Of a stretch of DNA of 64,000 nt, positions 1-64,000 are shown one piece after another (position 1 is the stretch's first letter; every line of letters starts with the position of its first letter). The position numbers were made by a program, and so were the translations under genes. The DNA is taken from the NCBI RefSeq assembly GCF_029960785.1, contig NZ_JASBQE010000013.1:62001-126000 (forward strand). Reading direction: 5' to 3'. The notes beneath the pieces are model-generated. The model was not told where the DNA came from. It saw nothing but the letters and a program-made list of their open reading frames with translations, and did no database searches. This DNA comes from Polyangium sp. 15x6. GTDB taxonomy: Bacteria; Myxococcota_A; Polyangia; Polyangiales; Polyangiaceae.

Positions 1-69
1 GGTCCTGCGTGGGTCGGCTCCGGCAATGCCCCAAAGGGCGGCCACGGGGTCCGGGAGGCGTCTGCCGTG

Positions 70-110
70 TCGACCAGGGCGCGGCAGTGAGGTGCGCGCG
101 CCCTGATCGA
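70..110 (-). terminator. Hairpin downstream of the triple-module lipoprotein gene
   Basis: A 14-nt inverted repeat (arms 70-83 and 97-110) lies about 38 nt past the stop of the leftward lipoprotein gene. Arm to arm there is one C/A mismatch on the plus strand, which becomes a G-U wobble in minus-strand RNA, so the hairpin fits a leftward transcript better. There is no clear U tract, so an intrinsic terminator is inferred from shape and place only. Confidence 0.5.
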
Positions 111-147
111 CCGGAGAGTTACCTACGATTCCCGAGCGGGCGGCGCC

Positions 148-1104
148 TCACTTCGCGCATACCCACTTGGCAATCCTTGCGCCTTTGACGGTGATCGACC
201 AGGACCCCGCACCCCAGCCGGAGGGAGGCGACATCAGGACGCCTTCCGTCGCGTCGTTCACATTGAACGCACCCTGGACCTCGGTGAGGGCGCAGCCAAT
301 GCGTACGGTCGTGCCCAAGCCGAGCCCGATGGGCACCGTCGTGGACCCGTCCTCGGTGGAATACACCATGCCCGAGGCGAACTCCGTTCCCTCCGGGAAG
401 TCTAGGCAATCGGCCGAGATGTGGGCATCCGAGCTGTTGACCGCGTCAGGGAGGTTGCCCTCGATATACCATCCAGGGATCGGGTGGGTGGCGTCCGTCG
501 TCGTTACCTTGACCACGCGCGCGAAATTGCTGCCGCTGTTCCACGCACCGTCGACGCCGACCAGGCTGGTGAGGAAGCATTGCCGCAGGCTGGTACCCGG
601 ATGGTTGATCCAAACGGGAGGATCGTCACTGTCCCACCCCCCCCCGGAAACGTTGGGGGCAATGGGGAAGCATGTCGCAGTGGCTTTTACGAGGTTATTG
701 ATGGCGACGGGGTCGTTTACCTGATTCGTGTAAGCGCCTCCGTGCCCAAAGAGCGTATATGTCGTGCTTGTCGCTCTCACCGCAGCCGCCGACTGGAGAC
801 TCGCAATGCCACCGAACCGGTCGCCCCGATTGAGATTCCCTGCCACGCCGCTGAGGAAGCAACTCTGCAAGGCGACGCTCGCCGGAATCGTCGTGCCGCT
901 GAAGTTCGTCGTGCTCGACTCCGTGAAGAAGGAGTAAGCGGTCAGCGCTTCCTGGGCCTCCCCGAGCGTTTCCTCCTCCGACCCGACCTCCGACCCGACG
1001 ACGCAACCACCCGTGAGCGCGCCCAGAAGCAATGCGGAAGTGACGAGAGCGAGCGCGCGCGGGCTCGACCCGACTGCAATGGAAGTCGTTTTCAAGTTCC
1101 TCAT
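148..1104 (-). CDS. Exported lipoprotein made of three related cysteine-containing modules
   Basis: Function is unknown. The N-terminus has a basic stretch, a hydrophobic segment and a lipobox (TGGC, Cys about 34), so export and lipidation are likely. The mature part reads as three modules of about 80-90 residues, each opening with a variant of C-F/A-L-S/T-x-V-x-G-x-x-N and two ending near a second Cys; the protein ends WVCAK. Pairs of Cys per module suggest disulfides outside the cytoplasm. The ATG used here has GGAG directly against it. A TTG nine bases downstream has better spacing (GGAG and GAGG upstream) and may be the true start. The open frame extends 15 codons further upstream, but the signal peptide argues against that start. 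A hairpin follows the stop. Confidence 0.75.
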   Translation of the reverse strand: MRNLKTTSIAVGSSPRALALVTSALLLGALTGGCVVGSEVGSEEETLGEAQEALTAYSFFTESSTTNFSGTTIPASVALQSCFLSGVAGNLNRGDRFGGIASLQSAAAVRATSTTYTLFGHGGAYTNQVNDPVAINNLVKATATCFPIAPNVSGGGWDSDDPPVWINHPGTSLRQCFLTSLVGVDGAWNSGSNFARVVKVTTTDATHPIPGWYIEGNLPDAVNSSDAHISADCLDFPEGTEFASGMVYSTEDGSTTVPIGLGLGTTVRIGCALTEVQGAFNVNDATEGVLMSPPSGWGAGSWSITVKGARIAKWVCAK

Positions 1105-1392
1105 CTCCAATTGATGTGTTCGTCTGTACTGCGCGTCGCAAACAAGCACATCGAGTTCCGTCCCGTCAAGAACATCTGTAAGATGAACTCATGCAGCGGC
1201 ACACGAACTGTTCATCCACACGGGAAGGATCCGCGGGAAGCCCGGGTCAGGGGTTCCGTAGTGAAAGCGCGCGCGCAAGCGGAGGCCACGCAGGCTTTCG
1301 ATCGTGATAGCTGCCTCCGAGACATTTCCAGATCCAGGTCATCGTGGTAGACGTGCCGCAAACGTCCCCGGACGGGGCGGAAAGGATAAAAC

Positions 1393-1953
1393 ATGGCCGC
1401 GCGTGCTCTCATCGTCGTCGATATCCAGAATGATTACTTCCCTGGAGGGAAGTGGACGCTCAGCGGGACCGAAGCCGCCGCCGACAATGCGGCTCGGCTG
1501 CTCGCCGCCGCCCGCAGCAAGGGCGACCTCGTCGTCCACATTCGCCACGAATTCCCGAGCGCCGACGCCCCCTTCTTCGCCCCCGGCTCGGAAGGCGCGC
1601 AGATCCACCCGAAGGTGCGCAATCGGGACGATGAGCATGTCGTGCTGAAGCACCACATCAATTCGTTCCGGGACACCGATCTCAAGGCGGTGCTCGACCG
1701 CCACGGCATCACCGAGGTCGTGATCTGCGGCAACATGAGCCACATGTGCGTCGATGCCGTGACGCGCGCGGCCGCCGACTTCGGCTACGCGGTCACGGTC
1801 ATTCACGACGCCTGCGCCTCGCGTGATCTGGAGTTCAACGGCGTGCGGGTGCCCGCAGCGCAGGCCCACGCGGCGTTCATGGCGGCGCTCGGCTTCGCAT
1901 ATGCGAAGATGCGATCGACCGACGAGTTCCTCGGCGCGGCCGCGAGCGCGTAG
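1393..1953 (+). CDS. Isochorismatase-family cysteine hydrolase (nicotinamidase-like)
   Basis: This 186-residue protein has the complete catalytic set of the isochorismatase-like cysteine hydrolases: Asp10 in VVDIQNDYF, Lys86 in LKHHINSF and the nucleophile Cys119 in GNMSHMCVDAV. Length is normal for small amidohydrolases that release ammonia or open small amides. A tryptophan after the GGK motif and the IHPKV segment resemble general family members rather than PncA specifically, so the substrate is not assigned. It is expected in the cytoplasm; no signal peptide is visible. It stands alone: the upstream gene is divergent, and downstream lie the repeat remnant and the 43-bp array. Confidence 0.9.
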   Translation: MAARALIVVDIQNDYFPGGKWTLSGTEAAADNAARLLAAARSKGDLVVHIRHEFPSADAPFFAPGSEGAQIHPKVRNRDDEHVVLKHHINSFRDTDLKAVLDRHGITEVVICGNMSHMCVDAVTRAAADFGYAVTVIHDACASRDLEFNGVRVPAAQAHAAFMAALGFAYAKMRSTDEFLGAAASA

Positions 1954-1965
1954 GACGAGCGAAGC

Positions 1966-2006
1966 TGGGGGGCCTGGGGCAACGCCCCAGCCAGCGAAAC
2001 GGCTCC
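1966..2006 (+). repeat. Remnant of one end of the dispersed two-hairpin repeat
   Basis: This short stretch contains GGGGCAACGCCCCAG followed closely by GCGAAACGGCTCC. The same end is found in the full repeat copies ending near 28364 and, in variant form, 42662. Only the outer end of the B arm is present, with two or three extra bases, so it is a solo end or a decayed copy. It lies just after the stop of the isochorismatase-like gene and next to the 43-bp array. Confidence 0.65.
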
Positions 2007-2024
2007 CCGATGGAGCGCGACGCG

Positions 2025-2299
2025 CCTTGCACGCGTGCAAATGGCCCGATGGCGGCCGCTCGGCAGGTGTTCCACGCGTGCAAGGCACTCCAAACGATCT
2101 GCGCGGCGTGCCTTGCACGGGTTCGAGGGACGTCGAGCACGCGGCGCGAGAGCGCTTGCGCGCGTCCGAGCGTCGCCGTGACGTGTTCCTGTCGGCCCTT
2201 GCATCGACGCAAGCGCACGGAACACGGCGTCACAGCCGCGTTTGCTTCGGTGCAACTCGCGCTGTGCACGTGTCCCGGGCGCCTTCGCGCCGGTGCAGG
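2025..2299. repeat. Seven 14-bp palindrome-like motifs at an exact 43-bp period
   Basis: Motifs start at 2027, 2070, 2113, 2156, 2199, 2242 and 2285, each exactly 43 bp after the last. The consensus is close to TTGCAYCGRTGCAA. The first is the perfect palindrome TTGCACGCGTGCAA; others are TTCCACGCGTGCAA, TTGCATCGACGCAA and TTGCTTCGGTGCAA; the third, fourth and seventh are the most degenerate. Six 29-bp intervals separate them and show no obvious similarity to each other. The period is not a multiple of three, so coding repeats are excluded. 43 bp is close to four helical turns, which would put each motif on nearly the same face of DNA; alternatively a transcript would carry a string of small hairpins. 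It lies 188 bp upstream of the next gene. Confidence 0.8.
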
Positions 2300-2486
2300 G
2301 ACGACCGCGCAGGCGCTCGCGCTCGATTCCTCCCCCACCTCGAGAGAGCAAGAATCAGTCGGACAGAAAGAGTTCTGCCGCAGCGTCGAACAGCCCGCGC
2401 GGTCATCACGACCCGCACCACGAAACCCACGTGCCCCGAGCGCTTCTGTCTCGCCGGCGCGTGTCCCCTTCCAGGAGGATCCCTCG

Positions 2487-3191
2487 ATGCAATCGCCCAC
2501 GCGGAACACCCCCGTCTCGAAGTGTATCGATCTCGCCGGCCACTCCGTGCGCATGTTCGGCAAATTCTCTTCCCATGCCGCATTCGTCTCGCTCGAAGCA
2601 AAGATGAGCACGGGAGCCGCCGAGCTCGCGGCAGCGCAGGCGGAGTACGAGAAGGCCGTCAAGGCCATTCTCCCCACGCGCGTCGACGTCAAATACGAGA
2701 ATTACGTCTCCGATCGGCGCATCCGGCTCTCGCAGCAGAAGGTCGAGATCGCCGACGGCAAGCAAAACGGGCGGATCGCGAGCCTGGTCTTTCCAGAGGG
2801 ATCCACCCCGATCACCCGGCTCGTCGGCTTCTCGCAGGTAGAGGCCATGATCAATCTCGAAGGGCGGCTCGCCGCCGCCCAATCGTTGTGGCCAGAGGCC
2901 GAAGCCGAGAAGGTCGAGATCGGCGTGTTCCGGCAGGGTTATCAAGCCGCGCTGGAGAACCGTAAGATCGCCGTCCAGAACGCGCGGGACCTCCGGGCGG
3001 CTCGGAACGCAGCGAAGGACAAGTTCCTCACGATGTACGTCGAGGTGATGGCCCGCGTCCAGGCGGAGCTTCCGCGGGACAAGGTCACCCAGGAGCTCTT
3101 CTTCGACGAGGTTCGCACGAGGTCCGCCCTCGCGACCGCAGACACGGACGAAGACGAGGCCGAAAGCGAGACGACCGAGGGTCAGGGCTGA
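2487..3191 (+). CDS. Unknown 234-residue, probably helical protein downstream of the 43-bp array
   Basis: I do not recognise a family. The start is set by an excellent Shine-Dalgarno sequence (AGGAGG, 2473-2478) eight bases before the ATG; the frame is open further upstream but runs through the 43-bp array and lacks coding character there. The sequence is rich in Ala, Glu, Lys and Gln from about residue 30 (AAELAAAQAEYEKAVKAIL) and again near 150-180, suggesting helices, and ends in an acidic tail (DTDEDEAESETTEGQG). No signal peptide or membrane segment is seen, so it is probably cytoplasmic. The array upstream and the two-hairpin repeat immediately downstream make its surroundings unusual. 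Confidence 0.75.
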   Translation: MQSPTRNTPVSKCIDLAGHSVRMFGKFSSHAAFVSLEAKMSTGAAELAAAQAEYEKAVKAILPTRVDVKYENYVSDRRIRLSQQKVEIADGKQNGRIASLVFPEGSTPITRLVGFSQVEAMINLEGRLAAAQSLWPEAEAEKVEIGVFRQGYQAALENRKIAVQNARDLRAARNAAKDKFLTMYVEVMARVQAELPRDKVTQELFFDEVRTRSALATADTDEDEAESETTEGQG

Positions 3192-3198
3192 GCATCTG

Positions 3199-3520
3199 GG
3201 AGCCGTTTCGCTGGGGCGTTGCCCCAAGCCCCACCAGGGGCTATCCGCCCCTGGACCCGGGGCCTGCGCAAGCGCTGGACCCGGGTTCGATGAACTGCGC
3301 GATGCGCAGTTCATCGAACAGGCCGCAGTCAAGACCGGCGAGCGACGCTGTCAAACCAAGACAGCAACGCTGACATTTCGACTGGCAACGCGGTCCCACC
3401 GGCCCGTTGGAAGAACTGCGCATCGCGCAGTTCTTCCACCTTCGGTCCAGGCCGTGCCTGGTCCGGGTCGAGGGGCGGACAGCCCCCGCGGGGTCCGGGG
3501 CAGCGCCCCGGCGAAGCGCC
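3199..3520 (-). repeat. Dispersed two-hairpin (BIME-like) repeat, copy 1, inverted orientation
   Basis: A GC-rich element of about 320 bp carries two near-identical hairpins: B (GATGAACTGCGC, loop GAT, complement; 3289-3315) and A (GGAAGAACTGCGC, loop ATC, complement; 3409-3437). Outside each hairpin lies a string of shorter inverted repeats, and a core of about 90 bp joins them. This copy runs B to A, opposite to the copies near 28.1, 42.4 and 46.1 kb. It starts eight bases after the upstream stop codon. The arrangement recalls paired REP/BIME elements; no transposase is near. It could also stop transcription. Confidence 0.85.
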
Positions 3521-3619
3521 GGTGCAGGCCCGTCCGTGGCTCTTTGCTGGGGTTGCTCGGCGGTGCCGCGCGCGGACGATGACGCATGACACGCGCAATG
3601 GCATGGTCGAAAAACAATC

Positions 3620-6600
3620 ATGGCGTACGTCGTCGGCGAGGTCCTGCACACGGGGACGGACATGCGCATCGCGCGAGCCGCCGAGGCCGGGAGCGGCGCG
3701 CGGGTGGTGCTCAAGTTTCCCCATGGCGAGCTTTCGACCACGCGCGCTCTCGAGGAGCTCAGGCACGAGTACGCCGTGCTGCGCGCGCTCGAGGTGCCTG
3801 GGGTCATCCGGGCGCTCGGCCTCGAAGAACACGACCGAAAGCCGGTCCTCGTGCTGGAGCACTGGGGCGACACCTCGCTCGCCCGTGTGCTCGACCAGGG
3901 CCCGCTGCCCGTCGAGATCGCCATGCGCCTTGCCGCCACGCTGGCGCGCACCCTGGGCGAGGTGCATCGGCGCGGCCTCCTGCACCGCGACGTCAAACCG
4001 CACAACATCCTCGTCGACGCCGAGCGGACGCGGACTTGCTTGATCGACTTCGAGCTCGCGACCTGGTGGACGCCCACCCTCGCCGAGCAGACGTCGCTGG
4101 AGGCGGTTTCAGGGACGCTCGCGTACATGGCGCCCGAGCAGACGGGCCGGATGAACCGAGCGCCGGACGCGCGGGCGGACCTCTACGCGCTCGGCGCCAC
4201 CCTCTACCAGATGCTCACCGGCGCGCTTCTCTTCGACGCCACCGACGCGCTCGAGCTGATCCACGCGCACATCGCCCGGGCGCCCGTGCCCCCGCACGAG
4301 CGCGCGCCCGAGCGGGGCATCCCCGAGGCCGTGAGCGCGATCGTGCTCAAGCTGCTCGCCAAGAGCCCCGAGGACCGCTACCAGACCGCCGGCGGCGCGG
4401 CCTGGGATCTGGAGCGGGCGGCGCACGCCTGGGTCGAGACGGGCACGGTGGCGCCGTTCCCGCTGGCGAGACGCGACTGGGACGATCGGGTCCGTACGCC
4501 CTCGCGCCTGTTCGGTCGGGAGCACGAGAGCGCCGTGCTCGCGGAGCTCTTCGACGAGGCGTGTCGCGGCGCGACGGCGCTTTCGCTCGTGGCGGGGCCT
4601 TCGGGCGTGGGCAAATCGGCGCTGGTGCAGGCGCTCCAGGGCAAGGTGCGCGCGCGCCGGGGCATCTTCGCCACCGGCAAGTTCGACCAGCTCCAGCGCA
4701 GCACGCCGTACGCCGCGCTGGCGCAGGCGCTGCGTTCGGTGGTGCGGCGGAGGCTCTCGGATCCGGCCGACGTGCTGGAGCGCTGGAAACTCTCCTTTCA
4801 GGAAGCCGCGGGGCCGAATGGGCAGATCCTCGTCGAGCTCATCCCCGAGCTCTTGCACATCCTGGGCGAGCCGAAGCCTCTGCTCGAGCTCGGGCCGATG
4901 GAGGCCAAGCATCGGTTCCAGACGACGGTCCTGCGCTTCGTACAGGCGCTGGCCACGGTCGAGCATCCGCTCGTGCTTTTCATCGATGACCTGCAGTGGG
5001 CGGATGCGGCGTCGCTCTCGCTCCTGGGCGAGCTCTTGAAGGAGCCTCGGGGCCAGCACCTGCTCGTCGTGGGGGCCTACCGGGACGAGGCGGTGGGCCC
5101 GGACCACCCGCTCCACGCGCTGCTCGGGGCGCCCGCGGCCCCGGGCGCCAGGACCGAACGGATCGTGCTCTCGCCTCTGGGAGCGGACGCGGTCGCGGCG
5201 ATGGTGGGGGACATGCTCGATCGGCCCGGGGCCGAGGTCGACGAGCTCGCGCGGCTGATCAAGGACAAGACCGACGGCAGCCCGTTCTTCGTCGGGCAGT
5301 TTCTGCAGCTCTTGCACGAGCGGAAGCTCGTCGTGCGCGACGCGGAGACCGGGCGGTGGCAATGGCAGCGAGACGCGATCGAGCGGGCGGGGATCACCGA
5401 TAACGTCGTCTCGCTGCTGACCCGCAAGCTGGAGCGGCTCTCGCCCGCGCTGCGACGCGCCCTGCAGACGGCGGCGTGCGTCGGCGACCGGTTCGACGCC
5501 GGGCTGCTCGCGCACCTCCTGGGGCAGGACGCGGTGACGGTCGGCGCCCTCTTGGTGCAAGCGACGCGCGAGGGGCTCTTGGTGCACGAGGGCGAGCGGG
5601 CGCACGAGGCCTACGCCTTCGTGCACGACCGGGTGCAGCAGGCCGCCTACGAGGCGCTCACGGCCGAGGAGCGGCTCTCGCTCCACCTCGGGATCGGCCG
5701 AACGCTGCGGGCGAGGTACGGCGCCGCGTGCGCCGACGGGGAGCTCTTCGAGACCCTCTACCACCGCAACCGGGCCGCGGAGCGGCTGACCGAGGCCGGG
5801 GAAAAGCGCGATCTGGCGGAGCAGAACCTGCGCGCCGGCCAGCGCGCCAAGGCCAGCGCGGCCGACGCGCAGGCCGTGGCGTTCCTCGGGACGGCCGCGT
5901 CGCTGCTCGGCGACGAGGGGTGGACCGAGGCCCCGGAGACGACCTTCGAGGTGCACCTGGCCATGGCCGAGGCGCTCTGGCTCGCGGCCGAGGTCGACGA
6001 GGGCGAGCGGCTCTTCCTGCGCTGCCTCGAGCGAGCGCGGGACCCGCTCGAGCGCGCGCGCGTGGCCAGCATCTCGATCGTGTTTCTCCACGTCACCGGC
6101 CGCTTCGCGCAGGGCATCGAGCTCGGCCTTTCGGCGCTCTCGTGGCTCGAGCGTCCGCTGCCGAGGACCCCGGAGGAGCAGCAGGCGCTGTTCGACGCGC
6201 TCATCACCGAGATCGAGCCCGCCCTGCAGCGCATGACCGTCGAGGACTGGAAGGCGCTGCCGATCAGCGCCGACCGCGCCCACGCGCTGCGGAGCAGGAT
6301 CCTGGAGGTGCTCGGGCCCTGCGCCGCCTTCTGGATGCCCTCGCTGAGCCGGTGCTGCTGGCCGATGCTCGTGCGGGAGACGCTGCGGTACGGGCTGACG
6401 AAGAACTCGTTCGCGGGGTGCGTGGTCACGGCCTTGCTCCTGGCCTACCTCCTCGGGAACCTGCCGCTCGGGCGCCGGCTGAACGAGCCCATGCTGGCGC
6501 TCATCGATCAATACGACTTCGCGCGCGCCACCGCGCGCTTCAACGGCACGGTGGCCTCCATGTACTGGACGCCGCCCTCGAAGATGAGGGAGCTCTATGC

Positions 6601-9508
6601 CCACGCGGCGCGCACCGCCGCCGAGGAGCGCGAGCCCGTCGCCGAGGCCTTCAGCGAGATCCATGGGGGGATCTTCCAGCTCATCGCCGGGGACGACCTC
6701 GATCGCGTCACGCACGACCTCGACCGCATGGCCTACCGCGACCCGATGGCCATGGGCTTCCGGGACATCCTCGCCCGCTCGGTCGCCGCGCTCTCCGAGG
6801 CCCAGGCCGCGCGCGACGTCGAGCAGACACTCGAGGAAATCGCGCGGTCCGGGCGAGACGCGCCATCGCGGGTCTTCGTGGTCACCACGATGGCGATGGC
6901 GGGTTTTACGGGGCTCCACCTCGGCGCCGATGCGTGGGCGGCCCTCGCGGTCCTCGCGGTCGAGCCGGACTGGCCTTCCTTGTGGGGCACCTCCCCGCTC
7001 CTCGCCCTCACGCCCACGCTCTGCGTCGCCGGAGCGCATGCCCGCCCCGCCGCCGAGCATCACGCGCGGCTCGAGGATCGGCTGGCCTTCCACGGCGCGC
7101 GCCTCACTCTCTGGGCCGAGAGCTGCCCCGAGACCTTCGAGGCCTCGCGCCTGCTCATGGAGGCGGGCCGCGTCCGCGCCCGGGAAGAGCACGACGAGGC
7201 CGGACGGCTGTACGACCGGGCCATCGAGCAGGCTCGCGACAGCGATCTCATCAACGTCGAGGCGCTCGGCCTGCGCCTCGCCGGCGAGCACCGCCTCGCC
7301 CGTGGGCACCGCGCCCTCGCCCGCGCCTATCTCACGGCCGCGCACGACGCCTACCTGCGCTGGGGGGCGCGCGCGGCCGCCGCGCGGCTCGCCCAGCGCT
7401 ACCCGGACAGCATCGCGGGCTCGGGCCGCGCGGCCCTCGGGGCCGGCGAGCCGGCGGACGCGGCGTCCGTGCCGACGAGCACGACCATCACCGCCCGCAC
7501 GCTGAACGCGTCCCTGGACATCGCCTCCGTGCTGCGCGCCGCACAGGCGCTCTCCGGCGACCGCAACCTCGGCTCGCTCGTCGGCCGCATGCTCCGCCTG
7601 CTCGCCGAGTACTCCGGCGCCGAGCGCGCGGTGCTCGCCCTCGTGCAAGGCGACGAGCTCGTCATCGCCGCGGAGCTCTCGGTCAACCCGCAGCGACTCG
7701 AGCTCTCGCTGAACGAGCCCGTCGCCGGCTCGACGCGGCTACCGGCGACGCTGGTGCAGTACATCGCGCGCGGCAAGGAGCCGGTGGTGTGCGGGCAGGC
7801 GGCGTCCGACAGCCGCTTCGACGAGGACCCCTACCTGCTCGCCCACCGGCCCGGATCGGTGCTGGCCGTGCCGCTCTTGCACCAGGCGCGCCTGTCCGGG
7901 GTGATGTACCTGGAGCACCCGCACGTGCAGGACGCCTTCCCCGAAGCGCGCGTCGAGCTGGTCACGCTCCTCGGCGCGCTGGCGGCGACGGCGGTGGAGA
8001 ACGCCAGGTTTTATACCGAGCTGTCCGCCTACAGCGAGCGGCTCGCGCGCGAGGTCGCACAGCGCACCGCGGAGCTCGTGGCCGCCAAGGAGGCGGCCGA
8101 TGGTGCCAACCGCGCGAAGAGCGATTTCCTCTCCAGCATGAGCCACGAGCTGCGCACGCCGCTGAACAGCATCCTCGGTTATGCCCAGGTGCTCGGCAAG
8201 CTCTCCGGCCTGCCCCCGAAGGCCGCCGAGTCGGCGCGTATCATTCACACCGCCGGCACGCACCTCTTGAGCCTCATCAATGACGTCCTCGATCTGGCCA
8301 AGATCGAGGCCGGCAAGCTCACCTTCCACACGGCCGCCGTCGACCTCGATGCGCTCCTCCGGACCGTCGCCAACCTCTGCTGGGTGCGCGCCGAGCAGAA
8401 GGGCCTCTCCTTCGTTTACGAGCATGTCGGCCCGAAGCAGCTCGGCGTGCGCGCCGACGAGAAACGCCTCATGCAGGTGCTGCTCAACTTGCTCGGCAAT
8501 GCCATCAAGTTCACCGAGCAGGGCGGGGTGACATTGCACGTCGAGGTGCTGGAGCCGCCGAAGGACGAGGGGCGCACCGTGCGCTTCCAGGTCGAGGACA
8601 CGGGACCCGGAATCGCCCCCGAGCACCTCTCGCGCATCTTCGAGGCTTTCGAGCAGATCGGCGATTCGAAGCGGCATACCGAGGGCTCGGGGCTCGGGCT
8701 CGCCATTACCAAGGAGCTCGTCGAGCGGATGGGCGGCAGCATCGAGGTCCATAGCCAGCTCGGCCGAGGCACCGTGTTCACGGTGACGCTCCGTCTGGTC
8801 GAGACGACCCCCGTCAAGGGGAGCGCGGGGCTGTCGTGGGAGGCCATCATCGGGTACGAGGGCAAGCGCCGCTCGATCCTCGTGGTCGACGACAAGGCCG
8901 ACAACCGCGCGCTCTTGCGCGACCTGCTCGAGCCGCTCGGCTTCGAATGGCTGGAGGCCGACAGCGGCGAGCGTTCGCTCGCGCTCACCCACGAGCGAAC
9001 GCCGGACGTCATCCTCATGGACCTCTCCATGCCGGGCATGGATGGCTACGAGGCGATCCGGCGCTTGCGGCAGAGGCCGGAGCTCGCCAGGACCGTGATC
9101 ATCGCCTCGTCGGCCAGCACTTCGGAGACGGAGCGGCAGACGAGCCTCTGCGCGGGATGCGACGACTTCTTGCCCAAGCCCGTGCAGGCCGGCGCGCTCC
9201 TCGAGCTACTCCGCGCGACGCTTCAGCTCGAGTGGGTGCGCCGAGAGGGGCAGGGCGCGGCCGCGGCCAGACCACCCAGGAACGATGCGGAGATCCACGA
9301 TCTCACGCGGCCGCCGGCGGAGGAGCTCGGGCGGCTCGTGGAGCTCGCCGATCGAGGGCTCGTCAGCAGGGTCCTCCACGAGCTCGATCGGCTCGAACAG
9401 GCCGACCCCCGGCTCGGTCCGTGGATCGGCGAGGTGCGCGCGGTGGCCAAGAGCTTCCAGACCAAGCGGCTCCGCTCCTTGCTCCGGGCTCGGCTCGATT
9501 CGACGTGA
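3620..9508 (+). CDS. Trifunctional Ser/Thr kinase - AAA ATPase - GAF - histidine kinase - receiver protein
   Basis: A 1962-residue signalling protein. Order: Ser/Thr kinase domain at about 1-270 (Lys32 in VVLKF, HRD at 122-124, DFE instead of DFG at 143-145, APE at 171-173); a large ATPase with Walker A GPSGVGKS at about 326-333 and Walker B LFIDDLQW with Asp456-Asp457; a long helical region to about 1280; GAF domain at about 1295-1450; dimerisation helix with phospho-acceptor His1509 (SHELRTPLN); ATP-binding domain with Asn1627 and GTGPGIAP/GSGLGL-type boxes; receiver domain with Asp1757-Asp1758, phospho-acceptor Asp1801 and Lys1853. A C-terminal tail of about 90 residues follows. No membrane segment is seen, so the protein is probably soluble and senses a cytoplasmic signal through GAF. 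This architecture is known in myxobacteria and cyanobacteria. The next gene, 100 bases on, encodes another hybrid kinase and may share the transcript. Confidence 0.93.
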   Translation: MAYVVGEVLHTGTDMRIARAAEAGSGARVVLKFPHGELSTTRALEELRHEYAVLRALEVPGVIRALGLEEHDRKPVLVLEHWGDTSLARVLDQGPLPVEIAMRLAATLARTLGEVHRRGLLHRDVKPHNILVDAERTRTCLIDFELATWWTPTLAEQTSLEAVSGTLAYMAPEQTGRMNRAPDARADLYALGATLYQMLTGALLFDATDALELIHAHIARAPVPPHERAPERGIPEAVSAIVLKLLAKSPEDRYQTAGGAAWDLERAAHAWVETGTVAPFPLARRDWDDRVRTPSRLFGREHESAVLAELFDEACRGATALSLVAGPSGVGKSALVQALQGKVRARRGIFATGKFDQLQRSTPYAALAQALRSVVRRRLSDPADVLERWKLSFQEAAGPNGQILVELIPELLHILGEPKPLLELGPMEAKHRFQTTVLRFVQALATVEHPLVLFIDDLQWADAASLSLLGELLKEPRGQHLLVVGAYRDEAVGPDHPLHALLGAPAAPGARTERIVLSPLGADAVAAMVGDMLDRPGAEVDELARLIKDKTDGSPFFVGQFLQLLHERKLVVRDAETGRWQWQRDAIERAGITDNVVSLLTRKLERLSPALRRALQTAACVGDRFDAGLLAHLLGQDAVTVGALLVQATREGLLVHEGERAHEAYAFVHDRVQQAAYEALTAEERLSLHLGIGRTLRARYGAACADGELFETLYHRNRAAERLTEAGEKRDLAEQNLRAGQRAKASAADAQAVAFLGTAASLLGDEGWTEAPETTFEVHLAMAEALWLAAEVDEGERLFLRCLERARDPLERARVASISIVFLHVTGRFAQGIELGLSALSWLERPLPRTPEEQQALFDALITEIEPALQRMTVEDWKALPISADRAHALRSRILEVLGPCAAFWMPSLSRCCWPMLVRETLRYGLTKNSFAGCVVTALLLAYLLGNLPLGRRLNEPMLALIDQYDFARATARFNGTVASMYWTPPSKMRELYAHAARTAAEEREPVAEAFSEIHGGIFQLIAGDDLDRVTHDLDRMAYRDPMAMGFRDILARSVAALSEAQAARDVEQTLEEIARSGRDAPSRVFVVTTMAMAGFTGLHLGADAWAALAVLAVEPDWPSLWGTSPLLALTPTLCVAGAHARPAAEHHARLEDRLAFHGARLTLWAESCPETFEASRLLMEAGRVRAREEHDEAGRLYDRAIEQARDSDLINVEALGLRLAGEHRLARGHRALARAYLTAAHDAYLRWGARAAAARLAQRYPDSIAGSGRAALGAGEPADAASVPTSTTITARTLNASLDIASVLRAAQALSGDRNLGSLVGRMLRLLAEYSGAERAVLALVQGDELVIAAELSVNPQRLELSLNEPVAGSTRLPATLVQYIARGKEPVVCGQAASDSRFDEDPYLLAHRPGSVLAVPLLHQARLSGVMYLEHPHVQDAFPEARVELVTLLGALAATAVENARFYTELSAYSERLAREVAQRTAELVAAKEAADGANRAKSDFLSSMSHELRTPLNSILGYAQVLGKLSGLPPKAAESARIIHTAGTHLLSLINDVLDLAKIEAGKLTFHTAAVDLDALLRTVANLCWVRAEQKGLSFVYEHVGPKQLGVRADEKRLMQVLLNLLGNAIKFTEQGGVTLHVEVLEPPKDEGRTVRFQVEDTGPGIAPEHLSRIFEAFEQIGDSKRHTEGSGLGLAITKELVERMGGSIEVHSQLGRGTVFTVTLRLVETTPVKGSAGLSWEAIIGYEGKRRSILVVDDKADNRALLRDLLEPLGFEWLEADSGERSLALTHERTPDVILMDLSMPGMDGYEAIRRLRQRPELARTVIIASSASTSETERQTSLCAGCDDFLPKPVQAGALLELLRATLQLEWVRREGQGAAAARPPRNDAEIHDLTRPPAEELGRLVELADRGLVSRVLHELDRLEQADPRLGPWIGEVRAVAKSFQTKRLRSLLRARLDST

Positions 9509-9608
9509 CGGCAGCTCTTCGGGCTCGATCTCGCAAGGCCACGGTGTGCGTACATGATAGGATCTTCCAAACACGGGTTCGCCACCGAAGTGAGGGCGGG
9601 GAGGACGG

Positions 9609-11393
9609 ATGAGCAGAACAGCGCATGATGCTCCGTCGCACACCATCCTGATTGTCGACGACGTGCCCGCCAGCCTGGCCACGGCGATCGCGCACCTGGA
9701 AGAGCGCGGCTATCTGGTGGCGATCGCCCAGGATGGAGAAGACGCGCTCGAGCGGGCCGAGCTCCTCCTGCCTGATCTGATCCTGCTCGATGTATTGATG
9801 CCGGGGCTCGATGGCTTCGAGACGTGCCGACGCCTGAAAGCGTCCGAAAAAACCAGAGGGATCCCGGTGATTTTCATGACCGCGCTGGGGGAGACGTCCC
9901 GCAAGGTCGCCGGGTTCGAAGCGGGCGGCGTCGATTACGTCGTCAAGCCGCTCGAGATCACCGAGGTCGTCGCGCGAATCGAGACCCACGTGGCCTTGCA
10001 CGCGATGCGCGCGCAGCTCGAGGCGCAGAACTCGCAGTTGCGGCGGGAGAACGCCATGCGCGAGGAGCTCGCGGCCGAGCTGCGACGTGCCCACGACAGG
10101 CTGGAGAGAAGAGTCGAGGAGCGAACGGTCGAGCTCGCCGCGGCCAATCTCATCCTGAAACAAGAGATCACCGATCGGAAGCGCGTCGAGGAGGAGCGGG
10201 AGAGGCTGCTCGCCGGCGAGCAGGCGGCGCGCGCCAAGGCCGAGGCCGCCGACCGATTGAAGGACGAGTTCCTCTCCACGCTGAGCCACGAGCTCCGGAC
10301 CCCATTGACCGCCATCCTCGGCTGGGCGCAGTTGCTCCTCCGCATGGACCCCTTGGACCTCGCCAAGGTGCAGCGCGGCCTCGAGGTCATCGAGCGCAAT
10401 GGCATGGCCGAGCTCAGGCTCGTCGAAACGCTCCTCGACGTCTCCGCCGTCATCCGCGGCAAGGTGGACTTGAAGCTCGGGCCCGTCGACATCGCCCAGG
10501 TCATCCAGGCGGCCGTCGACGCCGCGACGCCGAATGCGGAAGCGAAGCGCGTTTGCATCTCGCTGCTCCTCGGCTCGCCGACCCGGAGGGTCCTTGGCGA
10601 TCACGGCAGGTTGGAGCAGGTCGTCCGGAATCTGCTGAGCAACGCCGTCAAATTCACGCCTTCCGGCGGGCGCGTGACGATATCGCTTCGAGAGGTGGGA
10701 GCGATGGCCGAGCTCCGCGTCAGCGACACGGGCGAGGGGATCGGCATCGATGTTCTTCCCCATGTGTTCGACCAGTTTCGCCAGGCCGACAGCTCGTCCA
10801 CGCGTCGGCACGGCGGGCTTGGCCTGGGGCTGACGATCGTGCGGGATCTGGTGAGAATGCACGGCGGCACGGTTCGTGGGGAGAGCGACGGTGAGGGGAG
10901 GGGCGCGGTGTTCACCGTTGAATTGCCTCTGATGCCGTCACTCGACGAGATCGCTCCGTTGCCTTCGTTCGGCGCAGGGGAATGCGCTGGGGCGTTCTCC
11001 TCGATCCTGGCGGGGCTCCGCGTGCTCGTGGTGGACGACGAATCCGACATGCGAGAGCTGATGAAGTGTATCCTGGGCGAGGCCGGGGCGGAGGTCCGCG
11101 TGGCGACGGTCGCGCGGGAAGGCTTCGAGATTTTCGAGCGGTGGCGGCCGGATGTCCTCGTGAGCGACATCGGGCTGCCGGACGAGGATGGGTATGCGCT
11201 GATCAAAAAGATTCGGGCGCTGCCCGTCGATCGGGGCGGTCGAACGCCCGCGGCCGCGCTGACCGCCTACGCCGACTCGTACACGCGCGAACGGAGTTTA
11301 TTGGCGGGATACCAGGTGCATGTCTCCAAGCCGGTCCATCCGACCTCGTTCAAGGAAATGGTCGCCAGGCTGGGGCAGCCTCGGCGGGTTTGA
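9609..11393 (+). CDS. Soluble hybrid histidine kinase: receiver - kinase - receiver
   Basis: A 594-residue protein. The first receiver (about 10-130) has Asp17-Asp18, phospho-acceptor Asp61 in LLDVLMPGLDG and Lys113. A coiled coil of about 80 residues (130-210) leads to the histidine kinase with His227 (STLSHELRTPL) and a complete ATP-binding domain (NLLSNAVKF; GLGLGLTIV). The second receiver has Asp476-Asp477 and phospho-acceptor Asp520 (SDIGLPDEDG). No membrane segment or output domain is present, so it probably relays phosphate to or from another protein. Its ATG follows a GGGGAGGA ribosome site. Position directly behind the trifunctional kinase suggests both belong to one phosphorelay; a phosphotransfer partner is not encoded here. 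Confidence 0.93.
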   Translation: MSRTAHDAPSHTILIVDDVPASLATAIAHLEERGYLVAIAQDGEDALERAELLLPDLILLDVLMPGLDGFETCRRLKASEKTRGIPVIFMTALGETSRKVAGFEAGGVDYVVKPLEITEVVARIETHVALHAMRAQLEAQNSQLRRENAMREELAAELRRAHDRLERRVEERTVELAAANLILKQEITDRKRVEEERERLLAGEQAARAKAEAADRLKDEFLSTLSHELRTPLTAILGWAQLLLRMDPLDLAKVQRGLEVIERNGMAELRLVETLLDVSAVIRGKVDLKLGPVDIAQVIQAAVDAATPNAEAKRVCISLLLGSPTRRVLGDHGRLEQVVRNLLSNAVKFTPSGGRVTISLREVGAMAELRVSDTGEGIGIDVLPHVFDQFRQADSSSTRRHGGLGLGLTIVRDLVRMHGGTVRGESDGEGRGAVFTVELPLMPSLDEIAPLPSFGAGECAGAFSSILAGLRVLVVDDESDMRELMKCILGEAGAEVRVATVAREGFEIFERWRPDVLVSDIGLPDEDGYALIKKIRALPVDRGGRTPAAALTAYADSYTRERSLLAGYQVHVSKPVHPTSFKEMVARLGQPRRV

Positions 11394-11417
11394 ACGAGGG
11401 CCGGCGCGCGCCTCGGA

Positions 11418-11918
11418 TCAATCGAGCACGGCCGGTGCGCTCACGTCGACATGCTCGATCGGGATCCCGCGGGCATCGAGCTCGCGCTGCAGCTCGTCGA
11501 AGCCGGTCGCAGATTCGGGCAGCCGCACGATCTCACGACCATTCGCCGCAAAGAGCCCCAGCGCGTCCTCCAGCATCTTGGATTCGGTCCAGTTCTCGTT
11601 CCGCGCGAGCCGCGCGCGCGCGACGCCGGTGAGCGCGTGGCTCTTGCGTTCGTCTCCTCGCTGGACGTGAAGGACCCCTTCCGAGAGCGACATCACGCAT
11701 GGAACGTCGCTCCGTCTGGCGAGGCCGCGATGCAGGGCGATGAAATGCCAGGGGATGAGGAGCAGGAAGGGCAGCACCGGGAAGAGGAGGACCGCCATGC
11801 CGATGGTCGCGCGAAGCCAGGTGGGGAACCGGCTATCCAGGAGGATGAATAGCAATACGGCAGCAATCGCCAACTCTGCGGCGGTCTCCTTCCATGACGA
11901 CGGAAGTTTTCTCGCCAT
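11418..11918 (-). CDS. Small membrane protein with two adjacent transmembrane segments
   Basis: A 166-residue protein of unknown function. Two hydrophobic segments near residues 14-30 and 37-57 (AIAAVLLFILL; MAVLLFPVLPFLLLIPW) anchor it in the membrane; the remaining C-terminal part is soluble and resembles the small beta-rich domains often placed behind such hairpins (SEGVLHVQRG). The start at MARKLPSSW puts the first helix near the N-terminus; the frame is open for 43 more codons upstream but those residues look non-coding. It is convergent with the hybrid kinase, with 24 bases between stops. The stop of the next leftward gene lies about 95 bases upstream of this start, so co-transcription is possible. 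Confidence 0.7.
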   Translation of the reverse strand: MARKLPSSWKETAAELAIAAVLLFILLDSRFPTWLRATIGMAVLLFPVLPFLLLIPWHFIALHRGLARRSDVPCVMSLSEGVLHVQRGDERKSHALTGVARARLARNENWTESKMLEDALGLFAANGREIVRLPESATGFDELQRELDARGIPIEHVDVSAPAVLD

Positions 11919-12012
11919 TCGTGTCTCGTCCAGGGGGCCTGCCGGATGCTCCTCCACGGATGTCGCATGGACTTCACCCCGCAGCAAGCAAAGAGCGCGC
12001 GGCGCGGCCTGC

Positions 12013-12399
12013 TCAGGAGAAGATCGCGAGCAACTTCGCCACGTCATAAAACTCCCTGACGTGGCGGAGCTTGTTCTGCTCGTCGAAGGTGAAGATCCCG
12101 ATACCCTCGATGGTCAGGCGCTCCCCTCGCTTGGTCGAGAGGTCGCCTGACCAGCGTACCGCGCTCTCGCTGCCGCAGGTGATGATCTCCCGGACGACGA
12201 TCTCGGCGCGCTCCAGCTTCGACTTGCCCGCTTCCAGGAACCCGGCAATCGCCTCATGCCCGCGGAGAGGCGGCGTCCCCACCGGATCCTCGAGGACGCC
12301 ATCCGGGGCAAAAAAAGTGGTGAAGACACGGACATCGGGCACCTGCATCGCCGCGTGGAAATACGCCTCGATGATCTGTCTCGCCTCAGCTTCGTTCAT
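12013..12399 (-). CDS. NTF2-like (SnoaL/ketosteroid-isomerase fold) protein
   Basis: A 128-residue protein with the layout of the NTF2-like superfamily: N-terminal helix (EARQIIEAYFHAAM), FFAPDGVLEDPVGTPPLRGHEAIAGF, then beta strands ending in LRHVREFYDV. Such proteins are small-molecule isomerases, cyclases or binding domains. The Asp in the LEDP motif could be catalytic, but the reaction cannot be assigned. The start used has GGGAGG five bases upstream; an in-frame ATG six codons earlier would place that site inside the gene. Cytoplasmic by appearance. Confidence 0.85.
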   Translation of the reverse strand: MNEAEARQIIEAYFHAAMQVPDVRVFTTFFAPDGVLEDPVGTPPLRGHEAIAGFLEAGKSKLERAEIVVREIITCGSESAVRWSGDLSTKRGERLTIEGIGIFTFDEQNKLRHVREFYDVAKLLAIFS

Positions 12400-12592
12400 G
12401 AAGTCCTCCCGGGGCACGGCAGCGCCCCGCCCCAGCGGAGGAGGTTACGGGAACGGCGGCCGGATCCACAACGGTTTTCCAGGTTCGACAGGATGATGCT
12501 ATCGCGGGGCAGGGCGCCTCTCACCCGCTTGCACGTCCGCTCCACGCACTCCATGAGGTCATCAGGCGGCTGACGAGGGAGGAGGGGCAGCC

Positions 12593-12922
12593 ATGAGAAC
12601 GACCCTGCGCGCGATGACGGCGATCGTGCTGGATTGCTTGCAGATGAAGCGGATTGCCATCGCACTGGTCGCCTCACTCCTGGTGATGGTGTGCGTCGCA
12701 CCGGCACGTGCAGCGCAGTGGGATCCCTGCGATGGAGTCGTCTGTCCTCCAGGACAGGTATGCATGGCGCCCATGGACCGCCCCATGTGTGTTACCCGTC
12801 CTGGTCCTTGCGATCGCATTACGTGCGGCCGACTGGGGAGGTGCGTCGTGATCGACGGCGTCCCGACTTGCGTGCCACGGCTTGGCATCATCCCTGGTCG
12901 GGCGGGGAGCCGCGACCGGTGA
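12593..12922 (+). CDS. Small exported cysteine-rich protein
   Basis: A protein of 109 residues, with ten Cys mostly in two similar units, each of the form C-D-x-V/I-x-C-x-x-G-x-C followed by V-x-x-x-P-x-C-V. These resemble small disulfide units of follistatin/EGF type seen in myxobacterial secreted proteins. A signal peptide is visible starting at the second in-frame Met (MKRIAIALVASLLV, cut near ARA-AQ). The first ATG has the better ribosome site (GGAGGAGGGG) and would add 17 residues before the signal peptide; the second ATG (12644) is the alternative start. The last 35 bases overlap the end of the convergent racemase gene. Role unknown. Confidence 0.7.
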   Translation: MRTTLRAMTAIVLDCLQMKRIAIALVASLLVMVCVAPARAAQWDPCDGVVCPPGQVCMAPMDRPMCVTRPGPCDRITCGRLGRCVVIDGVPTCVPRLGIIPGRAGSRDR

Positions 12923-13742
12923 CGTCGCCCGCCGTCGCTGCTGCAGCGCATACGCGGACCCTCGTCCCGATCGGCGCGGGCGTATCGAAGAGCTTCCACC
13001 TTTTCAGCTCCTCTTCAGGCGGAGGCTCCCCGCCCCACACGCGGCTCGGCTTCCAGCCGAAATCTCTCTTGAGGCCGGCGAGGTGCTCTGCGCTCTTGAA
13101 GGCCGCGATCAGGCAGTCGATCACCGGCACGCCGAGGGTCCGCTGAAGCTCCTCGAAGAAACCGTATTCGACCGTGCACCCGAGCACGATGGCCTCCGCG
13201 GCATCCTCGCGGATCGCTTTTTGCGCCTGCTCCATCAGGAGCGCCTTCGTGCGCTCGGGGTCCGCCTGAAGCTCACGCACCCTCATGCCGATGGGGCGCA
13301 TCGACGTGAGGAACCGGCGAAGGCCATACGACTCGATGAGCGACTCCATCTCGTCGATCCATTTCCTTTCACCGACGACGACCGAGAACCTGTGCGCGAG
13401 ATTTCTCACGATATCAAGCGACGCCTGCGCAGGACCCACGACGACCGCGTCTCCCGAGATCTCGCGCGCTGCGAGGACGGCTGTATCGTAGAAGCACCCG
13501 ATGACGACCGCGTCAAAACCGTTCTCCGCGGCATCTCTCGTCACCCGGACGATGTTCCCAGTCACCAGCGCCTCGTACGTCCTGTACTCCAGGTTGTCGA
13601 TCGGATGCCCCGGATCGAGCGTGACCACTTCGAGATCGGTCTCAGGGCGCTTGATGGCTCCGAGGATGGCAGCCATCCGCTCCACCGTGTCAGAGACGCC
13701 GACCGGGTCGATGTACCGGATTTTGACGGAACGGTGCATCAT
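12888..13742 (-). CDS. Asp/Glu/hydantoin racemase-family protein
   Basis: A 284-residue protein with both catalytic cysteines of the cofactor-independent Asp/Glu racemase superfamily: Cys83 in VIGCFYDTAV and Cys189 in VLGCTVEYGF, each placed where the two-base mechanism needs one. The N-terminal strand IRYIDPVG and the length resemble hydantoin or AroM-like members more than MurI, so a role in amino-acid or hydantoin metabolism rather than wall synthesis is likelier; the substrate is unknown. The start is a double ATG preceded by AGAAGG. The 3' end overlaps the convergent small Cys-rich gene by 35 bases. Confidence 0.85.
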   Translation of the reverse strand: MMHRSVKIRYIDPVGVSDTVERMAAILGAIKRPETDLEVVTLDPGHPIDNLEYRTYEALVTGNIVRVTRDAAENGFDAVVIGCFYDTAVLAAREISGDAVVVGPAQASLDIVRNLAHRFSVVVGERKWIDEMESLIESYGLRRFLTSMRPIGMRVRELQADPERTKALLMEQAQKAIREDAAEAIVLGCTVEYGFFEELQRTLGVPVIDCLIAAFKSAEHLAGLKRDFGWKPSRVWGGEPPPEEELKRWKLFDTPAPIGTRVRVCAAAATAGDVTGRGSPPDQG

Positions 13743-13847
13743 CACGCGCCTTCTTTCGCCGTGAAAAACGTGTCGTCCGCCCGCGGTATCCGCAAGCCCC
13801 GGGCGCCGCTCGGACGGCGCTGCTATTCTGGGGGCCAAAGGATTCCC

Positions 13848-14465
13848 ATGCCCCTCGATCTCGATGAGCTCTGCCAAGAACTGGAAACCAGGCACGGCTG
13901 CCACACCGTCATCCTTTACGGCTCGCATGCCCGCGGCGAGGGCCGTCCCTCCAGCGACTACGACGTCCTGGGTGTTCGGGCAGAGGGCGAGGTCATCAGG
14001 GACGCGCGTCTGTGGAAGGGCCACTATCTCGACGCCTTCATTTACCCCGAGGAAAAACTCTCCTCCCCCGACGCGAGCATGATCCAGATGCGCGAAGGGA
14101 TCGTCCTGCGGCAAAAAGGCGATCTCGGGACGCGCTTCATCGAGGCGGTTCAAGACGTGTTCCGCGCCGGGCCCAAGAAGCTCGCGCCGGACGAGGCCCA
14201 GGCGCTCAGGATGTGGGCGCCCAAGATGCTCGCGCGCATCGCCGAGGGAGACACCGAGGCCAATTACCGCAGGGCCTGGCTGCTGACCCAGCTCTTGGAG
14301 GACTACTTCTCCCTGAGGGGCGAATGGTACCTGGGCCCCAAGGAATCCCTGACGAGGCTCGAGGCCGACCGGCCGGAGGACTGGGCCGCATTCGACCGCG
14401 CGCTGGCCCCTGCCGCACCACTGGAAGCGATCAAGGCCTTGGTCGAGCTGGTCATCAAGGAATAG
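13848..14465 (+). CDS. Minimal-type nucleotidyltransferase domain protein
   Basis: A 205-residue protein. The N-terminal half has the polymerase-beta-type nucleotidyltransferase signature GSHARGEGRPSSDYD (GSx-G-SDxD), giving two of the metal-binding Asp residues; DAFIYP may supply the third acidic residue. The C-terminal half (about 95-205) is helical and resembles substrate-binding or HEPN-like helical partners fused to such domains (MLARIAEGDTEANYRRAWLL). Family members modify proteins, tRNA or small molecules with nucleotides, and some act in toxin-antitoxin pairs. No separate HEPN gene is adjacent, but the fused helical half could play that part. Its 3' end overlaps a sigma-factor-like remnant on the other strand by 11 bases. 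Confidence 0.85.
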   Translation: MPLDLDELCQELETRHGCHTVILYGSHARGEGRPSSDYDVLGVRAEGEVIRDARLWKGHYLDAFIYPEEKLSSPDASMIQMREGIVLRQKGDLGTRFIEAVQDVFRAGPKKLAPDEAQALRMWAPKMLARIAEGDTEANYRRAWLLTQLLEDYFSLRGEWYLGPKESLTRLEADRPEDWAAFDRALAPAAPLEAIKALVELVIKE

Positions 14466-14640
14466 ACGCGAGCATTGGCAGATGTCGTCGAGCGAGGGAG
14501 AGGCGGGCGTAGGCGGTCTTCGTCTTGATGCCGAGCGCTTCGGCAATCTCCCGGATCGACCGACCCTCCAGGTACGGCATTCGAGGTAAAGCCGCTCAAG
14601 CAGGGCGCGCGCCGCCGTAAAGTTTGCCGGCGGCGGATGG
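14455..14640 (-). pseudogene. Decayed sigma-70 region 4 remnant
   Basis: Read leftward, this stretch gives LEGRSIREIAEALGIKTKTA followed by YARLSLARRHLPM and a stop, a convincing helix-turn-helix of sigma region 4. Just upstream, ALLERLYLE appears in another frame, so a frameshift or small deletion separates it from MPYLEGRS. No regions 2 or 3 are visible further upstream. This looks like the C-terminal relic of an ECF-type sigma factor. It overlaps the convergent nucleotidyltransferase gene. Confidence 0.5.
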
Positions 14641-14736
14641 AACGTAGAGTAGCCATACTCATGACTCCGGGGTTGGTACGGGGTTGTGGGGAGACGCCGG
14701 TCGGTGATGAGAGTGCCGGGAGTCCCTCACCCCCGA

Positions 14737-14761
14737 CCCCTCTCCCGTCCCGGGAGAGGGG
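14737..14761 (-). terminator. Perfect GC-rich hairpin behind the four-helix-bundle gene
   Basis: CCCCTCTCCCG, loop TCC, CGGGAGAGGGG: an 11-bp perfect stem 15 bases past the stop of the leftward gene. The surrounding CTCACCCCCGACCCC is a repeat type widespread in proteobacterial intergenic DNA, so this may be a dispersed repeat serving as terminator. No U tract. Confidence 0.6.
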
Positions 14762-14776
14762 CCAGGAGCCTTTGCC

Positions 14777-15106
14777 CTACGAGGCGCGGCGGTAGACGAG
14801 ACGGGTGAGGGTGGCGATGACCTGATCCATTCGATCGAGCGCCCGCGCATCGACCGTGCCGATGTACCGCATGGCCTGGGCGACCTGGACGCAGGCCAGC
14901 ACCTCCCTTGCCGATCCGAGGGCGGAGGCGTAGCGCTGGCGCTTGTTCCCGGCGTGATTGCCGATGCCTTCTGCCAGATTCAGCGCGACGCTATGCATGG
15001 CTCTGCGCATTTGCCGAGCCAGATCCGAATCCCTCCGCTCAATCTGCTCCGCAATCCCCGCCGCGTCCCCCGCCATGACCAAAACGACCTCATAAATCCT
15101 GAGCAT
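14777..15106 (-). CDS. Four helix bundle protein (23S rRNA intervening-sequence protein family)
   Basis: A 109-residue all-helical protein with the hallmark SVALNLAEGIGN and, 15 residues later, ASALGSAREV, matching the conserved S-x-x-x-N-x-A-E-G and G-S-x-x-E positions of the family. The family is named from proteins encoded in 23S rRNA intervening sequences, and relatives include the Avd accessory protein of diversity-generating retroelements; many stand-alone copies have no assigned function. No rRNA gene, reverse transcriptase or template repeat is near, so this is a stand-alone copy. Start ATG is the first methionine of the domain (MLRIYEV). Confidence 0.85.
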   Translation of the reverse strand: MLRIYEVVLVMAGDAAGIAEQIERRDSDLARQMRRAMHSVALNLAEGIGNHAGNKRQRYASALGSAREVLACVQVAQAMRYIGTVDARALDRMDQVIATLTRLVYRRAS

Positions 15107-15174
15107 TGATGAACCCTCCGCCCGACGACCCTTTCGCCGGGACCCCCGTCCCCCACCGTCGCGCGGAGGCCTCT

Positions 15175-15450
15175 TCAAGGCTGCGCAGCACCGCGCGCAG
15201 CCGCGCGGAGCAGCACGTAGTGCTGCGAGCACGGCGAGCACGGCTTGGCCTTGAAGAGGCCGAGCACGACGGTAAGCTCGCCGTCCCCGAGCGGGATCCT
15301 CTGAATCCCCGTCCCGCACGCGCCTCCGCACGCGCCCCCGCACGCGCCTCCGCACGCGCCTCCGCACGCGCCCCCGCACGCGCCCCCGCACGCGCCCCCG
15401 CACGCGCCCCCGCACGCGCCTCCGCCTCCGCCTCCGCACGCGCCTCCGCC
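15175..15450 (-). other. Start-less leftward open frame with Gly-Gly-Ala-Cys repeats and a CxxC motif
   Basis: Read leftward, the 12-bp repeat gives repeated Gly-Gly-Ala-Cys, then IPLGDGELTVVLGLFKAK and PCSPCSQHYVLLRAAARG before a TGA. Nearly every third codon base in the non-repeat part is G or C, as in the real genes here, whereas the opposite-strand frame is mixed. However, an in-frame TGA lies just upstream of the repeats and no ATG, GTG or TTG start follows it. It is either a gene whose start was lost by changes in the repeat, or chance. No function assigned. Confidence 0.3.
15315..15449. repeat. 12-bp tandem repeat, about eleven units
   Basis: Units alternate between CGCACGCGCCTC and CGCACGCGCCCC, with two half units CGCCTC near the right end. 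It sits about 65 bp upstream of the zinc-ribbon gene. Twelve is a multiple of three, so copy number changes would not shift a frame passing through it. The 15107-15513 interval otherwise holds the leftward open frame described separately. Confidence 0.9.
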
Positions 15451-15513
15451 TCACCCGCGCCTCCCCACGCCGCCCTTGGTTCCCGATCTCCAGGTGGTAT
15501 CCTCCCCCCGCCC

Positions 15514-16788
15514 ATGATCCTCGAATGTCGCCACTGCGGTGCGCCGCTCGACGTGAAGCCCGACGCGGCGCTCACGAAGTGTCGTTACTGCGACACCACC
15601 AGCGAGCGCCGCCTCCTCCGCACCGTCTCCGCCGAGACCCCCCGTGATTTCCGCCCGCCCCCTCAGTGGCTCCCGCCCCCGCAGTTCCCGGCCCCGTCGA
15701 ACCAGGCGCTCGCGTATCACGAAGAGACCTTGCGCGCGAACACGCGCGCGAACTGGATCGCCCTCCTGGTTGGCGTCTCGTGCGCCGCGGCGCTCGTCCT
15801 CGGCGTCTCCATCGCGATGAGCCTCCGCGCGCCTGGCTCCTCGAAGAAGGGCGGGCCCGTGACGACCGTGCTGCCGGGCAAGACACCCCAGGAGCTCGCG
15901 GCCGTTCGAATCGACCAGACCCGGGAAAACCTCGCGAAGGCGCTCTCCGGCAGCCCCATGGGCTCCATGCTCGTCGTGTCCGTCTCGCACCCGCGCTACC
16001 AGAGCATCTCGTTCATGTACGACGACAAGGAACCCGCGTTTCCCCACAGCTTCACGCTCGTCCAGCGCTCCGGAGCGACACCGGATCCCAAGGGGATCGA
16101 GGCCCTCGGCAGCCGCCTGCACGGTGGGCTCGTGGACGGGAGCTGGAACTGGGCGGGCCTCGTGGCCGTGAATACCGACGCGAAGACCGGCCTCGTCTCT
16201 GCCTCCGTGCTGGGGGGACGCGTGGGCGGCACGAGCGCGCAAGCCAAGGCGCAGCTCGTCGCCGTGTGGAAGCTCGTCCTCCACGCCGTCTTCGGCGCGG
16301 GAAGTGGCCCGACCGCCGAGGAAGCCCGCTGGATCGGCGCGCCGTATCCCTTCGCCGCGCTGGAGACGATCGACCTCACGACGACCGTCGACAAGGCTGC
16401 CGCGACCTTGACCCAGAAGTTCCCCGGCGCAGCCTTGTCCACGTTCATCGAGCTTGGCGTCACCGTCGCCGTGGATCACCCGCTCCTGTGGAACGCCGAG
16501 CTCTCCTACCCCAACGAGAAGGGGGGCACGCTCCGGATCGTGGCCCTGCGCGGAACCAAGGCGTTCCCGGCGCGCCGCGAGGCCCTGGTCGGCTGCCTGG
16601 AGGGCAAGCTCGGGAAAGCCAAGGTGGAGGATCGCGATTACCTGGCCAAGAAACGCGATTACGACTTCACCGTGGGCAAGCTCTGGCTCAGAATCGGGGA
16701 GAACGACGCGCGCGTGCACTGGTTCCCCGGACGGCTCAACGCCCCGGATTGGAAACGAGTCGTGGGCGCGCTCGGCGCCTGTCGTTGA
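15514..16788 (+). CDS. Zinc-ribbon protein with one membrane segment
   Basis: A 424-residue protein starting with a treble-clef zinc ribbon (Cys5, Cys8, Cys23, Cys26; CRHCG and CRYCD), then a Pro-rich linker, one hydrophobic segment at about 84-108 (ALLVGVSCAAALVLGVSIAM) and a large C-terminal domain of unknown type that should face the periplasm. Function unknown. The frame is open for 136 codons upstream, but those run through the 12-bp repeat and have poor codon bias, so the ATG before ILECRHC is chosen. The next gene begins 16 bases downstream, so the two are co-transcribed. Confidence 0.8.
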   Translation: MILECRHCGAPLDVKPDAALTKCRYCDTTSERRLLRTVSAETPRDFRPPPQWLPPPQFPAPSNQALAYHEETLRANTRANWIALLVGVSCAAALVLGVSIAMSLRAPGSSKKGGPVTTVLPGKTPQELAAVRIDQTRENLAKALSGSPMGSMLVVSVSHPRYQSISFMYDDKEPAFPHSFTLVQRSGATPDPKGIEALGSRLHGGLVDGSWNWAGLVAVNTDAKTGLVSASVLGGRVGGTSAQAKAQLVAVWKLVLHAVFGAGSGPTAEEARWIGAPYPFAALETIDLTTTVDKAAATLTQKFPGAALSTFIELGVTVAVDHPLLWNAELSYPNEKGGTLRIVALRGTKAFPARREALVGCLEGKLGKAKVEDRDYLAKKRDYDFTVGKLWLRIGENDARVHWFPGRLNAPDWKRVVGALGACR

Positions 16789-16804
16789 TCCACGGAGCGT
16801 CCCC

Positions 16805-18037
16805 TTGCAACCCATCGTCAAGGTCTTCGAGGACAACCACATCGACGCGCCGTGGTCGTACGTCTCCGTCTTCGCGCTCGACGCCGTCCTGCTGCTCGTG
16901 ATCGCGTTTTGCGTGCGCGAGATCCGGCGCGCGCGCCGCGCCGCCGTCGAGGCGGATGCCGTGATCAAGCCGAAGGCACCGCTCTTCGAGGGCGCGCGGT
17001 TCGTCGCGGGCACCGTCGAGCTCGCGCAAGGCGAATCCGATGCCGTCCGGGTGACGATCTCGCAGGAGGGCAGCGAAGAGAGCGACAAGAACAACAACAA
17101 GACGCACACGTGGACGGAGACGGAGCGCGAGACCCGCGCGCGGCCGTTTTATCTGCGTCACGACACGGGCGCCCGCGTCCGGGTCGAGCCGCCCGAGGAC
17201 GTGCTGCTCGTCGACACGCTCGATCAAAAAGAATGGCTGCATTCGTCGAAGCGAAAGCTGCGCGCCGAGCTCTTGCCGGGAGAGCGTGTGATCGTCGAGG
17301 GGCGGCTCCACAAGGCGCTGGATCCCGAGGGGATCGGCGAGACCGCCGGGTATCGCGAGGCCGCGACGATGGGCTTTACGATGAAGCCCTCGCTGCAGAA
17401 AGGCATGCACATCTCGACGGAGAGCCTCTCCCGCCGCCACGAGCTCCGCGCGCGGGCCTTTTTCTGGACGTGCGTGGGGGTGGGGTTCCTCGGGCTCGTC
17501 ATGAACATCCCGCTCGGCACCTATCGGTTGCGTGTCTTCCTCGGGGAGAACGTGGTCGCGACGTACTTCGGCAAACGGACGTACGAGACGAACAACGGCA
17601 AAGGGCAGACGACCGTGCACCACGGCGTCGACGTTCGTTACGAGTCACCGACGGGCACGGCCCATCTCAGCCGGCGGATCGAGATCGACGAGGACGATTA
17701 CATGGAGCTGCCGGGGGGGCCGGGGGAGATCTGGATCCGGCATGTCCCGAGCCTCCCGAGCGCGACGGCGCTCGGGCAGGGAAGCTCGGTGTGGTTTCCC
17801 CCCTGGTGCGCCGCCGCGGTGATCGCCGGCATCGCGGTGTACCGCGCCTACCGCACGCACACCTATCGGCGCTGGTACGAGGGGCGCCTCCAGGAGAAAG
17901 GCAAAGGGCCGCTGCCCCCGCAGACGAACGAGCGGTTCCTGGCGGATGATCCGACCGCCTTCGCGGCGCGGGAGAAGCGGGGCCTCGCGCGAGCCGCGCG
18001 CGCGGCGAAGCACGTCGACCCCATTCCGATGGATTGA
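16805..18037 (+). CDS. Membrane protein with GIDE-like domain
   Basis: A 410-residue membrane protein. One transmembrane segment lies near residues 15-38 (VSVFALDAVLLLVIAFCV), two more near 220-240 and 325-345. Between the first and second lies a domain like the GIDE region of MUL1-type proteins: RPFYLRHDTGARVRVEPPED, then LRAELLPGERVIVEGRL. Bacterial GIDE proteins lack the RING finger and have no settled function. The start is TTG with GGAG eight bases before it, 16 bases after the stop of the zinc-ribbon gene; no suitable ATG exists. The pairing with a zinc-ribbon membrane protein suggests an envelope complex. Confidence 0.78.
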   Translation: MQPIVKVFEDNHIDAPWSYVSVFALDAVLLLVIAFCVREIRRARRAAVEADAVIKPKAPLFEGARFVAGTVELAQGESDAVRVTISQEGSEESDKNNNKTHTWTETERETRARPFYLRHDTGARVRVEPPEDVLLVDTLDQKEWLHSSKRKLRAELLPGERVIVEGRLHKALDPEGIGETAGYREAATMGFTMKPSLQKGMHISTESLSRRHELRARAFFWTCVGVGFLGLVMNIPLGTYRLRVFLGENVVATYFGKRTYETNNGKGQTTVHHGVDVRYESPTGTAHLSRRIEIDEDDYMELPGGPGEIWIRHVPSLPSATALGQGSSVWFPPWCAAAVIAGIAVYRAYRTHTYRRWYEGRLQEKGKGPLPPQTNERFLADDPTAFAAREKRGLARAARAAKHVDPIPMD

Positions 18038-18040
18038 ACG

Positions 18041-18799
18041 TCAGGCCTCGGCCTTCGGCCGGAGCATCACGAGCAAGACATCCGCGTCGGGGACCTCTTC
18101 GGTCGGCACGAGCCGCTTGCCGCCGCTCGCGAGCCGCACCTCGATCCACCGCGACGAGAGCTTCGCCCGCCGGACCTCCTGACGCAGGACCGCGTCCTCC
18201 TCGCCGAGGTAGAGGCGCAGCTCGTCGAGCTTGCAGCGCCCGAAGAACGCGCGCCCTCCCTCCTGGATGCGCTGCTCGGCCTCTTCCAGCCGATGCTCGA
18301 ACGTGCGCGCCGCGAGCTCGCGGCCGAGCGCGTACGGGTCGCGCACGGGCGTGGGCAGCCGGAGGCGGTTGCCTTCGCGGTCGTCGATCCAGAGCGCCGA
18401 GACCTCGGGCGGGGCGTCGCCGAGCGCCTCCCAGAACAGGCCCCCCACGGACGTGATGTCGTGAAACCGCACGTCCTTCGTGTCCTTGCCGCGCCCGATG
18501 CGCAGCCCCTCCTCGTGCACCTCCACGCGTTGCCCGCGGGCCCGCGAGAAATGGGAGAAGGTCCAGATCGAGAGCGCGCCGAAGACGAGCCCCGCCCCGC
18601 CGAAGACGAGCAGGCTCGTGAGCTCGACCCCCTCGTGCTCCGGCATGAAGAAGAGCGGCAGGGCCACGCAATCGAGCGCGACGAGGAGGCAGAAGAGCCC
18701 CACGCCGATACGAATGCCCTGCTGGACGATCGAGACGGGGTGCTCCGAGACGAGCGCGCCCAGGGGATCTGCGTCACGGTACGGAGTCTGGGCGCGCAC
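18041..18799 (-). CDS. Membrane protein with PH-like domain (DUF6585-like)
   Basis: A 252-residue protein with two membrane segments near 26-50 (IRIGVGLFCLLVALDCVAL) and 60-82, followed by a soluble beta-rich region (RVEVHEEGLRIGRGKDTKDV; SALWIDDREGNRLRL) that resembles PH-like domains of DUF6585 proteins, ending in a helical part and a beta tail. Role unknown. It starts seven bases after the fumarase stop on the same strand, so it is probably expressed from the fumarase transcript. It is convergent with the GIDE-like gene, three bases apart, leaving no room for separate terminators. Confidence 0.75.
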   Translation of the reverse strand: MRAQTPYRDADPLGALVSEHPVSIVQQGIRIGVGLFCLLVALDCVALPLFFMPEHEGVELTSLLVFGGAGLVFGALSIWTFSHFSRARGQRVEVHEEGLRIGRGKDTKDVRFHDITSVGGLFWEALGDAPPEVSALWIDDREGNRLRLPTPVRDPYALGRELAARTFEHRLEEAEQRIQEGGRAFFGRCKLDELRLYLGEEDAVLRQEVRRAKLSSRWIEVRLASGGKRLVPTEEVPDADVLLVMLRPKAEA

Positions 18800-18806
18800 G
18801 GTCCTC

Positions 18807-20453
<1,647 letters not shown>

Positions 20454-20860
20454 CGGGCGAAGGTGTACCCGAGGCGGTAGGCGTGTGCCAAGGGCGCGTT
20501 CGCAGGGGGGCGGACAATTGCAGCGATCGACGGCCTGGTAACGCGCGACGCCGTCCACCGGAATGCGTTGCCGGACATCATGCACGCACCCACGCTGCAA
20601 AGAAACGCGGTACCTCGAAGGCATCACGAAGCTGCCTCGCGCGAGACGACGCGCGATCGATCGCGGTAGCATCGAGGCATGCGCGCTTGGATCTCGTCTT
20701 GGATCTTGCTCGCGGCCTCGCGTGGAGGCGGCGGTGAATCGGCCATGGGAATGGGCGACCTCGCTGCGACGGACTACATCCTCGATTTCCTGGAGGTTCA
20801 CCCCATGCCATGACCCTTCGCCCCTTGACGGGGGTGGTCTTGGCTGGATAAAGGATCGCG
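20454..20860. other. Intergenic region between fumarase and an unknown gene
   Basis: No convincing gene is seen in these 407 bases. They separate divergent genes and should hold both promoters. TTGACG at 20825-20830 and GATAAA at 20847-20852, 16 bases apart, are the only promoter-like pair I can point to; if real, transcription would begin almost at the ATG of the rightward gene. Confidence 0.5.
20825..20852 (+). promoter_or_regulatory. Possible sigma-70 type promoter
   Basis: TTGACG, 16-base spacer, GATAAA, ending eight bases before the ATG of the next gene. A start from here would give a leaderless or nearly leaderless message, while an AAAGGA ribosome site overlaps the -10. The two readings conflict, so confidence is low. 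Confidence 0.25.
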
Positions 20861-21355
20861 ATGCTCCAGGTCCTCGACGCAGACGAAGAGTATCTCGTCG
20901 CCACGAGAGGCCACGTGCTCGTGACGGTCTGGGGCAGGATCAACCTCGACCGCGTGAGGCGCGCCTTCGCCGTGAAGCGATGGCTGCTCGAGGAGTCCGA
21001 TCACGACGCGAAGTCCTTCGGCCTCGTCGCCGTCATCATCCCGCAGCGGCTCGCCATCCCCGACAGCCTCGAAGCCGAGATGCGCAAGCTCGACGCGTTC
21101 ATGGCCCCGCACGTCTTCGCGAGCGCCGTCGTCGTCGAGGGGGACGGCATGCGGTCGAGCCTGCTGCGCGGCACGGTGAAGGCGACGAGCCTCGTCAAGG
21201 TCCGGTCGTACCCCGAGAAAAACTTCGGTGACATCGGGGAGGCGGTGCGGTGGCTCGTGCCGCAGATCGCGACGAAGACGGGTCAGGTGATCTCGGCCGA
21301 GGATCTCGCCTGGGACATCGCCGAGGCGCGGGCGCTGCACCATCACATCGGCTGA
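20861..21355 (+). CDS. Unknown small cytoplasmic protein
   Basis: A 164-residue protein with no signal peptide or membrane segment. The N-terminal part alternates strands and helices ([20 protein letters not shown], then [14 protein letters not shown]), reminiscent of STAS-like or SpoIIAA-like folds that myxobacteria carry in many copies, but I cannot confirm the family. The ATG has AAGGA upstream. A small hairpin follows the stop, and the neighbouring gene is convergent. Confidence 0.75.
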
Positions 21356-21362
21356 GCCGTCC

Positions 21363-21383
21363 TCGAGTGTACGGATCACTCGA
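21363..21383. terminator. Possible bidirectional terminator hairpin
   Basis: TCGAGTG, seven-base loop, CACTCGA. It lies between two convergent genes and overlaps the stop codon of the leftward one. Short stem and no T tract, so only suggestive. Confidence 0.35.
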
Positions 21384-22305
21384 CGTCGAGCGGCACGACC
21401 TCGACCGAGGGCGGCCTTTCGCCGCCGCGCTTCACGTACACGAGGTGCTGGAGCGGCACGGCGTGCCAGGTCCCGTGATCCCGCGTGAGCGGCTCGGAGG
21501 CGATGAGGCACGAGCTTGCGTCCTCGTCCGCCGAGAGCATCCGCCATTCGCCGTTGTACAGGCCGTATGATTTCCCGATCGTGTACCAGATCCGGAGCAC
21601 CCGCTCCTCCGGCGGGTGGAAATCGTCTCCGAGTCCGTCGTAATGACCGAGGCCGTACGCATAACAGACGGCGACGAGGTCGTTGCCGTCCGAGAGGAAG
21701 AGGTTCATCGGGGAAAACGTGCGGATGCCGAGCTCGCGCCGGATCCCCGCCACGATCCGCAGCGCGGAGGTGACGCCGCGGGCGATGTCGAGCGCGTCGA
21801 GATCCGCGTGCGGATCGGGGAGCTGCGAGAGCAGGAGCGCATAGAACCACTCGCTGTCGGTCGTCCCGCGGATCGCGCGCGCGAGCTCGGGCCGGATCTT
21901 CGGCAGGAGCGCGAACTTCATCTCGTCGAACCGCGCGAGCTGCCCATTGTGGGCGAGGGCGAGCCGCGCGCCCTCGAACTGGAACGGGTGCAGGTTCTGC
22001 TCGTGGATGATGGCGCGCGTGTCGTACGGCACGCCGCGCAGGTGCGCGAGCAGCGCCGTCGCGCGCACCTTCGCCGCGAGCGCGCGCAGGTTCCGATCGT
22101 AGATCGCGAGCTGCGTGCTGCGGTAGGCGAAGGGCAGATCCGGGCGCTCCGAGCGCGCGTCCCACGCGAGCAGCCCCGAGCCCGCGAGGTTCAGCCGGGT
22201 GTAGAACGCGGCCTGATGGGTCTGGTTCACGAACGAGACATCGGGTTTGTAGAGCAGATCCTCGAGGAAGATCGGCTCACCGAGGTAGGCGAGGACGCGA
22301 CACAT
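21376..22305 (-). CDS. Class II glutamine amidotransferase
   Basis: A 309-residue Ntn-type amidotransferase. Choosing the start at MCRVLAYLG puts the catalytic Cys at residue 2, exposed after Met removal. Further family signs are the LALAHNGQL segment that forms the oxyanion hole and GTTDSEWFY for glutamine binding. The domain hydrolyses glutamine and normally passes ammonia to a partner domain, but here the chain is stand-alone like YafJ/EgtC proteins, so the acceptor is unknown. Cytoplasmic. The frame runs 12 codons upstream, but they would bury the Cys. Confidence 0.9.
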   Translation of the reverse strand: MCRVLAYLGEPIFLEDLLYKPDVSFVNQTHQAAFYTRLNLAGSGLLAWDARSERPDLPFAYRSTQLAIYDRNLRALAAKVRATALLAHLRGVPYDTRAIIHEQNLHPFQFEGARLALAHNGQLARFDEMKFALLPKIRPELARAIRGTTDSEWFYALLLSQLPDPHADLDALDIARGVTSALRIVAGIRRELGIRTFSPMNLFLSDGNDLVAVCYAYGLGHYDGLGDDFHPPEERVLRIWYTIGKSYGLYNGEWRMLSADEDASSCLIASEPLTRDHGTWHAVPLQHLVYVKRGGERPPSVEVVPLDVE

Positions 22306-22415
22306 GGGAGCTGATGTCGCCCGGGACGCGCGCGCTTGCAAGCGCCAACGACGAGCGTTTGCGAGCCCGCATCGCCGGGGAAGTGGTATCGTCTCGGCCG
22401 GAGGGGCGACGGCGC

Positions 22416-23093
22416 GTGCAGGAGCGACGACGATTCATCGGTGGGGCCGCGGGCGCGCTCGCGCTCGCATGCATTCTCACGGGCCCTTTGCCTGCGCGTG
22501 CCGGGGATCCTTCGCACGTCGCGCTCTGGCGCATGGAGGTGCACGGCGCGTATCTCCAGGGCGATCAGCGGCTCGGAGCGGGCACGCTCGCGCCCTACAA
22601 CGGCTGGGGGCTCTGGGCGCGTGCCGGCATCTCGGAGTTTCCCTGGAAATGGCTCGGGTACGACGTGCTCGGGCAGATCGGCCTGGTCGGCACGCCGCAG
22701 AGCAAGTTCGACGTGGTCGCCGAGGGCGCCGTCGCGTTCGCGCCCGCGCGCTGGAAGGGGAGCGTGGATGGCTCGATCGTCCTCGGCGTGGGCGGCGGCT
22801 TCGGATTCGAGCGCCCCGTGTGGCTCGGCCGCGGAGGCACGGGGTATCCGCTTTTGCTCGCGCGCCTGACGCTCCTGCCGAAGAAGAAGATCCGCTTCTT
22901 TGCATCGTTTCGGTTCACGCCCATCACCCCGGACGACGGCTGGGTGCGCTCCTACGACCTCGAGGTCACGGGAGGATATCAATGGTGGTATCTCGGCCTT
23001 CGGGGCCGAATCGACGACGTGACACAGGGGGATCCCGAGCGTTTGTACCGTACGTACTGGCTCGGGCCGACCGCGGGATTGGTGCTTCGATGA
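22416..23093 (+). CDS. Exported protein, probable outer-membrane or periplasmic beta-rich protein
   Basis: About 225 residues, function unknown. Choosing the GTG with GGAGGGG nine bases before it gives a normal signal peptide (RRRFIGGAAGALALACILTG, cut near ARA-GD). An upstream ATG at 22314 is possible but would add 34 charged residues before it. The mature part alternates aromatic and small residues (GYQWWYLGLRGRIDDV; GLWARAGISEFPWKWLGYD), as in small outer-membrane barrels. Its stop overlaps the ATG of the next gene (ATGA), so the two are translationally coupled. Confidence 0.72.
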   Translation: MQERRRFIGGAAGALALACILTGPLPARAGDPSHVALWRMEVHGAYLQGDQRLGAGTLAPYNGWGLWARAGISEFPWKWLGYDVLGQIGLVGTPQSKFDVVAEGAVAFAPARWKGSVDGSIVLGVGGGFGFERPVWLGRGGTGYPLLLARLTLLPKKKIRFFASFRFTPITPDDGWVRSYDLEVTGGYQWWYLGLRGRIDDVTQGDPERLYRTYWLGPTAGLVLR

Positions 23094-23794
23094 GCCGCGC
23101 CCTACGAACCGGGTTTTTCTTGCTCGCCATCCTGCTCGCCGGCTGCGGCCTCGATCCGGTGCGGGTCTCGGATCGGGTCTCGACGCGGGACATGCTCCTC
23201 GGCGTGACGGCCCTCGACGACGGCGTGGCGGCGGCGATCGACGTGCAGATCGGCAGCCCCATCGGGACGGTCGAGCTCACGGGCGGCGACGCGCTGTTCG
23301 TCACGGTGGACGGGACCCGCCTCCCGATGATCGAGGGGCAAAGCAATGGAGCGCCGATCCATTCGGTCAAGCTCGACGCGCTGCCGGGCGATTTCCTCCT
23401 CGACCTCGAACGGCAAAACGATCGCGACGTGCACGGCGTCGTCGTCGAGGTCTCGCGCCCGTTCACGCTCGCCGCCGAGGGCCTCACGCAGGACCTCCCG
23501 CTGTCGCTCTCCTGGGACGCCGACCCCGAAGGCGGCGAGGTCTCGATCTCGGTCCAGGGCGATTGCATCGACGCGCTCACGCGCTCGCTCGACGAGGACA
23601 CGGGCGCGCTCGTGATCACGCAGGCCGAGCTCCGCCCGCCGCCGGCGGGCCCGCCCCTCGCGCCTTGCGCCCTCGAGGTGTTGGTCTCCCGGACGATCAC
23701 CACCCGCGACGCGCTCTTCTCGACGAACCCCGGCGGAAACATCACCACGAGCGCCGAGCAACGCCGGACGATCGCAGTCATCTGGACGCCCTGA
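23090..23794 (+). CDS. Lipoprotein of unknown function
   Basis: A 234-residue lipoprotein: signal FFLLAILLAGC with the lipidated Cys at 19. The mature chain is predicted beta-rich (VELTGGDALFVTVDGTRLP) with two further Cys (DCIDA and APCALE) that could form a disulfide. It overlaps the preceding exported protein by four bases and lies 34 bases before the membrane sensor kinase, so the three probably form one unit; the lipoprotein may deliver an envelope signal to the sensor, an inference from order only. Confidence 0.78.
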   Translation: MSRALRTGFFLLAILLAGCGLDPVRVSDRVSTRDMLLGVTALDDGVAAAIDVQIGSPIGTVELTGGDALFVTVDGTRLPMIEGQSNGAPIHSVKLDALPGDFLLDLERQNDRDVHGVVVEVSRPFTLAAEGLTQDLPLSLSWDADPEGGEVSISVQGDCIDALTRSLDEDTGALVITQAELRPPPAGPPLAPCALEVLVSRTITTRDALFSTNPGGNITTSAEQRRTIAVIWTP

Positions 23795-23828
23795 AGCCCC
23801 GATCCACGAACGCCCGACACCCCTTCGC

Positions 23829-26012
23829 ATGCGCATTCGTTCGCACCTGCTCCTCCTCGCGTTCGGCGTCATCTTGCCGGTCGCGGCGTTCTCCGGGTAC
23901 CTGACGGCGCGGCTCGTCGAGCGCGAGCAACAGGCCATCGCGCAAGGCTCGATCGAGCGCCTACGCTCCACGATGAGCGCCATCGACGCGCAGGTGCAGG
24001 GCCAGATCACGGCGCTTTACGCGCTCGCCTCCCTGCGCGCGCTCGAGACCGGGGACATCGCGACGTACCACGAGGAAGCCGTTCGCGTCCTCCGCTCGCA
24101 GCCGGCCTGGATCAACGTGATCCTCGCGCGCCCCGACGGCGAGATCGTCGACAACGCGGTCGCCCCGGAGGCAGTGAAGAGCCACCGGTATCTGGTCGAG
24201 CCCGAAGTCGCGCTGCGCGCGGCGACCACGCGCGCGCCGGCGATCGGCTCCATGGTCACGTCGCCCTCCGTGAAAACGCGAGGCGTCAACGTCGTCGTGC
24301 CCGTGCTCTACGACGGCCAGGTCCGGTACGTCCTCCTCGCTTTCATCAAGCCCGAGTTTTTCCTCACGCCGATCGAAAAACAGCGAATCAGTCAGGGCTG
24401 GGTCAGCGGGCTCATCGATTCCCACGGGACGTTCATCGCGCGCGTCCCGGCCATTTCAAAGGAAAAAGCAGGCGGACCGTTCCTCGCGGCGGTCGCCCGC
24501 GCGCCCGAAGGGTGGTATCGCGGCCCGACCACGGAAGGATACGACGCGTACACGGCCCACATCACCTCGGGGTTCACGAACTGGAGCATCGGGCTCGGCA
24601 TTCCGGCCGAAGAGGTGCTGAGCGGCGCGAGACGCACGGGGTGGGCGGTGGGCGGCGGCATTGCGAGCTCGCTCGCCCTGGCCTCCCTCCTCGCATTGTG
24701 GCTCGGCCGGCGCGTATCGCGGCCCATCGTCGCGCTCGCACGGGCGGCGCCTGCCATTGCGACGGGCACGACCATGGACATGCGCGGCATGGAGCACGTC
24801 GCCGAAGTCCGCACCGTCGCCCTCGCGCTGAACGAGGCGGCGGCGGTCGTGCGCGAGCGCCAGGCGCTGCTCGAACGCGAAAAACGAGCGCTGCAGGAGG
24901 CCGACCGCGCGAAGGACGAATTCATCGCCATGATGAGCCACGAGCTCCGAAACCCGCTCGCGGCGCTCACCTCCGCCAGCCACCTCCTCGACGCGGTCGA
25001 TCCGCAGCACCCCGCGGCGAAGCATGCCCGCGAGGTCATCAAGCGCCAGACCAAGCATACGGCGCGGCTCGTGGAGGACCTGCTCGACGTCAGCCGCATC
25101 GTCATGGGCAAGGCCCACCTCCAGCCGGAGGTATTCAACCTCGCCGACGCGGCGTCCGCGGTCCTTCAAACGTGGCGCTCCTCGGGTCGGTTCGAGCATC
25201 ACCGCGTCACGCTGCACGCGGAGGCCACGTGGATCCGGGCCGATCGTTCCCGCGTCGAGCAGATCCTCTCGAACCTCCTCGACAATGCGCTCAAGTTCAG
25301 CCCGAAAGGCTCCGCCATCGACGTGCGGGCCGAGAGCGACGAGATTGGCGCCGTGCTCGAGGTCGCCGATCAGGGGCCGGGGCTCTCGGCCGAGATGATG
25401 GCGCACGTCTTCGATCTTTTCGTGCAAGGCGCGCAAGGCCTCGCCCGCAAATCCGGGGGCATGGGGATCGGGCTTGCCCTGGTGAAAAAACTCGCCGAGC
25501 TCCAGGGCGGGAGCGTCTCCGTCGCGAGCGAGGGCGAGGATCGCGGCGCCGTCTTCACCGTGCGTTTTCCTCGGGTCCCGGCGCCCACGACGACGGCCGC
25601 CTCGCCGCGCGCGCCGAAAGCGATCACTCCCCGGAAAATCCTGCTCATCGATGACAACGACGACATGCGAAAGACGCTCGCCACGTCGCTATCGATGCAG
25701 GGCCACGAGGTGTGTGAAGCCGCGGATGGAAAGGCCGGCGTCGAGCTCGCCGGCAGCGCCGCGCTCGACGTCGCGATCGTCGACGTCGGGCTCCCCGAGA
25801 TCGATGGATACGAAGTGGCGAGGCAGCTCCGGGCCAAGCCGTCGACGCGCCACCTCGGCCTCGTGGCGCTCACCGGATATGGTCAGCTCGAGGACAAGCG
25901 CAAGGCCATCGAGGCGGGATTCGACGAGCATTTGACGAAGCCCGTCGATCTGGAGGCGCTGGAAGAGGCCATTGCATTCGCGGCCTCGCGCGACCGGCCT
26001 CCGCGCGCCTGA
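23829..26012 (+). CDS. Membrane-bound hybrid histidine kinase with receiver domain
   Basis: A 727-residue sensor. A transmembrane helix near 7-27 and a second near 275-297 flank an extracytoplasmic region of about 240 residues that looks like a double-Cache sensor (INVILARPDGEIVDN; GLIDSHGTFIAR). After a HAMP-like linker come the dimerisation helix with His371 (MMSHELRNPLAAL), an ATP-binding domain (NLLDNALKF; GMGIGLALV) and a receiver with Asp608-Asp609, phospho-acceptor Asp652 (VDVGLPEIDG) and a conserved Lys (LTKPVD). There is no DNA-binding output. The two genes before it encode exported proteins and are likely co-expressed. Ligand unknown. Confidence 0.92.
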   Translation: MRIRSHLLLLAFGVILPVAAFSGYLTARLVEREQQAIAQGSIERLRSTMSAIDAQVQGQITALYALASLRALETGDIATYHEEAVRVLRSQPAWINVILARPDGEIVDNAVAPEAVKSHRYLVEPEVALRAATTRAPAIGSMVTSPSVKTRGVNVVVPVLYDGQVRYVLLAFIKPEFFLTPIEKQRISQGWVSGLIDSHGTFIARVPAISKEKAGGPFLAAVARAPEGWYRGPTTEGYDAYTAHITSGFTNWSIGLGIPAEEVLSGARRTGWAVGGGIASSLALASLLALWLGRRVSRPIVALARAAPAIATGTTMDMRGMEHVAEVRTVALALNEAAAVVRERQALLEREKRALQEADRAKDEFIAMMSHELRNPLAALTSASHLLDAVDPQHPAAKHAREVIKRQTKHTARLVEDLLDVSRIVMGKAHLQPEVFNLADAASAVLQTWRSSGRFEHHRVTLHAEATWIRADRSRVEQILSNLLDNALKFSPKGSAIDVRAESDEIGAVLEVADQGPGLSAEMMAHVFDLFVQGAQGLARKSGGMGIGLALVKKLAELQGGSVSVASEGEDRGAVFTVRFPRVPAPTTTAASPRAPKAITPRKILLIDDNDDMRKTLATSLSMQGHEVCEAADGKAGVELAGSAALDVAIVDVGLPEIDGYEVARQLRAKPSTRHLGLVALTGYGQLEDKRKAIEAGFDEHLTKPVDLEALEEAIAFAASRDRPPRA

Positions 26013-26344
26013 GCCCTTCGCAGAGGTGCGTCCACGTCGCCATGCGCTGGTCACGCGCGTGACCGGGGTACCCACGCGAGCCGGTCGATCCGCGGACGAG
26101 GTCGCGGGGATTCCTTTCGGATGGGCGCAACTTGCAATGTCCCCGAAGCGGAATAAAGTCCCGGTTCGCGCGCGCGTTGGCCCAGCCACGGCGTGACGCT
26201 GCAATACGAAGGGTCGAGGTGTGCGATTCGCACCGCGTCGCCACGGACGTGCGCGCGTGCGGCGCTCCCGACGCAATGGCCATGTCGCCGTCGTATTTCC
26301 GATCGGCGGCCGTACACCCTTTTCATGTCCCGGAAGGAATCGAC
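26013..26344. other. Intergenic region before the subtilase gene
   Basis: No gene is apparent in 332 bases. The GC content is slightly lower near 26130-26160. The region must carry the subtilase promoter; I cannot place -35 and -10 boxes with confidence. A GGAAGGA ribosome site at 26332-26338 belongs to the subtilase. Confidence 0.45.
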
Positions 26345-27991
26345 ATGACGCAGAAGCTCCGTTCTTCGTTCGCACTCGTTCTTGTTTCGCTCGGCCTCGC
26401 CGCTTGCGCCATGGGCGCGGACGAGCGCGGGACGGACGTGGGGGCGGCTCCGGCCACCCTCTCCGCGGACGGCCGGTACATCATCAAATTCAAGGATTAC
26501 TCGCGCCGTGCTGCGTCCATCGCGGCCGCGGGCGGCAGGGTCGCGCGGGAGCTGCCCGAGCAGTCGGCGAGCGCCGTGTACCTGCCCGACGCGGCGGTCC
26601 GCGCCTTGACGAACAACCCGAACGTCGAATACGTCGAGGTCGATCCGCGCCGCGAGCTTTACGGCCAGACGACGCCGTATGGCATTACGATGGTGCAGGC
26701 GACCGATCCTGCCTTCACGGATTCGATCGGGGCGAACACGAGCGTGACGACCAAGGTCTGCGTGATCGACTCGGGCTTCCACGCCGGCCACGCCGATCTC
26801 CAGGGCCTGCCCGTCTCGGGGCAAAGTGGCACGTCGTGGAACACGGATAGCTGCGGACACGGCACGCACGTCGCGGGTACGATCGCCGCGGTGAACAACG
26901 ACGAGGGCGTCGTCGGCGTCGTGCCGAGCAACGTCTCGCTCCACATCGTCAAGGTCTTCGACGGCGCCAGTTGCGCCTGGTCGTACGCCTCCAATCTCGT
27001 GGGCGCGCTGAGCGAATGCCGCAGCGCGGGCGCGAAGGTCGTGAGCATGAGCCTCGGCGGCGGCCTCTCCAGCAAGACGGAAAAGACCGCGTTCGACGAC
27101 GCCAATGCTGCGGGCGTCCTCAGCGTCGCGGCGGCGGGCAACGGCGGCAACAACAAGATCGCGTACCCGGCGGGGTATGCGTCGGTCATGTCCGTGGCGG
27201 CCATCGATTCGGCGAAGGGCAAGGCGACCTTCTCGCAATCCAATGCCGACGTCGAGATCGCGGCGCCGGGCGTGCAAGTCCTCTCGACCGTTCCGTGGAC
27301 GACGCCGACCCTCACCGTGGAATCGAGCGTCTACGCGGGCCGGCTCGTCGAGGGCGCGGCGCAACAATTGGTCTCGGGCGCGCTCGTCGATGGCGGCTGG
27401 TGTGATTCGGCCGGCGCGTGGTCGGGCAAGACCGTGGTTTGTCAGCGGGGCATGATCAGCTTCGCGGACAAGGTCAACAACGTGAATGCCGGCGGCGGCG
27501 TGGGCGCGGTCATTTACAACAACATCACCGGCGGCTTCGCGGGCACGCTCGGGCCGGGCATCACGAGCCCGATCCCAGCCATCAGCCTGAGCCTCGAGGA
27601 TGGCCAGGCCATCGTCGCGAGCTCGCTCGACGCGACCGGCACGCTGAATACGGTTCAGACGATGCCGGGCACAGGCTACGAAGCGTGGGACGGCACCTCG
27701 ATGGCGACGCCGCACGTCTCGGCCGTCGCGGCGCTCATCTGGAGCCGGAAGCCGGCGGCGACGAACAACGACGTCCGCAATGCCCTCACCTCGACGGCGG
27801 AGGACCTCGGCGCGGCCGGCCGCGACGTGAATTTTGGCTTCGGCCTCGTGCGCGCGAAGAACGCGCTCGACGCCCTGCTCGGCGGCAGCGGTGGCGGGCC
27901 CACCTGCGGCACGTCCGGCGCGACCTGCGCGGCCGGCTCGGATTGCTGCTCGGGCACCTGCGGCGTCAAGGGCAAGAAGGTCTGCAAGTGA
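26345..27991 (+). CDS. Secreted subtilisin-like serine protease (S8) with PA insert and Cys-rich tail
   Basis: A 548-residue exported protease. Order: signal peptide with lipobox-like LGLAAC (Cys21); I9 inhibitor-type propeptide at about 44-100 (YIIKFKDYS to VEYVEVDP); catalytic domain with Asp142 (VCVIDSGF), His172 (CGHGTHVAGT) and Ser452 (GTSMATPHVSA); an inserted PA-like domain at about 320-435 between His and Ser, which often binds substrate; and a 28-residue tail with eight Cys (SDCCSGTCG). The tail resembles Cys-rich modules on another lipoprotein near 53.1 kb and may hold the enzyme at the surface. A role in predation or nutrient release is plausible but inferred. A strong hairpin follows the stop. 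Confidence 0.94.
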   Translation: MTQKLRSSFALVLVSLGLAACAMGADERGTDVGAAPATLSADGRYIIKFKDYSRRAASIAAAGGRVARELPEQSASAVYLPDAAVRALTNNPNVEYVEVDPRRELYGQTTPYGITMVQATDPAFTDSIGANTSVTTKVCVIDSGFHAGHADLQGLPVSGQSGTSWNTDSCGHGTHVAGTIAAVNNDEGVVGVVPSNVSLHIVKVFDGASCAWSYASNLVGALSECRSAGAKVVSMSLGGGLSSKTEKTAFDDANAAGVLSVAAAGNGGNNKIAYPAGYASVMSVAAIDSAKGKATFSQSNADVEIAAPGVQVLSTVPWTTPTLTVESSVYAGRLVEGAAQQLVSGALVDGGWCDSAGAWSGKTVVCQRGMISFADKVNNVNAGGGVGAVIYNNITGGFAGTLGPGITSPIPAISLSLEDGQAIVASSLDATGTLNTVQTMPGTGYEAWDGTSMATPHVSAVAALIWSRKPAATNNDVRNALTSTAEDLGAAGRDVNFGFGLVRAKNALDALLGGSGGGPTCGTSGATCAAGSDCCSGTCGVKGKKVCK

Positions 27992-28000
27992 ACCCCTGAA

Positions 28001-28031
28001 CAGCGGGGATCCGGCTCCCGGATCCCTGCTG
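28001..28031 (+). terminator. Strong hairpin after the subtilase gene
   Basis: CAGCGGGGATCCGG, loop CTC, CCGGATCCCTGCTG: a 14-nt stem with a single mismatch, ten bases past the stop. The following TTTC is the only T run. It lies just before repeat copy 2. Confidence 0.65.
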
Positions 28032-28047
28032 GGCTTTCAGCTGGGGC

Positions 28048-28364
28048 CGCCGCGCCGGGGCGCCGCCCCGGACCCCGCGGGGGCTATCCGCCCCTCGACC
28101 CGGACCAGGGCAAGCCCTGGACTCGAGGTGGAAGAACTGCGCGGTGCGCAGTTCTTCCAACGGGCCCGTTGGACCGCGTTGCCCGTCGAAAGGGTAGCGC
28201 GGCTGTCTTGATGGGCAGGGGCGCTCGCCAGTCTTGACTCGGCCTGTGCGATGAACTGCGCGGAGCGCAGTTCATCGTCCCGGGTCCAGCGCTTGCGCTG
28301 GTCCGGGTGCAGGGGCGGATAGCCCCTGCTGGGGTCTGGGGCAACGCCCCAGCGAAACGGCTCC
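28048..28364 (+). repeat. Dispersed two-hairpin (BIME-like) repeat, copy 2
   Basis: Same element as at 3.2-3.5 kb, here in A-to-B order: hairpin A with loop GGT at 28130-28158 and hairpin B with loop GGA at 28250-28276. The hairpin stems are identical to the other copies while the three-base loops differ. It fills the gap between two convergent genes and ends 13 bases before the PmbA stop. Confidence 0.85.
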
Positions 28365-28377
28365 AGATGAGACCAAT

Positions 28378-29706
28378 TCAGGTCCCTGCGACTTGCAGGC
28401 CGTCGAAGACGAGCGTGGGGGCGCGGCCCGAGGAGTAGACGAAAGGATCGTTCCCGACGGCGATGAGACGCTTCCACACGTCGACGTGGCGACCGGCGAT
28501 GTTCATCTCGGCGATCGGCTCGGCGATCTTGCCGCCGCGGATCACGAAGCCCTGCACGCCGAGCGAGAAATCGCCGGTCGCGTCGTTCGAGTTCCCGCCG
28601 AGGAACGACGTGACGAGGAGGCCATCCTTCACGTCGAGCGCGAGCGCGGCCTGCGTCTTCGTGCCGAGCTTCCAGGCGAGGTTCGTCGAGCTGCCCGTGG
28701 TCGGGGCCATGCTGAGCTTCTTGCCGTAATACGTGTCGATGTAGTGGTTCTTGAGGACGCCCTTCTCGAACATGGGCAATCGCCGCGCGGCCATGCCCTC
28801 GCTGTCGAACGGCCGCGTGCCGAGCCCCTTCGGCAGGAGCGGATCGTCCGCGAAATCCAGTTTGTCGCTGCCGAACGGTTTGCCCACGAACCCTTCCAGG
28901 AACGAGCGCTTCTGCTGCAGCGCGGCGCCGCTGAGCGGGCGGAGCAGGTAACTCACGAAGCGGCCCGCGGCGCGGTTGTCGATGATCACCGGCATCACGG
29001 CCGAGGGGCCCTTCTTGGAGCCGCGCCGCGCGAGCGCCCGCTCGGTCGCGCGGCGACCCACGGAGGCCGCGTCGGGCAGGTCCGCGTACATCCGCACATA
29101 GGCGTACTCGCCCTCCTCGGGCCGCCGACCGTCGTCGTCCTTGATGCTCACGTCGGCCGAGATCGAGAACTCCGTGCCCGCGAAGCTCGCTTCGAGCCCA
29201 TTCGAATGCACCTGCGTCGTCTCGTGCCGCGCATGGTAGCCATTCGTGGTGACGCTCAGGATCGCCTCGCTCCCCTTGACGGACCGCGCCGCCTCTTCCA
29301 TGCCCTGCGCCGTGCGGCGCAGATCGAGCGCGGTGATGCTCTCGATTCGTGGATCGGCGATCGACAGCCCCTCTGGCGTCGCCTTCGAATAAAGCGCGGG
29401 ATCCGGCAGGCTCCGGTGCGGATCCTTCGCGAGCGTGCGCGTGAGGCCGATGGCGTTGTCCAGGAACGACGCGAGGCCCTCGGGGCGCAGATCACTCGTC
29501 GAGCAGACCGCGTACCGCCCGTCGACGAAGAGCCGGACGTCGAGCCCGCGGCTCGTCGCCTCCGTGATCTTCTCGAGCTTGCCGTCGCGCCACGTGACGT
29601 CGACCTCCCGCTTCACCCGCGCGACGGCCGCTACGTCCGTCGCGCCTTTTTGTTTGGCAAGAGAAACAGCGTTCCTGGCGATCTCCAGCATGGCTTCGTT
29701 CGTCAT
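28378..29706 (-). CDS. pmbA: PmbA/TldE-type partner of TldD
   Basis: A 442-residue protein of the TldD/PmbA family. It lacks the HExxxH metal-binding motif of TldD, as expected for the non-catalytic partner (PmbA, also called TldE). In E. coli TldD and PmbA form a metalloprotease that trims peptides such as microcin B17 leader and degrades CcdA. It follows the TldD gene by nine bases on the same strand, so they form an operon. No signal peptide is present (MTNEAMLEIARNAVSLAKQK), in contrast with its partner. Confidence 0.92.
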   Translation of the reverse strand: MTNEAMLEIARNAVSLAKQKGATDVAAVARVKREVDVTWRDGKLEKITEATSRGLDVRLFVDGRYAVCSTSDLRPEGLASFLDNAIGLTRTLAKDPHRSLPDPALYSKATPEGLSIADPRIESITALDLRRTAQGMEEAARSVKGSEAILSVTTNGYHARHETTQVHSNGLEASFAGTEFSISADVSIKDDDGRRPEEGEYAYVRMYADLPDAASVGRRATERALARRGSKKGPSAVMPVIIDNRAAGRFVSYLLRPLSGAALQQKRSFLEGFVGKPFGSDKLDFADDPLLPKGLGTRPFDSEGMAARRLPMFEKGVLKNHYIDTYYGKKLSMAPTTGSSTNLAWKLGTKTQAALALDVKDGLLVTSFLGGNSNDATGDFSLGVQGFVIRGGKIAEPIAEMNIAGRHVDVWKRLIAVGNDPFVYSSGRAPTLVFDGLQVAGT

Positions 29707-29715
29707 GACGCTCCC

Positions 29716-31308
29716 TCAGCCCTTCCCGCTCGGCTTGTCGCCCTGGCCGCCCACCGTGATCGAGGAGACGCGCACCGTCGGGATGCCCTGCGAGACGGGC
29801 ACGCTCTGCACGTCCTTGCCGCAGGTCCAGCCGCCCTCGTCGATGACGAGGTCCTTGCCCACCATGTCGATGCGCTCGAGCACCTTGGGGCCGTTGCCGA
29901 TGATGTTCACGTCCTTGATCGGCCGCGTCAGCTTGCCGTCCTCGATGAGGAAGCCGTTCTTCACGTAAAACGTGAAATCGCCGGCGCCGATCTGGACCTG
30001 GCCGTTGGAAAAACTCTGGCAGTAGATGCCACGCTTGACCGACGCCAGGATCTCGTCGTGCTCGTGCGGCCCGGGCAGCATGTACGTCGCGCGCATGCGC
30101 GGCATCGGCGGGTGCTGGTAGCTCTGCCGCCGGCCGTTGCCCGTGGGCTTCAGGCCGTAGTGCTTCGCCGAGATGGAGTCGTGCATGTACGTCGCGAGGA
30201 TGCCCCGATCGACAAGCGTCGTCGTGCCCGCCGGGTTGCCCTCGTCGTCGACGTTGATCGCGCCGCGCGCGTAAGGCTGTGCCGCGTCGTCGACGATGTT
30301 CACGAAGGGCTTCGCGATCGGCTTGCCGATCTTGTCCGCGTAGATCGAGGTGCCCTTGCGATTGAAATCGGCCTCCATGCCGTGGCCGATCGCCTCGTGC
30401 AGGAGGATGCCCGACGAGCCGGCCGCGAGCACCACGGGCATCTCCCCGGCCGGCGCCGGGACCGCGTCGAAGAGCACGGTCGTCCGCGCGACCGCCTCGC
30501 GCACCACGCGACCCACGGTCTCGGCCGAATAAAAATCGAACCCCCGCCGGCCCGCCACGTTGTAGCCGTTCGTCTCCTTGCGGCCGCCTTGCTCGGCGAC
30601 GCACGAGACGTAGAGCGTGGTCATCGGCTGGAAATCCTCGACGAGCCGCCCCTGGCTGTCGGCGATGAGGATCGCGCCCGCCTCGTCCATGAAGGCGACG
30701 CTGACCTTCTTGATGCGGCCATCCGCCTTGAAGATCGCCGCGTTCACGCCGTCGAGGATCGGGAGCTTCTGCGCGGGCTTGATGCCGTCCCAGGGCACGT
30801 CGAGCGCGTACCTTTGCGGCAGCGCCGACCCGACCGCGAACGCCGTGGGCCCGGGCCGTGCCGGCCCGTCCGCGACCGCCGCCGCCGTCTGCGCCGCGCG
30901 CTTGATCGCCTCGCGCGTGAGCTCCTCCGTGTACGCGTAGCCCGTCTGATCGCCGCGCACCACGCGCACGCCCACGCCGAGCTCGACGCGCGTGTACGCG
31001 CGGTTCACCTCGCCGTCTTCGAGCTGCAATCCATTCGTGACGCGGTGCTGGAAGAAGAGGTCGGCGTGATCGGCGCCGCGCGAGAGCGCCTCCGCGAGCG
31101 CGTCCCGGATCATCCCCTCGTCCACGCCGAACCGGCTGAAATACGAGACCCGCGGCGCGTCGGCCGAGGGCACGGCCGCGGCCATGGTCGGCTTTTCGAG
31201 CGCCTGCCCCGCGCAGCCGAGCAGGAACCCGCTCGCCGAGGCCGCCGCGATGCTCGATGCTCCCATCTCGATGAATTGCCTCCGGTTCAGGCGAAGATCG
31301 TGGCCCAT
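29716..31308 (-). CDS. tldD: TldD-type metalloprotease with Tat signal and lipobox
   Basis: A 530-residue catalytic member of the TldD/PmbA family: His304-Glu305-x-x-x-His309 (HEAIGH), and the conserved Cys near the C-terminus in WTCGKDVQSVP that fits a further metal ligand. Unusually, the chain begins with a twin-arginine signal (LNRRQFIEM, Arg9-Arg10) followed by a hydrophobic stretch and LLGC (Cys32), so it should leave the cytoplasm folded and be lipidated. E. coli TldD is cytoplasmic. The start ATG has GGAG nine bases before it; the frame stays open upstream but without this signal. PmbA follows at once. Confidence 0.92.
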   Translation of the reverse strand: MGHDLRLNRRQFIEMGASSIAAASASGFLLGCAGQALEKPTMAAAVPSADAPRVSYFSRFGVDEGMIRDALAEALSRGADHADLFFQHRVTNGLQLEDGEVNRAYTRVELGVGVRVVRGDQTGYAYTEELTREAIKRAAQTAAAVADGPARPGPTAFAVGSALPQRYALDVPWDGIKPAQKLPILDGVNAAIFKADGRIKKVSVAFMDEAGAILIADSQGRLVEDFQPMTTLYVSCVAEQGGRKETNGYNVAGRRGFDFYSAETVGRVVREAVARTTVLFDAVPAPAGEMPVVLAAGSSGILLHEAIGHGMEADFNRKGTSIYADKIGKPIAKPFVNIVDDAAQPYARGAINVDDEGNPAGTTTLVDRGILATYMHDSISAKHYGLKPTGNGRRQSYQHPPMPRMRATYMLPGPHEHDEILASVKRGIYCQSFSNGQVQIGAGDFTFYVKNGFLIEDGKLTRPIKDVNIIGNGPKVLERIDMVGKDLVIDEGGWTCGKDVQSVPVSQGIPTVRVSSITVGGQGDKPSGKG

Positions 31309-31541
31309 CGTTCGAGCTCCAGGTGAAAGTACGGTCACGACGATACACTGACGTCCACACGCGAGCACGCGGATTCAACAGGCGAGCCGCGTTCCGACGT
31401 CTCCGTCCGGGTGGTTCGTCCGGGAACTTCGATCCATAAAGTCATGCCGCAGCGCGGCACGGCCTGCTGCTTGCAACCAATGCCGTGCCGTGGTCTACAG
31501 CGTCGTACCATCTAGCGGGTAGACGCTCCGGGACGACGCGT

Positions 31542-33884
31542 GTGAACGCCGAACGCGGATTCATCCTGACCCCGACCTATCGGATCCACGACGATCGGAC
31601 CGAGGTGCACCTGTATGCCGTCCTCGCGTGCGGTGAGCCCGCGCTCCTCGTGCACGATCGGCATCGGCCGTATATGTTCGTTCGCGTGGAGGACGCGGCC
31701 GTGGCGCGCCGCGTCGCGGGCGAGCGCCTGTCCGAAACGCCCTTCGTCTCGTTCGCCGGAGATCCCGTCTTGCGAATCGAGGCCCCGAACCCCGAGCGCC
31801 TCGCCGCGCTTCGCTCGTCCCTCGTCGCGAGCGGCGTGATCCCGCTCGAAGCGGACGTGCGTTTCGTGCAGCGTTTCCTCGTGGATCACGGCATCCGCGG
31901 CGCCTTCTCCGTCGAGGGCCCTTTCGAGCGCCGCCGCGGCGTCGGGCGTGTCTACGTGAACCCGCACATCGAGCCGGCCTCGTTCGTCCCGCGGCTCTCC
32001 GTGCTCTCGTTCGACATCGAGACGAGCCTCGACGGCGCCCACCTCTTCTCTATCGCCGCCGCGGGGCAAGGCGGCGAGCGTGTTTTCCTGATGCAAGGCG
32101 GCGCCGCGACGAACCTACCCGCATCGGTGGACGTTTTTTCCGACGAACGCAGTCTCCTCGCCGCGTTCTTCGAGCACGTACAAAAGGCCGATCCCGACGT
32201 GCTCACCGGCTGGAGCCTGCCCGATTTCGACCTCCCGCAGCTCGTCGCGTTCGCCCGCCGCGCGCGCCTCCCGTGCTCGCTCGGCCGCGCCTCGGGCAAC
32301 CCCACGATCCGCCGTGATCCCGGCTTCACCCGCGAGGCGCGCGCGTTCGTCCCCGGCCGCGTCGTGCTCGACGGGCTCGCGCTCGTGCGTGGCGCGTTCG
32401 TGCGGCTCGACGACTACCGTCTGGAGACCGCGGCGCGCACGCTCCTCGGCCGCGGAAAACTGTTTGGCCCCGAAAAACGCGCCGACGCCATCGAGACCGC
32501 CTTCCGCGACGACCCCGCCGCGCTCGCCGCGTACAACCTCGAAGATGCCCGGCTGGTCCTCGAGATCGTGCAGAAGCTCGGCCTCGTCGAGCTCGCCGTC
32601 GAGCGCAGCCTGCTCACGGGCATGCCGCCGGATCGCGTCGGCTCGCAGATCGCCGCCGTGGATTCGCTCTACCTCGGCGAGCTCCGGAGCCGCGGCCGCG
32701 TCGCGCCTTCGGTCGTCCGCGACGACGACCTCGAAGCGACCCCGCTCGCGGGCGGCCTCGTCCTCGATGGAAAACCCGGGTTTTTCCGGAATGTCCTCGT
32801 CTACGACTTCAAATCGCTCTATCCGAGCCTCATCCGCACCTTCAACATCGACCCCTTCACCTTCGCGGGCGAGGGCAAACCCGGGGATGCGAGCGTCATC
32901 CACGTCCCCGGCGGCGCGACGTTCCGGCGGGACGAGCGCGGCATCCTGCCCGATCTCGTGGCGCGGCTCGGCCACGAGCGGCAGGAGGCGCGGCGGAGCG
33001 GCGACGAGCGACGCGCGCAGGCCATCAAGATCCTCATGAACTCGCTCTACGGCGTGCTCGGCTCCCCCGCGTCGCGCCTTTTCTCGCCGCCCGTGGCGAG
33101 CGCGATCCCGCTCGCCGGGCAATGGGTCATCCGCGTCGCGGCCCGCGCCGCCGGCTCGCTCCCCGGCCATCGCGTGCTCTACGGCGACACCGACTCCCTC
33201 TTCGTCGACGTGGGCGAGCCCGATCCCGACAAAGCCGCGGCGTACGCGCTCGTGCTCCGCGAGCACATCGCCGGCGAGGTCGATCGCGCGCTCTCTCTCG
33301 CGTTTTCCGTCGAGAGCCACCTCGATCTCGCATTCGCGAAGATGTACGCGCGGTTTTTCCTGCCCGAGATGCGCGGCCGCGCCGAGGGCAGCAAAAAACG
33401 ATACGCGGGGCTCGTCCATCGCCCGGGCGGCGACGGCGAGGTCGAGATCGTCGGCCTCGAAGCCGTCCGGCGCGATACGAGCGCGATCGCGCGGAGGTTC
33501 CAGCGCGAACTCCTGGACCGCGTCTTTCACGATCGACCCGTCGAGCCGTTCGTCCTCGCGTTCGTCGAGGACCTCCGGGCGGGCCGCTTCGACGCGGAGC
33601 TCGTCTACCGCAAGGCTTTACGCAAGCCGCTCGACGCGTACACGAAGACCACGCCGCCGCACGTGAAGGCGGCGCGCAGGCTCGGCGGGGACGCGGGCCG
33701 CGTCGTCTCCTACGTGGTCACGAAAAACGGCCCCGAGCCCACGAGCGCGCGTTCGTCCCCATTGGATCACGAGCATTATGTCGAGCATCAGATCAAGCCG
33801 ATCGCCGACGCGGTGCTCCGTCTCTCGGGCGGGCGCGATTTCGACGACGTCACGGGCGCGCGGCGCCAGCTCTCGCTCTTCTGA
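31542..33884 (+). CDS. polB: DNA polymerase II (family B)
   Basis: A 780-residue family B polymerase, matching the 783 residues of E. coli Pol II, which restarts replication at damaged DNA. The proofreading domain starts with FDIETS (Asp158, Glu160) and has further exonuclease motifs (GWSLPDFDLPQL; AAYNLEDARLV). Polymerase motifs are YDFKSLYPSLI (Asp422), KILMNSLYGVLGS and YGDTDSLFVD. All catalytic acidic residues are present, so both activities are expected. The start is GTG (VNAERGFILTP), aligned with the usual start of the family; an upstream ATG would add non-homologous residues. No LexA-like box was recognised upstream. Confidence 0.94.
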   Translation: MNAERGFILTPTYRIHDDRTEVHLYAVLACGEPALLVHDRHRPYMFVRVEDAAVARRVAGERLSETPFVSFAGDPVLRIEAPNPERLAALRSSLVASGVIPLEADVRFVQRFLVDHGIRGAFSVEGPFERRRGVGRVYVNPHIEPASFVPRLSVLSFDIETSLDGAHLFSIAAAGQGGERVFLMQGGAATNLPASVDVFSDERSLLAAFFEHVQKADPDVLTGWSLPDFDLPQLVAFARRARLPCSLGRASGNPTIRRDPGFTREARAFVPGRVVLDGLALVRGAFVRLDDYRLETAARTLLGRGKLFGPEKRADAIETAFRDDPAALAAYNLEDARLVLEIVQKLGLVELAVERSLLTGMPPDRVGSQIAAVDSLYLGELRSRGRVAPSVVRDDDLEATPLAGGLVLDGKPGFFRNVLVYDFKSLYPSLIRTFNIDPFTFAGEGKPGDASVIHVPGGATFRRDERGILPDLVARLGHERQEARRSGDERRAQAIKILMNSLYGVLGSPASRLFSPPVASAIPLAGQWVIRVAARAAGSLPGHRVLYGDTDSLFVDVGEPDPDKAAAYALVLREHIAGEVDRALSLAFSVESHLDLAFAKMYARFFLPEMRGRAEGSKKRYAGLVHRPGGDGEVEIVGLEAVRRDTSAIARRFQRELLDRVFHDRPVEPFVLAFVEDLRAGRFDAELVYRKALRKPLDAYTKTTPPHVKAARRLGGDAGRVVSYVVTKNGPEPTSARSSPLDHEHYVEHQIKPIADAVLRLSGGRDFDDVTGARRQLSLF

Positions 33885-33930
33885 CGTGCCCGGGTGACAT
33901 GCCCGCGCGCGGGGAGTATCGTCCCGCGCC

Positions 33931-34902
33931 ATGCAATACACCCGACTCGGCCGCACGGCCCTCAAGGTCAGCCGACTTTGCCTCGGCACGATGAACTTCG
34001 GCCCCCAGACGAGCGAAGAGGACTCGTTCCGCATCATGGACCGCGCCCTCGAGCTCGGGATCAACTTCTTCGATACGGCCAACGTGTACGGCTGGAAGAA
34101 GGGCGAGGGCTGGACGGAGCAGATCATCGGCAGCTGGTTCGCCCAGGGAGGCGGGCGCCGCGAGAAGACCGTGATCGCGACGAAGGTCTACGGCGGCATG
34201 GGCGATTGGCCGAATACCTCGCGCCTCTCGGCGCTGCACATCCGGCAGGCGTGCGAGGAGTCGCTCCGGCGCCTCCAGACCGATCACATCGACATCTACC
34301 AGATGCACCACGTCGATCGTGATGCGCCGTGGGACGAGATCTGGCAGGCGATGGAGGTCCTCGTCCAGCAGGGCAAGGTGATCTACGTGGGCTCGTCGAA
34401 CTTCGCGGGCTGGCACATCGCGCAGGCGAACGAGGCCGCGAAATCGCGCCATTTCCTGGGGCTCGTCTCGGAGCAGAGCCTCTACAACCTGATCGACCGC
34501 ACGATCGAGCTCGAAGTCATCCCGGCCTGCGAGCACTACGGGCTCGGCCTCATCCCGTGGAGCCCGCTCAAGGGCGGCATCCTCGGCGGCGCCCTCAAGA
34601 AAGAAAGAGAAGGACGGCTCGCCACCGATTTCGCGCAGAAGAACCTCGCCAAATACCGCGAAAAACTCGAGCGGTTCGAGGCGCTCGCGGAAGGCCTCGG
34701 CAAGCCCGCCGCCGACGTCGGGCTCGCTTGGCTCCTCGCGCAGCCCGCCGTGACCGCGCCGATCATTGGACCACGTACGATCGAGCAGCTCGACGGCACC
34801 GTGCGCGCGCTCGATCTGAAGCTCGACCCGGCGACCCTGAAGAAGCTCGACGAGATCTTCCCCGGCCCCGGCGGCGCCGCGCCCGAAGCCTACGCGTGGT
34901 GA
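33931..34902 (+). CDS. Aldo/keto reductase
   Basis: A 323-residue NADPH-dependent oxidoreductase of the AKR superfamily, with the catalytic tetrad Asp48, Tyr53, Lys85 and His126 (FFDTANVYG; VIATKVYG; YQMHH). The closest type is the YghZ/GSP69-like group of soluble enzymes with the IPWSPLKGG segment and C-terminal GPRTIEQLD for cofactor binding. Substrate unknown. It begins 46 bases after the polymerase stop and precedes the membrane protein gene by 40 bases, so one transcript is possible, though no functional link is evident. Confidence 0.92.
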   Translation: MQYTRLGRTALKVSRLCLGTMNFGPQTSEEDSFRIMDRALELGINFFDTANVYGWKKGEGWTEQIIGSWFAQGGGRREKTVIATKVYGGMGDWPNTSRLSALHIRQACEESLRRLQTDHIDIYQMHHVDRDAPWDEIWQAMEVLVQQGKVIYVGSSNFAGWHIAQANEAAKSRHFLGLVSEQSLYNLIDRTIELEVIPACEHYGLGLIPWSPLKGGILGGALKKEREGRLATDFAQKNLAKYREKLERFEALAEGLGKPAADVGLAWLLAQPAVTAPIIGPRTIEQLDGTVRALDLKLDPATLKKLDEIFPGPGGAAPEAYAW

Positions 34903-34942
34903 AGGACGGCCAGGCGGCGCCGGGATCGAGTACGCTCGGCCC

Positions 34943-37024
34943 GTGACGTTTCGCCGGGCCGCCCTGTCCTTCCTGCTGTTCGTCCTCGCGCTCGTCCTCT
35001 GGGCGCCGCGCGCGCTCGCGCATCCCTACATGCTGCCGGGCGGGCGCGAGAAGGACGTGCTCGCGCTCTTCGCCCCCTTCACGCTCGGCAAGGAGATCGC
35101 CGCGGGATTCGCGCTCTGGAACGTCTCCATCGAGCAGCAACGGATCGTCGTCGGCCTGCGCGAGCCGAAGGGGCGCGAGGCACGCGTCACCCTGGTTCAC
35201 CCCGAAGACGAGGCCGCGCGCCCCGAGGCCCCGCGCTCGTCGAGCTTCGTGGCCGTGCGTGATTCCACCGAGGATCCCGCGGCCGAAAAGGCGGTCGCGA
35301 CGCTGCTCGAAGCCCTCGCGCGGAACGATCGGGGCGGCCTGTGGATCGAGCCGCCGCGCGCGAAGCCCACTTCGATCGCGCCCGGCGTGACCACGAGCTC
35401 GCCGCGCGTGGCGGCGTATGCCGCGGGGCAATGGGCGGATCTCGACGGAATCGTCGCGCTCTTCGGGTTCGTCGCGCTCGCCACGATCCTCGCCGCGCGG
35501 CTCACGCGGGACGAGCCTGCGTGGATCCGCGGCGCGCTCGCCGCGATCGTCCTCGCCGGCGCGGCCAGCCGGCTCTGGCTCTCGCCGGTATCGTTCCTCG
35601 GCGCCTGGCCCTGGACGCGTCTCTGGCCGAACGTGCGCGCCGTCGCCGACGGCCCCGTGCTCGAGGCGATCGCCGCGCGCGCGGGCGGCCCGTTTTACCT
35701 GACCGACGTCATCGCGTGGACGAACTTCGGGTACGCCGCCGCGATGCCGCTCGTGCTCTTCGGGCACGCGACCTATCTCCTGCGCGATCCACGCGCCGGC
35801 CTCTTCGCCGCGTTCGCCGTGGCCCTCCTGCCGCAGCACATTCGTTTCTCCCGCTGCGAGGACGCGTTCATCCCCTCGCTCGTGATCACCTCGCTCTCGT
35901 TCGCGCTGATCCACGCTTGGCTGCGGGATCCCTCGCGCGTCTTCCGCATCGTCGCGATCGCTTGCCTGCCGGCCGCGCTTTACACGGGGTATCTGCTCCG
36001 GCCGCTGAACATCCTGTTCATCGTCGTCTACATGGCCGCCGTCGTCTCGCTCCACCCGGAGACGGCGCCTCCGGTGCGTCGCGTGCTCGGCGTGCTCGTC
36101 GTCGCCGGAATGGGCCTGCTCGTCTTTCCGGTGTTCCTCTCGACGAACGAGGCGGCCGTGAAGACGGCCCTCTTCTCCCCGGGCTGGCTCTTCGACACGG
36201 GGCGCGCGTTCCTCGTGCCGAAGCTCTTCGTGCTCACCGATCCTGCCGTGACGCCGCCCGTGCTCGTGGTCCTCGCAGCGGCCGGCGCGATCCTCGGGTA
36301 TCGCGCGGGCGAACGCAGGCTCGTCGTGTTCCTCCTCGGCTGGCTCGGGATCTTCACGATCGCGCACGCCTTCGTCATGGAGGAGACGATGCGCCCGCGG
36401 TATCACCTGCACCTCGTCGTGCCGTTCTTGCTCCTCGGCGCGATCGCGGTGCCGTGGCTGTGGAAGCAGCGGCGCGCGGGGGTCTTCGTCGCGTGCGGGG
36501 CGCTCGTCGCGGCGCCTTTGCTGCATCGCGGGTGGATCGAGGACGTCGGCTACACCGAGATGCGCGAGCACGCGTTCGTGCAGAAGGCCCGCGAGCTCGT
36601 CCCCGAGGGCTGCACCGTCATCGAGTACGTCGGGGCGGACGCCCAGGCGAAGGAGCTTCGCTTCGCCCGCATCGGCGCGCGCGCGGGGCGTGATCGCGGC
36701 GGGGATCGTTATCGTGTGGTCCCCGCGTTCGCCGCGGGGGTGAACCCCGAAGTGAAGATCGAAAAGCCGCTCGAAGAGCTGCTCCGCGACCCGCCGGCCT
36801 GCCTGTACCTTTACGAGGGCTTGCCGTGCTGGTCCGGAAAAAACGCGGACGAGGGATATGCGGGGGCGTGCAGCGAGCTCCGGCAAACGCTCGGCGCGGA
36901 GGTCGTGATGCAGTGGGAGGTGCCGCTCGTGATCTACGACCGGCAGAACATGCCGCCCGGTCGCCGCGACGGGCCGAACGTCACGTTCTGGCTATCGCGC
37001 GCGGGTAGGTTAGGGGCGAGATAG
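34943..37024 (+). CDS. Multi-pass membrane protein, GT-C glycosyltransferase-like
   Basis: A 693-residue protein with a signal-like N-terminus (LLFVLALVLWAPRALAHP), a soluble part of about 140 residues and then ten or so transmembrane segments between about 165 and 530, ending in a soluble C-terminal domain with several Cys (EGCTVIEY; PACLYLYEGLPCWSG). The topology and segments such as YLLRPLNIL and RPRYHLHLVVPFLLL resemble GT-C/PMT-type membrane glycosyltransferases that use lipid-linked sugars, but the diagnostic acidic loop is uncertain, so this is a fold-level guess. Start is GTG; no ATG is suitably placed. The 3' end is convergent with mscS, 24 bases apart. Confidence 0.75.
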   Translation: MTFRRAALSFLLFVLALVLWAPRALAHPYMLPGGREKDVLALFAPFTLGKEIAAGFALWNVSIEQQRIVVGLREPKGREARVTLVHPEDEAARPEAPRSSSFVAVRDSTEDPAAEKAVATLLEALARNDRGGLWIEPPRAKPTSIAPGVTTSSPRVAAYAAGQWADLDGIVALFGFVALATILAARLTRDEPAWIRGALAAIVLAGAASRLWLSPVSFLGAWPWTRLWPNVRAVADGPVLEAIAARAGGPFYLTDVIAWTNFGYAAAMPLVLFGHATYLLRDPRAGLFAAFAVALLPQHIRFSRCEDAFIPSLVITSLSFALIHAWLRDPSRVFRIVAIACLPAALYTGYLLRPLNILFIVVYMAAVVSLHPETAPPVRRVLGVLVVAGMGLLVFPVFLSTNEAAVKTALFSPGWLFDTGRAFLVPKLFVLTDPAVTPPVLVVLAAAGAILGYRAGERRLVVFLLGWLGIFTIAHAFVMEETMRPRYHLHLVVPFLLLGAIAVPWLWKQRRAGVFVACGALVAAPLLHRGWIEDVGYTEMREHAFVQKARELVPEGCTVIEYVGADAQAKELRFARIGARAGRDRGGDRYRVVPAFAAGVNPEVKIEKPLEELLRDPPACLYLYEGLPCWSGKNADEGYAGACSELRQTLGAEVVMQWEVPLVIYDRQNMPPGRRDGPNVTFWLSRAGRLGAR

Positions 37025-37048
37025 AGCGGAAGGGGAGGGGAGCGAACG

Positions 37049-37879
37049 TCAGGCGGCGGCCGCCTTCTTGTGCTCGGTGATGACGATCGGGTTCGCCGGG
37101 GCCGGGAAGTTGAGCTTGCCCATCTCCTCGTTGATGATCTGGATCGCCGCGCCGTACACGGCCCCGTAATGGCTCTGGTGGGCGAAGGGCCGCACGGCGA
37201 TCACGGGGCCGGCGAGCGTGAAGGTCTGCAACTCGACGACCGGCGCCGGCGTCTTCATGATGTTCGGGATCGTCGCGATCTTTTCCTTCAGCACCGCGAT
37301 GGCCTTGTTCACGTCGGCCTGGCCCGAGAGCTGCACGGTGAGATCCACGCGGCGGTAAGGGTTCTCGGTGAAGTTCTTGATCGTGTCGCCGAAGATCTTG
37401 CCGTTGCCCACGAAGGTCCGGACGTTGTCGGGCGTGTCGATCGTCGTGACGAAGAGGCCAATCGAGTTCACCGTGCCCTCGACGCCGCCCGCGATGACGT
37501 CATCGCCGACCTTGAAGGGACGGAGCACGATCATGAAGACGCCCGCGGCGAGGTTCGCGAGCAGGCCCGACCAAGCCACGCCGATCGCCACGCCCGCCGC
37601 CGCGAGCAGGCCCGCGAACGTCGTCGTCTCGATGCCGAAGATGCTGAGCACCGAGAGCAGGAGCAGGATGTTGAGCAATACGCCCGCCACCGAGCTCATG
37701 TACTTGGTGACCGTGGCGTCGATGTCCCGCGCCCGGAGGCTGCGATCGAGAATGCCGCGCACCGCGCGGATCACGATGCGGCCGACGATCCAGAGGACGA
37801 TCGCCCCGAGGATCTTCAATCCAACGTTCATGCCGAGCTGCACGGCCAAGTCGATGTATTTTTGAATCGTCTCGTTCAT
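37049..37879 (-). CDS. mscS: Small-conductance mechanosensitive channel MscS
   Basis: A 276-residue channel protein, slightly shorter than E. coli MscS (286). Three transmembrane helices are visible, the last being the pore helix rich in Gly and Ala (LLAAAGVAIGVAWSGLLANLAAG), followed by the beta domain motif RPFKVGDDV and the cytoplasmic cage. It opens under membrane tension to release solutes during hypo-osmotic shock. The Met of MNETIQ is taken as start; seven codons further upstream another Met is possible. The gene stands alone, divergent from the XRE-cupin regulator. Confidence 0.93.
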   Translation of the reverse strand: MNETIQKYIDLAVQLGMNVGLKILGAIVLWIVGRIVIRAVRGILDRSLRARDIDATVTKYMSSVAGVLLNILLLLSVLSIFGIETTTFAGLLAAAGVAIGVAWSGLLANLAAGVFMIVLRPFKVGDDVIAGGVEGTVNSIGLFVTTIDTPDNVRTFVGNGKIFGDTIKNFTENPYRRVDLTVQLSGQADVNKAIAVLKEKIATIPNIMKTPAPVVELQTFTLAGPVIAVRPFAHQSHYGAVYGAAIQIINEEMGKLNFPAPANPIVITEHKKAAAA

Positions 37880-38097
37880 GATGGTTTTCCCCGCCAGCAA
37901 TCCTTGTGCCGGGAACGTATCCGGGTCGATCTGCCGTTACAAGGGCTCGCTGGGGATGTGCGAGGGGCGCGATCCGAGGAGACGAGACATCACGCCGCCG
38001 CCGGAGGTGAGGACACGTGTCCTCAGGGTGCGCCGGGGAGGCTGCCCAGTCGTTGGAGCTTGCGCCAAGGGGTTGGAACCTGCTCTGCTTCGGGCCC

Positions 38098-38658
38098 ATG
38101 GATGGGGATCGGGATCTCGCGGGCCGGCTCGCCAAGAACGTCAAGCAGCTCCGGGAGGCGCGGGGGCTCACGCAACAGCAGATGGCCAAGCTCGGCGGCG
38201 TGCCGCGCGCGACGTGGGCGCACCTCGAGTCCGGCGAGGCGAACCCGACGCTCGCAGTCCTGAACCGCGCCGCGTCCGCGCTCCAGGTGTCGATCGAGGA
38301 GCTCCTGAGCGCCCCGCGCAGCGTCGCGCGTCACTATGCCCGCGAGTCCTTGCCCGTGCGCACGCCAGGACAAGCCCTGGTGCGGAAGCTCTTGCCAGAC
38401 CCCATTCCCGGAATGGAGATCGATCGCATCGAGGTCGCCCCCGCCGGCCGGATGACGGGCGTCCCGCACACGCCAGGCACGCGGGAATACCTGACGGTCG
38501 AGGCAGGCGAGATCCAGCTCTGGGTCGCAGGCGAGAAGTTCCAGGTGGCCGAGGGCGACGTCGTGGTCTTCCGTGGCGATCAGCGGCACTCGTACCACAA
38601 CCCGGGCCGCGTCCCGGCGGTCGGGTACTCCGTCGTGGTGCTGGCGCGGGGCGATTGA
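38098..38658 (+). CDS. XRE-family regulator with C-terminal cupin domain
   Basis: A 186-residue regulator: XRE helix-turn-helix at about 10-70 (LREARGLTQQQMAKLGGVPR; LESGEANPTL) and a cupin beta-barrel at about 105-182 (PGTREYLTVEAGEIQLWV; EGDVVVFRGDQRHSYHNPG). Proteins of this type bind a small molecule in the cupin to control DNA binding, often on neighbouring metabolic genes. Here the neighbours are mscS, divergent, and an OmpA-like lipoprotein, convergent, so the target is not obvious. The frame is open 27 codons upstream; the chosen ATG starts the canonical N-terminus. Confidence 0.9.
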   Translation: MDGDRDLAGRLAKNVKQLREARGLTQQQMAKLGGVPRATWAHLESGEANPTLAVLNRAASALQVSIEELLSAPRSVARHYARESLPVRTPGQALVRKLLPDPIPGMEIDRIEVAPAGRMTGVPHTPGTREYLTVEAGEIQLWVAGEKFQVAEGDVVVFRGDQRHSYHNPGRVPAVGYSVVVLARGD

Positions 38659-38683
38659 CGAACGGTTGTCCTGCCAGACGTAT

Positions 38684-39379
38684 TTACAGGCAGGGATCCC
38701 CCGCGACGCGTCCGCCGCCGTCGACCGGCATGTTCATGACGGCCTTGCCTTTGATTGCGGCCACCACGAACTCCATGCGGCGGTTTTGCTTGCGACCCTC
38801 CTCGGTGCGGTTGTCGGCGATGGGCTTCACCTCGCCGAACCCCACGGGGATGAGCCGCCTGCAATCGACGCCGCGCGAAACGAGCGCTCGGGCGAGGGAG
38901 AGCGCGCGGCGGCTCGACAGTTCGAGGTTCATGGCCGAGCTGCCCTGGCTGTCGGAATGGCCCTCGATGCGCAGGAGCGTGAGGTCGGGGGTGGCCTGGA
39001 GGAACGCGGTCACGAAATCGAGGGCTGGCCCGCTCGTGGCCTTGAGGCTGTCCTTGCCCGTGTCGAACGCGATGGGCTCCTTGACGACGAGCCGACCGCC
39101 TTCGAGCGCGAACGAGCCGGGGCTCGTGGGCCCGGCGAGCCATGGCGAGGGAGCGGGATTTTCCGCCGGACGGCTCGGCGCGGGCTCCGGTTCGGGCTCG
39201 GGTTCGGGCGCGGGCGGAGCCTCGGTCGTGGCAACCGCGGCGGGCGCAGACGGCGGCGCTTTCGGGGGGTCCGTGAGGATCACGGGCGGAGGCTCTTCGG
39301 GGGACGGGCTCGCCGCGCCGCAAGCGGATCCGAGCGCGACGAGCACCAGGGGCAGGGCGAGCGAACGAGGCGAGCGCAC
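38684..39379 (-). CDS. OmpA-family lipoprotein
   Basis: A 231-residue lipoprotein (signal LALPLVLVALGSAC, Cys20) with a Pro/Glu-rich linker (APEPEPEPEPAPS) and a C-terminal OmpA-type peptidoglycan-binding domain at about 100-212 (IAFDTGKDSL; IEGHSDSQGSSAMNLELS; RRALSLARALVSRGV; GFGEVKPIADNRTEEGRKQN). It should tie the outer membrane to the cell wall, like Pal. The linker length would let it span the periplasm. It sits 46 bases beyond the stop of another leftward lipoprotein gene and may share its transcript. Confidence 0.9.
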   Translation of the reverse strand: MRSPRSLALPLVLVALGSACGAASPSPEEPPPVILTDPPKAPPSAPAAVATTEAPPAPEPEPEPEPAPSRPAENPAPSPWLAGPTSPGSFALEGGRLVVKEPIAFDTGKDSLKATSGPALDFVTAFLQATPDLTLLRIEGHSDSQGSSAMNLELSSRRALSLARALVSRGVDCRRLIPVGFGEVKPIADNRTEEGRKQNRRMEFVVAAIKGKAVMNMPVDGGGRVAGDPCL

Positions 39380-39425
39380 GGATCGAACGATGCGCTTTGG
39401 GGGGTGGGCCGGGAAAGGAAAATCG

Positions 39426-39998
39426 TCAGAGGGTGAGGTTGACCTCGTAGGTGCCGTAATCGCTCGTCGCCTTCCCCGTGATCTTCGTCGACTCCGGCTT
39501 GCGCTCGATCTTCATCGGATCGGCCATCGTGGGCTGGAGCTCGCCGCTGATCGCGAGGTCCAGCGTCACGCCTCCCTCGAGTGCGCCCGACATCGTGAAC
39601 GCGCCCTTGAGCGTGCCCGTGATCGTGCCGTCGGGAATCCCATTGAGCTTCAGGTCGAGGATCGGCCCCGTGCCCGAGGTGTTGTACGTGACCTCGCCGT
39701 CGTCCGAGTAATCCTTCAAGACCTCGTTCAGGGTCATCGTCTTGTTGGGGGACGAGCCCTGATCCACCTTGCCGCTGATGGTGATGGTGCCCGTCCTGTC
39801 ACCATTGGCCATCTGCGGATCGATGTTCGCGCTCGACGCGGCATTGAAGCCCTGGAGGCCGAGCTGCATGGCCTTGTCGATCGATTTGTCGAGGCTTTCG
39901 TAGGCGCGGCGCGCGTCCTCCTCGGAGGCCACGTCGTCGCCGCAGCCGGCGAGCCCGAGGGCGAGGGCGAAGAGCGGCAAGAACATGCGTCGTTTCAA
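39426..39998 (-). CDS. Lipoprotein of unknown function
   Basis: A 190-residue lipoprotein (FLPLFALALGLAGC). The mature part has a helix (EEDARRAYESLDKSIDKAM) and then beta strands with many Thr, Gly and Ser (GTITISGKVDQGSS), like a small sandwich. The best start is TTG, because GGAGGT (rc of 40006-40011) lies seven bases before it; ATG four codons further in lacks a ribosome site. Upstream, 266 bases separate it from the divergent PFK-like gene and probably hold both promoters. Function unknown. Confidence 0.75.
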   Translation of the reverse strand: MKRRMFLPLFALALGLAGCGDDVASEEDARRAYESLDKSIDKAMQLGLQGFNAASSANIDPQMANGDRTGTITISGKVDQGSSPNKTMTLNEVLKDYSDDGEVTYNTSGTGPILDLKLNGIPDGTITGTLKGAFTMSGALEGGVTLDLAISGELQPTMADPMKIERKPESTKITGKATSDYGTYEVNLTL

Positions 39999-40265
39999 GG
40001 TCGTCACCTCCAGTGGCGAGAATACACACCGCGCCTCGAAGACGTGCATGATATTTTCAAATTCGGGCGATAACTTCATTGACCAGGATCGCTTTGCCGT
40101 CCTCACCGTATCCGTGAATGCCCGGTCCTCGTGTTTGCCCGGGGAACGGGCGTTCCCGAGCACGGCATGCACCATAACGAGGTGCGCGGACCGCGGGACG
40201 GGGATCGGCTCGTCCGTGCCGGTCGATCTTCCAACGCACCCCCCGTTCGTGGTACGCGCCTCCGC

Positions 40266-41438
40266 ATGACGAACCTCGTGGAGTTCGGGACGCCTGCCGC
40301 GATGCCGCCGTCGGAGCGGCGCCTGCTCCTCGTGTTCGACGGCGGCAACGCGCCGGGCTACGCGTCGGTCGCCGTCGCGCTCACGGAGGAGGCGTCGCGG
40401 CGCGGCTACGAAGTCTGGGCCGCGACCGAGGGCTTCCGCTCGCTCACGCACGACGCGACGAGCGACCCCCGCTTCGAGCGGCTCATCGTGAGCCGTCGAG
40501 AACGTTACGCCCTGCTCGCCAAGGGCATCCCCGCGCGCAGCATGGGCCGCCGCGTGCTCGACGCGGGCAGCGACTTCCGCAGCGAGCGCTACCTCGGCTT
40601 CCACGACGGGCAAAACCGCCGCGCGGCCGCGGACACGCTGCGAACGCAGGGGTTTTCCCATCTCGTCGGCGTGGGCGGCAATGGCACGTTCGAGGGCCTG
40701 CGCGCGCTGCTCGGGGAGATGAACCCGAAGCTGCCGACGGGGTTCATGAACGTCTCGATCGACAACGACCTCGCCGGGGATCGCGCGATCGGCTTCCTCA
40801 CGGGCGTCGAGGCGGGCGCGACGATCGCGCGTGGGCTCTACGAGGACGCCTACACGCACAAGCGGATCTACCTGCTCGAGATGATGGGCAACCGGAGCGG
40901 CCGTCACGCGCTGCACTGCGGCGTGGCGGCGCGCGCGCACCTCATCGTGCTGCCGTTCTTCCAGTTCCCGGACGCCGTGCTGCGCGAGACCGCGGCGGCG
41001 CTGTCGCGGGCCGACTACGCGCTCGTCGTGGTGGCCGAAGGCTACGAGCGCGAGCGGCGGGCGCGGGAGATGCCCGGCGTGAGCGCGAGCGAGTTCTTGC
41101 GGCGGCAGCTCGAGGCGGCGGGGCTCGCCGATTCGGCGCAGAAGCGCGTGATCGCCGAGCCGTTCAGCCGATATCTGCGCGGCGTGCGGCCGGCGTTCCT
41201 GGAGATCTCGGCGGCCTACGTCAAGGCGTCGCTGCTCTTCGACGCGTTCGAGGAGGGCCGGTCGGAGGTCATGCCCTTCGTGCTCGCGTCGAACGACGTC
41301 GGCGTGCGCCCGTTCCACCTCGTCGCGCGGGAAGACCGCGTGGAGCGAGCCTTCCTGCCGCTGCTCGCGCGGCTCCAGATCCCCGGCTTCTCCACGTGGA
41401 TCCGGGACAATTTCACGAGCGAGAAGACCAGTCTCTGA
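40266..41438 (+). CDS. 6-phosphofructokinase-family protein with altered nucleotide-site residues
   Basis: A 390-residue member of the PfkA family. Recognisable motifs are GGNAPGYAS near the start (usual GGDAPG), VGVGGNGTFEGL with Asn139 where Asp is usual (GGDGS/T), the catalytic SIDND at 164-168, MMGNRSGRHAL where MGR is usual, and VAEGYERERR for the sugar phosphate. Gly140 suggests ATP rather than pyrophosphate. Asn in place of the conserved Asp could weaken metal binding or mark a changed substrate, so a glycolytic role is not certain. Start ATG is chosen over an open upstream stretch without family similarity. The HAD gene follows by 14 bases. Confidence 0.82.
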   Translation: MTNLVEFGTPAAMPPSERRLLLVFDGGNAPGYASVAVALTEEASRRGYEVWAATEGFRSLTHDATSDPRFERLIVSRRERYALLAKGIPARSMGRRVLDAGSDFRSERYLGFHDGQNRRAAADTLRTQGFSHLVGVGGNGTFEGLRALLGEMNPKLPTGFMNVSIDNDLAGDRAIGFLTGVEAGATIARGLYEDAYTHKRIYLLEMMGNRSGRHALHCGVAARAHLIVLPFFQFPDAVLRETAAALSRADYALVVVAEGYERERRAREMPGVSASEFLRRQLEAAGLADSAQKRVIAEPFSRYLRGVRPAFLEISAAYVKASLLFDAFEEGRSEVMPFVLASNDVGVRPFHLVAREDRVERAFLPLLARLQIPGFSTWIRDNFTSEKTSL

Positions 41439-41452
41439 GCAGAGGTAGCGTC

Positions 41453-42310
41453 GTGACACCGAAATGCATCATCCTCGATTTCGACGGCACGTTCACCGAC
41501 GTGGAGCGAGAAGCCGCCCCGTTCGTGGACGTGTACCGGGAAGCGGTCTTCGATCTCCTCGGGCGAGAAGATGTCGCCGTCTGGGAAGAACGTGCCGCCG
41601 AGATCGCGCGAAATCCCGGCCGTTACGGCTGGGTCCACGACGGGCGTATCGTCGCGCCCGCCGGGGCCGATCCGTACATCCGCTCGACCACCATCGCGCA
41701 GCTCCTTTTCGAGAAGCACGGCATCCTGCGCGGCGAAGCGACGCGCGCGGCCGTGCTGACGGTCCTGTATCATCTCGCCTACGAGCACACGCTGACCGCG
41801 TTCCGGCCGCGCGCAAAGGAGGTCCTCGAGGCGCTCGCGGCGTCGGGCCTGCCGACGTTCGTCGTGACGAATGCGCGCACGGACGCGGCGCTGAAGAAGC
41901 TCCGGACGCTCGGGCCCGAGGGGCTCTCGAAGATCGAGGTGCACGGCGACGCGCGCAAATACGTGGTGGCCGAGCCCGAGACCGAGGACGCGCGCTTCTC
42001 CGCCGTACCCGCGGAGGTTCGCTTGCCGGGCCTCGAACGCCCCGTGTATCCGCGGCGCGGCCGTTACTGGGAGACGATCGCGCGCATCCTGCAAAAGACG
42101 CGCGTCGCGCCCGAGGAGGTGATCGTCTGCGGCGACATCTACGAGCTCGACCTCGCGCTCCCGCTCGCGCTCGGCATGCAGGTGCACATGGTCACGGGGC
42201 CACGCGCGCCCGCAGCGCACGAGGTCGCGCTGCTCGAATCACTCGGCGCGCGCGCGAGCCATGGCGACGATCTCGGGATGATCCTCGCGCGCGTCGGGCT
42301 CGCCGGTTGA
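41453..42310 (+). CDS. HAD-superfamily hydrolase
   Basis: A 285-residue protein with HAD motif I LDFDGTFTD (Asp9 nucleophile, Asp11 general acid), motif II in FVVTNAR (Thr), a Lys in the DARKYVV region and motif IV CGDIYELD. A cap insert of about 90 residues between motifs I and II indicates a C1-type cap, as in phosphatases of small phosphorylated compounds. GTG start with GAGGT upstream. It follows the PFK-like gene by 14 bases, so the pair may act on the same sugar phosphate, phosphorylation versus dephosphorylation; this is inference. Confidence 0.87.
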   Translation: MTPKCIILDFDGTFTDVEREAAPFVDVYREAVFDLLGREDVAVWEERAAEIARNPGRYGWVHDGRIVAPAGADPYIRSTTIAQLLFEKHGILRGEATRAAVLTVLYHLAYEHTLTAFRPRAKEVLEALAASGLPTFVVTNARTDAALKKLRTLGPEGLSKIEVHGDARKYVVAEPETEDARFSAVPAEVRLPGLERPVYPRRGRYWETIARILQKTRVAPEEVIVCGDIYELDLALPLALGMQVHMVTGPRAPAAHEVALLESLGARASHGDDLGMILARVGLAG

Positions 42311-42330
42311 CGCGCGGGCGGATTGCCCAG

Positions 42331-42662
42331 CAAGGCGCCGCGCCGGGGCTCTGCCCCGGGCCCCGCGGGGGCTGTTCGCCCCTCGACCCGAACCAGGGCA
42401 AGCCCTGGACTCGGGTTGGAAGAACTGCGCTCCGCGCAGTTCTTCCAACGGGCCGGTTGGAAGACCAGGGACGGCGTTGCCGGCTGAGAGGTCAGCGCGG
42501 CAGTCTTTGGTTGGCAGGGTCGTAGCTGGTCTTGAGTCGGCTGTTCGATGAACTGCGCATCGCGCAGTTCATCGACCCCGGGTCCAGCGCTTGCGCTGGT
42601 CCGGGTCCAGGGGCGGATAGCCCCTGGTGGGGCCTGGGGCGAAGCCCCAGCGAAGCGGTCCC
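42331..42662 (+). repeat. Dispersed two-hairpin (BIME-like) repeat, copy 3
   Basis: A-to-B order as in copy 2: hairpin A with loop TCC at 42418-42446 and hairpin B with loop ATC at 42547-42573. The core between them carries a few extra bases compared with copy 4. It begins 20 bases after the HAD gene. The bases from 42663 to 42775 hold a likely promoter region (TATATACTC near 42760) for the next operon. Confidence 0.85.
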
Positions 42663-42775
42663 AAGGATGCACCTTCCGCACCCGCAGGCGCACACGTGCC
42701 CCTTCGCGTTTTCAGCCTCCGCCCACGCCGGATCCCGCGCGCCGCGTCCGCAGCGGCGTATATACTCGGGGAGCG

Positions 42776-43984
42776 ATGCAACGACACCCGCACGTCCTGG
42801 CGCGACGATGGGCGCTCGTCCACGCGCTCTCCCTCGTTTCGCCCATGCTCCTCGGCTGCTCGTCGGCGTGGCGGGACGAGGTGCGTCACGACAACTTCTG
42901 GCGGTACCTCGCCGAAGGGCCCGACGACATGGCCACGCTCGAAGACGCTTGCAAGCGGGGGCGAGCCGACGCCTGCCGCGCCGCGGCCTTCATCTACGAG
43001 CAGGGCATCGGCGTGCGCAGATCGGCCGTCACGGCCGGGGCTTTCTACCGAAAGCTTTGCGACCTCGAAGGCGAAGCTTGCTTCCTCGGTCCCTCCAAGG
43101 GTCCGGCGGCCATCCCACGGGAATGGGAGAGCCAATGCGAGACGAAGACGCTCTCGCGCGCGTGGGAGTCCTGCAAATACGCAGGCATGTTCTACCTGGA
43201 AGGTCAGGGGAACGAGCCGCCGGATGCGAAGCGCGGGCGTGCGCTGCTCCAGAGAGCCTGCGACCTCGAGGGCGAATACAACCGCGAGGCGCTCGAGAAC
43301 CGCAAAGCCAAAGGCCTCGACGGCACCGTCTACCCGGCCTTGTCGTGCGTGGAGCTCGGCAAGGTTCTCCTCCTCGGCTCTCTCGGCGACCGGGACGCGC
43401 GACGTGGGCTCGCGCTCCTTCGCGAGGAGTGCGACAATCAGTCGCCCCGGGCGTGCGCCTATCTCGGGCTCGCCTCGGAGCTCGGGCTCGGCGGCGAGGT
43501 CAAGGATGTCCGCGCGGCGGTCGAGCGGTATGCGCCGCTCTGCACCCTGCGGACGTATTACGCGGACCTCGTCGCGGGCCGCCCCGACACGGCGGCTCGC
43601 CTGGACGACGACACGCGCGAGCCCCTCGCGTGCTACCGACTGGGGGCGCTCATGCTGCAAGGGCGTGGCATCACCGGGGACATCCGGGTGGCCGCGCATC
43701 TCCATGCCGAGGGCTGCCTCGGGAGCGGGGACTTCGTGGGCCGCGCCTGCGCGCCGGCAGCGGGACTGTTCTTGCGTTACGGGCTCACATATCAGCATCC
43801 GCCGACGCGTGGCTGGCTGGACCTCCCGGCGCGTCCCATCGGCGGCGGGTCCCTCTGGACGACCCCCGAGCAGATGGCCAAGGACGCGTGCGCCGCCGGG
43901 GCCATCGAGGGTTGCAGGGTGCTGCGGTGGCTCCAGGGCACCCTCGACGAGCACCACCTCGCGTTCGACCTCCGCGAGGAGTGA
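42776..43984 (+). CDS. Sel1-like repeat lipoprotein, Cys-rich
   Basis: A 402-residue lipoprotein (signal ending in MLLGCS, Cys28). The mature chain contains Sel1-like helix pairs at irregular spacing, each with a Cys near the end of the helix: LEDACKRGRADACRAAAFIY, GRALLQRACDLEGEY, GLALLREECDNQSPRACAYL and ACAAGAIEGCRVLRWL. Such repeats act as protein-protein scaffolds; Cys pairs imply disulfide-stabilised repeats outside the cytoplasm. It leads an operon with two further lipoproteins (gaps of four and -1 bases). Confidence 0.82.
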   Translation: MQRHPHVLARRWALVHALSLVSPMLLGCSSAWRDEVRHDNFWRYLAEGPDDMATLEDACKRGRADACRAAAFIYEQGIGVRRSAVTAGAFYRKLCDLEGEACFLGPSKGPAAIPREWESQCETKTLSRAWESCKYAGMFYLEGQGNEPPDAKRGRALLQRACDLEGEYNREALENRKAKGLDGTVYPALSCVELGKVLLLGSLGDRDARRGLALLREECDNQSPRACAYLGLASELGLGGEVKDVRAAVERYAPLCTLRTYYADLVAGRPDTAARLDDDTREPLACYRLGALMLQGRGITGDIRVAAHLHAEGCLGSGDFVGRACAPAAGLFLRYGLTYQHPPTRGWLDLPARPIGGGSLWTTPEQMAKDACAAGAIEGCRVLRWLQGTLDEHHLAFDLREE

Positions 43985-43988
43985 CCCA

Positions 43989-44930
43989 TTGAAGCCCACG
44001 ACAGCACGCCCCATCCGCGTGTCAGCTCGCCTCTTGTGCGGAGCGGCGTGGATCGTCCTTTCGAGCGGCTGCCTTCGAGGCCAGCCGCCGCCCGAGGAGC
44101 CCTCCCGCTGGGCCGACCTTCCCCCGCGGGTCCTCACGCTCGGCATTCCGGCGCGTGGCGACACGCGGCAGCCCGATCGCCAGAACAGCTACGCCTGCGC
44201 CAGGACCTTTCGGAGCGGCCAGTTCCTCGACAACGATTACGGCTTCCAGGTGCGCGAGGCCGCGAGCTACCGCTTCGAGCTCGTCCCCGATTTCCTCGGC
44301 TCTGTCGTCGTGCAAGAGAGGGACGAGGCCAAGGCGGGGTGGCTCGCGCGCGGATGCGCCAGCGCCTATCGCGGGCATACGGCCGTGCTCTCGCTCCCGC
44401 TCGAGCCCGGCCTCTACAGGGTCGTGGTCGACGCCGGGGATCTCGACGAGGCCGGCCGGTACGTGGTCCGGGTCGATCGGGACACGTCCGCGAGCGCCGT
44501 GCTGCGGCCCGAGGATCCGGCGAAGGTCGCATCGCTCTGCGCGAGCGGGCGCGCCCTCGGCCTCGGCGGGCGCGCCCTCGGCACATTCTCGTCGCTCTCG
44601 GGCGGCGCGCGCGCCGCATGTGGCCTCACGGGCGGCAATGCCGTGCATCGCCTGTCGCTGGAGGCGCCTGCGCGGGTGAGGCTTCGGGCCGCGGCGCACT
44701 TTCCGCTGGCGATCGAGATCCGCGACCGCTGCGCGGGGCCGAGCGTCGCGTGCGCGCGCGCGCCGGAGGGCGCCTACGAGGTCGAGCTCGTCGCCGAGCT
44801 CGAGGCGGGCGAGCATTACGTCATCCTCGACGCGACGCACCTGTCGCCGCTCGACGTGTACAACGGTCCCCGCGTCGGCGCTGGGGTGCTGGGCGCCTAC
44901 GTGCTCGACGCGGAAGAGGTCCCGCGCTGA
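43989..44930 (+). CDS. Lipoprotein with PPC-like beta domains
   Basis: A 313-residue lipoprotein (IVLSSGC, Cys28). The mature part shows two beta sandwiches of the kind found in bacterial pre-peptidase C-terminal domains: YGFQVREAASYRFELVPDFL followed by LPLEPGLYRVVVDAGDLDEA and a second, less conserved copy ending in EAGEHYVILDATHL. No protease is attached. Start is TTG, four bases after the previous stop and eight bases after AGGAG; a GTG ten codons later is the alternative. Its stop codon overlaps the ATG of the next gene (TGATG). Confidence 0.76.
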   Translation: MKPTTARPIRVSARLLCGAAWIVLSSGCLRGQPPPEEPSRWADLPPRVLTLGIPARGDTRQPDRQNSYACARTFRSGQFLDNDYGFQVREAASYRFELVPDFLGSVVVQERDEAKAGWLARGCASAYRGHTAVLSLPLEPGLYRVVVDAGDLDEAGRYVVRVDRDTSASAVLRPEDPAKVASLCASGRALGLGGRALGTFSSLSGGARAACGLTGGNAVHRLSLEAPARVRLRAAAHFPLAIEIRDRCAGPSVACARAPEGAYEVELVAELEAGEHYVILDATHLSPLDVYNGPRVGAGVLGAYVLDAEEVPR

Positions 44931-46039
44931 TGGGACGCCTCGCGCGCGGTCTGCTCGGCGCTGCGCTGATGACCGGGTGCGGCCACGAGGCCGACATCCA
45001 TCCCGTCGCCAGCTGCTTCGGCGGGGGGTGGGTGCACCCAGCGCCTTCGTTGCAGGCCGATCCGGAGGCCGTGACGCTCGAGCTGCCGCAGTTCGGCGAG
45101 GACGGGCGGCTGCACGCGTCCCGGAGACCTTTCTCTTACCGCTTCGATCGCGAACCTTCGGGCACGACGGAGACGTTGCGCGCCGCGGCCCTCTTGCCGG
45201 GGAAGGGAAAGGCGATCGTCGTGGGGGATCACGGGACGGTCCGCGTGCGCCACCCGCTCACGGGGTGGGAGGCCGAGTCGCCCGGCACCGAGGAGGACCT
45301 CCACGTTGTGGTCCACGTGCCCGGCGAGCTCCACATCGCCGTCGGCGGGCACGGCGTGGCCGCGGTGTGGCGCGCGAATGTCGGCTGGCGGGTCGAGGAC
45401 ACCGGCACCACGCGGGATTTGCTCGCCGTCGCGCAGTTCGAGACCTCCATGCTGGCCGTCGGTCGTGGTGGAGTCATGGTTCAGCGCTCGAAGGAAGGCG
45501 TCTGGCGGCCAGTCGACACGCGGACGACGGAGGATCTCGCCGCGGTCGGCTGGTGCCAGCACCACGTCTGCGCCGTCGGCGCGCGGGGGACGATCGTCGA
45601 CTGCGTGCCACGCGGCGAGCAGCTGACGTGCATCCCGAGGCCGCCGCTGGTCGACGCGGATCTCCTCGCGCTCGTCGATTACGGAACGATCTACGGCCGC
45701 GGCGTCAAGCTCGAGCGAACGATGCCGCCCGAAGGGGTCTGGTCGCCGCCGCCCGAATGGAGGGTCGTCGAAGGGCCTCCGTGGCTCAGTGCCGACAACG
45801 AGGTGCGCGCCTTTTCGCAAGACCTCGCCGTCGGCAAGGCGGGGCTCGTCGTGGTGCGCTCGCGGGCGCTCGTGGGCCCTTATTCACGGCTGAAGCCGCC
45901 CGGATCGATCCAACTCCCCTATGGCGTGGATTTCAACGGCGTCGCCTCCGCCCTCGTCGACGGCTACATCGTCGGGGACAAGGGGACCATCGTCCACGTC
46001 GGGGTCGAAGGGGTCTTCATCGACGAGGTGTGCAGGTAG
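44930..46039 (+). CDS. Lipoprotein with YCF48/BNR-like beta-propeller repeats
   Basis: A 369-residue lipoprotein (LLGAALMTGC, Cys17). Repeating blades of about 45 residues have the form A-V-G-x-x-G followed 10-15 residues on by W and T-x-x-D-L-x-A-V: IVVGDHGTVRV; GTEEDLHVVV; IAVGGHGVAAVW; GTTRDLLAVA; LAVGRGGVMVQR; TTEDLAAVGW; CAVGARGTIVDC; ending with VGDKGTIVHVG. This matches YCF48/BNR-type propellers, which bind other proteins or glycans. Together with the two preceding lipoproteins it may form a surface complex. Confidence 0.8.
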   Translation: MGRLARGLLGAALMTGCGHEADIHPVASCFGGGWVHPAPSLQADPEAVTLELPQFGEDGRLHASRRPFSYRFDREPSGTTETLRAAALLPGKGKAIVVGDHGTVRVRHPLTGWEAESPGTEEDLHVVVHVPGELHIAVGGHGVAAVWRANVGWRVEDTGTTRDLLAVAQFETSMLAVGRGGVMVQRSKEGVWRPVDTRTTEDLAAVGWCQHHVCAVGARGTIVDCVPRGEQLTCIPRPPLVDADLLALVDYGTIYGRGVKLERTMPPEGVWSPPPEWRVVEGPPWLSADNEVRAFSQDLAVGKAGLVVVRSRALVGPYSRLKPPGSIQLPYGVDFNGVASALVDGYIVGDKGTIVHVGVEGVFIDEVCR

Positions 46040-46045
46040 ACGACG

Positions 46046-46348
46046 CAAGCCGCCGCGCCGGGGCTCCGCCCCGGGCCCCGCGGGGGCTGTCCGCCCCTCG
46101 ACCCGGACCAGGCACGGCCTGGACCGAGGGTGGAAGAACTGCGCTTCGCGCAGTTCTTCCAACGGGCCGGTTGGACCGCGTTGCCAGTCGAAAGGGCAGT
46201 GCGGCGGTCTTGGTTGGCAGCGTCGTCGCCCGTTCGATGAACTGCGCATCGCGCAGTTCATCGACCCCGGGTCCAGCGCTTGCGCTGGTCCGGGTCCAGG
46301 GGCGGACAGCCCCTGGTGGGGCCTGGGGCAACGCCCCAGCGCGGCGGC
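46046..46348 (+). repeat. Dispersed two-hairpin (BIME-like) repeat, copy 4
   Basis: A-to-B order, the shortest full copy (about 303 bp): hairpin A with loop TTC at 46132-46160 and hairpin B with loop ATC at 46236-46262. It occupies the whole gap between the stop of the propeller lipoprotein and that of the leftward gene, so it probably acts as a bidirectional barrier to transcription. Confidence 0.85.
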
Positions 46349-46350
46349 CC

Positions 46351-47202
46351 TCAGCCTTCGGGCGGGACCGCTTCGACTGCGCGTTTGCGGCTCGGGAACA
46401 TTCGCCGGGTTGCGATGGGCGTGAGCTTTGGGATGGATGGATCGCGATCGTGGGCGCGGTTCACGACCTTCATGACGCGCTCCATGAGGGAGAGACAGAT
46501 TCCGTCTTGCAGGTCGAGATCGGCTTGCGTCACGAGGCCCTTGGCGCGTGCGCCGGAGGCGAGGGTGCCGGTGGATTTCACCTTTGCGGCGATCTCCTCG
46601 AAGACCGTGATTTGGGGCGCGTCGAGACCTCCGTCGTCGAGTTGCTTTGCGGCTTTCGACAGCGGGTTCTGGCGGATGTCCTTTGCGACCTTTGCGAGGG
46701 CGGCGAGGGAGAGGGCGAGTGAGGTGAAATCGGTGACGCGGCCGGTTGCTTTCGTGATGCGTTCTTCGAGACCTGGTTCGAGGTGCGCCACGCCTTCGAG
46801 GGCGGTGACGAGACGCTCGCGCTCCTCCATTCCTTCCTTGTAGGCCTGGTCGGCGACGGCGATGGCGGCGGCGCGGCTGGCTTCGCGGTCGTCTGCGGTG
46901 GCGTCGAATTGGGCCACCATGTCGGCGAGTTTTTTGCCGGAATGGACGAAGACTTTGAGGAGCGGCTCCGAGAGCCCGAGGAGATGGCGCTTTTGCGCGG
47001 CGGTGGCTTTGGGCCAGAATTCGCCGAGGATCCCACCGAAGCGCACGAGGTCGGTGAGGATCTTCTCGCTGCGGATCTGCGAGCCTCGCTCCATCAAATC
47101 GGCGTTTGGGGTCTCGTCGGCATAACGCTCCGCTTCTTCCTGCGTGGGCGCGGGCACCATCGCGAGGACAGCGGGCCAGGTGTAGGTGGGGGCAGTAGTC
47201 AT
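46351..47202 (-). CDS. Unknown 283-residue helical protein
   Basis: No family recognised. After a short N-terminus with an unusual Trp-Pro (TYTWPAVLAMVPAPT) the chain is almost entirely helical (QKRHLLGLSEPLLKVFVHSG; AAAIAVADQAYKEGMEERER), with coiled-coil character, and ends in a basic tail (RRMFPSRKRAVEAV). No signal peptide. The GC3 bias is weaker than in neighbouring genes, as if acquired or little expressed. ATG 47202 is used; a GTG three codons upstream is equally possible as neither has a good ribosome site. A 21-bp tandem repeat lies upstream and repeat copy 4 downstream. Confidence 0.7.
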   Translation of the reverse strand: MTTAPTYTWPAVLAMVPAPTQEEAERYADETPNADLMERGSQIRSEKILTDLVRFGGILGEFWPKATAAQKRHLLGLSEPLLKVFVHSGKKLADMVAQFDATADDREASRAAAIAVADQAYKEGMEERERLVTALEGVAHLEPGLEERITKATGRVTDFTSLALSLAALAKVAKDIRQNPLSKAAKQLDDGGLDAPQITVFEEIAAKVKSTGTLASGARAKGLVTQADLDLQDGICLSLMERVMKVVNRAHDRDPSIPKLTPIATRRMFPSRKRAVEAVPPEG

Positions 47203-47299
47203 GCTTGCCACGGTAGCCGTCAGCGGGCGCGGTGAGAAGGGGAAAAGGCGGGAGGGAGGGGCGGGGGGGGATGATGTGGGTGTAGTGTCGATGACCGGG

Positions 47300-47362
47300 G
47301 ACGCGTTCGCGGTGGCTCCCGACGTGTTTGCGGTGGTGGTGGACGCGTTCGCGGTGGTGGTC
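47300..47362. repeat. 21-bp tandem repeat, three units
   Basis: Units start at 47300, 47321 and 47342 and resemble GACGCGTTCGCGGTGGTGG. They lie in the 208-bp gap between the unknown helical gene and the operon of unknown genes with ParA. Two helical turns per unit would suit stacked protein binding, and a partition-type ATPase is encoded close by, but three imperfect copies are weak evidence. Short in-frame translation is possible on the plus strand and was not accepted as a gene. Confidence 0.6.
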
Positions 47363-47410
47363 GACGGGGGAGCGGTGGGTGGGCGACGGGCGGAGGGCGC
47401 GTGACGCCGG

Positions 47411-48274
47411 CTAGCCTCCCGGATGGGCGATCCGCACGCGGCCTGTCTTGTCGCGCGCGAGGCCGGCAGGACTCATGCGGGGGTTGCGGTTGCTCTCGCG
47501 AAGGTGCTGGAGCGCCGCGGAGCGCTGATGCTCGGCCCATGTCAAGGGCACCTCTCCGAGGCAACGCAGGAACCGCGCGCGCCCTTCGCGCCGCATGGAA
47601 AGGAGCATGTAGCGCCGGATGGGCTGGGAGATGAGCATGTACGGGCCGAGGTGATAGAGCGCGAGGAGCAGGAGCGAGCTCTCGCAGAGGCGCCGCAGGA
47701 AGTCCGTGAGCTCTTGGGCGCGTGGCGGATCGAGCCCGACCGAGCGGATGTTCTTGTACATGTTCCGGTACCGGGCGGTCGACCCGTGCACGAAGCGGCT
47801 CGACTGCACGTAAACCGCGCTGATCTCCGCGAACAACGAGGTGTCGTCGCCTTCGTCGTCCTTCTTCGATGCCGAGCGGAAGTGCGGGAGCCTCTGGATC
47901 TCCTCGGACTGCGCGGCCCACCGATCCCGGATGGCTTCCTCGGGTTCGACCTGGCGCGTGACGAAGAGGGCCGGACGCGAGTCGAAATAGCAATGCCGGA
48001 TCAGGTTCTCCAGCAGGCTCCGCGCGTGGAGGTACGCGGTCCGCTCCATCCCGAGCGCGCAGGCGTAGAGGATGGCCACGATATCGGACTGGACCTCGTC
48101 CAGGAAGACGGGGAGCGCGGCGAAGCGGCTGCAATGGGACGCGAGCCAGGACAGGTAAGCGAGGGGCTCCTGCGCCGCTTTGAGTTCCGGGAGCGGCGCC
48201 GCGGTGGCGTGCTCGACCTGCTTGCGGACCTCGGCGAGGAGCTTGGGGCGCGGGCGCTTATTCGTAGTCGTCAT
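47411..48274 (-). CDS. Unknown protein, DUF5677/HEPN-like features; third gene of the ParA operon
   Basis: A 287-residue helical protein. The segment YVQSSRFVHGSTARYRNMY resembles the S-x-x-x-H-G/x-S centre of DUF5677-type and HEPN-like proteins, some of which are RNases; ARSLLENLIRHCYF also fits. Without alignment this is tentative. A basic C-terminal tail follows (RESNRNPRMSPAGLARDKTG). The start overlaps the stop of the preceding gene by 17 bases, so translation is coupled to it and, through it, to the ParA-type ATPase. Confidence 0.75.
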   Translation of the reverse strand: MTTTNKRPRPKLLAEVRKQVEHATAAPLPELKAAQEPLAYLSWLASHCSRFAALPVFLDEVQSDIVAILYACALGMERTAYLHARSLLENLIRHCYFDSRPALFVTRQVEPEEAIRDRWAAQSEEIQRLPHFRSASKKDDEGDDTSLFAEISAVYVQSSRFVHGSTARYRNMYKNIRSVGLDPPRAQELTDFLRRLCESSLLLLALYHLGPYMLISQPIRRYMLLSMRREGRARFLRCLGEVPLTWAEHQRSAALQHLRESNRNPRMSPAGLARDKTGRVRIAHPGG

Positions 48275-49073
48275 GGCCCTTCTTCGCGTTCGTTCGGCGG
48301 ATCCCGGTCACGGCTAGGTCGGTCGGGCTTCGAAGCCCCCTTTTCAGGAGCTCGAAGGTGATGTCCGGCAGAGTGTTGGGCGCGAGGCGGACCGCGTCCT
48401 CGAAGAGCCTCGACACGAGGTGTTCCCGTGACTCGTCCGGCGCGAAGGGCAAGGGGGAGGGGGCCCAGAGCTCGCGGAGCTTGGCGAGATCGAACGGCTT
48501 GGGAAAGATGATCGTATTCGTGCTGAGTGCCTTGATGGCGGTGTCGCGGAGCAGGAGCTCGATGCGGGCTGCGTGATCGGGCCCGGCCGCAGCAGCGGCG
48601 CTCCGGAGCAGCGAGCCGAACTTCTCGATACGCAACCATGGCTCGGGAAACCGTTTTTCGATGAGCTCGATACTTCGGCAGAGGACGTCCGCGGCGTTGC
48701 GGTTCGGGGAAAACCGCATGCCCGTTAGATGCGACGCGATACGCCTGGCCATGGTTACATCGACGGGGAGCTTCACAAGTTCTCTTTTAACGATCTCGCG
48801 AAACTCCTTCTCGGAGAGATACTCCTCAGGAGACGAGCTCGCCCCCTCCTCCGGCGGCGGCTGGGTCTCGGACGGGGCCTTGACCTCGTTTGCCGGGGCG
48901 TCTCGATGCTGGCCCTTGAACTTGGCGAGCATACGCAGCGCATGCACGAGCTCCTCCTGGCCGAGGATCTTCTCGGCGGCCTCGAAGTCCTCGGCGGAGT
49001 ACTCGTCCACCAGGCCGAGCAGCGCCTTCGCGACCCGCACCCCATTGCCGCTCGAACGTTCCGGCATCTTCAC
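48258..49073 (-). CDS. Unknown protein; second gene of the ParA operon
   Basis: A 271-residue protein with no recognised family. The N-terminal third is helical (AKALLGLVDEYSAEDFEAAE; EELVHALRMLAKF), a low-complexity linker follows (SETQPPPEEGASSSPEEYLS), and the C-terminal two-thirds is another helical domain (FREIVKRELVKLPVDVTMAR; IELIEKRFPEPWLRIEKFG). It ends with basic residues (GIRRTNAKKGHDDYE). Position directly after parA is where ParB-like partners stand, but no ParB N-terminal domain or helix-turn-helix is obvious. Start GTG overlaps the ParA stop (GTGA) and has GGAGGT five bases upstream. Confidence 0.8.
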   Translation of the reverse strand: MKMPERSSGNGVRVAKALLGLVDEYSAEDFEAAEKILGQEELVHALRMLAKFKGQHRDAPANEVKAPSETQPPPEEGASSSPEEYLSEKEFREIVKRELVKLPVDVTMARRIASHLTGMRFSPNRNAADVLCRSIELIEKRFPEPWLRIEKFGSLLRSAAAAAGPDHAARIELLLRDTAIKALSTNTIIFPKPFDLAKLRELWAPSPLPFAPDESREHLVSRLFEDAVRLAPNTLPDITFELLKRGLRSPTDLAVTGIRRTNAKKGHDDYE

Positions 49074-49975
49074 GGTCCACCTCCGATGAGCCCGAGCTCG
49101 GTCGCGATGGCGTCGAGCTCGTCGACGAGCCGGTCGTGGGCAGGTTTTGGGGAGAACGGTAAGGGCGAACGTTTCTCGAACGACTCGGGATAGGCGTTGT
49201 CCCTTGAAATGGACTGCATCAGGCACGGGATCGCGGGGACGTTGGTTGCGCATGCCTCGCGAATCCGTTGCGCGTAATTCTCAGCGCCCGTCCGCCGCGC
49301 GTCCCCATCCGGGGGAAACAGGCTCAGCACCACCCCTGCGACCTTCGCCTGGATATCATAGACCTTCTTGTACCGGGCGAGGGTCTCCAAGAGAATCCGC
49401 AAGCCATGGACCGAGAATACGTCCGCGGCCATCGGCACGAGGATGCTGTCGGCCGCCTTCAGCGCGGACAGGCTCAGGCTGCTGATGCTCGGCGGGCAGT
49501 CGATGATGACGTGGTCGTACGCGTCTCCCGTGGTCCGGATCCACCGCTTCAGGCGGGGCAGGACGAGCTCGGCCGCGATCTCCTGCACGTCGAAGAGCTC
49601 GGCGCTGCCGCAGACGAGCGAGAGGGAACCTCCCCCCGCGCACGTCCTCACGAGCTCCCGGCAATTACTCGTGCTCCTTTTCGGTCCGTAATGCTGCCCG
49701 GTGACGACGTCGAGGTACCGGACGTCGCCATGAAAGAGGTCATAGAGGTTGCCCTCCTGCCGCTGCGGGTCGTTGCGTGTCCTCGCGTCGAACCTCGGGT
49801 CGTCGAGCAGGTAGAGGCTCGCGTTGCACTGCGGGTCCGCGTCGATGACGAGCACCTGCTTGTGGTGCTTCTCCGCCAGGAGCGCGGCCAGATTGACGGC
49901 AATCGTCGTTTTTCCGACGCCGCCCTTGATGTTCTGTACCGCCAGCACAGTCCGCTTCTTCGACGCGTCCGTCAT
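49070..49975 (-). CDS. ParA/Soj-type P-loop ATPase; first gene of a three-gene operon
   Basis: A 301-residue ATPase with the deviant Walker A KGGVGKTT (Lys17 and Lys22), Walker A' VLVIDADPQCNASL and the Walker B-like HVIIDCPPS. These mark the ParA/MinD class, which forms ATP-dependent dimers on DNA or membrane and positions cargo. A block of about 70 residues after the DADPQ motif (RTRNDPQRQEGNLYDLFHGD region) is longer than in Soj. It is not next to ParB, SMC, gid or chemotaxis genes, so it is an orphan or belongs with the two unknown genes behind it, which it overlaps. A Met seven codons upstream is an alternative start. The divergent neighbour is a lipoprotein gene 119 bases away. Confidence 0.9.
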   Translation of the reverse strand: MTDASKKRTVLAVQNIKGGVGKTTIAVNLAALLAEKHHKQVLVIDADPQCNASLYLLDDPRFDARTRNDPQRQEGNLYDLFHGDVRYLDVVTGQHYGPKRSTSNCRELVRTCAGGGSLSLVCGSAELFDVQEIAAELVLPRLKRWIRTTGDAYDHVIIDCPPSISSLSLSALKAADSILVPMAADVFSVHGLRILLETLARYKKVYDIQAKVAGVVLSLFPPDGDARRTGAENYAQRIREACATNVPAIPCLMQSISRDNAYPESFEKRSPLPFSPKPAHDRLVDELDAIATELGLIGGGP

Positions 49976-50094
49976 CGTGGTGGCAGCATACGCCATGGCG
50001 ACGCCGTTCGGAAGCAACCAGCCAGGGGCCTCACCTGTCCACGCTGGAAGCATGTTCACGGAGCCACGTTGACCGTGCCGTGGTAGGCTCAGGC

Positions 50095-51042
50095 GTGCAC
50101 GACGATCGGGCGTCCCTGCCCCGCCAAACCTCGCGCCGCGGCGCCGCCCTCGCCCTCCTCCTCTCCACCGCCGCCTGCGGCCGCGTCGGCTCCCGTGCCC
50201 TCGAACCACGCCCGAACGCTGGCCTCTCCACGCGCGGCGCCGGTATCTCGGCCCGTGTCGAGCGTATCCACGTCGGGTACTGGCAACAGAGCGCGAACAC
50301 GCGCGTCGACGTGCACGTCGTCAACGAGGGGAAAACGCCCCTCCACGTCGAGCCTGAGCGAATCGAGCTCGCCGTGCTCGGGAGGCCGTCTCCGCTCGTC
50401 TCCGCTTCCGTGGTCGAAGGCGACGAGGACCTCGCGCCCGGCGAAGGTGGCACCTATCGCCTCACGCTCCCGCGCGCGCCGATCGAATCCGGCGCCCCGT
50501 ACGTCCTCCGCCTCCATCCCGCCGTCCATGCACCCGCCGACGCGCTCGAGCCATTGCCGCTCGTGAATCCGGCGAAGCCGCACCTCGGGTATGGGCCTCC
50601 GGCCGATTCCACGTGGGTCTTCGTCGCTCGCATCGGCGGCGGCGCCATTCGACGGGATGACGTCACGGCGGGGCTCGGCGGGTTCGAGGTCTTCACCGGG
50701 CCGCAGTTCGGTCGATTCTCCTTCGGCCTCAGCGCGATGATCGGCGCGGGCTCGATCGGCGGCGAGGTGCGTTATCGTTTCGAGCCGGCGAAGGTGCTCG
50801 CGATCGTCCCGTTCGCCGGGTACGGGTATTATCCCATCGCGGGGATCGTCGGCCTGAACGCGGGGCACGGGGGACGCGTCGGCGCCGAGCTCCAGTTCTC
50901 GCTCGGTGAGGTCACGCGCTTCGGATGGGCCCGGAGCGGCAGCCGCATGGGCCTCTTCGCCCATGCCGGGCCCGTGTACCTGCGTGTCACCGATTCGGTG
51001 GGCGTCGCTGCACAGGGTGGCCTCACGTTCGGTTTTTTCTAG
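50095..51042 (+). CDS. Lipoprotein with N-terminal beta domain and predicted outer-membrane-like C-terminus
   Basis: A 315-residue lipoprotein (SRRGAALALLLSTAAC). Residues about 55-145 look like an Ig-type beta domain (RVDVHVVNEGKTPLHVEPER); the C-terminal 140 residues alternate aromatic and small residues and end in GLTFGFF, a typical beta-barrel end (GFEVFTGPQFGRFSFGLSAM). The combination is unusual for a lipoprotein and function is unknown. Start GTG; another GTG five codons upstream is possible. Both lack a strong ribosome site. Confidence 0.72.
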   Translation: MHDDRASLPRQTSRRGAALALLLSTAACGRVGSRALEPRPNAGLSTRGAGISARVERIHVGYWQQSANTRVDVHVVNEGKTPLHVEPERIELAVLGRPSPLVSASVVEGDEDLAPGEGGTYRLTLPRAPIESGAPYVLRLHPAVHAPADALEPLPLVNPAKPHLGYGPPADSTWVFVARIGGGAIRRDDVTAGLGGFEVFTGPQFGRFSFGLSAMIGAGSIGGEVRYRFEPAKVLAIVPFAGYGYYPIAGIVGLNAGHGGRVGAELQFSLGEVTRFGWARSGSRMGLFAHAGPVYLRVTDSVGVAAQGGLTFGFF

Positions 51043-51112
51043 CATCGTTTCAATCGGAATCGAACCGGACATCTGGTAGCATGATCGGCCGGATTGCTTC
51101 GGAGGTTCCTTC

Positions 51113-53254
51113 ATGACGCGTGATAGGCTCTGGTTTCTTTTCCTCGCGGCCGCCGTCTCCTCCGCGGGCGCGATCGCCGCTTGCGGCGGCGGCGGCGATA
51201 CGAGCGGCGGCGCGGCGGGCAGCGGCGCCTCGGGGCCGGACGCCGGTTCGTCGTCCGGCGGCGGCGGTTCGGGCGGCGACGGTGGTTTCATCAATTTCCC
51301 CGACGGCGGCGAGCAGGCGCTCGTGATCGAGCCGCAGGATCCGATCCTCGACGTGGCCGGCGCGCCGGGCACGCTGCCCTTCAACGCGAAGCTCACCGAC
51401 GGCTCGAATCCCGGCGCGATCGATTGGTTCCTCGACGATGTCACCGTGGGGACGATTGGCACGGACGGGGTCTTCGCTTCCGGCGGCTTCGTCGCGGGCA
51501 AGGCCAAGGTCACCGCGAAGAGCGGGCAGCTCGAGGCGAGCACGACGATCACGGTGCGCGTGAAGATCGCCGAGAATGCCGGCAATCTCTCGACCGACGA
51601 TCAGACGAAGCTCGACACCGGCGGCAATGCCGAGCCGGGCTTCCGGTGGCTTTATCCCTACGACAAGACCGTCTTTCCCCGCGGCCTGGCGGCTCCCACG
51701 CTCCAGCTCGCCGGCAATGCGGACGCCGTGCTCGTGAAGATCAACGTGGGCGATTTCGAGTACAAGGGTTATTTCGGCGCCTCGGCCCCCGCGCGGGTGG
51801 ATCTGCCCGCGGCCGTCTGGAAGGGCGTCACGCAGAGCGCCGGCCCGAGCGATACGGTCTCCGTGACGGCCACGAAGCTCGCCGGCGGCGCCGCGACCGG
51901 CCCCGTCACGCAATCATGGCGTATCGCGCAGGGCAGCCTGAGCGGCATCGTATATTACAACACGTACGTCTCGAAGCTCGCGAACGGCGGCGCGGTGATG
52001 CGCATCAAGCCGGGCTCGAACGCGGAGGTCCTCCTCGGCGGATGCAATGTCTGCCATTCCGTCAGCGCGAATGGGAACGTGCTCGCGGCGGGCGTCAACT
52101 GGACGGTCGACAATCCGCTCGACAGCGCGACGTACGATCTCACGCCGGACGGCACGGCCTCGCAGCGCTACCTCGACAACGACGGCCGGAAGTTTTCTTT
52201 CGGCGGGCTGACGCCGGATGGGACGTACATGATCACGAACGGCATCCCGGGGAGCGGGTCGCCCGTGCGCGGTTTGGCCGGGGAGTATCCGTCGCGGCTC
52301 CTCGACACGAAGACGGGCGCCGACGTGGGGGCGTCCTCGTTCACGAACGCCGTGAAATACGCGCTCACGCCGGCATTCTCCCCCGACGGCAAGCACGTCG
52401 CGTTCTCCTGGTACGACCCGACGCCCGGACGAACGCTGGCCATGATGGACGTCGACCTCTCGCAGTCGCCGCCTGCATTCTCGGCCCTCACCGAGCTGCT
52501 CGCCGTGCCCTCGGGCATCGTCGGCTGGCCGAGCTTCACGCCCGACGGCGCCGCGGTGCTCTACCACGCGGGCGATCGCTTCGACACCGCGGGCTTCGGC
52601 GCCACGCCTTCGTATGGCGAGGTCTTCCTGGTCGAGACGGCGACGAAGGCGGTGAACAAGCTCGCCGCGCTGAACGGCTACGACGAAAATGGTCAGTTCT
52701 ACCTGCCGTTCGGCGACGCCGAGGAGGCGCGCCTGAACTACGAGCCGACGATCCTGCCCGTCCCGGTCGGCGGGTATTACTGGGTGTTCTTCACGAGTCG
52801 GCGCGTCTACGGCAACACGATCGGCCCAGGCGGGACGGTGCCGGAAGGCGCAAACAAGTGGGGCAAGTACGAAAACAACGTCGAGACCCCGAGCCCGCGC
52901 AAGAAGCTCTGGGTCGCCGCGATTGACATCGATTACCAGGGCAAACCCGATCCGAGCCATCCTGCATTCTACCTGCCGGGTCAGGAGCTCGAAGCGGGCA
53001 ACATGCGCGCATTCGCCGCGCTGGAGCCCTGCAAGGACCTGAATCAGCCTTGCGAGTCCGCCGCCTCGTGCTGCAACGGCAACGTGTGCCGCCCGGCCGA
53101 CGTCGACGGCGACGGCACGAAGGAGCTCGTCTGCGTGCCGCCGCCCGCGAACGAATGCGCACAAGAGGGCGAGTCCTGCGAGACCGCGGCAAACTGCTGC
53201 ACGCCTGGGTCCCTGTGCATCAACAATCGCTGCGCGGTCCCCACACCGAAGTGA
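51113..53254 (+). CDS. Surface lipoprotein: TolB-like propeller with c-type heme motif and Cys-rich tail
   Basis: A 713-residue lipoprotein (AGAIAAC, Cys24) with a Gly/Ser-rich linker at 25-60. A beta domain (about 75-150) leads to a central part with CNVCH (Cys311, Cys314, His315), the signature for covalently bound heme c, followed by TolB/WD40-like blades (TPAFSPDGKHVAFSWYD; WPSFTPDGAAVLYHAG). The tail carries two Cys-rich modules (CESAASCCNGNVC; CETAANCCTPGSLC) similar to that on the subtilase. Such proteins may bind or oxidise surface substrates, but no catalytic site is recognised. GGAGG lies seven bases before the ATG. A strong hairpin follows. Confidence 0.82.
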   Translation: MTRDRLWFLFLAAAVSSAGAIAACGGGGDTSGGAAGSGASGPDAGSSSGGGGSGGDGGFINFPDGGEQALVIEPQDPILDVAGAPGTLPFNAKLTDGSNPGAIDWFLDDVTVGTIGTDGVFASGGFVAGKAKVTAKSGQLEASTTITVRVKIAENAGNLSTDDQTKLDTGGNAEPGFRWLYPYDKTVFPRGLAAPTLQLAGNADAVLVKINVGDFEYKGYFGASAPARVDLPAAVWKGVTQSAGPSDTVSVTATKLAGGAATGPVTQSWRIAQGSLSGIVYYNTYVSKLANGGAVMRIKPGSNAEVLLGGCNVCHSVSANGNVLAAGVNWTVDNPLDSATYDLTPDGTASQRYLDNDGRKFSFGGLTPDGTYMITNGIPGSGSPVRGLAGEYPSRLLDTKTGADVGASSFTNAVKYALTPAFSPDGKHVAFSWYDPTPGRTLAMMDVDLSQSPPAFSALTELLAVPSGIVGWPSFTPDGAAVLYHAGDRFDTAGFGATPSYGEVFLVETATKAVNKLAALNGYDENGQFYLPFGDAEEARLNYEPTILPVPVGGYYWVFFTSRRVYGNTIGPGGTVPEGANKWGKYENNVETPSPRKKLWVAAIDIDYQGKPDPSHPAFYLPGQELEAGNMRAFAALEPCKDLNQPCESAASCCNGNVCRPADVDGDGTKELVCVPPPANECAQEGESCETAANCCTPGSLCINNRCAVPTPK

Positions 53255-53295
53255 GGTCGAGGCGCACGCCTCCGGCCTGATCCACACCGAAACCA

Positions 53296-53326
53296 GGGCG
53301 GCTCCCGGCGCACCGGGACGCCGCCC
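53296..53326 (+). terminator. Strong GC-rich hairpin after the heme-motif lipoprotein gene
   Basis: GGGCGGC-T-CCCGG, loop CGCA, CCGGG-A-(C)-GCCGCCC: a 13-bp stem with one bulged base, 42 bases after the stop. No T run follows. Stability and position support a terminator. Confidence 0.6.
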
Positions 53327-53464
53327 GTCAAGTCCCCCAGCATATTTCACGGGCAGCCGTGAGCGGTTACGGGTTCTCTGGAGGCTCGTCCGTTTCAACG
53401 GATGATGCTTCGGGGGAAACCGAGGCGTCTCTCCTGGCACGCGAGATGCTCATTGGTTTCTTGC

Positions 53465-54697
53465 ATGTCGTCCCCGGGAAGACGCTTGGTGTCGTGTTGC
53501 GTTTTCGCTCTGGGAGCGGCGCTCGGGCTGCCCGGGAGTGCCGCGGCGGTGGAGCCGAAACCTCCGGTGGAGATCTCCGGCTCCCCCGGCAATGGGGTGA
53601 CGGTCAAGGTCGGGGACGTGTTCTCGTTCAATGCCCGGAGCCGGATCCAGCTTCGTTACCAGATCAACGTGCCTCCTGCGGATGATCAGGGCGAGCGAAA
53701 TTTCCAGCAGATCGTCAACATCGGGACGGCGCGCCTCTGGTTCTCTGGCCACGTCTATCGGCCCGAGCTGACCTACATGATTCAGCTCGCCATTGCTGGA
53801 CGTGACTATCGTGACGGCGCGACGTCACCGATCTTCGACGCTTATATCGACTGGAAGATCCACCGCGATTTCAATGTCCGAGCCGGGCAGTTTTTCGTTC
53901 CGTTCGATCGATTGCGCACGGTCCGCGAGTTCGCGCTGCAGATGGCCGACAGGCCCGTGCCCGTCGGGGAGCTGACGCTCGATCGCGATGTGGGCATCAC
54001 GTTTTATTCGGAGAACTTCCTCGGGAAAGAATCGCCGGTCGCGTGGCGGCTCAGCGCGTTCGGCGGAGGCGGGACGAACCTCACGACCTCGCGGGAGCCC
54101 GGCGCGCTCTTCGTGGGGCGGCTCGAGCTTCGACCGCTCGGCAAGATCGACGATGACTCCGAGGGCGATCTCGACCGCAGGAAGAAGCCGGGCCTTGCGT
54201 TCGGCGGCGCGTTCGCGGCGAACTACAATACGAATCGATTGCGGAGCACGACGGGCGCGACGTTCCTCGGGGGAACGACGGATTATCTGCACGCCGCCGC
54301 CGACCTCGTGTTCAAGTGGCGCGGGTTCGCGCTCCAGGGCGAGTATCTGTGGAAACGCGCGGACGTCGATCGGATCGAATCCACGGACGAGGACGGCAAT
54401 CCGCGCACCGAGTACACGCGCTCGGGCCAGGGCACGGTGTTTCAGGCCTCGTACGTGTTCGATCCGCCGATCGAGATCGTGGCGCGGTTCTCACGATTGT
54501 ACGCGTTCGGAGGGACGGATCCGAAGCTCGTCGCCGAGGTCGAGAGCCGCGGGCAGGAGATCGGCGTCGGGCTCAACTATTACTTCAACAAGCACAAGAT
54601 GAAGCTGCAAGCCGACTGGATCGCCCGGATGTCGCACGATTTCGATTTCGAGAAGGCGAACCACGTGGCCCACGTCCAGCTCGACGCGACGTTCTGA
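53465..54697 (+). CDS. Phosphate-selective-type anion porin (OprO/OprP family)
   Basis: A 410-residue outer-membrane barrel. A signal peptide (LVSCCVFALGAALGLPGSAA) is followed by the family pattern: FSFNARSRIQLRYQINVPP, TYMIQLAIAGRDYRDG, PIFDAYIDWKIHRDFNVRAG then QFFVPFDRLRTVREF, matching the O/P porin N-terminal half, and an aromatic terminal strand (HVQLDATF) for BAM recognition. OprP passes phosphate, but relatives pass other anions. Because it is convergent with a sulfate uptake operon, sulfate or a sulfonate is a plausible cargo, inferred from place. The start is taken at the Met before SSPGRRL; an ATG 21 codons upstream also exists and neither has a clear ribosome site. Confidence 0.82.
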   Translation: MSSPGRRLVSCCVFALGAALGLPGSAAAVEPKPPVEISGSPGNGVTVKVGDVFSFNARSRIQLRYQINVPPADDQGERNFQQIVNIGTARLWFSGHVYRPELTYMIQLAIAGRDYRDGATSPIFDAYIDWKIHRDFNVRAGQFFVPFDRLRTVREFALQMADRPVPVGELTLDRDVGITFYSENFLGKESPVAWRLSAFGGGGTNLTTSREPGALFVGRLELRPLGKIDDDSEGDLDRRKKPGLAFGGAFAANYNTNRLRSTTGATFLGGTTDYLHAAADLVFKWRGFALQGEYLWKRADVDRIESTDEDGNPRTEYTRSGQGTVFQASYVFDPPIEIVARFSRLYAFGGTDPKLVAEVESRGQEIGVGLNYYFNKHKMKLQADWIARMSHDFDFEKANHVAHVQLDATF

Positions 54698-54709
54698 GCG
54701 CGCGTGCGT

Positions 54710-55717
54710 TCAGCGGTTCGGCTGCATCGAGGGCTCGGGGGCGGAGGGGTCGCGGAAACGCGACCACTCGATGCCGAGCTTGCGCATGCGCGCGCGCAGC
54801 GTGTGCGGGTTGATGCCGAGCAGGCGCGCCGCGCCGTACGGGCCCTCGATGCGGCCGCCGCGCGCGGCGAGGGCGCGGCGAATGTGCGCGGCCGTCGCCT
54901 CGTCGAGGGTGACGATTTCATCCGCGTCGCGGATGGGCGGGCGCGAGGGCGGTTTTACGGTGGGGCCCCCGAGCGCGGCCGCGAGCTCGAGGCGCTTGCC
55001 ATTGCCGAGGATCGCGCCGCGCTCGATGACCGCCGCGAGCTCGCGCACGTTGCCCGGCCACGTGTATCCCCGGAGCAGCTCGATGTCGGCGGGCGTCGGC
55101 GTGAGCCCGGGGCCGCCGAGGCGTTTGCCCGCGTGCTCGGCGAAATGCGCCGCGAGGGCCGGGAGGTCTTCCATGCGGTCGCGCAGCGCGGGCAATCGAA
55201 TGGGGAAGACGCTCAGGCGATACCAGAGGTCCTCGCGGAAGGTTCCTTCGGCCACCATGTTTTCGAGGTGCCTGTGGGTGGCCGCGACGATCCGCACGTC
55301 CATGCGGATTGTCTCGTGGCCGCCGACCCGCTCGATCGTGCTCTCCTGGAGCACGCGGAGCAGGCGCACCTGCGCCGCGCGGGGCAGCTCGCCGACCTCG
55401 TCCAGGAAGAGCGTGCCGCCGTCCGCGCGCTCGAACCAGCCTTTGCGTGTGCCCACCGCGCCGGTGAACGCACCGCGCTCGTGGCCGAAGAGCTCGGAGT
55501 CGATGAGCTCGGAGGGAATGGCGCCGCAATTGACGCGCACCACGGGCCCGTGCGCCCGCCGCGAGCGCGCGTGGATGGCCCGCGCGATGACCTCTTTCCC
55601 GGAGCCGGTCTCGCCCAGCACGAGCACCGGCGCGTCCGTGGGCGCCACCTGAAGGACGCGCTCCATCACCGGCTTGAGCCCGGCGGATGCTCCGATCACG
55701 AACTCGCTCATGTCCAT
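54710..55717 (-). CDS. Sigma-54-dependent activator without sensory domain, last gene of the sulfate operon
   Basis: A 335-residue enhancer-binding protein: AAA+ domain at about 5-235 with Walker A GETGSGKE (35-42), intact GAFTGA loop (82-87) for contact with sigma-54, and Walker B GTLFLDEVGEL; then a C-terminal Fis-type helix-turn-helix (PYGAARLLGINPHTLRARMR). There is no N-terminal receiver, GAF or PAS domain, so activity must be set by its amount or by another protein, as in PspF. Start ATG is preceded by GAGG, 16 bases after the cysA stop, so the gene is co-transcribed with the sulfate transporter. It may control this operon or the sigma-54 genes of sulfur metabolism. Confidence 0.92.
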   Translation of the reverse strand: MDMSEFVIGASAGLKPVMERVLQVAPTDAPVLVLGETGSGKEVIARAIHARSRRAHGPVVRVNCGAIPSELIDSELFGHERGAFTGAVGTRKGWFERADGGTLFLDEVGELPRAAQVRLLRVLQESTIERVGGHETIRMDVRIVAATHRHLENMVAEGTFREDLWYRLSVFPIRLPALRDRMEDLPALAAHFAEHAGKRLGGPGLTPTPADIELLRGYTWPGNVRELAAVIERGAILGNGKRLELAAALGGPTVKPPSRPPIRDADEIVTLDEATAAHIRRALAARGGRIEGPYGAARLLGINPHTLRARMRKLGIEWSRFRDPSAPEPSMQPNR

Positions 55718-55733
55718 GGTTTCCTCGGGAGGT

Positions 55734-56792
55734 TCAGATCTCGTAATCGGGCACGAAGACGCGCACCCTGCGCGGGGAGACGTGGACGGTGTCGCCCGAG
55801 CGCAGCCCGAGCGCGGCGAAGCGCTCGGGGGTGAGCTCCACGTTGATCAATTGATCCGAGTCGAGCGCGCGGAGCTCCACCTTGGTCCGGGATCCGGTCG
55901 GATTCACGTGCAGGACCTTCGCCGCGAGGCTGCCCGCCTCGGTGGGATGATGCTCGATTTCGAGCTCGTGCGGCCGCACGTAGACGGCGGCGTCGCGCGC
56001 CTCGGGGTGCTGATAATCGGGGTAGGCGACCTTGAGGCCCGAGACGACGGCCTGGCCGCGCTCGACGCGGCCGTGGAAGACGTTGACGTTGCCGAGGAAG
56101 TCCATGACGAACGCATTCGCGGGGCGCTCGAAGACCTCGGCCGGCGCGCCGACCTGCTCGATGCGGCCTTCGTTCATGATCACCACGTGATCGGCGACCT
56201 CGAAGGCCTCTTCCTGGTCGTGCGTGACGAAGACGCTCGTGACCTGGATCTCCTCGTGGAGCTTGCGCAGCCATTGCCGGAGCTCCGTGCGCACCTTCGC
56301 GTCGAGCGCGCCGAACGGCTCGTCGAGCAAAAGCACGTTCGGCCGCGCCGCGAGCGCGCGGGCGAGCGCGACGCGCTGCCGTTGCCCGCCCGAGAGCTGC
56401 GCCGGATAGCGTGATCCCAGGCCTTCGAGGCGAATCAACGCGAGGAGCTCGTCGACGCGGGTCTGTCGCTCCTCTTTGGGGACCCCACGCACGCGGAGGC
56501 CGTATCCGATGTTCTCGGCGATCGTCATGTGCCGGAACAGGGCATAATGCTGGAAGACGAAGCCCACTTTTCGATCGCGGGCCTCGTAGTCGGTGATGTT
56601 CTCGTCGTGGTAGAGGACCGTGCCCCGGTCGGCGACCTCGAGGCCCGCGATGATGCGCAAGAGCGTGGTTTTCCCCGAGCCGGAGGGGCCGAGCAGGGCG
56701 AGGAGCGAGCCGCTCGGGACGTCGAGGCTGACGTCGTGGAGGGCCCGGAAGCTGCCGAAGTTCTTGGATACGCCCTGGATGCGAATGCTCAT
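55734..56792 (-). CDS. cysA: Sulfate/thiosulfate ABC transporter ATPase
   Basis: A 352-residue ABC ATPase that powers sulfate import: Walker A GPSGSGKT (35-42), Q-loop Gln81, signature LSGGQ (133-137), Walker B LLLDEP (154-159) and switch His in VFVTHDQ. A C-terminal TOBE-like domain (about 240-350) is shared with CysA, PotA and ModC. The start ATG overlaps the cysW stop (ATGA), so translation is coupled. Order on the strand is sbp, cysU, cysW, cysA, sigma-54 activator. Confidence 0.95.
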
Positions 56793-57904
56793 GGATGCGC
56801 TCCCGTGCGGCGGCCCTCGTCGGATTGCGGGATGCGATCTTCGAGCTTGCGCTTGACGACGAGCGTCGTGATGGCGAGCAGCGTCAGCACGGACGCGACC
56901 GCGAACGATCCCGGCATGTTGTACTCCTGGAACAGCTTTTCGATCCGGAGCGGCATGGTGTCGGTCTCGCCGGCGATGTGCCCGGAGACCACGTACACCG
57001 CGCCAAACTCGCCCATGGCGCGGGCGTTGCACAGAATGATGCCGTACACGAGCCCCCATTTCACGTTCGGCACCGTGACGTGCCAGAACATCTGCCAGCC
57101 GCTCGCCCCGAGGCTCAGCGCCGCGAGCTCCTCGTCCGCGCCGATGGCGTTCATCACGGGGATGAGCTCGCGCGCGACGAAGGGAAAGGTCACGAATGCG
57201 GTGGCGAGGACGAGCCCCGGCGTGGCGAAGATGATCTTGAGGCTCTTGTTCGAGGGCCACACCTCGAAGGCCTGCTGCCCGAGGACGAGGAGCACGAAGA
57301 CCGTGGCACCCGCGAGGGCGAGGGCGAGGGGAGACGTTTTCCAGAGGCCACGCCGCGCGCGCGGGTGGCTCGGCCGAAATACGAAATAGGCGACGGCGAG
57401 GAGGAGGACGAGGATCGTCGCGACGAGGTACGGCATGATCGCGTAGCCGTCGCGGCGGAGGAAGGCCCCGAAATAGCCTTGCAGGCCGAAGATGAGCACG
57501 AACATCAGGCCGGCGACCACGGGGGAGACCGAGAAGGGCAGGTCGATGAGGGCCGTCAGCAAGGTGCGTCCCGGGAAGGAAAAACGCGCGATCGCCCAGG
57601 CCGCCGCGACGCCGAAGATCACGTTCGCCGTGACCGCGATGGGGACGACGGTGAGCGTCAGGCCAATCGCGTGGCGCGTGTCCGGATCGTCGACGAGGTT
57701 TTTCCAGTAGACCCCCGCGCCCTCGGCCAGGGCCCCGGCGAATACGTTGGCAACGGGTATCACGATCAGCACGCCGACGACGGCGACCGCGAGCCCGGTG
57801 AGGCTCCATCGCAGCCACGCGGGATCCTGCTGCGCCCGCCGGATCTTCGTCGCTGTGGCCTTGGCTCGCGGCGCGTCTCGGACCTCCGCCGTCTCAACGG
57901 TCAT
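56789..57904 (-). CDS. cysW: Sulfate ABC transporter permease CysW with an extra internal membrane region
   Basis: A 371-residue permease; CysW proteins usually have about 290. The ends match the family: [40 protein letters not shown] and the EAA-like loop [19 protein letters not shown] before [17 protein letters not shown]. Between them lies an insert of about 80 residues with one or two additional hydrophobic segments ([35 protein letters not shown]) joined by a basic loop. The insert is in frame and has normal codon bias, so it is not an error. Overlaps cysU by 11 bases. Confidence 0.93.
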
Positions 57905-58718
57905 GGCGCCGGCTCCAGCTTTCGAGGAGGTTGATCACGAGCAGCATCGAGAACGAAATGACGAGCAATACGACCGCGATGGCCGTCGCCTCGCCATAGG
58001 CGAACTCCTCCAGGCGCGCGACGATCAGGATCGGGGCGATCTCCGTCTTGAAGGGCATGTTCCCCGAGATGAAGACGACCGAGCCGTATTCGCCGATGGA
58101 GCGGGCGAACGCGAGGGCAAACCCCGTGATCAAGGCCGGATAAAGCGTCGGGAGAATGACGAGCGCGAACGTCTGCCAGCGCGTGGCGCCCAGCGAAGAG
58201 GACGCTTCTTCGGCCTCCGGATCGATGTCTTCGAGCACGGGCTGTACGGTCCGCACCACGAAGGGCAGGCCGACGAAGACCAGGACGAGCACGATCCCGA
58301 GCCGGGTATACGCCCCGCGGATCCCGAGGGGGACGAGATATCGGCCGAGCCAGCCATTCTCCACGTACAGGCTCGCATACACGAGCCCGCCCACCGCGGT
58401 CGGCAGCGCCAGCGGGAGGTCGACGAGAGCATCGAGGATACGTTTGCCTGGGAACGTGTAGCGCGTGAGCACCCAGGCGATGAGCCCGCCGAGGACGACG
58501 TTCACGAGCGCGGCGACGAACGAGGTCCCGAAGGTCAGGAGATAAGCGGCGCGCGCGCGTCCGGTCCATACCGCGCCCAGGAAATCGTGCACCGAGAGCG
58601 ACCCGGCCTTGACGAAGACGGCCGTGATCGGCAGGAGCACGAGCAGGCCGAGGTAAAAGACCGTATACCCCAGGGTGAGGGAAAAACCCGGGAGCACTCT
58701 GCGGTTCACGCTCGCCAT
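57894..58718 (-). CDS. cysU: Sulfate ABC transporter permease CysU (CysT)
   Basis: A 274-residue permease of normal length with six transmembrane segments. Family signs are FGTSFVAALVNVVLGGLIAW, LVDLPLALPTAVGGLVYASL and the ATPase-contacting EAA loop SSLGATRWQTFALVILPTLY, then AFARSIGEYGSVVFISGN. It pairs with CysW to form the sulfate channel. Six bases separate it from sbp upstream, and it overlaps cysW downstream. Confidence 0.95.
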   Translation of the reverse strand: MASVNRRVLPGFSLTLGYTVFYLGLLVLLPITAVFVKAGSLSVHDFLGAVWTGRARAAYLLTFGTSFVAALVNVVLGGLIAWVLTRYTFPGKRILDALVDLPLALPTAVGGLVYASLYVENGWLGRYLVPLGIRGAYTRLGIVLVLVFVGLPFVVRTVQPVLEDIDPEAEEASSSLGATRWQTFALVILPTLYPALITGFALAFARSIGEYGSVVFISGNMPFKTEIAPILIVARLEEFAYGEATAIAVVLLVISFSMLLVINLLESWSRRHDR

Positions 58719-58724
58719 CCGCGG

Positions 58725-59771
58725 CTACTTCTTCGGGCTGTAGATGGTGTCGAAGACGCCGCCTTCGCCGATGAACTGCTTGTGCGCGTCGGGGAAGTCC
58801 TTCGCGATCTCGGTGATGGCGAAGAGCCGGATCTCCGGGAAGATCTCGGCGTGTTTTTTCCGGATGGCGTCGTTCGTCGGCCGGTAGAAATGCGTAGCCG
58901 CAATTTCTTGCCCCTCGTCGGTGTACGCGAACTCGAGATACGCCTGCGCGACTTTGCGGGTGTTCTTGCGGTCGACGTTGCCGTCGACGAGGGCCACGTG
59001 GGGCTCGGCGCGGATGCTGATGGGCGGATACACGAGCTCGAGCTCGCCCTTGGCTTCGCGTACTTCGAGGTGGGCTTCGTTTTCCCACGCCAGGTGGACG
59101 TCGCCGATCTTTTTCTGGACGAACGTGGTGGTCGCGCCGCGCGCGCCCGAATCGAGGACGGGGACCTGCTTGTAGAGCTCGGTGACGTACTTGATCGCGT
59201 CGTCGCGGGAGCCGCCGCGCAGGACCACGGAGCCCCACGCGCTGAAGAAGGAGAGGTAGCCGTTGCCCGAGGTCTTCGGGTTCGGCGTGATCACCTCGAC
59301 GCCGGGCTTGACGAGGTCCGGCCAATCCTTGATTCCCTTCGGATTGCCCTTGCGCACGACGAAGACGACGGTGGACGTGTACGGCAAGGAGCGCGAGGGG
59401 AACGCGCCCACCCAGTTCGGCTGGATGAGCCCCTTTTTGCTGATCGCGTCGGTATCGAGGAACGAGGCGAGCGTGACGACGTCCGCTTCGAGCCCATCGA
59501 TGACGGCGCGCGCCTGCGTGCTGGATCCGCCGTGCGATTGCTTGATGGTGACCTTCGTGCCCGATTCTTTCTCGTAGGCGGCGATGAACTTCTCGTTCAG
59601 GTCCCGCCAGAGCTCCCGGGTCGGGTCGTACGAGACGTTCAGGAGCTCGACCTCCTTGGTCGCGCCCCCGGGCTGCGACTTGCCGCAAGCCGAGAGCCCG
59701 AGCGCGCCCACGATCAAGGCGGTGATCGCCGCGCGTCGGCCCGCCCTCCCACCAGTCGGATTGTGCGCCAC
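58725..59771 (-). CDS. sbp: Sulfate-binding lipoprotein
   Basis: A 348-residue substrate-binding protein of the Sbp/CysP family. The signal GRRAAITALIVGALGLSAC gives lipidated Cys29, so the protein is likely tethered. Conserved features are ELLNVSYDPTRELW, QSHGGSSTQARAVIDGLEAD (sulfate-contacting Ser/Gly), NWVGAFPSRSLPYTSTVVF and PKTSGNGYLSFF. It captures sulfate or thiosulfate and hands it to CysUW. Start GTG is chosen because it gives the signal peptide; the frame extends upstream into the operator region. Two 18-bp palindromes lie upstream, one only 14 bases from the start codon. Confidence 0.93.
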   Translation of the reverse strand: MAHNPTGGRAGRRAAITALIVGALGLSACGKSQPGGATKEVELLNVSYDPTRELWRDLNEKFIAAYEKESGTKVTIKQSHGGSSTQARAVIDGLEADVVTLASFLDTDAISKKGLIQPNWVGAFPSRSLPYTSTVVFVVRKGNPKGIKDWPDLVKPGVEVITPNPKTSGNGYLSFFSAWGSVVLRGGSRDDAIKYVTELYKQVPVLDSGARGATTTFVQKKIGDVHLAWENEAHLEVREAKGELELVYPPISIRAEPHVALVDGNVDRKNTRKVAQAYLEFAYTDEGQEIAATHFYRPTNDAIRKKHAEIFPEIRLFAITEIAKDFPDAHKQFIGEGGVFDTIYSPKK

Positions 59772-59784
59772 GATGATGAGCTTA

Positions 59785-59841
59785 TGTCCGCTATAACGGA
59801 TGTGTCCAGTGAAATTTACTGCCTGTCCGTCATGGCGGATG
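59785..59841 (-). promoter_or_regulatory. Two near-identical 18-bp palindromes upstream of the sulfate operon
   Basis: TGTCCGCTATAACGGATG (59785-59802) and TGTCCGTCATGGCGGATG (59824-59841), sharing TCCG-N6-CGGA with centres 39 bp apart. They lie between divergent sbp and the cyanophycinase-like gene. Read leftward, the nearer one encloses TTATAG, a possible -10 box, so a protein bound here would block sbp transcription. This looks like a tandem operator for a sulfur-responsive repressor; which family binds it is unknown. Confidence 0.6.
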
Positions 59842-59917
59842 ATATTGTGTGGTGTGAGACACCGCGTGGGTGGCGCGGGCGATTGACGTGTGTGCGTGGT
59901 CCGGGTATTCGGGGGGA

Positions 59918-61066
59918 ATGCCGACGCGAATCGATAAACTTGCCGCACCGCTGGTCGTCCTTCTTCTGCTCACCGGTTGCGGAGGCGGAGAAGGAGGCGG
60001 GAGCGGTGGAAATGGGAGCGGGAGCGGAGGCGCTGGCGCGGGCGGGAGCGGAGGCGCAGGCGGGGTCGGAGGCGCAGGCGGGGTCGGAGGCGCAGGCGGG
60101 GTCGGAGGCGCAGGCGGAAGCGGCGGCGCGGGCGGCAGCTCCGTGAGCCCCGAGCCGCCCGCGGAGCTCGTTCATTACGTGACGGGCAACGACGCGGACG
60201 CGGACGTGACCCCCGCGGGGCCGGGCCTTGTCTTGATGGGCGGCTCGACGGACGTGGACGCCGCGTTCACCTGGTGGAAACCACGCATCGCGGGCGGCGA
60301 TGTCGTCGTGATCCGCGCCTCCGGCGCCGACGGGTACAACGAGTATCTGCAGGAGCTCTCCGCCTCGGATTCGGTCGAGACGATGCTCGTCACGAGCAAG
60401 GCGCTCGCGAACAGCGAGTACGTGAAATGGCGCGTCGAGCACGCCGAGGGTGTCTTCATGGCCGGCGGCGATCAGGCCGATTACGTGAACTTCTGGCGGG
60501 ACACGGCCCTCGCCTCGGCGCTCGCCTCGGTCTGGCAGCGCGGCGGCGTGATCGGCGGCACGAGCGCGGGCTGCGCGGTGCTCGGCGAGTTCGTCTTCGC
60601 GGCCTACGAGGGGAGCGTGTACTCGGACGAGGCGCTGCTCGACCCGTACAATGTCTACATGACGATCGAGCGCGATGTCTTCGCGTTCCCGCCGCTCGCC
60701 GGGTTCATCACGGACACCCATTTCGTCCCCCGCGATCGCATGGGCCGCCTCGTCGGCTTCCTCGGGCGGATCCTCGCGGACGGCTGGGCCCCGAAAGCCA
60801 AGGGTATCGGCGTCGACGAGGAGACCGCCGTCGTGATCGACGCCCAGGGCAAGGGAGAAGTGATCGGGGAGGGGAGAGTGTATCTCGTGGTGGCGGACGA
60901 GAAGCCCACGACCTGCGAGGCGGGAAAGCCGCTCGAGTATTCGGGGTTGTCCTATCACCGGCTCGCGGCCGGCGATACCTTGGACTTCCCGTCGGGCGAG
61001 ACGAGCGTGCCCGCCGAGCCCCTCGGCGCCGCGAACGGCGTGACGAGCCCGGCGGACCCGTATTGA
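59918..61066 (+). CDS. Cyanophycinase-like S51 peptidase on a lipoprotein with Gly-rich linker
   Basis: A 382-residue lipoprotein (APLVVLLLLTGC, Cys21). Residues 22-75 are a Gly-rich linker encoded partly by 18-bp tandem repeats. The rest is a peptidase S51 domain: GLVLMGGSTDVDAAF, EGVFMAGGDQADYVNFW, nucleophile Ser216 in GGTSAGCAV, and ITDTHFVPRDRMGRLVGFL with the His region. Cyanophycinases split cyanophycin (Asp-Arg polymer) to dipeptides; the extracellular type lets bacteria feed on it. As an exported lipoprotein this would fit a scavenging role, but other isoaspartyl peptides are possible. GGGGGGA precedes the ATG. Confidence 0.88.
   Translation: MPTRIDKLAAPLVVLLLLTGCGGGEGGGSGGNGSGSGGAGAGGSGGAGGVGGAGGVGGAGGVGGAGGSGGAGGSSVSPEPPAELVHYVTGNDADADVTPAGPGLVLMGGSTDVDAAFTWWKPRIAGGDVVVIRASGADGYNEYLQELSASDSVETMLVTSKALANSEYVKWRVEHAEGVFMAGGDQADYVNFWRDTALASALASVWQRGGVIGGTSAGCAVLGEFVFAAYEGSVYSDEALLDPYNVYMTIERDVFAFPPLAGFITDTHFVPRDRMGRLVGFLGRILADGWAPKAKGIGVDEETAVVIDAQGKGEVIGEGRVYLVVADEKPTTCEAGKPLEYSGLSYHRLAAGDTLDFPSGETSVPAEPLGAANGVTSPADPY
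60050..60121. repeat. 18-bp in-frame tandem repeat coding the Gly-rich linker
   Basis: Four units of GGAGGCGCAGGCGGGGTC (last one varied) give Gly-Gly-Ala-Gly-Gly-Val repeats inside the cyanophycinase-like gene. Unit loss or gain would change linker length without breaking the frame. Confidence 0.9.
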
Positions 61067-61072
61067 GTCGAA

Positions 61073-63127
61073 TCAGGGCAGCGCTTTGAACTGCGTGATC
61101 ATCTTCGCCCAGACCGCGGGCGTCACGCCGACCTCGAGGTGGCCGTACGGCACGCCTTCCTGCTTCGACTTGGCCGTCTTGTTCGCGCTGGTCCAGCCCT
61201 GCGTGAGCTGATCCCGCGCCGCGACGCTCACGTCGAAGAGCACGCCGTCGCCCTTGGGATCACAGGTCGGGCAGGCCATGCCGTCGATCTCGAAGACCTG
61301 CCCGCTCGCGCCGCCCGACGTGCCGTGCAGCACGTACAGGTAATCGAGGCTCGTGCTCAGGCCCCGCGCCCGGAGCCGCTCGATGAGATTGCCGCCCATC
61401 TCCATGACGGCCTTGATGCCGATGCCGTCCATCAGCTTGTACTGCGCGTAGCCGAGCGAATACGACTCGGCGGTGAGGCTGTCGTAATAGAGGTGCTTGG
61501 CGCGGCAGGCGGACGCGGGATCGTACGCGGTGGCGCGGCAGGTCGTGTGACCGGCATCATCCATGATCCAGCCGGCGCCGCCGAAGACGTTCGCCGGGTT
61601 GTAGTTCGTCTTGATGGCGATCCAGTCGCGCCACTTCGTCTCGTCCGTGTCGAGCGTGGACCAGTCGTAGCTCACCGGGTCGTCCTGCCGGTTCGGCAGC
61701 GGGTAATACGGGCGCAGATCGTAGGCGACCTGCATCTGGCCGAGGTAGGCCGAGACGAGCTTGCCCGTGTCGTCGACCGAGCCCCACATGGCCAGGTTGT
61801 ACTTGTCGAACGTGTAGCCCGAGGCCGAGGCGCCTTGCTCCGTGTTCAACGTCTTCAGCGACTTCGGAGCGAGGGGGATGCCCGTCGCGTCGAGGCCCGT
61901 GATGTTCGACGTGTAAATGCGGCGCCAGTAATCGAGCCACGTGCCGCCGCGGTTCTCGCAGACCGAGTACGCATACGGGTTCGGGAAGATGTCGTTCGGC
62001 GAGTCCGCATACCCCCACGTCACGCATTGCACGGCGGACATGTAGCTCCAGGTCACGGGCCCCTGGCCGAGCGGGGCGTTCTCCGCCGTGCTGTAGATGA
62101 GCAGCGGGTTGAACGGGTGGCGGAAGTTCAGGTCGATGCCGAGGTGCGGGCCGGAGAGCGCGACGTAGGTGCGCACGTCCTTGCGGAAGTTCGGCACGCC
62201 CTGCGACTGGAGCGCCGCGAGCTGCTCGAAATACTTCGGGCCCCAGTCGGTCCAGAGCGCGGGGCTCTGCATGTAGAGGTCCGCCGCGACGACGCCCTTG
62301 CTCCAGGCGACGAGGTTGACCTTGGGCCTGCCCGTGAGCGAGCGGATGCGCGAGAGCGCGTTCGCGATGTGAATGGCCTGGTTGAAGTTGTCGCCGTGGA
62401 AGTTGCCGAACGTCGTGGCGTACGTGCAGAACCCTTCCGCCTCGAGCGCCTGCACGAAGCCCGTCGCCTGCGTCATGCCGGGGTAGAGCTTGCCCGTGCC
62501 GTCGTCGCCGCTCGGCCGGAGCCAGACGTTCGCGTTTTGCATGGCGCCGTGCACGAGGAGCACCGGGGCCTTCGTCTTGTCACACTGATCGAGCGCGGTC
62601 TTCGGACCGTAATGCAGGAGCACGAAGCGCGCCTCCGGGCGCGTGGGCCCCTTGTCCGGACAAGCGGTGGCCGAGGTCGAGCCGACGGTGCCGGCGCAGG
62701 CGTTCTTGTAAAAGAGGTTGAACCCGTCGACGAGCTGCTGGTTCAGGGCGCCGAAGTAGGTGCGCAGCGGATAGGTGGAGTCCTCGAACGTGTCCTGCCA
62801 CCGCCCCTTCGCCGTGCGCAGGTTGTAGCCCTCGGTGCGGAACTTCTGCCGACCTTGGAGGAGCTCGATCTTGCCCCAGGACCAGCTCGGGGGCGTGATG
62901 GAGCCGACGACCCCGTAGCTCTGCGAGAACGTCGTGGTCGCGGGGGGATCGAAATAGGCCTCGTAATCGGAGGTGAACGTGATGGCGGAGGAGACGTCGC
63001 CGATCTCGTCGTCCTCGCCCGGCGCGAGGTCGTCATCGACGGACGACGCCACGCAGCCCATGGCGGAGAATGCCGCGAAGAGGGCCGTGAGCGCAAACGA
63101 ACGACGGGGAAGCGAAGATTGCAGCAT
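61073..63127 (-). CDS. Lipase-like alpha/beta hydrolase lipoprotein
   Basis: A 684-residue exported protein (FALTALFAAFSAMGC, Cys25). The core from about 185 is an alpha/beta hydrolase: VLLVHGAMQNANVW with the oxyanion HG and a nucleophile elbow VAWSKGVV with Ser276, where Ala replaces the first Gly of G-x-S-x-G. A later region up to 684 contains Cys pairs (CPTCDPKGDG; CRATAYDPASAC) and a possible catalytic His near the end (YGHLEVG), as in triacylglycerol lipases. Substrate unknown. AGGAGG lies five bases before the ATG. It converges on the cyanophycinase-like gene, with six bases between stops. Confidence 0.83.
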   Translation of the reverse strand: MLQSSLPRRSFALTALFAAFSAMGCVASSVDDDLAPGEDDEIGDVSSAITFTSDYEAYFDPPATTTFSQSYGVVGSITPPSWSWGKIELLQGRQKFRTEGYNLRTAKGRWQDTFEDSTYPLRTYFGALNQQLVDGFNLFYKNACAGTVGSTSATACPDKGPTRPEARFVLLHYGPKTALDQCDKTKAPVLLVHGAMQNANVWLRPSGDDGTGKLYPGMTQATGFVQALEAEGFCTYATTFGNFHGDNFNQAIHIANALSRIRSLTGRPKVNLVAWSKGVVAADLYMQSPALWTDWGPKYFEQLAALQSQGVPNFRKDVRTYVALSGPHLGIDLNFRHPFNPLLIYSTAENAPLGQGPVTWSYMSAVQCVTWGYADSPNDIFPNPYAYSVCENRGGTWLDYWRRIYTSNITGLDATGIPLAPKSLKTLNTEQGASASGYTFDKYNLAMWGSVDDTGKLVSAYLGQMQVAYDLRPYYPLPNRQDDPVSYDWSTLDTDETKWRDWIAIKTNYNPANVFGGAGWIMDDAGHTTCRATAYDPASACRAKHLYYDSLTAESYSLGYAQYKLMDGIGIKAVMEMGGNLIERLRARGLSTSLDYLYVLHGTSGGASGQVFEIDGMACPTCDPKGDGVLFDVSVAARDQLTQGWTSANKTAKSKQEGVPYGHLEVGVTPAVWAKMITQFKALP

Positions 63128-63351
63128 GGAAACCTCCTGGGCAGCGCCCGCCAGGGAACCCGGGTTGTGCAACCGCAGCAACCACGGGGCATCCATGCTT
63201 ATCGGTGATGCGGGGGATTTTCAAGCATCGTTCGAACCGGGAGGTCCGTTTGATGCTGCGCCTGCGAAGGAGTATCGGTAGGGGAGCAATTGCCGCACTG
63301 CAAAACTACGTCGGATGTGCGTGCTGCGACGCAGCATGGAGCGGCGCGTCG

Positions 63352-63942
63352 TCAGCCGCGGATCTTCTTCGCCATTTCGGCGACGCGCTTGCCGAGGTAC
63401 GTCGCGTGCGCGATGTCGTGCTCGGTGGGCGCGCCGGTCGTCGTGACGGAGGGGCCGTAGGGGTTGCCGCCGGACGCGAACACGAGCGCATCGGTGTAAC
63501 CCGGCGTCACGATGACGCCGCCCCAGTGGTAGAACGTGTTGTAAAGCGCGAGCAGCGTCGACTCCTGCCCGCCGTTCGCGTTCTGCGCCGAGGTGAAGCC
63601 CGAATACACCTTGTTCGCGAGTTTGCCCTGGAACCAGAGCCCGCCCGCCGTGTCGATGAACGACTTCATCTGCGCCGCCACGTTGCCGAAGCGCGTGGGC
63701 GTGCCGATGACGACGGCGTCGGCCCAGTCGAGGTCCTCGAGCGAGGCCTTCGGCTCGTCCTTCGTCTTGTCGACGAACGCGCGCCACGCGGGGTTTCTGT
63801 CGATGGCCGCGTCCGGCGCGGTCTCGGCGACGAGGCGGAGGCGCACCTCGGCACCCGCCGCGCTCGCGCCCTCGCCCACGGCTTTCGCCATGGCGTGGTT
63901 GGTCCCCGTCGACGAATAATAGATGATCGCTACGTTCGGCAT
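63352..63942 (-). CDS. wrbA: NAD(P)H:quinone oxidoreductase WrbA
   Basis: A 196-residue flavodoxin-fold enzyme, the normal WrbA length. FMN phosphate loop YYSSTGTNHAMAKAV, then VIGTPTRFGNVAAQMKSFID and the characteristic insert HWGGVIVTPGYTDALVFASG with NPYGPSV. WrbA reduces quinones by two electrons, protecting against redox cycling. Start at MPNVAIIYYSS; the frame opens 18 codons upstream without similarity. The 224 bases between it and the lipase-like gene show no gene. Upstream, the sequence ends 58 bases later. Confidence 0.94.
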   Translation of the reverse strand: MPNVAIIYYSSTGTNHAMAKAVGEGASAAGAEVRLRLVAETAPDAAIDRNPAWRAFVDKTKDEPKASLEDLDWADAVVIGTPTRFGNVAAQMKSFIDTAGGLWFQGKLANKVYSGFTSAQNANGGQESTLLALYNTFYHWGGVIVTPGYTDALVFASGGNPYGPSVTTTGAPTEHDIAHATYLGKRVAEMAKKIRG

Positions 63943-64000
63943 GGTGGCTATGTACTCCGTCCAGGTCGGATGGTGTGCGCGTACGGTATCACGCAAGATC

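Follow-up and report, generated by a model that had tools for sequence, protein, structure and literature searches.

ParA ATPases are movers of DNA and cell structures, and an operon in which a ParA-type ATPase is followed by two proteins that match no known family, neither of them a recognisable ParB, raises the question of what is being moved, switched or controlled. Such an operon lies in Polyangium sp. 15x6 (genome of 13.4 Mb in 275 contigs), within the 64,000-nucleotide stretch of contig NZ_JASBQE010000013.1 that was analysed and is here called the window. A preliminary description, made from the letters of the window, had seen in it an ATPase, an adaptor and a possible RNase, in a layout known from defence and from cargo positioning.

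The operon and its ATPase

Three minus-strand open reading frames in the order ParA (P1), P2 and P3 were found as described, with the tight overlaps reported for them: the GTG start of P2 lies inside a 4-base GTGA overlap with ParA, and P2 and P3 share 17 bases. Relatives of the operon keep the 4-base overlap and have one of 11 bases at the second junction. The annotated ATG at 49975 gives a ParA of 301 residues; an in-frame MAYAATTM preceding it is conserved, with relatives using a GTG start there, so that the start is probably at 49996, for 308 residues. Table 1 collects the coordinates.

Placement of the ATPase in the ParA/MinD class was borne out. The protein matches AAA_31 (E=1e-34) and CbiA and carries the deviant Walker A (KGGxGK[T/S]), A' (DxDPQ) and Walker B motifs of the class, which in alignment with chromosomal Soj read KGGVGKT, DADPQ and DCPPS, all intact. 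It has no HTH and carries inserts relative to Soj. Among the defence models of PADLOC-DB 2.0.0 it matches just a short P-loop stretch of the PDC-M28B models.

Table 1. Positions of the operon and associated features in the window
Feature	Position	Strand	Basis
P1, ParA/Soj-type ATPase	49070..49996	-	AAA_31, CbiA, Walker motifs; 68% ortholog in L091; in-frame MAYA start (probable)
P2, 271 aa, helical, matches no known family, 4-base overlap with P1	48258..49073	-	orthologs in four g31 genomes
P2 variable central part, aa ~58-182, including window-specific linker (aa ~58-79)	48528..48902	-	identity drop between close relatives
P3, 287 aa, helical, DUF5677-like signature, matches no known family, 17-base overlap with P2	47411..48274	-	
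P3 signature, RSLLE (aa 85-89) to YVQSSRFVH (aa 155-163)	47786..48022	-	near-invariant in four intact P3; DUF5677 pattern
P3 basic N-terminal tail MTTTNKRPRPKLL (relatives: MASKRQRRESPRERLL), a peptide that may activate ParA	48236..48274	-	analogy, PMC7993993
Mobile unit of the window genome, about 2.67 kb	47398..50064	.	same-genus homology edges; g31 unit of 2.66-2.69 kb
21-bp tandem repeat, ancestral intergenic DNA, not part of the trio	47300..47388	+	present at empty sites

Distribution, conservation and movement of the trio

Searches of all 108 genomes of the family located the trio in the window genome and, outside its genus, in four members of a single further genus (g31), namely G482 (locus L089), G484 (L090), G485 (L091) and G483 (L092, decayed), in the order ParA-P2-P3 in every copy. 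The preliminary description had made its case depend on conservation elsewhere, and these four genomes supply it. Identity to the window proteins is 68% for ParA (the intact copy of L091), 58-59% for P3 and 42-43% for P2 by global alignment (about 39% by tblastn). With dN/dS of 0.1-0.5, all three genes are under purifying selection. Since gene order, overlaps and purifying selection are conserved in a second genus, the arrangement is beyond chance and the trio is a genuine unit.

The unit is also decaying and patchy. Among the g31 copies ParA is intact solely in L091; L089 and L090 carry 1-nt indels in ParA and keep P3 intact despite the frameshift, and L092 has indels and has also lost parts of P2 and P3 by deletion. 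For the ParA genes of L089 and L090, sequencing error is possible, as the indels fall mostly in short homopolymers of single-contig assemblies. One of six genomes of the window genus carries the trio, and the four carriers in g31 stand beside at least two non-carriers (G133 and G143). In samples of the order and phylum, the only hits of P3 outside the window genome were two weak ones within AraC-type genes. The similarity of P3 (aa ~199-266, E ~2e-4) to AraC/GlxA regulators in G125 and G135 was judged to be chance, because it covers part of the HTH region alone and is restricted to two genomes from a single genus. Relatives of P2 and P3 were not found in viral contigs, nor were relatives of P3 in GTDB contigs.

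In g31, DNA homology between copies spans 2.66-2.69 kb: it begins some 110-130 bases ahead of ParA and stops some 20 bases past P3, and the flanks are unrelated in every genome that carries the trio. In the window, homology to genomes of the same genus ends at 47376-47397 and restarts at 50065-50153, which places an insert of about 2.67 kb, the extent of the g31 unit, between 47397 and 50065. In G098 (L109) and G088 (L111) the flanking genes P0004 (46351-47202) and P0005 (50095-51042) are adjacent, with no trio between them, and the same site holds other inserts in two further genomes, a 652-aa gene in G107 (L108) and a CAAX-protease-like gene in G116 (L110). Together, the unrelated flanks and the two same-genus empty sites leave little doubt that the trio moves as a cassette of about 2.67 kb that lacks a recombinase of its own. 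No recombinase was found inside the unit, and the sole candidate for transposon-type terminal inverted repeats, a 6-bp CTGAGC/GCTCAG present in some copies, was rejected as too short. Movement would then proceed by recombination with help from elsewhere.

The 21-bp tandem repeat that had been pointed out just past the operon is real (4.2 copies), and its connection with the operon was not upheld: it is recognisable also at both empty sites, L109 and L111. It belongs to the ancestral intergenic DNA, was thus there before the trio came in, and is not the trio's centromere.

Several features of the insertion sites were observed in passing. The copy in G482, and no other, is surrounded by 127-bp direct repeats (L089:7496-7621 and 10328-10454, 96% identical); the insertion there seems to have duplicated sequence, as the 3' end of a neighbouring sigma-54 regulator gene lies within the right repeat. 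The 652-aa gene at the trio's intergenic site (L108:7594-9552) has no Pfam or PADLOC match. P0004 encodes 283 residues without a family match; of the five other genomes of the genus, four have an ortholog of it at 81-91%, and there are several paralogs at 30-60%. Two GC-rich, internally inverted intergenic repeats of about 320 bp (window 42330-42661 and 46045-46350, 84% identical) have related copies in same-genus genomes (L108 at ~12826-13155 and L110 at ~9062-9393); they have no Rfam match and look like a dispersed palindromic element.

The second protein and its variable centre

Neither P2 nor P3 has a significant match, to ParB or otherwise, in Pfam, NCBIfam, PADLOC or PHROGs; single-sequence PDB searches were likewise empty, and single-sequence structure models (pLDDT 46 for P2 and 42 for P3) were too low in confidence for use. 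P2 had been described as helical domains joined by a low-complexity linker. The linker (aa ~58-79) is present in the window protein and absent from its relatives, and hence is not essential; this part of the description applies to the window alone. Weak matches of P2 to MLLE, Abi_C, DUF4472 and TnsA_C fell below cut-offs, differed between orthologs and were rejected. A C-terminal RRxNxKKxH was also rejected as a HEPN motif, because the protein ends there and leaves no fourth helix. A P2 profile searched against the PDB gave one match, 7bqq (entry name Gogy) with E=4e-4, over profile positions ~60-128, inside the variable helical block described below; no weight is placed on it.

Comparison of the g31 copies reveals that P2 varies in an unusual way. 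DNA identity between L090 and L091 is 81-99% along the unit, except over P2 codons ~65-165, where it drops to 46-72%; between L089 and L091 it stays at 88-97% through P2. At the protein level, identity among the g31 copies is 82-98% in the end regions of P2, and in the middle it is 46-47% when L090 is compared with the other two. Synonymous divergence (dS) between L090 and its relatives is 0.57-0.70 for P2, whereas ParA and P3 from those genomes give 0.11-0.24. In these few genomes the central ~110 residues thus appear to be allele-swapped between close relatives, with the rest conserved, and the pattern suggests exchange of the segment by recombination, as would be expected for a recognition domain.

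A partner with conserved ends and a variable central domain would also suit a partition cassette left by a lost plasmid or element, in which P2 would be an unrecognised centromere-binding protein, its swapped centre would set incompatibility and P3 would be an accessory. ParA as first gene of a tightly coupled operon agrees with this, and the annotated ParA matches outside the two genera (L015-L017 and the annotated plasmid matches L018, L020 and L021) are ParAB partition ATPases; these were rejected as relatives of the trio, and P2 and P3 were not found near the remaining outside ParA loci. As in ParABS (Soj-Spo0J) systems, the ATPase is of Soj type, with all nucleotide-binding motifs and the first position in the operon; unlike them, the trio has no ParB or parS, has two unrelated partner genes, and its ParA has inserts that Soj lacks. 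No parS-like site was found within three mismatches in the 64-kb window, nor inverted repeats upstream of the window ParA, although a centromere of a novel type is conceivable. Moreover, the mobile segment stops at the trio and includes no replication or transfer genes, and relatives were found in none of 72,556 plasmids (P2 and P3) and none of 50,697 phage records (P3). A remnant partition cassette is therefore improbable, and a plain one with a ParB-like P2, the reading that the preliminary description had opposed to its own, finds no support in the same searches for ParB and parS.

The third protein and the DUF5677/HEPN question

P3 had been credited with a DUF5677/HEPN-like centre. The motif on which this was based, RFVHGS, is indeed invariant among complete P3 proteins, and all four of these keep both RSLLE and YxQSSRFVHGS, with RSLLE-YVQSSRFVH invariant but for one residue. 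Five DUF5677 proteins from the phylum share with P3 a two-part signature, R-[STAP]-h-x-[ED] followed after 40-130 residues by Y/F-x3-[SC]-x3-H; with DUF5677 (PF18928) itself P3 has in common R-[ST]-L-x-E ... Y-x3-S-x3-H at comparable spacing. In its strict form (Y) the pattern occurred in 1 of 2,319 unrelated frames and in 56 of 20,000 shuffles of P3. The presence of the signature in P3 is suggestive only, since the pattern was drawn up with both groups already seen. Unlike DUF5677 proteins, P3 gave no HMM or profile-profile match: none of the four P3 proteins reached the Pfam gathering threshold of PF18928 or matched it at E<=10, hhalign gave a probability of 2.7%, and a home-made DUF5677 profile ranked P3 71st to 145th among 3,068 frames. 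No significant similarity to any HEPN profile was found either.

The active site of HEPN RNases is an Rx4-6H motif at the end of helix 3 (PMC3710099), and no such canonical motif was found before His163 of P3. An invariant Arg78-x4-His83 lies N-terminal of that histidine and is a candidate HEPN-type motif. P3 thus carries the signature in its centre, profile similarity and a canonical motif before His163 were not found, and the suggested RNase finds no backing in these comparisons.

This bears directly on a plain toxin-antitoxin dyad of the kind predicted where ParA/Soj ATPases are encoded with the HEPN protein MAE_18760 (PMC3710099), in which P3 would be an RNase toxin and ParA, with P2, its antitoxin. 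In outline the trio resembles those dyads, having a ParA-type ATPase and a helical, possibly HEPN-like protein in one operon and a mobile, conflict-like distribution, with decay of the kind seen in g31. It belongs to them by none of the tests made: the published dyads have no third gene and thus no counterpart of P2, and P3, which bears a DUF5677-like signature, is unmatched by HEPN models and has no canonical active-site motif that ends at His163, the invariant Arg78-x4-His83 lying ahead of that residue. ParA was not found beside MAE_28990-type HEPN genes of the phylum. That two copies keep an intact P3 with a frameshifted ParA makes ParA awkward as a restrainer of a toxin, unless the frameshifts are sequencing errors at homopolymers. 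A simple pair of this kind therefore has a low probability.

A further feature of P3 is its N-terminus, which is basic in all four complete copies. Positively charged N-termini of ParA partners activate the ATPase (PMC7993993), and the tail of P3, by analogy, may be such a peptide. It would suit nucleoid-based positioning of the PomXYZ, McdAB or PpfA-TlpT kind, with ParA on the nucleoid, P2 and P3 as a cargo complex, one of them activating the ATPase through its basic N-terminus, and the variable part of P2 contacting the cargo. The trio shares with PomXYZ of Myxococcus and McdAB of carboxysomes a ParA/MinD ATPase, here typical and without an HTH, two unrelated non-ParB partners, like PomX and PomY, and a basic N-terminal tail on one of them. 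It differs in that P2 and P3 match no curated family and in that the unit moves alone, is lacking in most relatives and adjoins no recognisable cargo gene or locus. Positioning systems known so far occupy conserved loci or serve a conserved cargo, which counts against this reading, and positioning has a fairly low probability.

A possible conflict module

The claim of a defence layout was not sustained at the level of known systems: P2 and P3 are unmatched by the defence models of PADLOC-DB 2.0.0, and no defence island was found around any copy. The sole hint is a DUF6036/AbiEii-like nucleotidyltransferase gene in G482 (L089:5771-6310), which lies 1.4 kb upstream of the copy there.

What nevertheless favours a conflict-type module is that the unit is mobile, patchy and decaying and sits where other accessory genes have been inserted, that the middle of P2 is exchangeable and that P3 is DUF5677-like. 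The published ParA/Soj-HEPN prediction (PMC3710099) speaks for it as well; the failed DUF5677 and HEPN profile comparisons of P3, and the two copies in which ParA is frameshifted beside an intact P3, speak against it. Tentatively, then, the trio is most likely a compact mobile accessory cassette acting in conflict, whether in defence or in an addiction-like role. In such a module ParA would bind ATP and dimerise on DNA, serving as a switch of timing or location; P2 would be the adaptor, its conserved ends binding the partners and its central domain recognising a changing target; and P3, helical and with its basic tail, would stimulate the ParA ATPase and be the effector that the switch releases or positions. 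The binding steps, the target and a toxic or enzymatic nature of P3 are all inferred. The trio could even represent a new class among mobile immune or conflict modules, with the effector controlled or positioned by a ParA-type ATPase and the target recognised by an adaptor that evolves through exchange of its central domain; this extension must be considered unlikely at present.

In summary, the locus appears to be a small cassette that, with natural alleles and empty sites at hand, is readily testable. If the conflict reading is true, a ParA operon that is self-contained, hops between sites, lacks ParB and has a partner with an exchangeable centre would connect ParA switching with conflict biology, as had been proposed on paper for ParA-HEPN pairs (PMC3710099).
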